From positions 1-33,143 of the forward strand of contig JADMJT010000039.1 of NCBI GenBank assembly GCA_018781585.1: a stretch of 33,143 nt of DNA. The letters run 5' to 3'. This DNA comes from Burkholderiales bacterium (lineage in GTDB: Bacteria > Pseudomonadota > Gammaproteobacteria > Burkholderiales > Thiobacteraceae). Below, one piece after another: positions 1-33,143 of this stretch (its first letter is position 1; each line of letters starts with the position of its first letter). The notes beneath the pieces are model-generated. The model was not told where the DNA came from. It saw only the letters and a list, made by a program, of their open reading frames with translations, and did no database searches. A program made the translations under genes and the position numbers.

Positions 1-380
1 GCGTGTAGGGCGTCAATAAGCGAAGCGCATTGCGCCGGATGGATGATTTACAAACACAGACGTACACGGACGGGGTCACACGTACACGGACGGGGTCAAA
101 TCTTGTATTGATACGTACACGAACGTACGCACGAACGGGGTCACACGAACGGGGTCAAATCTTGTATTGATACATTACAAATCGAGCCGCCACCGACGTC
201 GGGCGCGACACATCTCCTACGCCGGCTAGCAAGCCCGCCACGAGCGGGGGTCAAATCTTGCATTGATACCTTTCAAATCGAGCCGTCACCGACGTCGGGC
301 GCGACACAGACCAAAGTGGGTCACGCCAAAGGGGGCAAGCCCTGTCACGCCAAAGTGGTTAAGTCTTGTATTAACACATC
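1..380. repeat. Degenerate direct-repeat tract upstream of parA-like gene
   Basis: No gene is supported here. The stretch is built of imperfect direct repeats. A unit ending in GGGGTCAAATCTTGTATTG plus ATAC occurs at about 91-114 and 150-173, with a variant at 246-269 and a decayed copy near 355-377. A shorter unit, CGTACACGGACGGGGTCA, is tandem at 61-78 and 81-98. A block of about 35 bases starting CAAATCGAGCCG occurs at 178-212 and 274-308. The copies differ in spacing and sequence, and there are no unique spacers of constant length, so this is not a CRISPR. From memory, GGGGTCAAAT-type units resemble REP-like repeats associated with RAYT/IS200-type transposases, but no transposase is present. 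Confidence 0.6.
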
Positions 381-391
381 AGGACGCCGCA

Positions 392-1021
392 TCACTGCTT
401 CGCCCGTACCCAATCAATCAAGGGCAGCCAATGCTCCAATTCCCGCTCACTTTGCGAACGCGGCAGATCGAACAGGGTCTCTCCCATCGCGGCGGCCTGG
501 ATGTACACCTGGGTGTCGCGCAGGTTGGTGATGACGGGCAGCTCGTACTTTTCGAAATAATGTTGCAGGGTGGCGGCGGCGCGGGTGCGCGGATCGACGC
601 GCATGCCGATGACGCCGATATCGACGTGATGGTGGCGTAGCGCTTTGTGTTCTTTCAGGGTATCGAAAAATTCCGAGGTGGCCCACATGTCGAATAAGGA
701 GGGTTGCACCGGCACCAGCACTTTGTTCGCGTGTTTGAGCGCGTTTGTCAGCTCCTTGCCGTGGATGCCCGCCGGCGCATCGAGGATCAGATAATCGGTG
801 CCATGCGGCGGTTTGTCGAGCACGTCCTCGCGCGCATCCCAGCCGTGGATCGCGGGTAGGTCGGCTGAGCGGATGGAGAGCCAATGCTGGCTGGATTGTT
901 GGCGATCCATATCGCCCAATGTCACCGTATCGCCGTGCCAGGCCAAGAAGCCGGCTAGGTTGGTGGCGAGCGTGGTTTTGCCAGCGCCGCCCTTTGGGTT
1001 GATTACCAGGATGGTTTGCAT
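392..1021 (-). CDS. ParA/MinD-family P-loop ATPase (orphan)
   Basis: A protein of 209 aa with a deviant Walker A motif KGGAGKTT at about residues 10-17, the signature of the ParA/MinD/Soj group. The signature lysine is near position 10. A Walker B-like stretch YLILDAPAG lies near residue 76-84. Family members dimerise on ATP and position DNA or protein cargo in the cell. The protein is shorter than typical chromosomal ParA (about 250 aa or more) and matches the small orphan ParA class. No parB gene or obvious parS site is next to it, so the cargo is unknown. An ideal AGGAGGAG ribosome binding site precedes the ATG. It lies downstream of recR on the same strand, separated by about 107 bases with a palindromic repeat. 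Confidence 0.82.
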   Translation of the reverse strand: MQTILVINPKGGAGKTTLATNLAGFLAWHGDTVTLGDMDRQQSSQHWLSIRSADLPAIHGWDAREDVLDKPPHGTDYLILDAPAGIHGKELTNALKHANKVLVPVQPSLFDMWATSEFFDTLKEHKALRHHHVDIGVIGMRVDPRTRAAATLQHYFEKYELPVITNLRDTQVYIQAAAMGETLFDLPRSQSERELEHWLPLIDWVRAKQ

Positions 1022-1078
1022 GAACTCCTCCTATGGTTTTTGTTTGAGGATTGAGCTTCTGTGAGAGGCTTGTCCTGC

Positions 1079-1116
1079 CCCCCATCCTAGCCTTCCCCCC
1101 TTTGGAGGGAAGGGAC
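1079..1116. repeat. Palindromic intergenic repeat between recR and parA-like gene
   Basis: Contains CCATCCTAGCCTTCCCCC followed by TTTGGAGGGAAGG, which can fold as a hairpin. The same CCATCCTAGCCTTCCCCC core occurs inverted at about 30464-30493 in this window, so it belongs to a dispersed repeat family. It may also work as a weak terminator after recR, but there is no clear U-tract. Confidence 0.55.
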
Positions 1117-1128
1117 TTGGGATTGATA

Positions 1129-1728
1129 TTACGATACTTCGCGCCGCTCCAACACTGCCTGGGCCAGGGTGCCGGTATCGGTATGCTCCAATTCCCCACC
1201 CACCGGCACGCCACGCGCGATGCGGGTGACTTTGATGCCGCGCTCTTTGAGTACTTCGCCCAGGTAGTGCGCCGTGGCTTCGCCCTCGACGGTGAAATTG
1301 GTGGCGAGCAGCACTTCTTTCACCACGCCGTCGGAAGCGCGCTTGATCAGGCGGTCTAGGTGCAGTTCTTTCGGGCCGATGCCATCCAGAGGCGAGAGGC
1401 GGCCCATGAGCACGAAATACAAGCCGCGATAAACTTGGGTCTGCTCCATCATCATGAGATCGGCGGGCATTTCAATCACGCATAGGGTCGTGGCGTCGCG
1501 ATTGGGTGAGCTGCACAGGCTGCACACCAAATCTTCGGTGAAGCTGTTGCACTTTTGGCAATGCTGAATTTTGGAAAGCGCGTTCGATAGGCCGCTGACC
1601 AGCCGCGCTGCGCCCTGGCGGTCGTGCTGCAACAGGTAATACGCCATGCGCTGCGCCGACTTCGGTCCCACCCCAGGCAGGCAACGCAGGGATTCGATGA
1701 GATCGTCGAGGGTGGATGGGGGTTTCAT
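1129..1728 (-). CDS. recR: Recombination protein RecR
   Basis: A protein of 199 aa, the usual RecR length. It has an N-terminal helix-hairpin-helix ([20 protein letters not shown], about residues 15-34). A C4 zinc finger ([16 protein letters not shown]) lies near residues 57-72. A Toprim domain follows, starting around [13 protein letters not shown] with the [16 protein letters not shown] segment. RecR works with RecO/RecF to load RecA on gapped DNA. It sits downstream of ybaB and dnaX on the same strand, the classical dnaX-ybaB-recR order of Proteobacteria. Confidence 0.96.
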
Positions 1729-1760
1729 TCAAACATTCGCGCCGCCAAGACGGCCAAGCA

Positions 1761-2087
1761 TCAAAACGGCATCTTGAATCCAGGCGGCAAGCCCATGCCC
1801 GAGGTGAGCGAGCCCATTTTTTCCTGGCTGGTGGATTCGACTTTGCGCACGGCGTCGTTCATCGCGGCGGCGACAAGATCTTCCAGCATGTCTTTGTCGT
1901 CGGCGAGCAGGCTAGGATCGATGCTCACGCGTTTGACGTCGTAGCGGCAGGTCATGGTGACTTTAACCATGCCCGCGCCGGCCGCGCCTTCGACTTCGAC
2001 CGAAGCGAGTTGCTCCTGCATCTTCTTCATATTTTCTTGCATCATCTGGGCCTGTTTCATCAGACCGCCTATGCCGCCTTTCATCAT
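1761..2087 (-). CDS. ybaB: YbaB/EbfC nucleoid-associated protein
   Basis: A protein of 108 aa of the YbaB/EbfC family, a small dimeric DNA-binding protein. Typical features are the N-terminal Met/Gln-rich helix ([19 protein letters not shown], about residues 9-27), the central [14 protein letters not shown] strand, and the C-terminal [10 protein letters not shown] tail. It lies 12 bases downstream of dnaX and 32 bases upstream of recR, so the three are very probably co-transcribed. Known roles of the family are DNA binding and an ill-defined link to recombination and repair. Confidence 0.95.
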
Positions 2088-2099
2088 GCTGCTCTCCTG

Positions 2100-3728
2100 C
2101 TATTGCTGTAAGGGTTTAATGGTGGATTCGATCACTTTGGCGTCGAACTGTTCGACCAGGTCGCGCACAAAGGGATCTTGTTCGATGGATTCGATGGCGC
2201 GCTGCTCGCGTTCGGCTTTTTGGTTCTGCTGCACTTGCACCGGCGTAGGGCCGGTGGTGACGCCCAATTCAATGTTCAATTTGATGGGCCGCCCGAAATG
2301 CTCGGTGAGCGCGCTTTTGAGCTTTTCCTGATACGGCTTTTCAGCCAGGTGTTTGTGCGCGGGCGGCAGAGTGAGCATGAAGTTGTCGTTTTCCATGCCT
2401 TTTAATTCGCAGTGCTGTGCCAGCATCATCGCCATGCCGCCGAGTTTGAGCTTGCCCACCAAGCTGATCCAATCGCCGTTGAACACGCCGGCTGCGGCGG
2501 CAGCCGGTGCTGTAGTTGGGGCGACATAGGGCGCGGCAGGCGGTGCTTGCACGCTCGCCGCCGCTACAGCCGCTACACTGGGATTAGTTTTTTTTTGCGC
2601 TGGCATGCCCGATCCGCTTGCCGCGTTACTAACAAGCCCCGCCGCTTCGGGCCGGAACGACAGCATGCGCAACAGCGTCATGGTAAAGCCGGCATAGTCG
2701 TCGGGTGCTAAGTAGAGATCTTTGCGCCCGTGCAGCACGATCTGATAGTAGAGCTGTACCTCATCCACACTAAAAGCTTGGGCCAGTGCTTCGATCCGCG
2801 CCTTCTCGGGTAAATCATCGGCCAGCGCCTCCGGCACGGTTTGCGCCAGCGCGATCTGGTGCAGCATCACACCCAAATCTTGCAGCGCAGCGTCGAAGGA
2901 TAAGCTGCGGGTCGCCATATTGTCGGCCACGGCCAGCAAACCCGCGCCATCTTGGTGTGACAGCGCATCAAGCAGATCGAACAGATATGCCTGATCCACC
3001 GCGCCCAGCATGGCGCGCACTTCCGCTTCTTGAATCTGCCCGCTGCCGTAGGCGATGGCTTGATCGGTGAGGCTCAGCGCATCGCGCATGGAACCTTGTG
3101 CCGCGCGCGCGAGCAAACGCAGCGCAGGGATATCAAACGGCACACCCTCTTCTTTCAGCACATTTTCCAGGTGACCGATGATGGCTTGCGCCGGCATTTG
3201 CCGCAGGTTGAATTGCAGGCAGCGCGATAGAACAGTAACCGGGATTTTCTGCGGGTCGGTGGTGGCGAGAATGAATTTCACATGCGCCGGGGGTTCTTCC
3301 AGCGTTTTGAGCATGGAGTTGAACGCCGCCTTGGACAGCATGTGCACTTCGTCGATGAGATACACCTTGAAGCGGCCTCTGGTGGGTGCGTATTGCGCGT
3401 TATCCAACACCTCGCGCATATTGTCGATGCCGGTGTTGGATGCGGCGTCGAGCTCAATCATATCCACGTAGCGGCCGCGATCGATCTCGGTACATGCCGC
3501 GCATACGCCGCAGGGTTTGGAGGTAATGCCGGTCTCGCAGTTGAGGCACTTGGCGATGATGCGGCCCAGCGTGGTCTTGCCCACGCCGCGCGTGCCGGTG
3601 AGCAAATAAGCGTGGTGTAGCCGGTTTTGATCCAGCGCGTTGGACAGTGCGCGCACCACATGCTCTTGCCCCACCATGTCGGCGAAATTTTTAGGGCGCC
3701 ATTTGCGCGCGAGGACTTGATAGGTCAT
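2100..3728 (-). CDS. dnaX: DNA polymerase III subunit tau (and probably gamma)
   Basis: A protein of 542 aa, the clamp-loader ATPase of DNA polymerase III. It has a Walker A motif (GTRGVGKTT) near residues 45-53, a four-cysteine zinc module (CLNCETGITSKPCGVCAAC) at about 62-80, the DEVHML Walker B near 126-131 and the SRC motif (LSRCLQF) near 170. The region after about residue 365 is a low-complexity Ala/Pro linker followed by the tau C-terminal domain. Codons 378-381 contain nine consecutive A, followed by stops in both alternative frames. A gamma-like product of about 381 aa is therefore expected as well as tau (see the separate entry). It is the first gene of the dnaX-ybaB-recR block. Confidence 0.96.
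   Translation of the reverse strand: MTYQVLARKWRPKNFADMVGQEHVVRALSNALDQNRLHHAYLLTGTRGVGKTTLGRIIAKCLNCETGITSKPCGVCAACTEIDRGRYVDMIELDAASNTGIDNMREVLDNAQYAPTRGRFKVYLIDEVHMLSKAAFNSMLKTLEEPPAHVKFILATTDPQKIPVTVLSRCLQFNLRQMPAQAIIGHLENVLKEEGVPFDIPALRLLARAAQGSMRDALSLTDQAIAYGSGQIQEAEVRAMLGAVDQAYLFDLLDALSHQDGAGLLAVADNMATRSLSFDAALQDLGVMLHQIALAQTVPEALADDLPEKARIEALAQAFSVDEVQLYYQIVLHGRKDLYLAPDDYAGFTMTLLRMLSFRPEAAGLVSNAASGSGMPAQKKTNPSVAAVAAASVQAPPAAPYVAPTTAPAAAAAGVFNGDWISLVGKLKLGGMAMMLAQHCELKGMENDNFMLTLPPAHKHLAEKPYQEKLKSALTEHFGRPIKLNIELGVTTGPTPVQVQQNQKAEREQRAIESIEQDPFVRDLVEQFDAKVIESTIKPLQQ
2584..2597 (-). promoter_or_regulatory. Probable dnaX slippage/frameshift site (A9)
   Basis: The minus strand reads C followed by nine A (2596-2588) and then CTAATCCC. 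In frame 0 this is CAA AAA AAA ACT AAT (Q378-T381 onwards). A -1 shift, or one extra A in the mRNA, gives AAC TAA, a stop at once. Loss of one A, or a +1 shift, gives CTA ATC CCA GTG TAG, a stop five codons on. The site lies just past the ATPase/domain III part of DnaX, where gamma ends in E. coli (translational frameshift) and Thermus (transcriptional slippage on an A9 run). The product would be about 381 aa. Sequence observation is firm; use as a programmed site is inference. Confidence 0.7.
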
Positions 3729-3811
3729 GCCGGTATTTTAACAGGCTGGAGGGGGAGTTAGCGCAGCGCAAGCCAGCAAGTTTTTAGAATGCCGGCTTTT
3801 AAGGAATGAGG

Positions 3812-3910
3812 GGTGGCGAGCCTGACCCCCGGCACTTGCAGTGAGTGGCTGTGGCTGCTTCCTTCCGGACCTGACCAGATTCACCACCTTGCAATGCGGG
3901 GAGGCCCGCC
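3812..3910 (-). ncRNA. ffs: Bacterial small SRP RNA (4.5S RNA)
   Basis: The minus strand contains the near-invariant SRP domain IV core GGTCAGGTCCGGAAGGAAGC followed by AGCC (about 3852-3875), which binds Ffh. The ends pair: GGCGGGCCTCCCCGCA at the 5' side (3910-3895) against TGCCGGGGGTCAGGCTCGCC at the 3' side (about 3834-3815). This gives the long hairpin of about 100 nt typical of the short Gram-negative SRP RNA. It lies in the gap between the TauD-like gene and dnaX. Exact ends are uncertain by a few bases. Confidence 0.95.
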
Positions 3911-3961
3911 ATGAAAAGACCGCTATGAAAACAGAAGCGGGCCGCGATAATCGCCGATTAC

Positions 3962-4861
3962 CTAAGAGAAATCAAGTGCGTCACAGCCACGCATGCGATC
4001 GTGGTAGCGCGCCCGGTAGATCACACGCTTATGTTCAGGGCTATCGTCAAAACCCGTGCGATCATGTAACACATTGTTGCAAATCAGGCCCATGCCCGGC
4101 GCCAGACGGACATGAAAAATATAGGGCGAATCGGCGGCGAGGATCGCTTCCAGCACGGACAAGGCGGCTTTCACTGCGGGGGTATCTTTCCAAACGATGC
4201 TTTTGGTACGCGCGGTGTAGCGCATGTGCAGCGCGCCACTCTCAGGCAATACTGAAAATACCGGGCCGGTTTCCTCGGCGCGGGCGATGCCGCTCTCGTC
4301 CAGGCGCGCTGGGATACTCATTGCATCTGACTCAGAAAGGGCACGGATGTATTCGGGGTTCTGGTCACGCAGCAGGATGTAGGCGATCTCATGATCGAGC
4401 AGGCGGTTGTCGCCGCCCTCTTCCGCGCTTTGCACGCAATGCAGAATCATGCCGCAGATACGACGATCGATCGTGTTGTAGTAGCCGTCGGTGTGCCAGC
4501 GGATCGGTTTGTTGGTGTAGGGGATGAATTCGCTGCGCGGGCCATGCGTTTCTTCCGCAACGGTGAGCGTGGAAATCGCATCTTCGTCGGCAAGCATGTT
4601 GTGGTCGAGGCTCGTCATACCAAATTGCTCGCCCATGCGGCGCGGCAAATCCTTGTCCGCTTCGGCATGGGTGCTGGCGTAGATCGCCATATTGGCGCGG
4701 CGGCAGCGATCCAGAATCGCGACGTGTTCATCTTGGGTGAGGTGGCGCGGATCGCCTATCTCGACGATCAGATCATCTGCGCGCTGCGGGTAGTGGGCCA
4801 GCTTGGCGTCGCGCCACAAGCGATACGCCACATCGTTCGCCAGGTCGAAGGGGCTGGTCAT
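3962..4861 (-). CDS. TauD/TfdA-family Fe(II)/2-oxoglutarate dioxygenase
   Basis: A protein of 299 aa from the ATG at 4861, which overlaps the stop of the upstream gene (ATGA). The facial triad of 2-oxoglutarate-dependent dioxygenases is visible: the HxD motif in IRWHTDGYYN (H123, D125) and the distal His in NNVLHDRTGF (H266). An arginine suited to bind 2-oxoglutarate follows in RVIYRARY (R279 or R283). Family members hydroxylate taurine, alkyl sulfates, sulfonates or other small acids; the substrate here cannot be read from sequence. Position behind a 3-mercaptopyruvate sulfurtransferase and a DsrC paralogue suggests a sulfur compound, but that is inference. A reading frame extends further upstream to 4966, but it runs through the preceding gene and was rejected. 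Confidence 0.83.
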   Translation of the reverse strand: MTSPFDLANDVAYRLWRDAKLAHYPQRADDLIVEIGDPRHLTQDEHVAILDRCRRANMAIYASTHAEADKDLPRRMGEQFGMTSLDHNMLADEDAISTLTVAEETHGPRSEFIPYTNKPIRWHTDGYYNTIDRRICGMILHCVQSAEEGGDNRLLDHEIAYILLRDQNPEYIRALSESDAMSIPARLDESGIARAEETGPVFSVLPESGALHMRYTARTKSIVWKDTPAVKAALSVLEAILAADSPYIFHVRLAPGMGLICNNVLHDRTGFDDSPEHKRVIYRARYHDRMRGCDALDFS

Positions 4862-5448
4862 TGGGCTGGCGCCGCTTCCTGACGCGGGAAAAAACCATTG
4901 ATCAGCTTGGCCACATTCTCGATCGCTTCTGGCGCTTGAAATTCGATGATCTGGTCGATAATCCAAGTTTGGTCGTGCGATTCCATCCGGTCACGCATCA
5001 CATTAGCCAGGTAACGTTTGATGGCGTAATTCGGCTCATCGGGCGGAAAATCGAAAGTCGCATAGTCTTCACTGCGCCGATTGAGAAAATCCAGAAACTC
5101 GCCCTGGTAATCACGTATATCCGTGTCGTCGTTCAGCAGGTCATGAATATTGGTCGCCATAAACTCACCCAGCTTGACGCCTGCCGCACCAATCAAGGCG
5201 GTGCGGCGCGCTTCGTCTACGCGATCGAACAACATGCGGTCAGCGATATGCAGCATGAATGCACCCATCTCAGCGATGATGCCAAAGCCGCGGCCCGGGT
5301 TGACGATGTCGTAATCCGCTTTGGAAATATCGTCCACGGCTTTAGAGGCCATTTTCCAAAAAGTCAGTGCGAGCACGCTCGCGGTTTCATCTTCCGCTCG
5401 CCCCGCGTCTTTGCGAAACCAAGTAGTTTTAATACGTAACTGGGCCAT
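4858..5448 (-). CDS. Unknown 196-aa protein in sulfurtransferase-dioxygenase operon
   Basis: I do not recognise a family. The product is 196 aa, soluble and mostly helical by composition, with no signal peptide, no cysteine and no obvious catalytic motif. It is rich in acidic residues and has an aromatic N-terminus (LRIKTTWFRKD). The gene starts inside the stop of the sulfurtransferase gene (TAATG, one base shared) and ends inside the start of the dioxygenase gene (ATGA, four bases shared). The three proteins are therefore almost certainly translated from one mRNA with coupling, and probably act in one process. A partner or chaperone of the dioxygenase is one possibility, unsupported by motifs. 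Confidence 0.8.
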   Translation of the reverse strand: MAQLRIKTTWFRKDAGRAEDETASVLALTFWKMASKAVDDISKADYDIVNPGRGFGIIAEMGAFMLHIADRMLFDRVDEARRTALIGAAGVKLGEFMATNIHDLLNDDTDIRDYQGEFLDFLNRRSEDYATFDFPPDEPNYAIKRYLANVMRDRMESHDQTWIIDQIIEFQAPEAIENVAKLINGFFPRQEAAPAQ

Positions 5449-6293
5449 TAATATCCTTTAACCACTGGATGGGTCGGGTCGGCGACCCACTCGCTCCAGG
5501 ATCCGGCGTAGAGCTTGGAGCCTGTAAATCCGGCGATTTCCATTGCCAAAATATTATGGCAAGCGGTGACGCCCGAGCCACACATGTGGATCACTTGCTG
5601 AGGTGGCTTACCATCCAATAAATCGCCATACAGTTCGCGCAATTCTTCAGCCGTCATCATGTTGCCCGCCATGCTGAGATTATCATCGAACGGCGCATTC
5701 ACCGCATGCGGCACGTGGCCCGCGACGGGATCGAGCGGCTCGATCTCGCCGATGAAGCGCATCTCGGCGCGCGCATCGACGATCAAGGCCGAATGCATTT
5801 GCGAAGCATCCAGCACCGCGTCCGCGCCCACCAGCATGTCACTGCGAACATGGGGCACAAACTGTTTCGGCGTGACCGGCGGCGTCTCTGCGGTGAGCGG
5901 CCGTTGTTCGCGTTGCCATTTCGGCAGGCCGCCATCGAGCAAGGCCACGGCATCGTGGCCCAGCCAGCGCAGCATCCACCATAAGCGCACCGCCATCGCA
6001 CCAAAACTGTCGTCGTACACCACGACTTGGGTTTGATGATCGATGCCCCACGCGCCGAGTGTTCGCGAAAAATCCTGCGGATCAGGCAAAGGATGGCGGC
6101 CATTGCTGCCGTTTTTGGCGCCGGATAAATCCGCATCTAAATGCGCATAGCGCGCACCAGGAATATGCCCTTGCGCATAGGCTTTACCCCCCGCTTCGGT
6201 ATCCGTCAGGGTAAAGCGGCAATCCATCACGACCCAATTCGGGTCGGACAGATGTTGCGCGAGTTGTTCTGTGGAAACGAGGGTGGTGTGCAT
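5448..6293 (-). CDS. sseA: 3-mercaptopyruvate/thiosulfate sulfurtransferase (two rhodanese domains)
   Basis: A protein of 281 aa with two rhodanese domains, the usual SseA size. The catalytic loop VIHMCGSGVTACHN near residue 240 carries the CGSGVTA form typical of 3-mercaptopyruvate sulfurtransferases; thiosulfate sulfurtransferases usually have CRKGVTA. N-terminal landmarks are LVSTEQLAQHL and VVMDCRF. The enzyme moves sulfur from 3-mercaptopyruvate to thiol or cyanide acceptors by a cysteine persulfide. It lies downstream of a DsrC-like gene (gap 77 bases) and is translationally coupled to the next gene. In this setting it may feed persulfide sulfur into the dsr pathway, as rhodaneses do in other sulfur oxidisers; this is inference. 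The gene symbol is by family, not proven orthology. Confidence 0.9.
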   Translation of the reverse strand: MHTTLVSTEQLAQHLSDPNWVVMDCRFTLTDTEAGGKAYAQGHIPGARYAHLDADLSGAKNGSNGRHPLPDPQDFSRTLGAWGIDHQTQVVVYDDSFGAMAVRLWWMLRWLGHDAVALLDGGLPKWQREQRPLTAETPPVTPKQFVPHVRSDMLVGADAVLDASQMHSALIVDARAEMRFIGEIEPLDPVAGHVPHAVNAPFDDNLSMAGNMMTAEELRELYGDLLDGKPPQQVIHMCGSGVTACHNILAMEIAGFTGSKLYAGSWSEWVADPTHPVVKGY

Positions 6294-6370
6294 GCAGTGA
6301 GGTGTGAAGCGTGAGGAGAAAAGCGCAGTAACATCGCGTTCTCACCCCTCTCACCCCACACTTTCCCGGC

Positions 6371-6703
6371 TTAGTAGCCGCCCTTACCGTAAGGCTTAGG
6401 CAAGGCCGCTACGCGCACGGCTTGACGTGCAGGTTGCATCGGGAATAAGTCGTACAGCTTCTTCTTCCAATCCAAACCCGGATGCTCTTCGTCCATTTCT
6501 TTGATGAAATTACGAAAATTGGGGGTTTGTCCATCTTCCTTGTACTTGCGACGCAGAAATTCAATCACCATCCAGTGTTCGTCGGTCAAGGTGAGCCCCT
6601 CTACCGCCGCGATCGCTTTTGGCGCTTCATCGTCATAATTCGGCTCGACCAAAAATTTCTCGTCGTCGTAGTCGAATTCTTCACCATTAATCATATAACC
6701 CAT
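6371..6703 (-). CDS. DsrC-superfamily protein lacking both redox cysteines (RspA type)
   Basis: A protein of 110 aa that aligns along its length with DsrC/TusE: an N-terminal MINGEEFDYDDEKFL, a helix-turn-helix-like middle (LTDEHWMVIEFLRRKYKEDG), then KKLYDLFPMQPARQAVRVAALPKP. Canonical DsrC ends QAC...GLPKPTGC-X. Here the inner Cys is Val (QAVRV) and the tail is YGKGGY, so neither sulfur-carrying cysteine exists. Cys-less members have been grouped as RspA, with a proposed regulatory role rather than sulfur transfer (established family knowledge, recalled). A strong AGAGGAG ribosome binding site precedes the ATG. It lies 50 bases downstream of the Cas6-like gene. A full DsrC is encoded at 11495. 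Confidence 0.88.
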   Translation of the reverse strand: MGYMINGEEFDYDDEKFLVEPNYDDEAPKAIAAVEGLTLTDEHWMVIEFLRRKYKEDGQTPNFRNFIKEMDEEHPGLDWKKKLYDLFPMQPARQAVRVAALPKPYGKGGY

Positions 6704-6753
6704 AAGTGATCTCCTCTGATCCTAAGTTAAGTTAATAAACGCCTAATTAAAAA

Positions 6754-7452
6754 TTAACTTACCGCCGTGATCGACTTGTGCGGAATGAATATTCCGCAGC
6801 CGAGCTTGCGATTCGTTCCCAAACCATCTTGTTGAATCTGCAAGGCATGCTCGATCGGCAAACCATGCAGCATTAAGCTATATCCGTATTCGATGCCTTG
6901 AGGCGTCGTCAATGTCTGGCGCTTGCCGCAAATGAAGCGGCTATCGATACTTAATTCATCTAACAAGCGAATGACATCTGCCGCAAAAGTCCTTTCGTCG
7001 CTACTGCCGGTCGTCACGCAATGGGCATATAAGGGTGTATGCCACGATAAAGACCGTAGCTTACCCACGCCAATGGTGAAAGCATGGCCGTCAATCGTAA
7101 ATTCCCTGCCCGTCAGCTTTATCAACTCAGCCACCCGGTCACGCGGCGTACGAATGATGAGTTTACAGCGCCGACTCACCATCAGATTGCCATCACCCAA
7201 ATTCGCGCCTTGGATCGGATGAATACCTAACAATTCCTCATCGGCAATCCATGGCATCAAATCGGCTAGCGCCAAAAACAAGGCATATCCATGATCGACA
7301 GGCAATAAATTAGCCTTGAGTTCAAATTGAATGTCGGTGACTGCCGCTTCGTCTAGATCCGGCTTGACGAAGCCCTCGTCCGCTAACCAGCCGATGATGT
7401 TTCTCCTACTGCAGTACAAATCAGTGCCGCTCGCGAAAGTTGTCGCAAACAA
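6754..7452 (-). CDS. Orphan Cas6/Cmx6-like CRISPR RNA endonuclease homologue
   Basis: The frame encodes up to 232 aa. From about residue 40 it matches what I know of the Cas6 subtype Cmx6 (type I-MYXAN): DIQFELKANLLPVDHGYALF with a DHGYxL motif (H54), then GIHPIQGANLGDGNLMVSRR. It continues with a central GHAFTIGVGKLRSL and ends in the glycine-rich loop GLGTNRKLGCGIFIP (about 210-224) typical of RAMP/Cas6 RNA-binding folds. Cas6 enzymes cut repeat RNA to make crRNA. No CRISPR repeats and no other cas genes lie in the window; the neighbours are sulfur genes. No ATG exists in the first half: candidate starts are TTG at 7452 or 7419, or a non-canonical ATC at 7395-7398 just behind AGGAG (7407-7403). 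Family call fairly sure; function unknown. Confidence 0.75.
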   Translation of the reverse strand: MFATTFASGTDLYCSRRNIIGWLADEGFVKPDLDEAAVTDIQFELKANLLPVDHGYALFLALADLMPWIADEELLGIHPIQGANLGDGNLMVSRRCKLIIRTPRDRVAELIKLTGREFTIDGHAFTIGVGKLRSLSWHTPLYAHCVTTGSSDERTFAADVIRLLDELSIDSRFICGKRQTLTTPQGIEYGYSLMLHGLPIEHALQIQQDGLGTNRKLGCGIFIPHKSITAVS

Positions 7453-7640
7453 TTAGCCAACTCACTCCCGCGCATTATTTCATTAATCCGCACGCACAAA
7501 GTTGCGAATTCCGCTTCAAGCTCGGCTACCCATAAAATCCCTTTAGCAGAAAAGGACTTTCCGGTTAATACCGCCAACTTCCTAAGATTTTCCAAAGCGG
7601 TGCCTACTGTTGTAAAATATGAGCCTATTAAGATAATCAA
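7383..7640 (-). CDS. Possible small unknown ORF overlapping the Cas6-like gene
   Basis: An open frame of 85 codons beginning at a TTG and containing no early ATG. The product is unrecognised, Leu/Ala/Glu-rich and probably helical (TVGTALENLRKLAVLTGKSF near the start). Composition looks like a real protein rather than a random frame. Its stop (7383-7385) lies about a dozen bases past the ribosome binding site of the Cas6-like frame, a layout typical of translational coupling. It could also be the frameshifted N-terminal part of the Cas6-like gene, or only a leader. It is first in the divergent minus-strand module facing dsrA. Confidence 0.35.
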   Translation of the reverse strand: MIILIGSYFTTVGTALENLRKLAVLTGKSFSAKGILWVAELEAEFATLCVRINEIMRGSELANCLRQLSRAALICTAVGETSSAG

Positions 7641-7820
7641 ACAGGCGGTGGTAAATCAAGCCTTCTTACACCCGACTGCCTAAGTAGGGGGTAGATATAC
7701 TCCATTTGGGGGGTAATGGGCTACCTACTCAGAATGATAGTGCCGGGCATTCACACGGCAGTAATATTTTGCACACTTCAAGCCGACCGACATCCCTCGG
7801 CAAGGCAAACAGGTCCTGCT

Positions 7821-7849
7821 TTGAAAAACACTTTCCTTGTGGGTATTTT
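7821..7849 (+). promoter_or_regulatory. Candidate sigma-70 promoter of the dsr operon
   Basis: TTGAAA (7821-7826, five of six to the -35 consensus) and TATTTT (7844-7849, four of six to -10) are separated by 17 bases. They lie about 40 bases upstream of the dsrA start, in the AT-rich end of the divergent intergenic region. dsrA itself has GGAGAG seven bases before its ATG. No repressor or NarL-type site could be assigned with confidence. The promoter is a pattern match only. Confidence 0.35.
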
Positions 7850-7890
7850 TTAGGTTTTATCCTTTTTATTAGTGAACGGAGAGACACGTC

Positions 7891-9180
7891 ATGGCTAAGA
7901 AAATTCAAGCAACGCCAATGCTCGACCAACTCGAAACCGGCCCATGGCCTAGCTTTGTAACTGGCTTGAAGCGCCTGGCCAAAGATAACGATATGATGGT
8001 TGATCTGCTCGGCCAACTCGAAACCTCTTACGAAACCCGCAAGGGCTACTGGAAAGGTGGCACAGTCGGGGTGTTCGGTTATGGTGGTGGCGTGATTCCC
8101 CGTTTCACCGAACTCAAGAAAGATGGTAAGCCGGTTTACCCGGACGCTGCTGAATTCCATACCTTGCGTATTCAACCGCCTGCCGGCATGCATTACAGCT
8201 CCAAGCTGTTACGCGACATGAGCGATGTATGGGCCAAACATGGCTCCGGCCTGATCGCCTTTCACGGCCAATCTGGCGACATCATGTTCCAAGGCATTAC
8301 CACCGCGAACGTGCAACCCGCTTTCGATGAGCTTAACGAAATGGGCTTCGACATGGGCGGCGCAGGCCCCGCACTCCGCACATCGATGTCATGCGTTGGC
8401 GCTGCACGTTGCGAAATGTCTTGCTACGACGAAGCCCGTGCACTGCGTACCGTTATTAATAACAATCTGGATGACATGCACCGTCCAGCCTTGCCTTATA
8501 AATTTAAATTCAAATTCTCCGGTTGCCCGAATGACTGCGTGAACGCTATTCAACGTTCCGACATGGCAACCATCGGCACTTGGCGCGACAACATTCAGAC
8601 CAATGATGTACATGCCAAAGCCTGGGTCAACAAGAACGGCATGGAAGCTCTGGTTAACCAAGTCGTTTCCATGTGCCCAACCAAAGCGATTTCCCTCAAG
8701 AAAATCGGCGAAGCCGCTAAAGGCGACGGTATCTCCACCGTTGCCGTCAACGATACGCACTGCCTCGAAATCGACAACCACAACTGCGTACGTTGCATGC
8801 ACTGCTTAAACGTGCTGCCTGGCGCCCTGTTGCCCGGTAAAGACCGTGGCGCGTCGATTTTGATCGGCGGCAAGGGCGTGCTGAAAATCGGCGCGACCAT
8901 GGGCACCATGGTCATCCCGTTCATGAAGCTCGAAACCGATGAAGATTACGAAAAACTGAACGAGTTGGGTCGTAACGTTCTCGACTTCTTCGCTGAAAAC
9001 GCTTTGGAACACGAGCGCACTGGCGAGATGATCGACCGCATCGGTCTGGTCAATTTCCTTGATGGCATCGGCCTCGAAGTAGATCCGAACATGATCCGCG
9101 AGCCGCGCAACAATCCTTACTTCAGAGGTGACGATTGGGATGCGGAAGTAGAAAAGTGGAACGAGCGCCAAGCCGGCTAA
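7891..9180 (+). CDS. dsrA: Reverse-type dissimilatory sulfite reductase, alpha subunit
   Basis: A protein of 429 aa, full length for DsrA. Siroheme/[4Fe-4S] cysteines are in SMSCVGAARCEMSCYD (C168, C174, C178) and SGCPNDCVNA (C212, C216). An inserted ferredoxin domain follows, with MCPTKAISL near residue 260 and NCVRCMHCLNVLPGALLPG near 302-320. With DsrB it forms the cytoplasmic alpha2beta2 sirohaem enzyme. In sulfur oxidisers this runs in reverse, oxidising DsrC-bound or stored sulfur to sulfite with six electrons. First gene of the dsr operon; dsrB follows after 37 bases. The oxidative direction is inferred from the dsrEFH and dsrL genes in the operon. Confidence 0.97.
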   Translation: MAKKIQATPMLDQLETGPWPSFVTGLKRLAKDNDMMVDLLGQLETSYETRKGYWKGGTVGVFGYGGGVIPRFTELKKDGKPVYPDAAEFHTLRIQPPAGMHYSSKLLRDMSDVWAKHGSGLIAFHGQSGDIMFQGITTANVQPAFDELNEMGFDMGGAGPALRTSMSCVGAARCEMSCYDEARALRTVINNNLDDMHRPALPYKFKFKFSGCPNDCVNAIQRSDMATIGTWRDNIQTNDVHAKAWVNKNGMEALVNQVVSMCPTKAISLKKIGEAAKGDGISTVAVNDTHCLEIDNHNCVRCMHCLNVLPGALLPGKDRGASILIGGKGVLKIGATMGTMVIPFMKLETDEDYEKLNELGRNVLDFFAENALEHERTGEMIDRIGLVNFLDGIGLEVDPNMIREPRNNPYFRGDDWDAEVEKWNERQAG

Positions 9181-9217
9181 CGTTTAACCAAATAGCTAAT
9201 TCGTAAAGAGGAATAAC

Positions 9218-10288
9218 ATGGCAGAAATGCGTCAACCAATCGAAAGCGGTGCGCCAGATCCCAAGCAGTACATGCACCCGACCATGGTTAAGAACTATGG
9301 CAAGTGGATTTATCATAGCCATCCGAAGCCTGGCGTCCTGTTTCACCAGGCCGAAAGTGGCGACAAGATCTGGACCGTTAAAGCCGGTACACAGCGTCAG
9401 ATGGACGTATATACCATCCGTAAGTTGGCCGACATTGCCGACCAATTCGCCGACGGTTTCGTGCGCTTCACGACTCGCTCCAACATCGAGTACATGGTCA
9501 CGGATGAGACGAAAGTCGAACCACTGATCAAAGCGCTGTTTGATAATGGTTTCCCGGTCGGCGGCACCGCTAACTCAGTCTCCATGATTTCGCACACCCA
9601 AGGCTGGTTGCACTGCGACATCCCGGGTACCGACGCATCTGGCGTTGTGAAAGCACTGATGGATGATCTGTATCACGAGTTCATCAACTGCGAAATGCCA
9701 AATCGCGTCAAACTCTCGACCTCCTGTTGCGAAATTAACTGCGGTGGTCAGGCTGATATCGCGATCATCGTGCAACACACCAAACCGCCTAAAATCAATC
9801 ACGATCTCGTGGCGAACGTGTGCGAACGTCCTTCCGTCGTTGCACGTTGCCCGGTGGCGGCGATTCGCCCCGCCCTGGTGAACGGCAAGCCTTCGTTGGA
9901 AGTAGATGAAAAGAAATGCATTTGCTGCGGCGCATGCTATCCACCCTGCCCACCAATGCAGATCAACGATCCGGAGCACTCCAAGATCGCGATTTGGGTC
10001 GGCGGCAAAAACTCGAACGCACGCTCGCGTCCGACGTTCCATAAACTCGTTGCTGCTGGCTTGCCCAATAACGCACCGCGTTGGCCCGAAGTAGGTGAAG
10101 TGGTCAAGAAAATCCTCGGCGTCTACAAAGCTGATGCGCACCCATGGGAACGTATGGCGGACTGGATCGACCGGATTGGTTGGCCGCGTTTCTTTGAGAA
10201 GACCGGTTTACCTTTCACCAAACATCATATTGATGACTGGAAAGGTCACCGCGCCACGCTCAATCAATCGGCGCATATCCGCTTTTAA
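9218..10288 (+). CDS. dsrB: Reverse-type dissimilatory sulfite reductase, beta subunit
   Basis: A protein of 356 aa. It shows the DsrB siroheme/Fe-S motif LSTSCCEINCGGQAD (about residues 166-180) and the partner segment SVVARCPVAAIRPALVNGKP. A ferredoxin-type cluster is present at KKCICCGACYPPCPPMQI (about 230-247). It pairs with DsrA in the catalytic heterotetramer; the functional siroheme is bound by this subunit in structures of the family. A strong AAGAGGAA ribosome binding site precedes the ATG. The gene is followed by a stable hairpin before dsrE. Confidence 0.97.
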   Translation: MAEMRQPIESGAPDPKQYMHPTMVKNYGKWIYHSHPKPGVLFHQAESGDKIWTVKAGTQRQMDVYTIRKLADIADQFADGFVRFTTRSNIEYMVTDETKVEPLIKALFDNGFPVGGTANSVSMISHTQGWLHCDIPGTDASGVVKALMDDLYHEFINCEMPNRVKLSTSCCEINCGGQADIAIIVQHTKPPKINHDLVANVCERPSVVARCPVAAIRPALVNGKPSLEVDEKKCICCGACYPPCPPMQINDPEHSKIAIWVGGKNSNARSRPTFHKLVAAGLPNNAPRWPEVGEVVKKILGVYKADAHPWERMADWIDRIGWPRFFEKTGLPFTKHHIDDWKGHRATLNQSAHIRF

Positions 10289-10295
10289 TTAGGTT

Positions 10296-10332
10296 CATCA
10301 TTCCCGGTTCTCCCTCGAGATCGGGGATGATG
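10296..10332 (+). terminator. Hairpin between dsrB and dsrE (attenuator or mRNA-processing element)
   Basis: CATCATTCCCG (10296-10306) pairs with CGGGGATGATG (10322-10332), 11 pairs with one G-U, plus an inner TCTC/GAGA. TTATTAAAAAA follows, so the plus strand lacks a U-run and strong termination is unlikely. It sits eight bases after the dsrB stop and about 35 before dsrE. A role in lowering read-through or protecting the dsrAB mRNA end is inference. Confidence 0.55.
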
Positions 10333-10366
10333 TTATTAAAAAACCTTACTTAAATCAGGGGTTTTA

Positions 10367-10726
10367 ATGAAATTTGCAATTATGGTGAACGAAGGCGTTT
10401 ATCAGCACCAATCGACTGATACCGCCTATCAATTCGTCAAAGCCGCATTTGAAAAAGGCCATGAAGTTCCGCGTGTGTTTTTCTATCACGATGGGGTTTA
10501 CAACGCGAATAGTCTGACCGAACCACCCCAAGACGATCGCAATATCGTGACGCGTTGGGCCAAGCTGGCGCAGGAGCACAACATCGATATGGTGGTGTGC
10601 GTCGCTGCCGCCCTCCGCCGCGGTATTAAAGAAGAGAACCTGGCTGAGGGATTCCGCATCTCTGGCCTGGGTCAGTTGGTCGAAGCAGGTATCCAAGCCG
10701 ACCGTTTGGTCGTATTTGGCGATTAA
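10367..10726 (+). CDS. dsrE: Sulfur transferase DsrE
   Basis: A protein of 119 aa of the DsrE/TusD family. The active cysteine is in MVVCVAAALRRGI at residue 78, the same number as the catalytic Cys of Allochromatium DsrE. Typical DsrE segments such as VPRVFFYHDGVYNAN are present. It forms the cytoplasmic alpha2beta2gamma2 DsrEFH complex, which carries a persulfide and hands it to DsrC. The presence of dsrEFH marks sulfur oxidisers rather than sulfate reducers. Its stop codon overlaps an ATG of the next frame (TAATG). Confidence 0.96.
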   Translation: MKFAIMVNEGVYQHQSTDTAYQFVKAAFEKGHEVPRVFFYHDGVYNANSLTEPPQDDRNIVTRWAKLAQEHNIDMVVCVAAALRRGIKEENLAEGFRISGLGQLVEAGIQADRLVVFGD

Positions 10727-10737
10727 TGGGGAAAGAT

Positions 10738-11148
10738 ATGACTGAATCTACTGGCGGCATTGATTTCGAAGACGAGGACGCGTCCGGCGTCATTAAGAAA
10801 TTCATGTTTGTAAATCGCAAAGCACCCTATGGCACCATCTACGCACTGGAGTCCCTTGAAGTAGTGCTGATTAGCGCTGCGTTCGACCAGGATGTGAGCT
10901 TGGCGTTTTTGGATGATGGCGTGTACCAAATCGTCAAGGGCCAACACACCAAGGCGATTGCGATGAAAAACTTCTCTCCTACCTATCGGGCGTTAGAAGG
11001 TTACGACATTGAAAAGCTCTATGTCGAAAAAGAATCGCTCGATCAACGCGGCCTCACTGAGGACGACTTACTGGTTGACGTGCAAGTCATGAGCTCGGCA
11101 GAAATGGCCAAGATGATGTCTGAGCAAGACGTCGTTATTAGCTTCTAA
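10738..11148 (+). CDS. dsrF: DsrF subunit of the DsrEFH sulfur-transfer complex
   Basis: A protein of 136 aa from the ATG at 10738. An ATG at 10726 overlapping the dsrE stop would add four residues, but GGGGA five bases before 10738 favours the later start. The DsrF/TusC signature IKKFMFVNRKAPYGTIYALE and the segment AAFDQDVSLAFLDDGVYQ are clear. It has a non-conserved acidic N-terminal extension of about 20 residues (GGIDFEDEDAS). DsrF has no catalytic cysteine in the family and serves as the structural partner of DsrE and DsrH. Confidence 0.95.
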   Translation: MTESTGGIDFEDEDASGVIKKFMFVNRKAPYGTIYALESLEVVLISAAFDQDVSLAFLDDGVYQIVKGQHTKAIAMKNFSPTYRALEGYDIEKLYVEKESLDQRGLTEDDLLVDVQVMSSAEMAKMMSEQDVVISF

Positions 11149-11152
11149 GGGG

Positions 11153-11464
11153 ATGGAGATGCTGCACATAATAAACAAATCACCGTTTGAAAATCACACG
11201 CTGGATAGCTGTCTGCGCGTTGCGCTTAACGAACCTGGCGCGGCACTGCTCCTCACCGAGGATGCGGTATACGCTGCTTCAAAGGGCAACGTCATCGAAA
11301 GCAAGATCGTGGACGCATTAGGCAAAGTAAAGGTTTATGCCCTGTGGCCAGATATTGAAGCACGCGGCATGCAAGATCGCGTGATTGAAGGCATCAAAAT
11401 GGTCGACTACGGCGGTTTTGTGGATCTGGTTGCCGAACACAGCAACTGCCAATCCTGGCTGTAA
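11153..11464 (+). CDS. dsrH: DsrH subunit of the DsrEFH sulfur-transfer complex
   Basis: A protein of 103 aa (101 if the second ATG at 11159 is used). It contains the DsrH/TusB pattern LHIINKSPFENHTLDSCLRV with the conserved cysteine at residue 20 of the longer form, matching family numbering. It ends in QSWL, close to the usual QxWL tail. It completes the DsrEFH hexamer. It lies four bases after the dsrF stop. The start is ambiguous: GGGG directly abuts the first ATG, and GGAG directly abuts the second. Confidence 0.95.
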   Translation: MEMLHIINKSPFENHTLDSCLRVALNEPGAALLLTEDAVYAASKGNVIESKIVDALGKVKVYALWPDIEARGMQDRVIEGIKMVDYGGFVDLVAEHSNCQSWL

Positions 11465-11494
11465 CACACAATCTTTAGTGAGAGGAGAAATACA

Positions 11495-11830
11495 ATGGCT
11501 TCAGTCGAATTGAACGGCAAGACGTATGAAACAGACGAAGAAGGCTATCTCGTGAATTTGGGCGAGTGGGATGAAGGTATCGCTGCCTACCTGGCCGAGC
11601 AAGAAAAAGTTGACATGACCGAAAGTCACTGGGAAGTCGTGAACTTTCTGCGTGAGTATTACAACGACTATCAAATCGCACCCGCCATCCGCGTGCTGAC
11701 CAAGGCCATCGGCAAGAAGTTGGGGGCGGAAAAAGGCAACAGCAAGTACCTGTACGAACTGTTCCCCTACGGTCCCGCAAAGCAGGCGTGCAAAATCGCC
11801 GGCCTGCCTAAGCCGACCGGCTGCATCTAA
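11495..11830 (+). CDS. dsrC: DsrC sulfur carrier protein
   Basis: A protein of 111 aa with the full DsrC C-terminal arm: KQACKIAGLPKPTGCI. The penultimate cysteine (C110, CysA) and the second conserved cysteine (C99, CysB) are both present, so it is true DsrC rather than TusE, which keeps only CysA. DsrC accepts sulfane sulfur from DsrEFH, presents it as a persulfide/trisulfide to DsrAB, and is re-oxidised or reduced by the DsrMKJOP complex. An AGAGGAGA ribosome binding site lies upstream. A perfect 12-bp hairpin follows the gene. Confidence 0.97.
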   Translation: MASVELNGKTYETDEEGYLVNLGEWDEGIAAYLAEQEKVDMTESHWEVVNFLREYYNDYQIAPAIRVLTKAIGKKLGAEKGNSKYLYELFPYGPAKQACKIAGLPKPTGCI

Positions 11831-11847
11831 ACCTATAGTCGCGTGAC

Positions 11848-11874
11848 GCGCCGCTTGATTGCATCAAGCGGCGC
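11848..11874 (+). terminator. Perfect 12-bp hairpin after dsrC
   Basis: GCGCCGCTTGAT (11848-11859) and ATCAAGCGGCGC (11863-11874) form a perfect GC-rich stem with a TGC loop, 17 bases after the dsrC stop and about 40 before dsrM. No U-tract follows (TGTACACG), so it is better seen as a partial attenuator or 3'-end stabiliser. Such an element would raise dsrC mRNA relative to the membrane-complex genes. The structure is firm; the role is inference. Confidence 0.65.
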
Positions 11875-11913
11875 TGTACACGCACAACAACATCGTCAAA
11901 TGTGAGGTAGGTC

Positions 11914-12645
11914 ATGCCCGTTCTGACCATTGTGTACGCTAGCTTATTTTATGCCGCCACCGCTATTCTGGTGTTTGGGGTCGGCTATAAAGTCTATGGT
12001 TATGCGCGCACCCCTGCCCCGCTCAAGATTCCGACTACGCCCGCCCCGACCACTGGGACAGGCGTGGCATTTCGCATGGCCCGCGAGGTCCTGCTGTTTG
12101 AAAGCTTATTCAAAGCCACCAAGTGGACTTGGATTTTCGGCTATTTATTCCACGCTGCACTAGCGCTCGTCCTATTGCGCCACTTCCGGTACTTTCAAGA
12201 ACCGGTGTGGCTCGTGATCGACTTGATCCAACCATTCGGCATGTATGCTGCATTCGGCATGGTTGCCGGCTTGGCTGGCCTGTGGGCGCGCCGCTTCCTG
12301 GTGGATCGCGTGCGTTATATTTCTACCTTATCCGATCATTTAATGCTGGCCTTGCTGTTGGCCATTGCGCTATCGGGGCTGGCCATGAAATACGTCGCGC
12401 CTACCGATATCGTCGGCCTCAAAACATTCATGCTTGGCTTGATGGCGTTTGAATTGCACCCTTTGCCGGAAGACCCCTTCCTGATGATCCATCTGGCCTT
12501 GGTCGCATCCTTGATGATTATCTTCCCGATCAGCAAGCTGTTGCATGCGCCTGGCGTGTTCTTTAGCCCGTCGCGCAACCAAATAGATAACCCGCGTGAA
12601 CATCGCTATGTCGCACCGTGGGCAGCTAAGCTCGAACAAAAATAG
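11914..12645 (+). CDS. dsrM: DsrM, haem b membrane subunit of DsrMKJOP
   Basis: A protein of 243 aa, an integral membrane NarI-like cytochrome b. It starts with a hydrophobic helix (LTIVYASLFYAATAILVFGVG). Further hydrophobic stretches lie near residues 70-90, 105-125, 140-160 and 190-210, five in all, with histidines in GYLFHAALALVLLRHFRYF and MIHLALVAS suited to bind haems b. It exchanges electrons between the quinone pool and the DsrK iron-sulfur subunit. The C-terminus is cytoplasmic by analogy with NarI. dsrK starts ten bases downstream of its stop. Confidence 0.95.
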   Translation: MPVLTIVYASLFYAATAILVFGVGYKVYGYARTPAPLKIPTTPAPTTGTGVAFRMAREVLLFESLFKATKWTWIFGYLFHAALALVLLRHFRYFQEPVWLVIDLIQPFGMYAAFGMVAGLAGLWARRFLVDRVRYISTLSDHLMLALLLAIALSGLAMKYVAPTDIVGLKTFMLGLMAFELHPLPEDPFLMIHLALVASLMIIFPISKLLHAPGVFFSPSRNQIDNPREHRYVAPWAAKLEQK

Positions 12646-12655
12646 GACGATAAAA

Positions 12656-14188
12656 ATGGCAGCCCCGACATTCGAAGTCCCTAAGATGAAAGCAGTTTCC
12701 GAGGTGCCGCGCGTCCAAAAAGGCGCGATGGCGCACACGAAGTCTTATGTCGCTTCCGCAGCGATTCAACAAGCGATTGGCTTCCCCGGCGAATTGGTCG
12801 AAAACTGGGAAGCAAAAGCCATTGAAAAAATGGGCGATCTTTTGGGGAAATATCGCTCGTTTAAGGTTTACTTGGATACGTGCGTACACTGCGGCGCTTG
12901 CACCGACAAATGTCACTATTTCCTGGGCACTGGCGATCCGATCAACATGCCCGTCGCACGCCAAGATTTAGTCCGTAATGTGTACCGGCGCCACTTCACC
13001 TTTGCCGGAAAATATTTTCCCAAACTGGTAGGCGCAAAGGATTTGACGCGCGAGGTGTTGGATCAGTGGTACACCTATTACAACCAATGCTCCGAATGCC
13101 GTCGTTGCTCAGTGTTCTGCCCCTACGGCATCGACACCGCCGAAATTACCATGGGCGCGAAGGAAATCCTTGACTCGATCGGCTATGGCCAGAAATACAC
13201 CAACGAGATCATCGGTAAAGTCCAGCGCATCGGCAACAATCTGGGTTTGCCTGGCCCGGCGTTGGAAGACACGCTAGAAGGCTTGGAAGAGGATATCTTA
13301 GCCGACACTGGCGCAGCAGTACGCATGCCGCTTAACCAGAAAGGCGCTGAAGTACTGCTGGTAACGCCCTCTGCCGATTTTTTCTCTGAACCGCATGTGG
13401 AATCGCTCATCGGTTATGCCAAAGTATTTCATGCTGCAGGCATTAGCTGGACGCTTTCTTCACACGCCTCCGAAGCAGGTAATTTTGGCCTGTTCATCGG
13501 CAACTACGAAACCATGCGCAATATTGCGCTGCGCATTCGGGAAGCGGCTTTGGAGTTGGGCGTTAAACGCATCATCGTCGGCGAATGCGGCCACGCTTGG
13601 CGTGTAGCCTATAGCTTCTGGAATACGTTGGCTGGTATTGGCGCTGGGGGTAACGATCCGTTCTCGATCGAATTGCAGCAGCAACTTGATCCGCGTTATC
13701 CCGCGCCGCAGCATATTTGTGAATTTACTCACGACTTGCTGAAACGCGGTGTGATCACCGTGGACAAATCGGCCAACGACCATCGCGTCATTACCTATCA
13801 CGACTCGTGCAATGTGGCGCGCGCCTCGCGCATGGGCGACATGCCGGGCGGGCAATTCGTGATTCCACGCGAAATCATCAAAATGGTCGCGAACAATTAT
13901 CACGACATGGCAGCAGACACCATTCACGAAAGCACATTTTGCTGCGGCGGCGGCGGCGGTTTGCTGACCGACGATCTGATGGAGTTGCGCGTCAAAGGCG
14001 CACTTCCGCGCATGGAAGCATTGAATAATGTTGTTCAAGATCACCAGGTCAACTTTATGGCCACGATCTGTGCAATCTGCAAAGCCCAGTTCAGTAAGGT
14101 TCTACCCTATTACGGTTTTGAAATGAGCATGGTGGGTGGCATACATCAGTTGGTCAGTACTGCGATCAAACTGGACGCCAAACAATAA
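12656..14188 (+). CDS. dsrK: DsrK, HdrD-like iron-sulfur subunit of DsrMKJOP
   Basis: A protein of 510 aa from the ATG at 12656, with AGGAC before it; an upstream GTG in frame lies inside dsrM and is rejected. Two [4Fe-4S] ferredoxin motifs are CVHCGACTDKC (C76-C86) and CSECRRCSVFCPYG (C145-C155). The C-terminal half has heterodisulfide-reductase CCG-type motifs: TYHDSCNVARASRMG, TFCCGGGGG and ATICAICKAQ. They hold the special catalytic cluster. DsrK is the cytoplasmic subunit thought to interact directly with DsrC thiols/disulfide and pass electrons to DsrM. Confidence 0.96.
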   Translation: MAAPTFEVPKMKAVSEVPRVQKGAMAHTKSYVASAAIQQAIGFPGELVENWEAKAIEKMGDLLGKYRSFKVYLDTCVHCGACTDKCHYFLGTGDPINMPVARQDLVRNVYRRHFTFAGKYFPKLVGAKDLTREVLDQWYTYYNQCSECRRCSVFCPYGIDTAEITMGAKEILDSIGYGQKYTNEIIGKVQRIGNNLGLPGPALEDTLEGLEEDILADTGAAVRMPLNQKGAEVLLVTPSADFFSEPHVESLIGYAKVFHAAGISWTLSSHASEAGNFGLFIGNYETMRNIALRIREAALELGVKRIIVGECGHAWRVAYSFWNTLAGIGAGGNDPFSIELQQQLDPRYPAPQHICEFTHDLLKRGVITVDKSANDHRVITYHDSCNVARASRMGDMPGGQFVIPREIIKMVANNYHDMAADTIHESTFCCGGGGGLLTDDLMELRVKGALPRMEALNNVVQDHQVNFMATICAICKAQFSKVLPYYGFEMSMVGGIHQLVSTAIKLDAKQ

Positions 14189-14231
14189 CGTTTTGAGCTA
14201 AACAAGTACGATAGTTTTAAGGAGAATTCAA

Positions 14232-16178
14232 ATGGCAGCCCCAAATCAACCGAAAACCGATGGCAAAACCTACCGCCGCTATAAAGAAGGCGATAGCACC
14301 AACCACTCAATGGCCAACTGGCTGTTTGAGGGCGATGAAACGTATAAATGCCCTGAATATGTGCTGGCCACCCCGCCGTGCCAAGGCAGCTGCCCCTCCG
14401 GTGAAGATATTCGCGGTTGGCTCAACATCGTGCGCGGCATCGAGAAACCGCCCGCAGGCACCACCTGGCAGGAATATGCATTCCGCCGCATGACCTCGGC
14501 TAACCCTTTCCCCTCCGTCATGGGCCGTGTGTGCCCCGCGCCGTGCGAGAGCGGTTGCAACCGCAACATGGTTGAAGACAAAGTTGGCATCAATTCGGTC
14601 GAACACTTTGTGGGGGAATGGGCGATTGAAAACAATATGGCCTTCACCCCGAATCCAAATAAAACCGGTAAAAAAATCGCCATCATCGGCGGTGGGCCTG
14701 CCGGTTTGGCAGTCGCTTATCAACTGTCGTTGAAAGGCCACGCCTGCACGATTTTTGACGAGCACCAGGAGTTGGGCGGCATGATGCGTTATGGTATTCC
14801 TGGCTTCCGTACGCCACGCAAGATTCTGGACGCAGAAATCAAACGCATCACCGATCTCGGTGTGGAAATTCACACCAATACGCGTGTCGGCACCGATGTT
14901 TCACTTGAGCAACTGGAAGCAGACTATGACGCGATTTTCATGGGCATGGGCGCACAAAGCGGCCGACCCTTGCCGGTACCGGGTGCTGAAGCACCCAACT
15001 GCGTAACCGCCATGGCTTTCCTGCGCGCCTTTAACGACGGGCGCTTACAGCACGTCGGTTCGCGCGTGGTCGTGATTGGCGGCGGCGATACTTCAATCGA
15101 CGTGGCCACCGTGGCGCGTCGTTTAGGTAACGTCACCAAGATCAATCCAACCGACCGTCCTGAATTTGTGATCTCAGGGCATGTGGCGCATGACGTAGCG
15201 GCGGTTTCCGCGCGTCAAGGCGCCGAAGTGATCCTGATTACGCGCGCCACGATCGAGAAGATGAATGCCGCCAAGGCAGAAGTAGAACATGCGCTGTCCG
15301 AAGGCATCATCATCAAAGGTGGCCTCACCCCGATCGCCGTGGTAACGGGCCCAGATGGCCGTGCGACTGCACTGCGTGTTGCCGAGTTCGAGATGGTTAA
15401 AAATGAAACGAAGATTAAAGAAGGCTCAGAGTTTGATATTCCTGCCGACCTGATCGTGTCCGCCATTGGCCAAGCGGTTGACTTCACCGGCATGGAAGCT
15501 TTCGACAACGGCAAAGGTTTGATGACTGCCGACAAAAACTACCGTGTACCCGGCAAAGAAAAGTACTTCGTAGGCGGCGACGTGCTGCGCCCGCACCTGC
15601 TTACCACCGCCATCGGTCACGGCTCTATCGCCGCCGACAGCATTGAGCGTTTCTTGGCAACCGAAGAGCTGGAAAAGCGTCCCAAAGTGGATGTGCACTT
15701 CTTCGACGTACATCGCAAGATGGTCGAAAAAGGTCTCAAGCTGGAAGACTATGACCACAAAGCAGAATGGGGCACCTCGGAGAAAAATTTCGCCGTGCAT
15801 AACTTCGAAGATCGCTCTTCGAAATATGTCATCCCTTCAAACGAACTGTTTTTAGGTCACTTCCCAAGCACCGCACGCTTTATCCGCGAGGAAATCAACC
15901 TCACCGCAGAACAAGCGCTGGGTAACTTCGACGAACGCTTGATGACCCTCTCCGAAAAAGATGTGGTTGCGGAAGCCAAGCGTTGCATGAGTTGCGGCCT
16001 GTGCTTCGAGTGCGACAACTGCGTCATTTATTGCCCGCAGACTGCCGTGTTCAAGGTCAAGCGTGATCAGACTACGACTGGCCGCTATGTAGACACCGAC
16101 TACACCAAGTGTATCGGCTGCCATATTTGCGCCGATGTGTGCCCGACTGGCTATATCAAGATGGGCATGGGTGATTAA
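14232..16178 (+). CDS. dsrL: DsrL, iron-sulfur flavoprotein NAD(P)(H) oxidoreductase
   Basis: A protein of 648 aa, GltD/NfnB-like. An N-terminal Fe-S region has cysteines at about 50, 54, 101, 105 and 109 (PPCQGSCPSGEDI, GRVCPAPCESGCNRNM). The FAD-binding GGGPAGLAVAYQL is at 153 onward, and the NAD(P)H-binding VVIGGGDTSIDVATVARR near 275-293. The C-terminal ferredoxin domain has CMSCGLCFECDNC and CIGCHICADVCPTG motifs near 590 and 630. In oxidisers DsrL is essential and takes electrons from DsrAB to NAD(P)+. Position between dsrK and dsrJ is as in Allochromatium. AAGGAG precedes the ATG. Confidence 0.96.
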   Translation: MAAPNQPKTDGKTYRRYKEGDSTNHSMANWLFEGDETYKCPEYVLATPPCQGSCPSGEDIRGWLNIVRGIEKPPAGTTWQEYAFRRMTSANPFPSVMGRVCPAPCESGCNRNMVEDKVGINSVEHFVGEWAIENNMAFTPNPNKTGKKIAIIGGGPAGLAVAYQLSLKGHACTIFDEHQELGGMMRYGIPGFRTPRKILDAEIKRITDLGVEIHTNTRVGTDVSLEQLEADYDAIFMGMGAQSGRPLPVPGAEAPNCVTAMAFLRAFNDGRLQHVGSRVVVIGGGDTSIDVATVARRLGNVTKINPTDRPEFVISGHVAHDVAAVSARQGAEVILITRATIEKMNAAKAEVEHALSEGIIIKGGLTPIAVVTGPDGRATALRVAEFEMVKNETKIKEGSEFDIPADLIVSAIGQAVDFTGMEAFDNGKGLMTADKNYRVPGKEKYFVGGDVLRPHLLTTAIGHGSIAADSIERFLATEELEKRPKVDVHFFDVHRKMVEKGLKLEDYDHKAEWGTSEKNFAVHNFEDRSSKYVIPSNELFLGHFPSTARFIREEINLTAEQALGNFDERLMTLSEKDVVAEAKRCMSCGLCFECDNCVIYCPQTAVFKVKRDQTTTGRYVDTDYTKCIGCHICADVCPTGYIKMGMGD

Positions 16179-16180
16179 GA

Positions 16181-16651
16181 ATGGGTTGGTTGTCTAAGCG
16201 AATGGGAAAATGGGTAGCGGGCATCCTCGCGGTGCTGCTACTCTCGGTTGGCGCGTACGCTGCCTCTAACGCGGCAGAAAAGGCCAGCCGTACCGCCAAG
16301 CCTGAGATCGTGATCGACAGGAGCAAAAGCGGCGACAAGTGCGTGGAAGAAACCAGCTTCATGCGCAAAAACCACATGAAGCTGCTGATGCACCAGCGCG
16401 ACGACACGATGCACAAAGGTATTCGCACCGAAAAACACAGTTTGAAAAACTGCGTCAACTGTCACGCCAGTAGCAAAGACAACAGCGTACTCGGCAGCGA
16501 TGAGCATTTCTGCCAAGGCTGTCACACCTATGCCTCGGTCAAATTGGATTGCTGGGAATGCCATGCCAGCAAACCGAAGCAATCAGCGTCGGCCCCTGTC
16601 GCCCACCCCGTGCCGGCACCGGCAACCCAAGTTGGAGCGGACAGAAAATGA
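16181..16651 (+). CDS. dsrJ: DsrJ, periplasmic trihaem cytochrome c of DsrMKJOP
   Basis: A protein of 156 aa with an uncleaved-looking N-terminal signal anchor (residues 10-28, WVAGILAVLLLSVGAYA). Three haem c attachment motifs are present: CVNCH (91-95), CQGCH (111-115) and CWECH (124-128). Cys54 in GDKCVEE matches the conserved cysteine reported as an unusual haem ligand in DsrJ. The C-terminus is an Ala/Pro-rich tail. The gene begins two bases after the dsrL stop and overlaps dsrO by ATGA, so coupling is strong. Confidence 0.95.
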   Translation: MGWLSKRMGKWVAGILAVLLLSVGAYAASNAAEKASRTAKPEIVIDRSKSGDKCVEETSFMRKNHMKLLMHQRDDTMHKGIRTEKHSLKNCVNCHASSKDNSVLGSDEHFCQGCHTYASVKLDCWECHASKPKQSASAPVAHPVPAPATQVGADRK

Positions 16652-17409
16652 ACGATAACCAGCCTTCTCACCATTCGAGTAACGAAGTTGACGAACACCG
16701 CCGTCACTTTATCGGCGCCTCGGCTGCGCTGGCGGGGTTAACCGTCGCGCCGGGTGTCGTCGTATACGGCCTCGCGCACGCCAAACCTGACAGCGAGCCC
16801 GTCACCAACAAAGTACGTTGGGGCCTGTTAGTCGACGCGACCCAATGTGCGGAAGGCTGTACCGATTGCGTCACCGCATGCCATACCGAAAATGCGATAC
16901 AAACTGGCGCACTTGAAACCGATCCACACTGGATCCGCAAAGTTGAGTTGAAAGATATGCGCACCGGCCGCAGCCAATCGCTGCCCGTGATGTGCCAGCA
17001 TTGCGAAGATGCACCGTGCGTGGATGTGTGCCCCACCGGCGCATCTTTCAAACGTGCCGATGGGATTGTGCTGGTCGATCGGCACACTTGCATTGGCTGC
17101 CGCTATTGCGTGATGGCTTGCCCCTACAAGGCGCGCTCGTTCATCCATGAAACGCTGACTGACCAGAATCCGGATGTGCCGCGTGGCAAGGGCTGTGTGG
17201 AGTCTTGCACGATGTGCGTACATCGCGTAGATCGTGACCAGCAACCCGCTTGCGTCGAAGCCTGCTCTCAAGCTGGCCACAACGCGATTATCTTCGGCGA
17301 TTTAAACAATCCCAATAGCGACATCGCAAAACGCGTCGCTGGACATCCCACGTCGCAATTGCGCGCCGATTTGGCGCTCAATCCTGGCGTGCGTTACGAA
17401 GGGCTTTAA
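16648..17409 (+). CDS. dsrO: DsrO, periplasmic ferredoxin-like subunit of DsrMKJOP
   Basis: A protein of 253 aa from the ATG at 16648, which overlaps the dsrJ stop. The open frame continues upstream to 16549, but that lies within dsrJ. It has a twin-arginine signal (EHRRHFIGASAALAGL, RR at 18-19), so the protein is exported folded by Tat. Four cysteine clusters of the NrfC/HybA type follow: CAEGCTDCVTAC, CQHCEDAPCVDVCPTGA, CIGCRYCVMACPYK and CVESCTMCVHR...CVEAC. It relays electrons between DsrJ and the membrane subunit DsrP. Confidence 0.95.
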   Translation: MNDNQPSHHSSNEVDEHRRHFIGASAALAGLTVAPGVVVYGLAHAKPDSEPVTNKVRWGLLVDATQCAEGCTDCVTACHTENAIQTGALETDPHWIRKVELKDMRTGRSQSLPVMCQHCEDAPCVDVCPTGASFKRADGIVLVDRHTCIGCRYCVMACPYKARSFIHETLTDQNPDVPRGKGCVESCTMCVHRVDRDQQPACVEACSQAGHNAIIFGDLNNPNSDIAKRVAGHPTSQLRADLALNPGVRYEGL

Positions 17410-17412
17410 TTC

Positions 17413-18621
17413 ATGGCATCTATTACTTTCCGGGAAATCGAAGGCAGCAGCCCGCGCTATTGGTTCTTGCTCGGATTTATCGCGCTGTTTGCCGCACTCG
17501 GCCTGGGCGCCGCCTATTACATGGAGCACCACGGCCATATCGTCACCGGCATGAATAACTCCATCGTCTGGGGCACACCGCATGTGTTCGCAGTGTTCCT
17601 GATCGTCGCCGCTTCCGGCGCGCTCAACGTCGCCTCCATTGCCTCGGTGTTCGGCAAGGTCATGTACAAGCCGCTGGCGCCGTTGTCGGCCCTATTGGCG
17701 TTTTCCCTGCTCATGGGTGGCTTGACGGTATTGATGCTGGATCTCGGGCGACCGGATCGCTTAATCGTGGCCATGACCTACTACAACCTGAAATCGGTAT
17801 TCGCCTGGAACGTGGTGCTGTACACCGGCTTCTTTACGATCGTCGCGGTCTATATCTGGACCATGATGGAAAAGAAGATGAATGCTTACTCGAAAGCAGC
17901 CGGCATGGCGGCATTCATCTGGCGCCTCATCCTCACCACGGGTACCGGCTCGATCTTCGGCTTCTTGGTCGCACGTGATGCCTACAGCTCGGCCTTATTG
18001 GCCCCGATGTTCATCATTCTCTCGTTTGCTTATGGCTTGGCGGTGTACCTGCTGGTGCTGATGGCGGCTTATACCTGGAGCGGTCGTCCGCTGGGCGATG
18101 CCGTATTGAAGCGCCTGGGCAAGCTGCTCGCCGTATTCGTCGCGGCTTCGCTTTATTTCGTTTTTGTTTACCATCTCACCAATCTCTACTTCACCAAACA
18201 ACATGCGGTCGAACATTTCATTTTGGTGAGCGGCGGTATTTACACCACCTTGTTCTGGGTGGGCCAAATTCTCATCGGCGGCATCGTTCCCCTGATTATT
18301 TTATTAAACCCGGCCCTGCGTGCCTCGCGCGGTTTGCTGGTGGCTGCATGCTTGATGATCGTATTCGGTGGTTTGGCGCAGATGTACGTCACCATCATTG
18401 GCGGGCAAGCTTTCCCGCTGGATATCTTCCCTGGCTGGGAAGAGAAAAGCGCGTTCTTCGACGGCGTAGTACATCAATACATCCCCAGCCTGCCAGAATT
18501 GCTATTAGGTCTGGGTGGCGTCGCGATCGCACTGGTCATGGTGACCTTCGGCATCAAGATTCTGCGCTTCATGCCGGATAGCCTCGCGGATGCGGAAATC
18601 GATCCGCATGCCAAAACCTAA
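17413..18621 (+). CDS. dsrP: DsrP, NrfD-type membrane subunit of DsrMKJOP
   Basis: A protein of 402 aa of the NrfD/PsrC quinone-interacting family, with about ten hydrophobic helices (the first at 16-35, WFLLGFIALFAALGLGAAYY). Landmarks are NNSIVWGTPHVFAVFL and LMLDLGRPDR, typical of NrfD proteins. It contains no haem motif in the visible sequence, though DsrP in some species is reported to carry haem b. It starts three bases after the dsrO stop. It completes the transmembrane complex that links periplasm and quinone pool. Confidence 0.95.
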   Translation: MASITFREIEGSSPRYWFLLGFIALFAALGLGAAYYMEHHGHIVTGMNNSIVWGTPHVFAVFLIVAASGALNVASIASVFGKVMYKPLAPLSALLAFSLLMGGLTVLMLDLGRPDRLIVAMTYYNLKSVFAWNVVLYTGFFTIVAVYIWTMMEKKMNAYSKAAGMAAFIWRLILTTGTGSIFGFLVARDAYSSALLAPMFIILSFAYGLAVYLLVLMAAYTWSGRPLGDAVLKRLGKLLAVFVAASLYFVFVYHLTNLYFTKQHAVEHFILVSGGIYTTLFWVGQILIGGIVPLIILLNPALRASRGLLVAACLMIVFGGLAQMYVTIIGGQAFPLDIFPGWEEKSAFFDGVVHQYIPSLPELLLGLGGVAIALVMVTFGIKILRFMPDSLADAEIDPHAKT

Positions 18622-18705
18622 TTTCCTCGAAACGGGAAGCCTATTCGCCAGGCGCAATTTTCCTAGGCGGTATCCGGCTTAGCCGTCTGTAGCGGGGAAT
18701 ATCCC

Positions 18706-20121
18706 ATGCCCGCCGAGCGTTCCATGAGCCGCTTTCTCATCTCCGCCGCCCATAAATCTTCGGGCAAAACCACCGTCAGTATTGGTCTTTGCGCCGCATT
18801 GACTGCGCGCGGCCTCAAAGTGCAAGCGTTCAAAAAAGGGCCCGACTATATCGACCCGATGTGGCTATCCGCCGCCACCGGACGGGCCTGCCGCAACCTG
18901 GATTTTTACTTGATGCGGCGCGATGAAATTCAAACCATGTTCGCGCGCCATACACAGGACGCCGACATCGCCTTGGTGGAAGGCAATAAAGGCCTCTATG
19001 ATGGTTTGGAGTTGGATGGCAGTAACAGCAACGCGGCTTTGGCTAAACTCTTGCAGCTACCGGTGATCTTGGTGATTGACACCCGCGGCATGATCCGCGG
19101 CGTGGCTCCCCTCCTGCTCGGCTATCAAGCTTTCGATCGCGAGGTGAATATCGCCGGCGTGATTCTGAATCACGTTGGAGGCAGCCGCCACGAATCGAAA
19201 TTACGCGCCGTCGTCGAGCATTACACCGATGTCCCGGTGCTCGGCTGTGTGCAGCATGACAAAGCCTTGGGCATCGTTGAGCGTCATCTCGGGCTGACGC
19301 CTTCCAACGAAGCAGAAACCGGCGCACAGCATATCGCCGAAATCGGCCGCCTTATCGGCGCCCAAGTGGATATGGAGCGCTTGATCAAGATTGCCGAGAG
19401 CGCGCCACCCCTTGCCCTGCCACGTCTGCCCCAGGCTACGCAAAGCATTACGCCAACCTTGCGCATCGGGATTGCACAAGATGCCGCCTTCGGCTTCTAC
19501 TATGCCGATGACCTGGATGAGTTACGGGCCGCCGGTGCGGAGTTGGTGCCGTTTAGTCCGATCAAGGACAAGCAACTGCCGCGGGTAGATGCATTGTTCC
19601 TCGGCGGAGGTTTCCCCGAAGTGTTCGCGCGTGAACTGGCGGCGAATCACACACTGCGCACCGAAATTTATTCGGCGATCGAATCTGGCATGCCAGCTTA
19701 TGCCGAATGCGGCGGCCTTATGTATTTAGCGCGCTCAATCACCTGGCAAGGTGAAAAACACGATATGGCCGGCGTCGTCCCCGGCGATGTGGTGATGCAT
19801 GATAAACCCGTGGGGCGCGGCTATGTTCGGCTGAAAGAAACCGCAAACTTTCCCTGGCCGAGCAGCACCCCACCCACTTCGATCATGGCGCACGAATTCC
19901 ATTATTCAAGCTTGGAAAACCTGCCACCCGACTTACGGTATGCCTATGACGTCGAGCGTGGCTACGGTATTGATGGCAAGCGTGACGGTTTGGTATATAA
20001 AAATTTACTCGCCGCCTACACGCATTTACGCAGCCTGGAAGGTTATAACTGGGCAGCACGATTCGTCGCGTCAGTGCGGCGCCATGTCGATGCGCTGCCC
20101 AGCGCGCGCGCGGTAAGCTAA
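18706..20121 (+). CDS. dsrN: DsrN, cobyrinate a,c-diamide synthase-like siroheme amidase
   Basis: A protein of 471 aa, a CobB/CbiA-type glutamine-dependent amidotransferase. The N-terminal ATP-binding domain has ISAAHKSSGKTTVSIGL (about 12-28). The C-terminal class I glutaminase domain has LFLGGGFPEVFARELA and the nucleophile in YAECGGLMYLARS (C335). DsrN is thought to amidate siroheme to the siroamide found in DsrAB. A second ATG at 18724 would remove six residues; GCGGGGA upstream fits the first. The 84-base gap from dsrP holds no riboswitch that I can see. Confidence 0.93.
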   Translation: MPAERSMSRFLISAAHKSSGKTTVSIGLCAALTARGLKVQAFKKGPDYIDPMWLSAATGRACRNLDFYLMRRDEIQTMFARHTQDADIALVEGNKGLYDGLELDGSNSNAALAKLLQLPVILVIDTRGMIRGVAPLLLGYQAFDREVNIAGVILNHVGGSRHESKLRAVVEHYTDVPVLGCVQHDKALGIVERHLGLTPSNEAETGAQHIAEIGRLIGAQVDMERLIKIAESAPPLALPRLPQATQSITPTLRIGIAQDAAFGFYYADDLDELRAAGAELVPFSPIKDKQLPRVDALFLGGGFPEVFARELAANHTLRTEIYSAIESGMPAYAECGGLMYLARSITWQGEKHDMAGVVPGDVVMHDKPVGRGYVRLKETANFPWPSSTPPTSIMAHEFHYSSLENLPPDLRYAYDVERGYGIDGKRDGLVYKNLLAAYTHLRSLEGYNWAARFVASVRRHVDALPSARAVS

Positions 20122-20148
20122 TTCAAATTATTTCAGGAGCGCATTTCA

Positions 20149-20493
20149 ATGGCCGAATTTTTTATCGTCACACCCCAAGCAGCGGAGCAAATCAAAAATG
20201 CTGCGCAACAAGGTGATCTTGTAGAGGAACCCAACTTGCGTATCGCCGCACGTGCCTTGCCCGATGGCAGCATCGATTACGGCATGGGCTTTGATGAGCA
20301 ACGAGAATTTGATCTAGAACTCGTTTCGCAAGGCGTGAATATTCTGATTGGATCAACCAGCCGTGCGCTGTTGGAAGGGGTAACGCTCGATTTTGTGGAG
20401 CTGGAACCGGGGCAGTTTCATTTCATCTTCATCCCCCCGCAAGTGAAGCCAGATGAAGCAAGCCAAGACGGCGCTGGCGAGAGCCGCGCTTAG
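20149..20493 (+). CDS. dsrR: DsrR, cysteine-less IscA-like protein
   Basis: A protein of 114 aa with the A-type carrier (IscA/HesB) fold pattern: FIVTPQAAEQIKNAAQ at the start, then LRIAARALPDGSIDYGMGFD and GVNILIGSTSRALLEGVTLDFVE. All three Fe-S ligand cysteines of IscA are absent; the protein has no cysteine at all. This is the hallmark of DsrR, which affects dsr expression after transcription in Allochromatium. An AGGAG ribosome binding site is present. Here it is followed by a flavoprotein gene rather than dsrS. Confidence 0.92.
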   Translation: MAEFFIVTPQAAEQIKNAAQQGDLVEEPNLRIAARALPDGSIDYGMGFDEQREFDLELVSQGVNILIGSTSRALLEGVTLDFVELEPGQFHFIFIPPQVKPDEASQDGAGESRA

Positions 20494-20515
20494 CGACTGA
20501 CAATCGGAGGCGACC

Positions 20516-21976
20516 ATGCAGACATTCGACGTAATTGTGATCGGCAGTGGTCCGGGCGGCTACAAAGCGGCCTTATCTGCGGCGCAGCGCGGCGTCAAGG
20601 TCGCGCTCATCGAAAGATCACTGCCTGGCGGCACCTGCTTGAATCAAGGCTGCATACCGAAAAAAACCTTGCTGCATTTAGCCTCCTTGATCGAGGACAT
20701 GCAGCACCTGCAAGGACGGGGCTTGGTCGGCCAAGTAAAAGGCGACTTCCGCGCTGCGATGCGGCATAAAGAGGATGTAGTGGTTGGCATCCGCAATAAT
20801 TTTCCGGTCTGGCTACGACGCTTGGGGGTTAAGATTATTCACGGTAGTGGCCGCTTCGTCGCGCCCTATCAAATCGAAGTGGAATCCGATAATCCGCTCG
20901 TCGCACAAGATCAGGCGCATCACCACCATCAGCATTTGACCGCACCAAAGATTATCATCGCCACCGGCTCTACACCGCGCACCCTGCCCGAGTGCCCGAG
21001 CGACGGCAAAATCGTCATGACCTCGCGCGAATTCATGTTCGATCTGATGGAACGGCCCGAATCCATGCTCTTCATCGGCGGCGGCACTGTCGGAGTCGAG
21101 TTAGCCTATTTCATGCACCAGTACGATACCCACGTCCGGGTGGTAGAAAAATCGAATCGGCTACTGCCTTATGCCCGCATTCCCGACCACGCCGGCGCAA
21201 CGCTGGAGCGAAAATTCAAGCGCATTAATCTCGACTACCGAGTGAATACCACCGTTACGCATTGCGACACTTCGAGCGGACGCGCCCTAGTCAGCTTCAG
21301 CGATGGCAGTCAAGCCAGTTTCGACAAGGTCCTGGTCGCGGTCGGTCGCAGCCCCGTGGTTGACGGCCTGGCGCTCGACAAAGCTGGTGTAGCCATGAAC
21401 GACGCCGGCTTTATTCTCACCTCAGAATATCTAGAAACCAATGTCCCAGGCATTTACGCTATCGGCGACGTCAAACCGGGGCCGATGACCGCGAATGCCG
21501 CGCTGCACGACGCCAAGATCGCGGCGGCGAATGTAGTGGAAGGCAATCAATACACCTTCAATTATTTCAAAGTCCCGATGGTGATTCACTCCGCGGTGGA
21601 AATCGCGGCGGTGGGCCTCACCGAAGACCAAGCCGAGGCGGCTGGCTTTGAAGCAGAGACCGCGCGTACCAGTTTTGGCGGCTCAGGCAAGGCGCGCGCC
21701 TACCACGATACCGAAGGCTTCGTTGAAGTCGTACATGACGCCGAGACCGGACAATTGCTTGGCGGGTGCGTGGTGGGCCCAGAGGCAGGCGAACAGATTC
21801 AAATGATGACAGCCGCCTGCCAATCGGATCGCGGCTTGTGGTTTTTTAAAGAATTGTCTTACAGCCATCCTTCGTGGGCAGAAGAATTTGAAACCGCCAT
21901 TGAGCCCTGCACCTCGGCGCTTTCCAAATCAAAAAATGAAATTTTTCGCCCCGGCATTTATGCGGCACATGAATAA
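20516..21976 (+). CDS. Dihydrolipoamide dehydrogenase-like FAD disulfide oxidoreductase
   Basis: A protein of 486 aa. FAD-binding GSGPGGYKAALSAAQRG is at 11-27, and the redox-active disulfide in GGTCLNQGCIPKK (C41, C46). NAD-binding GGGTVGVELAYFM lies near 188-200. The C-terminal YSHPSWAEEFE supplies the His-Glu acid-base pair (HPTxxE in typical Lpd). All catalytic parts are intact, so it should reduce or oxidise a small or protein-bound disulfide. A His-rich insert (HHHHQH, 135-140) before the second strand block is unusual. It begins 22 bases after dsrR with GGAGG, so it is in the operon. The partner may be a lipoate-binding protein or a DsrC/trisulfide species; neither is shown. It replaces dsrS of the classical order. 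Confidence 0.88.
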   Translation: MQTFDVIVIGSGPGGYKAALSAAQRGVKVALIERSLPGGTCLNQGCIPKKTLLHLASLIEDMQHLQGRGLVGQVKGDFRAAMRHKEDVVVGIRNNFPVWLRRLGVKIIHGSGRFVAPYQIEVESDNPLVAQDQAHHHHQHLTAPKIIIATGSTPRTLPECPSDGKIVMTSREFMFDLMERPESMLFIGGGTVGVELAYFMHQYDTHVRVVEKSNRLLPYARIPDHAGATLERKFKRINLDYRVNTTVTHCDTSSGRALVSFSDGSQASFDKVLVAVGRSPVVDGLALDKAGVAMNDAGFILTSEYLETNVPGIYAIGDVKPGPMTANAALHDAKIAAANVVEGNQYTFNYFKVPMVIHSAVEIAAVGLTEDQAEAAGFEAETARTSFGGSGKARAYHDTEGFVEVVHDAETGQLLGGCVVGPEAGEQIQMMTAACQSDRGLWFFKELSYSHPSWAEEFETAIEPCTSALSKSKNEIFRPGIYAAHE

Positions 21977-22022
21977 TTGTGCTTTTTTCGACCTTTATAT
22001 AGCTTTGTGATTGATTAGCCCT

Positions 22023-23459
22023 ATGGAATTTCTCCCAATATTTATTAATCTTCGCGGCGCACGCTGCCTCGTCGTTGGCGGCAATGAAATTGCTGCGCGT
22101 AAAACCGCATTGCTGTTGCAGGCGGGTGCCCATGTGACGGTCGTTGCCCCCGATCTCGTGCCCGCATTTTCCGAGCTGGCCCAAGACCACGTGCAACACC
22201 AGCTGGGGGAATTCGAAACTTCGCTCCTTGACGGCATGACCCTGGTCATTGCCGCGCATGAAAATTTCGAGGTATGCCGGGTGGTTTCAGAAGCCGCCAA
22301 AGCACGCCAATTGCCGGTCAATGTCGTCGATACGCCTGCGCTGTGCTCCTTTATCTTGCCCTCCATTATTGACCGCTCACCGATTCTCGTCGCGGTATCC
22401 AGCGGCGGCGCATCACCGGTACTCGCCCGCATGCTGCGCGCACGGTTAGAGACGCTCATCCCGTCTGCTTATGGACGCCTCTCCACACTCGCTGGACAAT
22501 TTCGTGACAAAGTAAAACAGCGCTTCACGCACTCTTCGAACCGACGAATTTTCTGGGAAAAAGTATTTCAAGGCCCCATCGCAGAAATGGTGTTTGCTGG
22601 ACAAGACCAAGCTGCAAAAAATGCGCTCGAAGCAATGCTCACGCAAGAGACTGAAGCCGAGCACCCAATGGGCGAAGTGTATTTGGTGGGTGGCGGGCCG
22701 GGCAATCCTGACCTGCTCACCTTCCGCGCACTGCGCTTGATGCAGCAAGCGGATGTGGTAGTGCATGATAATTTAGTCACGCCCGCCGTACTCGATATGG
22801 TGCGGCGCGATGCAGAGCGAATCTATGTGGGTAAAAAACGCGACGACCACGCCCTGCCGCAAGAAGGCATCAACGAACTCCTGGTACGGCTAGCCAAAGA
22901 AGGCAAACGCGTGCTGCGTCTCAAAGGGGGCGACCCCTTCATCTTTGGCCGTGGCGGTGAAGAAATTGAAACCCTGGCGCAGCATGGCGTCCCGTTTCAA
23001 GTGGTGCCAGGCATTACGGCCGCGTCCGGCGTCGCCTCCTATGCGGGCATTCCCCTTACCCATCGCGATCACGCGCAAGCCTGTATTTTTGTGACCGGCC
23101 ATCTCAAAGACGGCAGCATGGATTTGGATTGGGAAATGCTCGCGCGCCCGCATCAGACGATTGTGATCTACATGGGGCTGCACGGCCTGCCCTCACTCTG
23201 CGAGCAGCTCATCAAACACGGCCTGACCGCAGATACACCCGCCGCCATCGTGCAGCAAGGCACCACCTCAAAGCAGCGCGTCGTCACCGGCACCCTGGCA
23301 TCGCTGCCCGACCTTGCTGCCGAGGCCAAGCTACAAGCGCCCACGCTCATCATCGTCGGCAGCGTCGTCTCGCTACATCACAAGTTGAAGTGGTTCAATC
23401 CAAAAGATTCGAAGGACAAGCTAGAGGCAGCGCCGCTGGATGAAGAGAAAGCACACTGA
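22023..23459 (+). CDS. cysG: Siroheme synthase CysG (multifunctional)
   Basis: A protein of 478 aa from the ATG at 22023; a TTG twelve bases earlier is less likely. The N-terminal part is precorrin-2 dehydrogenase/sirohydrochlorin ferrochelatase: [21 protein letters not shown] with an NAD-binding fold, and [21 protein letters not shown]. The C-terminal part is uroporphyrinogen-III methyltransferase: [20 protein letters not shown] near residue 220, then [18 protein letters not shown] and [20 protein letters not shown]. It makes siroheme, the precursor of the DsrAB cofactor. Being directly downstream of the dsr genes suggests a supply role for Dsr as well as assimilation. Confidence 0.96.
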
Positions 23460-23533
23460 GCAAGGGATAAAAATAGGGCACGCTATTCGCCCTTATCGTT
23501 AAGGTTTACTCACGCGGTAGTCTGCCACTTACC

Positions 23534-24199
23534 TTAACTCCCGTTTTGCCCTTGTGTGGCAAATTTATGTTCCACGGCAAAGACAGCTGCTTCTACGCGT
23601 GATGATAGATTCAGCTTGGCAAGTATGTGCCGCACATGGAGCTTCACCGTGTCGTGGCTAATATTAAGCGCGCGGGCAATCGCCTTATTGGATTGGCCTC
23701 GACTTAAGTAAGAGAGTATCTCGCGCTCGCGCTGGGTGAGCAGAGACAGCAAAGAATCCGGCGTGCCTTGCTTCTGATCCAATAAATTGACCAGCTTGCC
23801 GGTCATCTCCGCCGCCACCACGGTTTCACCGCGTGCAGCGCGCAGAATCGCATCCTCTACATCGTTCGGCTCCATGGTTTTAAGCAGGTAACCGCGCGCG
23901 CCGGCGCGCAGGGCCGCTGCCAAGTCCTCTTGCGAGTCGCTGACCGTTAATAGCAAAATTGGTAGGGTGTGTCCCGCTTCGCGTAATTGGGTCAGCAACG
24001 TGATGCCATTCGTGCCCGGCATATTAAGATCAAGCACCGCCACATCGGGCCGATGTTCATCCAATAGGGCTGCCGCTTCGCTCGGCTTGCCGGACATGGC
24101 CACCACGCTGACTTTGCCATGGCGCTCTAGGAGCTCAGCCAGCCCCATGCGGAATAGAGTGTGGTCATCGAACAACACAACACGAATCGCTTCAGTCAT
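23534..24199 (-). CDS. NarL/FixJ-family response regulator
   Basis: A protein of 221 aa. The receiver domain has DD at 11-12, the phosphoacceptor Asp57 in VAVLDLNMPG, the LLTVSDS segment and a conserved Lys in GYLLKTMEP. The C-terminal LuxR-type helix-turn-helix (LTQREREILSYLSRGQSNKAIARAL onwards, about 151-205) binds DNA. It is most like NarL. The start ATG overlaps the stop of the kinase gene (ATGA). The pair points towards cysG and dsr, so control of the sulfur genes by a redox or nitrogen-oxide signal is plausible but not shown. Confidence 0.93.
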   Translation of the reverse strand: MTEAIRVVLFDDHTLFRMGLAELLERHGKVSVVAMSGKPSEAAALLDEHRPDVAVLDLNMPGTNGITLLTQLREAGHTLPILLLTVSDSQEDLAAALRAGARGYLLKTMEPNDVEDAILRAARGETVVAAEMTGKLVNLLDQKQGTPDSLLSLLTQREREILSYLSRGQSNKAIARALNISHDTVKLHVRHILAKLNLSSRVEAAVFAVEHKFATQGQNGS

Positions 24200-25362
24200 G
24201 CGGCGCTTACCTTGCGTTGGGTGGCGGGAAATTCAAGGTGCACACGCATCCCTTGCCCGATATGACTTTCAAAAATAATTTCCCCTCCTAATCGCTGCGC
24301 GCGCTCGCGCATGATATTCAAACCCAGGTGCATGCCGGGGCCGGCATCATGGGCATTAAGCCCGATACCGTCATCTTGCACCGTCACCGCATATTTTCCT
24401 TCGATTAATTCTATACTGATACGCACATTGCGAGCGTGCGAATGCTTGGCGATATTCGCCAGTGCTTCCTGCACGATGTAGAACACCTGCACTTCTTGAT
24501 CCGGGGTCAAATCAATATCGTTCACCCGGTTGGCAAATACCACCTCGACACCGGTACGGTTATGAAAGTTTTGGATCACATCTTCCAACGCCGGCAACAA
24601 GCCGCGCGGATCCATTTTCTGGCGGAATTGATTCAATAGCTCGCGCAGGCCGGAATAGGCGGTTTCCATCGCGTCATCCACCTGGGCGAGGTATTTTTGC
24701 GTATTGGATTTATCGCCGTCATGAATCGCTTCATTCAGCAACGCTAAGCGCATTTTCATATACGCCAGGGTTTGTGCGAGCGAATCATGGATTTCATTCG
24801 CCAACATCTGCCGCTCATCCATGATGGTGATGCGCAAGTTCTCACGCGTCAGCCGCGCATTTTCCAGCGCCATGCCCAAATGCTCGCTGATGGAAAGAAA
24901 CAACAAGGAAATTTCTTCCGGAATAGGTCGATCATCGGGCATGAACAGGTTGTACACACCCATCACCTTGCCCTTGTGTCGTAGTGGCACGGCGATCACT
25001 TCTTTGCAGCGATTGCCAAAAAAATCCAAGGCCATGGTTTCATGACAAACCTGTGAGGCCACATCCGACTGAATCCCAATCTCATGCGCTGCGCGTCCGC
25101 AGACACCGCAACCGACCGGCACCAGATATTCGCGATCGATCACTTCCTGCGGCAGTCCAATGGCGCCCACCATGCGCATGTGCGCACCATCTGCCGTCAG
25201 TACCCGCACCGCGCCCCCACCCGCTCCGGCAAGCCGGATCATGGTCTGCAAAAAGCGATCCAGAAGATGCTCCAGATCAGCATCGCTGCTAAGACTGGTC
25301 GCGATCTCCGAGAACGCCCGCATGGCGGGGATTTTGTATCGGCTGCGCTCTTCGGAATCCAT
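24196..25362 (-). CDS. Soluble GAF-domain sensor histidine kinase, NarX/NarQ-like C-terminal half
   Basis: A protein of 388 aa with no membrane helices, hence cytoplasmic. A GAF domain (about 20-165) is followed by HisKA_3 (NEIHDSLAQTLAYMKMRL, phosphorylated His192) and a HATPase domain with NIAKHSHARNVRI, DDGIGLN and GLNIMRERAQRLGG. The GAF domain has a set of cysteines, C85 and C88 (GCGVCGR), C106 (VCHE) and C119 (GNRCKE), resembling the cysteine module of NarX/NarQ. A metal cluster or thiol-redox sensor is a reasonable guess. NarX itself has two membrane helices and a nitrate domain, which are missing here, so the signal differs. Confidence 0.92.
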   Translation of the reverse strand: MDSEERSRYKIPAMRAFSEIATSLSSDADLEHLLDRFLQTMIRLAGAGGGAVRVLTADGAHMRMVGAIGLPQEVIDREYLVPVGCGVCGRAAHEIGIQSDVASQVCHETMALDFFGNRCKEVIAVPLRHKGKVMGVYNLFMPDDRPIPEEISLLFLSISEHLGMALENARLTRENLRITIMDERQMLANEIHDSLAQTLAYMKMRLALLNEAIHDGDKSNTQKYLAQVDDAMETAYSGLRELLNQFRQKMDPRGLLPALEDVIQNFHNRTGVEVVFANRVNDIDLTPDQEVQVFYIVQEALANIAKHSHARNVRISIELIEGKYAVTVQDDGIGLNAHDAGPGMHLGLNIMRERAQRLGGEIIFESHIGQGMRVHLEFPATQRKVSAA

Positions 25363-26000
25363 ATCGGGTGAGATGATTGATGGGGTGTTGGAGGCTTTTC
25401 CGCCCTCTATATCAACAGAAAACGGTAATGAAACATTCTAGACACCCAGCCTCTGATTTGCAACCGCCTAGCTCCATGGTTTTTCAAATAAATACAGAGG
25501 GTTAATTCGATTAAATTACCCTCGCCGCTAATAAAAAAGCGATCTGCTAATCAGCTTGTCCGGGCGGGATTCGAACCCGATTCGGGCCAAAACCCATGCG
25601 AACAGAGGGGGAGCAGGGGTAATTAAATCATATAGTTATGAAATTCACACTTGCGAGGATACCCTCAAAACACCCCCTTTTCCCCCTTACTGCCCCACAA
25701 ACGCTCCAAAATCTGCTGCCGTCCAACCTTGAATATAAAGCGGAAATGGCAGTGGAACGCCCCATTTTCAACAGTTTCAACAGTCGTGGAGTCAATTGAT
25801 CGCCCATTCCTTTAAAGACTCTTCGAATACCCTGGGCCTGGCCACTGCAAGCGTCTGCCCCTCAAGCAACCTTCTCACGGGCGAACAGCCGATTTCTGAG
25901 GCAGCAAACGCAACATAGCCGCATAAATAAAGCCCTAGGCCCCATTCTTGCATATCACTACCTGCGCGAGCTTTTTGTCGCAAAAGCTACAGGAGAATGC
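25363..26000. other. Gene-poor junction between two-component system and accessory region
   Basis: No convincing gene lies here. The stretch holds a tRNA 3'-end-like fragment (25557-25580), a short tandem repeat of TTTCAACAG (about 25766-25783), and purine/pyrimidine-skewed tracts (near 25604 and 25670). A 63-codon frame on the minus strand (25792-25983) has only a TTG start and no recognisable product. The kinase promoter should be in 25363-25550, but I could not pick a clear one. The features suit an old integration junction. Confidence 0.5.
25557..25580 (-). pseudogene. tRNA 3'-end fragment (possible attachment-site remnant)
   Basis: The minus strand reads CGGGTTCGAATCCCGCCCGGACA: a T-arm with the TTCGAAT loop and a 4-bp GGG-containing stem, followed by what could be the 3' acceptor strand. 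The sequence upstream does not provide anticodon or D-arms, so it is only the last 24 or so bases of a tRNA. Such 3' fragments are left by integrative elements that target tRNA genes. The isotype was not determined. Confidence 0.5.
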
Positions 26001-26234
26001 ATGCCGATTTACGACTTTCATTGCAATAAATGCGACCGCACTTTCGAATCGCTGGTGCGCGCTTCCAGCGCACCCGTGTGTCCCGCGTGTGGCAGCGAGA
26101 ACGTTGAAAAACTAGTGTCGTTGCCGGCGGCGCAGGGCAAAACCGCCGGCATCATCTCCCGCGGCCGCACACAAGCCGCCCGCGAAGGCCATTTCAGCAA
26201 TTACGCGCCTTCGGAGCGGCCGGGGCGCAAATGA
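26001..26234 (+). CDS. FmdB-family zinc ribbon protein
   Basis: A protein of 77 aa. MPIYDFHCNKCDRTFE and CPACGSENVEKL give the CxxC...CxxC zinc ribbon of the FmdB putative regulatory family. A Ser/Arg-rich tail follows. The function of the family is unclear; the name comes from a methylotroph gene cluster. AGGAGA lies five bases before the ATG. The stop overlaps the ATG of a 30-codon ORF that bridges to the next gene, so it may head the AAA+ cluster operon. Confidence 0.88.
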   Translation: MPIYDFHCNKCDRTFESLVRASSAPVCPACGSENVEKLVSLPAAQGKTAGIISRGRTQAAREGHFSNYAPSERPGRK

Positions 26235-26323
26235 GCGATGGCCAAGCTATGCGCGATCACCTCGATGCTTTGTCGTGTTTGCGACAAAGGCTGGCATTAC
26301 GCATACCGGTTTCCGGGAGCTGA
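26231..26323 (+). CDS. Possible 30-aa micro-ORF coupling fmdB-like gene to the next gene
   Basis: The ATG at 26231 overlaps the stop of the FmdB-like gene (ATGA). The frame stops four bases before the ATG of the following gene, and its final codons contain GGGAG, which serves as that gene's ribosome binding site. The peptide begins MSDGQAMRDHLDALSCLRQR and has no known motif. Its placement suits a coupling leader, but short frames like this also arise by chance. Confidence 0.3.
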   Translation: MSDGQAMRDHLDALSCLRQRLALRIPVSGS

Positions 26324-26326
26324 CTC

Positions 26327-26707
26327 ATGTTGAATGCCGCGCTACTGTCCATCATCGAAGACGCGGGGATCGCTGTACTCACCTTGACCGAGGGTCTGGA
26401 AAAAAACGAATTTCTCGCCTCCCGCCTCACCCGCGCGGAAACGCAACGCCAGGTGAAGATCATGAGCGAAAGCATCGCCAGCCTATCTCTAAAAACACAA
26501 GCTTTTCTCGCCGAAGTTGACTGGAGCGGCTGGCATACCGTTGCACAGCAGCTCGGCGCAAACGCCAATGCAGAACAGGAGGCGCTGTGGTTCGCCGTAC
26601 GCTCCCTGGTGCCGGCCACCCTGATGTGGCTGCGCGTCTACCGCACGAACCAGCCGGAACTATTCGAATGCAAACCCAACCCTGACGCGGGCGAGGCTAG
26701 ACCATGA
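26327..26707 (+). CDS. Unknown 126-aa protein, partner of AAA+ ATPase gene
   Basis: I do not recognise a family. The protein is 126 aa, mainly helical, soluble, and ends in a short disordered tail (NPDAGEARP). It has one cysteine and no catalytic motif; the middle segment SESIASLSLKTQAFLAEVDWSGW suggests an amphipathic helix. Its stop overlaps the start of the AAA+ gene (ATGA), so it is very likely made together with it and may be an adaptor or substrate of the ATPase. Confidence 0.75.
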   Translation: MLNAALLSIIEDAGIAVLTLTEGLEKNEFLASRLTRAETQRQVKIMSESIASLSLKTQAFLAEVDWSGWHTVAQQLGANANAEQEALWFAVRSLVPATLMWLRVYRTNQPELFECKPNPDAGEARP

Positions 26708-28422
26708 ACCTGCAAATCGAGCGGCCTTATATCGAGGCCATGATTACCGAATTCCCGCGCCTCGCACCGCTCCAGGACCAGTTGCGCTTGGGCAACAAGG
26801 TGACGATGCCTTTCCACCAGCTCTCCGGCGCCGAACTGGGCTTCCTCGGCAATCTCTACCGGGAAGCCGGACCCGCCATGCGCACCCGCGCCGCGCAGCT
26901 CGCCACGCTGCAACAGGCGCTCGACGGCCAAGGCACGCGCTTTGGCGCCGGCGACGATCTGGAAATGCTGATGCCGGCGATCGCCCGCTATCTGACCACA
27001 GACGCCCTGCGCGGCTGGCTGTTCCGCGTGAACGTGTCGGACAAGCCTTTGGCCTACGTCGTTACCCGCCTCGACTACATCGCCGCATCCAACGACGAAA
27101 CCGGCAAGGTCATGATCGAGCTCAAGGCCAACGCCAAGAGCACGCTCGCCACGGCGGGCATCCGCATCGCCGCCGCCGACATCGTGAACAAAACGGTGGC
27201 GGAAATTTTCGCCGCCAAGGGATTCGTGCGTGAGAGCGCTGAACTGATCGCCGCCTACGACGATACTGCGGAGCATTATTTCGACTGGCGCGGCCAGTAC
27301 GGCGCACAGTTTTCCGGCCAGGGCACCGGCTTCTACGCCGAAGACCCGACCGCCACCCACCGCGACACCGATTGGTCGCGCAAGGACGTAGTGGTGTTGT
27401 CCAGCGGCGGCGGAACGACGCGTTTAGTAAACGACGAGGGCATCCTGAACGCGCGCACCACCACATTGGAAGCGACTGGCGACATCTTCGGCCAGTATCT
27501 GCGCAAGGCGGCGAAGAGCAATCAGTACAACGCGGAAGACGAAGTCGGCGAATTTCAGGCGGGCATTCCCAAGGGCCTGTTCACGCAGCTTCCGGTACAC
27601 CCCTACATCTTCATGTTTCATTTGGAACTGCATCATTACCTGTGGGTGCACGTGGACGACATCGCGCCCTACGAGTACCAACCGGCACTGAAACAGAAAT
27701 TGATCCTGCCGCCGGAACAAACCGATCTCATCGACATCCTCACCGCCGAGATGGACGTGCTGATGGACGATATCGTGGCCGGCAAATCCGGCGGCACCAC
27801 CGTGCTGTGCGCCGGCCCGGCGGGCGTGGGCAAGACGCTGACCGCCGAGGTCTATTCCGAAATCATCCAGCGCCCCTTGTACCGCGTGCATTCGGGACAA
27901 CTGGGGCTCAACGTGGCAGCGATGGAAACCGCGCTCAAGGATGTGCTGACCCGCGCCCAGCGCTGGGGTGCGGTGATGCTGATCGACGAGGCGGATGTTT
28001 ACATCAAGCGCCGTGACGACAACATCGCCATGAACGCCGTGGTCGGCGTGTTCCTGCGCGTGCTGGAATATTTCAACGGCCTGCTGTTCCTCACCACGAA
28101 TCGCGTGGACGACATCGACGAAGCCATCGTCTCGCGCTGCATCGCCCTGATCCGCTACTACCCGCCGGATAGTCAGGCGCGGCGCAGGATCTGGCAGGTG
28201 ATGCTGGAGCAGTTCGCGCTGAATATCGACGACGCACTGCTGGACGAACTAGTCGATCTGTTCCCCAGCGCCAGCGGCCGCGACATCAAGGGCCTGACCA
28301 AATTGGCGGCCAAATACTGCAACCAGAAACAGGTCCGCCCTAGCGCCGAAGTATTCAGGCGCTGCTCCGTATTTCGCGGCATGGAATTGGAACGTCCGGC
28401 CAAGCAGCTTTGTTCCGCATGA
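26704..28422 (+). CDS. AAA+ ATPase with large unknown N-terminal domain
   Basis: A protein of 572 aa. Residues 1 to about 340 have no recognised domain. The AAA+ core has Walker A GPAGVGKT at 371-378 and Walker B VMLIDEADVY with D428/E429. Sensor 1 is in LLFLTTNRVDDID, and the IVSRC segment follows with a likely arginine finger. A helical lid with SGRDIKGLTKLAAKYC and a C-terminal extension close the protein. The core resembles FtsH/katanin-like remodelling ATPases, not DNA-helicase loaders. There is no protease domain. It is embedded in a compact cluster with three small unknown genes. Its role is unknown; remodelling of a protein complex is the family expectation. Confidence 0.85.
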   Translation: MNLQIERPYIEAMITEFPRLAPLQDQLRLGNKVTMPFHQLSGAELGFLGNLYREAGPAMRTRAAQLATLQQALDGQGTRFGAGDDLEMLMPAIARYLTTDALRGWLFRVNVSDKPLAYVVTRLDYIAASNDETGKVMIELKANAKSTLATAGIRIAAADIVNKTVAEIFAAKGFVRESAELIAAYDDTAEHYFDWRGQYGAQFSGQGTGFYAEDPTATHRDTDWSRKDVVVLSSGGGTTRLVNDEGILNARTTTLEATGDIFGQYLRKAAKSNQYNAEDEVGEFQAGIPKGLFTQLPVHPYIFMFHLELHHYLWVHVDDIAPYEYQPALKQKLILPPEQTDLIDILTAEMDVLMDDIVAGKSGGTTVLCAGPAGVGKTLTAEVYSEIIQRPLYRVHSGQLGLNVAAMETALKDVLTRAQRWGAVMLIDEADVYIKRRDDNIAMNAVVGVFLRVLEYFNGLLFLTTNRVDDIDEAIVSRCIALIRYYPPDSQARRRIWQVMLEQFALNIDDALLDELVDLFPSASGRDIKGLTKLAAKYCNQKQVRPSAEVFRRCSVFRGMELERPAKQLCSA

Positions 28423-28442
28423 CATAGAGAAAGGAGAAGTAA

Positions 28443-28736
28443 ATGCAAATGCAAGCAAGCATCACATTCGTCGGCGAGCACGCCCACCTGCCCTCCCCGG
28501 ATGAAATTTCCGCGGGCATCGAAGCCGCCGCCGAGGTATTCGCCAAGCACAACGTCGACCCGCTGGCCTGCGCGGCGGCCAACACAAAACTGGAGAAGGA
28601 CGAAGAGCTGACCAAAGAAGAAGCCCAGTTGTGCGTGATCTGGCAGATGGCGGACGACAAGGCTTTTCGCGCCATCACCCTGGGCTGGCTGAAACGCGAT
28701 ACCGACATCTGGCTCACCGTGGACAAGACATCGTGA
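28443..28736 (+). CDS. Unknown small acidic protein in AAA+ cluster
   Basis: A protein of 97 aa, unrecognised. It is acidic with a predicted helical middle (ISAGIEAAAEVFAKHNVD) and an EELTKEEAQLCVIW stretch. A strong AAAGGAG ribosome binding site lies seven bases before the ATG. It lies 20 bases after the AAA+ gene and eight bases before the next small ORF. Likely a co-expressed partner of the ATPase. Confidence 0.72.
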   Translation: MQMQASITFVGEHAHLPSPDEISAGIEAAAEVFAKHNVDPLACAAANTKLEKDEELTKEEAQLCVIWQMADDKAFRAITLGWLKRDTDIWLTVDKTS

Positions 28737-28743
28737 CCCCATC

Positions 28744-28911
28744 ATGAATGTAGAACAGTTGATCGCTGCACTACAGCAGATGCCCCAGGAAGCGGTAGTG
28801 CTGCTCGAAGGCGATGCGGGTTACTCGCTGGTCGGCGGCGTGGGCTTCGAGGAAAACGGCGACGGGGTGCCGGATGAGGTGATTCTGTTGCCGTCGATGG
28901 AAGATGATTGA
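28744..28911 (+). CDS. Unknown 55-aa acidic protein, last gene of AAA+ cluster
   Basis: A 55-aa product starting MNVEQLIAALQQMPQEAVVL and ending EVILLPSMEDD. It is strongly acidic with an alternating hydrophobic pattern: one N-terminal helix, then beta strands. The start is a repeat-free ATG seven bases after the preceding stop. The compact spacing, reading-frame composition and conservative codon use support a real gene. The family is not recognised. Confidence 0.6.
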   Translation: MNVEQLIAALQQMPQEAVVLLEGDAGYSLVGGVGFEENGDGVPDEVILLPSMEDD

Positions 28912-28949
28912 TGGGGATTTGGTAAATGACTCGCAGATTACACGCCCCG

Positions 28950-29046
28950 AAATCCCTCCTGCCCTCCCTTTTTCAAAGGGAGGAACCTATCCAGTGCCGC
29001 CTGCAGCAGTTTCCCCCCTTTGAAAAAGGGGGGCTAGGGGGGATTT
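28950..29046. repeat. Double-hairpin dispersed repeat (MITE-like)
   Basis: The outer ends are inverted: AAATCCCTCCTGCCCTCCC at 28950-28968 against GGGGGGCTAGGGGGGATTT at 29028-29046. Two inner perfect hairpins are CCTCCCTTT/AAAGGGAGG (28963-28971 with 28975-28983) and CCCCCCTTT/AAAGGGGGG (29013-29021 with 29025-29033). The layout is that of a small non-autonomous repeat; similar sequences are common between genes in many proteobacterial genomes (recalled). It separates the AAA+ cluster from the GST gene and may act as a bidirectional terminator. Confidence 0.7.
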
Positions 29047-29086
29047 GCGTGGGCACTCTCCCTATGCCGAAAGCTCAATAGCGCCC

Positions 29087-29701
29087 ATGAAGCTCTACAT
29101 GACCCCCGGCTCCTGCTCCACCGGCATCCACATTTTGTTGGAGGAGCTCGATCTGGCGTTCGAGGCATACATCGTCAACCTGCCGGCGGGCGATCACTTA
29201 AAGCCCGACTACCTCGCGATCAATCCGAAATCCAGCATCCCCACCCTGGTGCGCGACGATGGCACGGCATTGAGCGAGTTCCAGGCCATCGCCTACTGGC
29301 TCGCGCGCAAGTATCCAAAAGCGAAGTTGATGCCGGGCGATGCGGATGGCGACGCGCAAGTGATCGAGGCTATGGACTATGTCGTCGGCACCCTCCACGG
29401 CCAAGGCTACACGCGCATTTTCACCACCGCCAACTACACGCCGAACGAGGCCGACCACGAAGCGGTGAAAGCGCGCGGCCGCGAAATCGTTGAAAAGGGA
29501 TTCGCGATCATGAACAACACGCTCGCCGGCAAGGAGTATGTCGCGGGCGATTTTTCCATCGCCGATGCGGCTTTGTTCTATGTTGAATTTTGGGCGGACA
29601 AAATCGGCATCGACCTGCCGCAACACTGCCGCGCCCACTACCAGCGCATGCTGGCGCGCCCGGTGGTGCAGCGCGTGCTGCGCGAAGAAGGCTATCGCTG
29701 A
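29087..29701 (+). CDS. Glutathione S-transferase family protein
   Basis: A protein of 204 aa from the ATG at 29087; a longer frame from 29045 runs into the repeat. The thioredoxin-like N-terminal domain has MKLYMTPGSCSTGIH, with PGSCS matching the beta-class catalytic region, then NPKSSIPTLVRDDG with the cis-proline, and LSEFQAIAYWLA. The helical C-terminal domain contains the N-capping-box-like VAGDFSIADAALFY. The substrate is unknown. The next gene encodes an FAH-family hydrolase 27 bases downstream. That pairing occurs in aromatic ring-cleavage (gentisate) pathways as maleylpyruvate isomerase plus fumarylpyruvate hydrolase, but the GST here is not the typical zeta class. Confidence 0.9.
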   Translation: MKLYMTPGSCSTGIHILLEELDLAFEAYIVNLPAGDHLKPDYLAINPKSSIPTLVRDDGTALSEFQAIAYWLARKYPKAKLMPGDADGDAQVIEAMDYVVGTLHGQGYTRIFTTANYTPNEADHEAVKARGREIVEKGFAIMNNTLAGKEYVAGDFSIADAALFYVEFWADKIGIDLPQHCRAHYQRMLARPVVQRVLREEGYR

Positions 29702-29728
29702 CAATTTGTAAAACGAGAGACCCGAACC

Positions 29729-30415
29729 ATGAACTACGCCTTCCCCCCCGCCCCCGTCGTCACCCTCGACGCCATGTCGAGCGAACCATTCCCAGTGCGC
29801 CGCATTTTTTGTGTCGGGCGCAACTACCCCGATCATGCGCGGGAAATGGGCGCCGACCCCGAGCGCGATGAGCCTTTCTTCTTCATGAAACCGCCCGGCG
29901 CCATCCTGCAAAATAATTCCATCCTGCCCTACCCGACTCACACAGAAAATTTACAGCCCGAGGTGGAGCTGGTCGTGGCCCTGCACAAGGGCGGCAAAAA
30001 TATCCCCGTCGATAAAGTCGATTACGACTACGTGTTCGGCTATGCCGTGGGCCTGGACATGACCCGGCGCGACCTGCAACAGGCCGCAAAAGAAAAGGGG
30101 CAGCCTTGGGACATGGCCAAGGCATTCGACCACTCGGCCCCATGCACCGCGATTACACCGGAGTTTTATTCGGGGGCGATCAGCCGGGGCAAAATCGAAC
30201 TCAAGGTGAATGGCGAAATCCGCCAGAGCGGCGACGTTGGCGACATGATTTTGAAAATACCGCAGATGGTCAACACGCTATCGAATCTGGTCGAGCTGTT
30301 TCCCGGCGACCTGATCTTTACCGGCACCCCCGCTGGCATTGCGCCAGTGGTCAAGGGCGATGTGATCGAAGCCACGGTCGCCGGGCTGGAACCGCTGATC
30401 ATCACCATCGGCTAG
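29729..30415 (+). CDS. Fumarylacetoacetate hydrolase-family protein (acylpyruvase/fumarylpyruvate hydrolase-like)
   Basis: A protein of 228 aa, the single-domain FAH size. Landmarks are IFCVGRNYPDHAREMG (25-40), FFMKPPGAIL, the metal ligands in LQPEVELVVAL (two Glu) and GLDMTRRDLQ (Asp), and the C-terminal FPGDLIFTGTPAGI. Family members cleave C-C bonds in fumarylpyruvate or acylpyruvates, or decarboxylate oxaloacetate. It is co-oriented with the GST gene, with AGAGA before the ATG. The substrate cannot be assigned. Confidence 0.9.
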   Translation: MNYAFPPAPVVTLDAMSSEPFPVRRIFCVGRNYPDHAREMGADPERDEPFFFMKPPGAILQNNSILPYPTHTENLQPEVELVVALHKGGKNIPVDKVDYDYVFGYAVGLDMTRRDLQQAAKEKGQPWDMAKAFDHSAPCTAITPEFYSGAISRGKIELKVNGEIRQSGDVGDMILKIPQMVNTLSNLVELFPGDLIFTGTPAGIAPVVKGDVIEATVAGLEPLIITIG

Positions 30416-30462
30416 CAAAGTGCTTAACCAAAGCAAAACTCTAAACACCAGCCACGATCAGT

Positions 30463-30518
30463 CCCTTCCCCTTCAGGGGGAAGGCTAGGATGGGGGTGGG
30501 TGCACCATGCCCCCATCC
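30463..30518. repeat. Two-hairpin palindromic intergenic repeat
   Basis: CCTTCCCC/GGGGAAGG forms the first hairpin (30464-30484). GGATGGGGG (30488-30496) pairs with CCCCCATCC (30510-30518) to form the second. The core is the inverse of the repeat at 1079-1116, which shows it is a dispersed family. It is located between the FAH-family gene and the next ORF and may act as a terminator. Confidence 0.65.
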
Positions 30519-30559
30519 CACCGTCGGAATCCCCCAAACCATCAGAACGGACATCCCCA

Positions 30560-30997
30560 ATGAACACCCCCAACATTCTCGATCACAATCGCGTGATCCT
30601 GTGTCACTTCGATAGCTACAGCACCGCCTTGGTATTCGCCCGCTACGGCGACAGCGTATTGGCACCCGCGCCCTTGCCGGAGTCTGCGAGCGCCATGACT
30701 GCACCCGGCGACGCCACAGAACAACACAAACCCGGCGCGGTGCTGGATGCCTTCGTGGCGCACAATAACCTCGACCCCACGAAATTAAAACTCGATGACG
30801 GCTTCCAGGCTTGGCTGTCCAGCGACGGCGACCCGATTCGAATTCATCTTGTGCGCTTTACGACTTTAGATGCCCCGCATGAGGCGCTGGCGCCCAGCGG
30901 CGGCGTATTCAAGCCCATCAGTGGAATGCGGGGGATGCCCATGACCGAGTTGAATCTGATACGTCAGGTTTTCGATTTGATCATGGGGGGTGGCTAA
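30560..30997 (+). CDS. Unknown 145-aa protein
   Basis: Not recognised. A product of 145 aa from the ATG at 30560; the frame is open back to 30500, but that part crosses the palindromic repeat. The N-terminal part reads NILDHNRVILCHFDSYSTALVFARYG and looks like a folded alpha/beta protein. There is one Cys and no catalytic motif. The C-terminal segment MTELNLIRQVFDLIMGGG is helical. No clear operon partner; the gene stands alone after the FAH gene. Confidence 0.6.
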   Translation: MNTPNILDHNRVILCHFDSYSTALVFARYGDSVLAPAPLPESASAMTAPGDATEQHKPGAVLDAFVAHNNLDPTKLKLDDGFQAWLSSDGDPIRIHLVRFTTLDAPHEALAPSGGVFKPISGMRGMPMTELNLIRQVFDLIMGGG

Positions 30998-31309
30998 AAC
31001 ATCACCTCATATGCCTTGACTGAGAGTTTGGAAAACGCGACCTTCGGTTCTCATCCCTAATCAAACGGTAGTGCTTTACTTGTTGATCGACTGTTTTGCA
31101 GCGGGAGCAGACCATTCAAACCGGCCATGCCGATGGCCACATTTAGCCACCCAAAAACAGTCAATCAGATATGTCCGCTCTGACCGTATTATTGGGTTGT
31201 TATAGAGGCGCAAGAAATCGAAAGCGCTTGCGAATCAGCTAATTGGCTGAGCATAATGGACACCCAAAATAATAATTGTTATATGGGCGTTGGTGTCCGT
31301 ATATTAACT
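30998..31309. other. Gene-free region with inverted repeats ahead of the cassette
   Basis: No gene is supported. It contains a 14-bp inverted repeat with one mismatch, TGATCGACTGTTTT (31084-31097) and AAAACAGTCAATCA (31154-31167), enclosing a perfect GGCCAT/ATGGCC hairpin (about 31123-31138). A second stem is GGACACC.CAA (31258-31267) with TTGGTGTCC (31290-31298), with one bulged C. This second stem directly precedes the cassette boundary and may be a degenerate recombination site. These structures suggest mobile-DNA debris. Confidence 0.55.
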
Positions 31310-32139
31310 GTTAGGTGGATCGAATCGGAGTCGTTATGGCGCGAAAGCCGGGACCAGGAACCTGCGTCCACTGCCTTAAGCACGCAGATAAGAGGAACTG
31401 GGATCATGTCTTCCCTCAAGGATGGTACCCGGATACGACTCCTCAGAATCTCGAAAAGTGGAAAATCCCCTCGTGCAAACTGTGCAACGATGAATACGGT
31501 CGGATAGAGGACGAACTCAGGATTATCTTCTCCACATGTATTGATCCCACATCCGCGCGTGCTTCCGGCATCTGGGCAAAAACCCTTCGAGCTCTCGATC
31601 CAAGGCGCGCGAAGAACGAAAAGGATAGACGCGCTCGCGCCGAAAAGAAAACACAACTGCTCGCGAAAATGCTGAAAGGCGATGCCATCCCTGATCAGGC
31701 GATTTACCCCGGTCTCGGAGAAAGATGGGACAGGCCCCGGGGAGACCAGATCGCCATTTCAGTCCCCGCAAACCACCTTAAGAAGGTAGTCGAGAAAGTG
31801 ATTAAGGGACTCGCGTACATCGAGGACGGTCGACTCATAGATGCGGAAATGGAGATCACCCATCACGTCGTCGATCAAACGGGCGCGAAGCCGATTGAGG
31901 AACTTCTAGCCGCATTCGGCGCCAACCACTCTCGAGGCCCCGGCATTGAAGTTTCGCGAGCCGTCACGCCAGAGGATGGAATATCTGCCGTATATAAAAT
32001 TACTATTTGGGGCGAGATAGTTATGTATGCGACCGTGCTGCCAAAATCCACCCAACAAAGCAATGAACTCGACGCTTGACCGCTTCCTCCTTGCGCTTCC
32101 GCTCAGGTCGGTCGCCGTCAAGCGCGAGTTATTGCGACG
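31310..32139 (+). mobile_element. Integron-type gene cassette carrying an HNH-like gene
   Basis: The left boundary is GTTAGGT (31310-31316), a match to the integron core site G^TTRRRY. One ORF starts 20 bases later. The right end is an attC site (32050-32145) that overlaps the ORF's last codons. Promoterless single-gene layout, short 5' leader and attC overlap are the standard cassette anatomy. No integron integrase and no second clear cassette are in the window, so this is a lone cassette away from its platform. Read from sequence pattern alone. Confidence 0.68.
31336..32079 (+). CDS. HNH-like zinc-finger nuclease domain protein in cassette
   Basis: A protein of 247 aa from the ATG at 31336 (CGGAG seven bases upstream); a GTG at 31315 in frame is within the core site and rejected. 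The N-terminal treble-clef motif is GTCVHCLKHADKRNWDHVFPQGW followed by IPSCKLCNDEYGRIEDE: CxxC (C10, C13), DH (23-24), CxxCN (C47, C50). This is HNH-like, but the last HNH histidine is not evident (E/D-rich instead), so activity is uncertain. Residues 80-115 are highly basic (RRAKNEKDRRARAEKK), suited to nucleic-acid binding. The C-terminal half is unrecognised. Base usage is less GC-rich than the neighbours. Confidence 0.8.
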   Translation: MARKPGPGTCVHCLKHADKRNWDHVFPQGWYPDTTPQNLEKWKIPSCKLCNDEYGRIEDELRIIFSTCIDPTSARASGIWAKTLRALDPRRAKNEKDRRARAEKKTQLLAKMLKGDAIPDQAIYPGLGERWDRPRGDQIAISVPANHLKKVVEKVIKGLAYIEDGRLIDAEMEITHHVVDQTGAKPIEELLAAFGANHSRGPGIEVSRAVTPEDGISAVYKITIWGEIVMYATVLPKSTQQSNELDA

Positions 32140-32145
32140 TTCACT
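32050..32145 (+). other. attC recombination site
   Basis: The outer boxes are ACCCAAC (32050-32056, fits RYYYAAC) and GTTCACT (32139-32145, GTT kept but RRRY degenerate). The arms are GCAATGAACTCGACGCTTGAC (32060-32080) and GTCAAGCGCGAGTTATTGC (32117-32135). They pair perfectly except that the left arm carries two extra bases, G32065 and A32072. One-sided extrahelical bases in the left arm, equal three-base spacers to the AAC and GTT boxes, and a 36-base terminal loop are the marks of attC sites folded as single strands. Confidence 0.72.
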
Positions 32146-32331
32146 GTCTGCTTTGCGAATTTAATCGCAGATCATCGCTTTTACCTAATCGACTGCTATC
32201 AGTACATAGTCACCCGTCACCCCTATTCTGGAAACACCGACGAATCTCGATCTGATTCCCACGAAGCACATGATGCGCCGCTTCATGATCGGCAACGTAA
32301 TGCTCACGTCGCACCACTCCAAATCAAAGAA

Positions 32332-32814
32332 TCACAAATCCTCTTCCATGGCATCCATCGCGATCAACTGCTGGCGCAAGGCCATGTGCGCGTAAAAACC
32401 TTCATCCGGGTCGTATAACGGTTCGCGCTGCAATGCCATGATCGCCTGCTCGTCGCTCAGGTGTACCCGGCAGGTTTTGATATCCTGCACCAGCGCGCCG
32501 ACGCTGGCATCGAATTCGTCCACTGGCTCGGCCTGCAACACGCCCTGGCCGAATACATGATCGGCGCGGTACAAGGGCGTGTCCCAGCCATGATCGTGGG
32601 CCAGCGCGAATAGATCGGCATGGGTCTGTGCTGCGCCCGATGTATCTGGAGTCATGCCGCAAGCGGCAAGGCGTTCGTGCGCACTCAGCGCTTCGAAGAT
32701 GACCCAGCCTTCGCGCGCGCGGATGGCGCGCACCTTGCGCACGAAGTCGTCGCGGTCGAACGCGAACCAGGCATGCGCGCGTCCCTGATGGGGAAACTCG
32801 ACAACGTAGATCAT
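32332..32814 (-). CDS. Unknown 160-aa protein
   Basis: Not recognised. A protein of 160 aa starting MIYVVEFPHQGRAHAWFAFD, with an acidic helical C-terminus (LRQQLIAMDAMEEDL). It is soluble, with two cysteines and no obvious catalytic motif. The reading frame has strong GC-rich third positions like its neighbours, which supports a real gene. It is downstream, on the same strand, of the partial gene at the window edge, with a 12-bp hairpin between, so it may have its own promoter. Confidence 0.7.
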   Translation of the reverse strand: MIYVVEFPHQGRAHAWFAFDRDDFVRKVRAIRAREGWVIFEALSAHERLAACGMTPDTSGAAQTHADLFALAHDHGWDTPLYRADHVFGQGVLQAEPVDEFDASVGALVQDIKTCRVHLSDEQAIMALQREPLYDPDEGFYAHMALRQQLIAMDAMEEDL

Positions 32815-32874
32815 GGCGCAACGACCCTATTGAAATTTACGTAATTTCTGTACACGCTACACCCTCTCCCCCAG

Positions 32875-32900
32875 CCCCTCTCCCGCAAGCGGGAGAGGGG
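32875..32900. terminator. Perfect 12-bp GC-rich hairpin (dispersed palindrome)
   Basis: CCCCTCTCCCGC (32875-32886), loop AA, and GCGGGAGAGGGG (32889-32900) form a perfect stem 26 bases after the stop of the partial minus-strand gene. There is no clear U-run, so it is either a terminator-like element or a copy of the common CCCTCTCCC palindromic repeat of Proteobacteria (recalled). Confidence 0.55.
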
Positions 32901-32925
32901 AGCCGAGAAAGGGGGCACGAGGCGC

Positions 32926-33143
32926 TTATTCGCGCGCCGTCATGGCCTTGGCGAGCGAACGGCGCATATTCTCGGCGATTCCTTGCGGGCTGGTGTCGTA
33001 CGCCTCGCGTGCTGCCTTGAGCGCGGCATTCGCGGCAAGCGCCTGTTCCCAGGTCAGCGCCACGCGTCCCGCCATGTGGGTGGCGTCGGGCATGACCTCA
33101 AGAATTTTTTCGCGGTTGGGATGGTAGATGAGCGGGTCCAGAA
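32926..33143 (-). CDS. C-terminal part of a gene cut by the window end
   Basis: An open frame of 72 codons from the window edge to a TAA at 32926-32928. It reads LDPLIYHPNREKILEVMPDA near its start and ends RRSLAKAMTARE. The visible part is helical and Ala-rich (ALAANAALKAAREAY). No family could be assigned from this fragment; the start lies beyond the window. Confidence 0.65.
   Translation of the reverse strand, partial: LDPLIYHPNREKILEVMPDATHMAGRVALTWEQALAANAALKAAREAYDTSPQGIAENMRRSLAKAMTARE

Follow-up and report, generated by a model that had tools for sequence, protein, structure and literature searches.

The window, that is, the whole stretch of 33,143 nucleotides analysed here, contains at 6754-7452 on the reverse strand an open frame of 232 residues with similarity to Cas6, which lies between dsrA (starting at 7891 on the forward strand) and a DsrC-family gene (6371-6703, reverse strand). 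The frame begins with a TTG codon immediately 3′ of an in-frame stop, and its true start is uncertain. The features of the region are the following:

3962-4966, reverse strand: TauD-like 2OG-Fe oxygenase (PF02668; TIGR02409 and TIGR02410 far below cutoff)
4858-5448, reverse strand: 196-residue protein with no Pfam or NCBIfam match
5448-6293, reverse strand: two-domain rhodanese (PF00581; NF008557 below cutoff)
6371-6703, reverse strand: Cys-less DsrC paralogue with the C-terminus KGGY (PF04358, E 1.2e-27)
6754-7452, reverse strand: cas6
7453-7890, no strand: cas6/dsrA divergent intergenic region, with conserved blocks at about 7690-7790
7891-9180, forward strand: dsrA, with which the divergent dsr operon begins
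10289-10366, forward strand: dsrB-dsrE gap with a strong hairpin, a candidate RNA element with a possible link to Cas6
11831-11913, forward strand: dsrC-dsrM gap with a strong hairpin that is not specific to cas6-bearing operons

This arrangement agrees with an earlier note on the sequence, which had placed the gene between the divergent dsrA and a Cys-less DsrC paralogue. In the divergent region only sequence blocks near dsrA were kept between related genera, and those at 7690-7790 likely represent a regulator site and the dsr promoter. The oxygenase was weakly similar to gamma-butyrobetaine/trimethyllysine dioxygenases. A NarL/NarQ-like pair is located at 23534-25362 of the window. The only Rfam match in the window was the small bacterial SRP RNA (RF00169) at 3812-3910 on the reverse strand, and neither the divergent region nor the gap separating cas6 from its partner gave a match to an Rfam family.

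The product of the frame matched the Pfam Cas6 family PF09559 (E 4.9e-60, 203.2 bits against a cutoff of 26.7), the NCBI equivalog cas6_cmx6 of type I-MYXAN (TIGR02807, 155.6 bits against a cutoff of 98.85) and six PADLOC Cas6 models. Both the DHGYAL motif and the C-terminal glycine-rich loop GLGTNRKLGCGIFIPHK were present, in agreement with the Cas6/Cmx6 assignment proposed earlier, and no other PF09559 match was found in the genome. The Cas6 core domain spans approximately residues 35-227. The predicted structure had a mean pLDDT of 73.5 and a pTM of 0.54, with residues 1-30 below a pLDDT of 50 and a domain orientation that is not reliable. Fold comparison of this model indicated two predicted ferredoxin-like (RAMP) domains. 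The whole model was matched to 8fcu_B with a VIA Z of 14.8 over 187 residues and an rmsd of 10.8, a value to be read with the poor domain orientation of the model. Taken separately, the N-terminal half fitted Cas6/RAMP structures at 2.1-2.3 Å over 99-100 residues and the C-terminal half fitted Cas6e/Cse3 at 2.6-2.9 Å over 86-92 residues. The nearest solved relative was 8fcj_B, the Cas6 of a type I-B CAST (E 1.2e-15 with a single sequence and 9.9e-26 with a 22-sequence profile). The dsr-linked protein and the type I-B CAST Cas6 (8fcj_B and 8fcu_B) have the G-loop in common, with VIA Z values of 14.8 and 14.5 over 187-188 residues; the CAST protein, however, works in a CRISPR-transposon Cascade, and the protein described here adjoins dsr, not Cascade, genes.

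Species genomes were scanned by a pattern-based method with this one query, which gave 24 related cas6 loci. The DsrC paralogue was the next gene in all 24, the rhodanese was found in 23 and the divergent upstream dsrA in 22. At the locus lacking the rhodanese the contig ends first, and at the two loci lacking an upstream dsrA (L011 and L024) it reaches only 521 and 118 bases beyond the match in the upstream direction. Such a recurrence of the neighbourhood is far beyond chance.

Among the 399 genomes of the window's order, PF09559 was found in 80, in one copy each, and dsrA in 87 (84 over the cutoff and three with split or cut genes). Both genes were present in 80 genomes, cas6 only in none, dsrA only in seven and neither in 312. 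All 80 copies of cas6 lay beside dsrA and divergent from it, 77 of them within 1 kb and the rest at 2.0, 2.1 and 5.0 kb. A class sample of 273 other genomes, many of them fragmented and two of them (G049 and G093) also belonging to the window's order, contained cas6 in 90 and dsrA in 92, with 86 genomes carrying both, four cas6 only, six dsrA only and 177 neither. The copies of the order belonged to 36 genera and those of the class sample to 72, the window's genus being included in both counts. In the class sample 64 of the 90 copies were within 5 kb of dsrA on one contig, always divergent; of the other 26, four came from genomes without dsrA, 21 had dsrA on another contig, and one (G506) was 41 kb from it on the same contig. 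The Fisher P for co-occurrence, uncorrected for relatedness, was 1.7e-76 in the order and 4e-58 in the class sample. The conservation of the divergent pair thus extends to other dsr genomes, as the earlier note had suggested looking for, and the view that this orphan protein with a Cas6 fold is linked to the dsr locus and not to CRISPR is supported.

Many of the mismatches coincided with contig edges. In seven of the 13 genomes with dsrA only (G468, G604, G477, G507, G520, G122 and, for one of two copies, G145) dsrA was either cut by the end of its contig or less than 2 kb from it, on the side where cas6 would lie, and in all four genomes with cas6 only the contig ends no more than 2.4 kb from this gene on the side where dsrA would lie, so the true match between cas6 and dsrA may be tighter still. 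In G608, with dsrA only, dsrA was not so close to a contig end on that side, and five dsr genomes (G132, G083, G217, G277 and G306) lacked cas6 with no contig edge nearby. Retention of cas6 away from dsrA, at 41 kb in G506 and with no dsrA within about 5 kb in G495, G577 and G455, argues for a function in trans. A phylum sample, searched for cas6 alone, gave three PF09559-positive genomes among 249, all of the window's order and included in the counts above, one being the genome of the window itself, and a search for viral and phage relatives of the dsr-linked Cas6 gave none. Second copies of dsrA were observed in 11 genomes of the order (L178-L188), with no dsrB beside them by tblastn; cas6 and a KGGY partner were also missing from the stretches fetched around them, three of which contain another DsrC-family gene.

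The partner gene at 6371-6703, which we take to be a DsrC paralogue of the RspA type, also belongs to the TusE/DsrC family TIGR03342, and its product has no Cys in the last 14 residues. Cys was likewise lacking from this segment in all 101 distinct DsrC-family partners found directly downstream of cas6 (0/101), and 100 of the 101 end in KGGY, the exception (L024) being read through an undetermined base; the comparison leaves aside 32 loci without a partner within 400 bases, five of them cyanobacterial and several short. The lack of the C-terminal Cys is shared with the RspA-type paralogues, from which the partner differs in the KGGY end and the pairing with cas6 found in the present analysis. 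RspA as the name of a Cys-less DsrC paralogue was not found among the open-licence papers listed for DsrC/TusE. The KGGY tail is unlike the end of DsrC (GCI or GCV), and it may serve in binding or be a site of modification.

Neighbours were counted at 60 of the 80 order loci and 28 of the 90 class loci, picked for long contigs and variety and seen in stretches of limited length. A DsrC-like protein ending in GGY was near cas6 at 54 of the 60 beta and 21 of the 28 gamma loci, the TauD-like oxygenase at 51 and 20, the gene of the 196-residue protein at 57 and seven, and a rhodanese on the same strand at 31 and one, respectively. The KGGY partner is usual but not universal: in G338 it is about 9 kb from cas6, and a whole-genome search found no KGGY protein in G317 and G322, where cas6 is present. 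No DsrC-like protein ending in GGY was found in the dsr stretches of the five cas6-lacking genomes named above. Three of these stretches (G217, G277 and G306, of one genus) also lacked dsrEFH and kept the oxygenase and the 196-residue protein gene. This is the gene content of the dsr stretches L171, L172 and L176 (one genus), where dsrA, dsrB, dsrC, dsrM and the TauD gene were present and dsrEFH, cas6 and the KGGY partner were not found.

For the study of conservation, 127 distinct dsr-group Cas6 sequences were aligned; identical sequences were removed, and near-duplicates from two collections may remain. Residue numbers are those of the aligned domain. The C-terminal loop has the form GLGxxRxxGCGIF, and the four glycines in it are conserved in 125, 126, 126 and 127 of the 127 sequences. 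R70 was kept in 127/127, R64 in 126, E122 and G145 in 125 each, K195 in 122 and H194 in 113. The positions R64, E122, G145, H194 and K195 were mostly missing from five cyanobacterial relatives. As judged from the aligned sequences, the dsr-linked Cas6 is a subfamily with its own invariants, a set defined by comparison with the cyanobacterial relatives. In addition, Cas6 and DsrA distances were correlated over 78 loci (Spearman 0.66, with none of 1000 permutations as high).

The His of the DHGY motif, at the start of helix 1, is the putative catalytic residue, judging from its position. It is present in the protein of the window and in 94 of the 127 sequences, with N in 17 (mainly in the Thiobacillus group), Y in 14, S in one and F in one. 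Since the CAST Cas6 8fcj carries Asn at the matching position, loss of the putative catalytic His decides nothing on activity.

The earlier note had named two hairpins in the dsr operon as possible substrates of the protein. Both exist, within 10289-10366 and 11831-11913, and their candidacy as Cas6 substrates has found no support so far. The dsrC-dsrM hairpin was present at 35 of 38 cas6-bearing loci and also in 13/13 operons in whose fetched stretch no cas6 was found, which comprise five from cas6-lacking genomes (5/5), two from G591, with cas6 on another contig, and six with dsrA at a contig edge. As it occurs in cas6-lacking genomes too, it is not supported as a specific target and was rejected. 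A strong dsrB-dsrE hairpin was found in 35 of 58 distinct beta gaps and four of 19 gamma gaps; its absence from 15 of the 19 cas6-bearing gamma operons and from one large beta clade speaks against a role as substrate. The mean identity of this gap was 0.87 over six sequences versus 0.62 in the divergent region. Among the betas the hairpin accompanied H or N at the Cas6 His site in 46 of 55 cases and Y or F in none of 14, but the DsrAB tree reduces this in essence to a single event in one clade, and the correlation was set aside as evidence. The sequences of both hairpins vary widely and the stems persist. Strong hairpins were also present in the dsrA-dsrB gap (22/60 beta and 13/19 gamma). A conserved sequence AAAACC...GGGGTTTT was observed at 10339-10366, before dsrE, which could pair away the ribosome-binding site of this gene. 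No conserved hairpin was seen between cas6 and its partner in 101 gaps, for which reason an autoregulatory hairpin at this site was rejected, and the divergent region, inspected at eight related loci, showed no evident sRNA-like structure.

A rival explanation is processing of crRNA for a CRISPR system elsewhere in the cell. The above-cutoff match to the I-MYXAN equivalog would fit, as would the presence of a Cas1 match in 28 of the 80 cas6 genomes of the order. Nevertheless, Cas1 was found in 121 of the 319 others (P 0.70; the Cas1 counts include weak matches, 1 of 149 being under the cutoff), so that cas6 does not track Cas1, of which the dsr-linked Cas6 is independent. In agreement with the earlier note, no CRISPR-like array was found in the window by a scan for repeated 18-mers: there were 15, none with three or more copies, and at least ten of them lie in the first 310 bases. 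The search of the window's genome (98.7% complete) for cas genes covered three families: Cas1 and DevR/Cas7 were not found, and no Cas3 match passed the cutoff. With all 80 order copies beside dsrA the gene context does not place this Cas6 in a CRISPR system. Relatives beside cas3/cas8 were found only on cyanobacterial plasmids, with 25-31% identity. These type I-MYXAN Cas6/Cmx6 proteins belong to the same Pfam and NCBIfam family (TIGR02807) and share the DHG/DHN motif and the G-loop, but four of the five loci fetched, of seven matches, contain cas3 and cas8/cmx8 where the dsr-linked gene has dsrA and the DsrC paralogue. A trans-acting crRNA nuclease was rejected on these grounds; the explanation is largely refuted, and we consider it very improbable. 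In the Gloeobacter morelensis plasmid locus L166, Cas6/Cmx6 was observed beside PAPS-reductase-family and cupin genes with no other cas gene in the stretch, possibly another non-CRISPR use. The suggestion that the gene is a stray from a lost CRISPR locus is ruled out by its recurrence in the 36 genera of the order and the 72 of the class sample. Nor is a non-functional remnant hitchhiking beside dsrA credible, and we give it hardly any weight: it would agree with the lack of a known target and with the match in G660 (class), which is split in two pieces, but no internal stop was found in the 80 order matches or in the class matches listed, the conservation is specific to the subfamily, and the gene is retained in genomes of 1.0-1.6 Mb and away from dsrA. 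Purifying conservation refutes this reading.

Two further explanations accept a function at the dsr locus. In E. coli, TusE works in tRNA thiolation, and the Cas6 could act on tRNA or another cellular RNA of the sulfur relay, not on dsr mRNA, with the partner steering sulfur of the TusBCD-like DsrEFH between tRNA thiolation and energy metabolism. Membership of the partner in the TusE/DsrC family is consistent with this, as is the joint lack of cas6, dsrEFH and the KGGY partner in G217, G277 and G306. These three are, however, of one genus, and a partner without a C-terminal Cys (0/101) cannot carry sulfur in the manner of TusE; we regard the explanation as unlikely. Similarly unlikely, in our estimation, is a Cas6 fold serving as a protein scaffold only, in complex assembly or in DNA binding at the dsr promoter, without a role in RNA. 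The variable His of DHGY and a divergent place at the dsr promoter, typical of regulators, would suit such a scaffold, and Allochromatium vinosum DsrC is described as able to bind DNA upstream of the dsr cluster in the part of PMC5944118 consulted. Against it, the positions with the highest conservation include the G-loop, which is the RNA-binding landmark of Cas6, and two basic residues, R70 and R64.

There is good support for the exaptation of Cas6 to a task linked with dsr. As the gene adjoins dsr in most of the sampled dsr-bearing beta- and gammaproteobacteria without a sign of CRISPR, it was probably taken over as a helper of sulfur oxidation, perhaps an RNA regulator. Of the earlier interpretation, the orphan, dsr-tied Cas6 with a conserved neighbourhood remains, and the named hairpins as substrate and the stray do not. 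A more specific reading, to which we attach not quite an even chance, is that Cas6 left CRISPR, became a fixed accessory of the beta- and gammaproteobacterial dsr locus and acts there as a post-transcriptional RNA-binding factor. A structured RNA would be bound through the retained RAMP surface and the glycine-rich loop. In lineages that keep the catalytic residue the bound RNA would be cleaved, and in those with Tyr for His the protein perhaps binds RNA without cleaving it; in either way the stability or the translation of dsr transcripts may be adjusted. The intercistronic dsr hairpins are candidate substrates only. The Cys-less DsrC paralogue may link such control of dsr transcripts to how far the DsrEFH/DsrC relay is loaded with sulfur, and post-transcriptional dsr control with this paralogue as the sensor is put forward tentatively. 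It is likewise conceivable, at somewhat less than even likelihood, that the domesticated Cas6 and the Cys-less, KGGY-tailed paralogue together make up an RNA-based module that is dedicated to the control of Dsr sulfur oxidation and present in nearly all Beta- and Gammaproteobacteria with dsr, and which would have been overlooked because cas6 is annotated as a CRISPR gene.

In the literature, one earlier drawing of a dsr cluster seems to have included cas6: the legend of Figure 3B of a 2023 study of mangrove MAGs (PMC10989796) lists this gene among dsrABCMKJOP, dsrEFH and dsrL, and in the portions of that article consulted it is named once in the main text and passed without comment in the section on the figure. 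No description of the association as such was found in the consulted portions of the open-licence literature on cas6 and dsrAB, and elsewhere in those portions, where both are named, cas6 belongs to CRISPR systems.

In two large groups of sulfur oxidisers a gene named for a CRISPR nuclease thus follows the dsr operon in a nearly one-to-one relation, which implies an unrecognised, probably RNA-based, step in a well studied energy pathway, and its role can be tested in culturable Thiobacillus or Sulfuricella. The label "orphan Cas6" in a sulfur bacterium does not have to mean a remnant of CRISPR, and the dsr-linked protein clearly exemplifies the exaptation of a Cas6 outside CRISPR.
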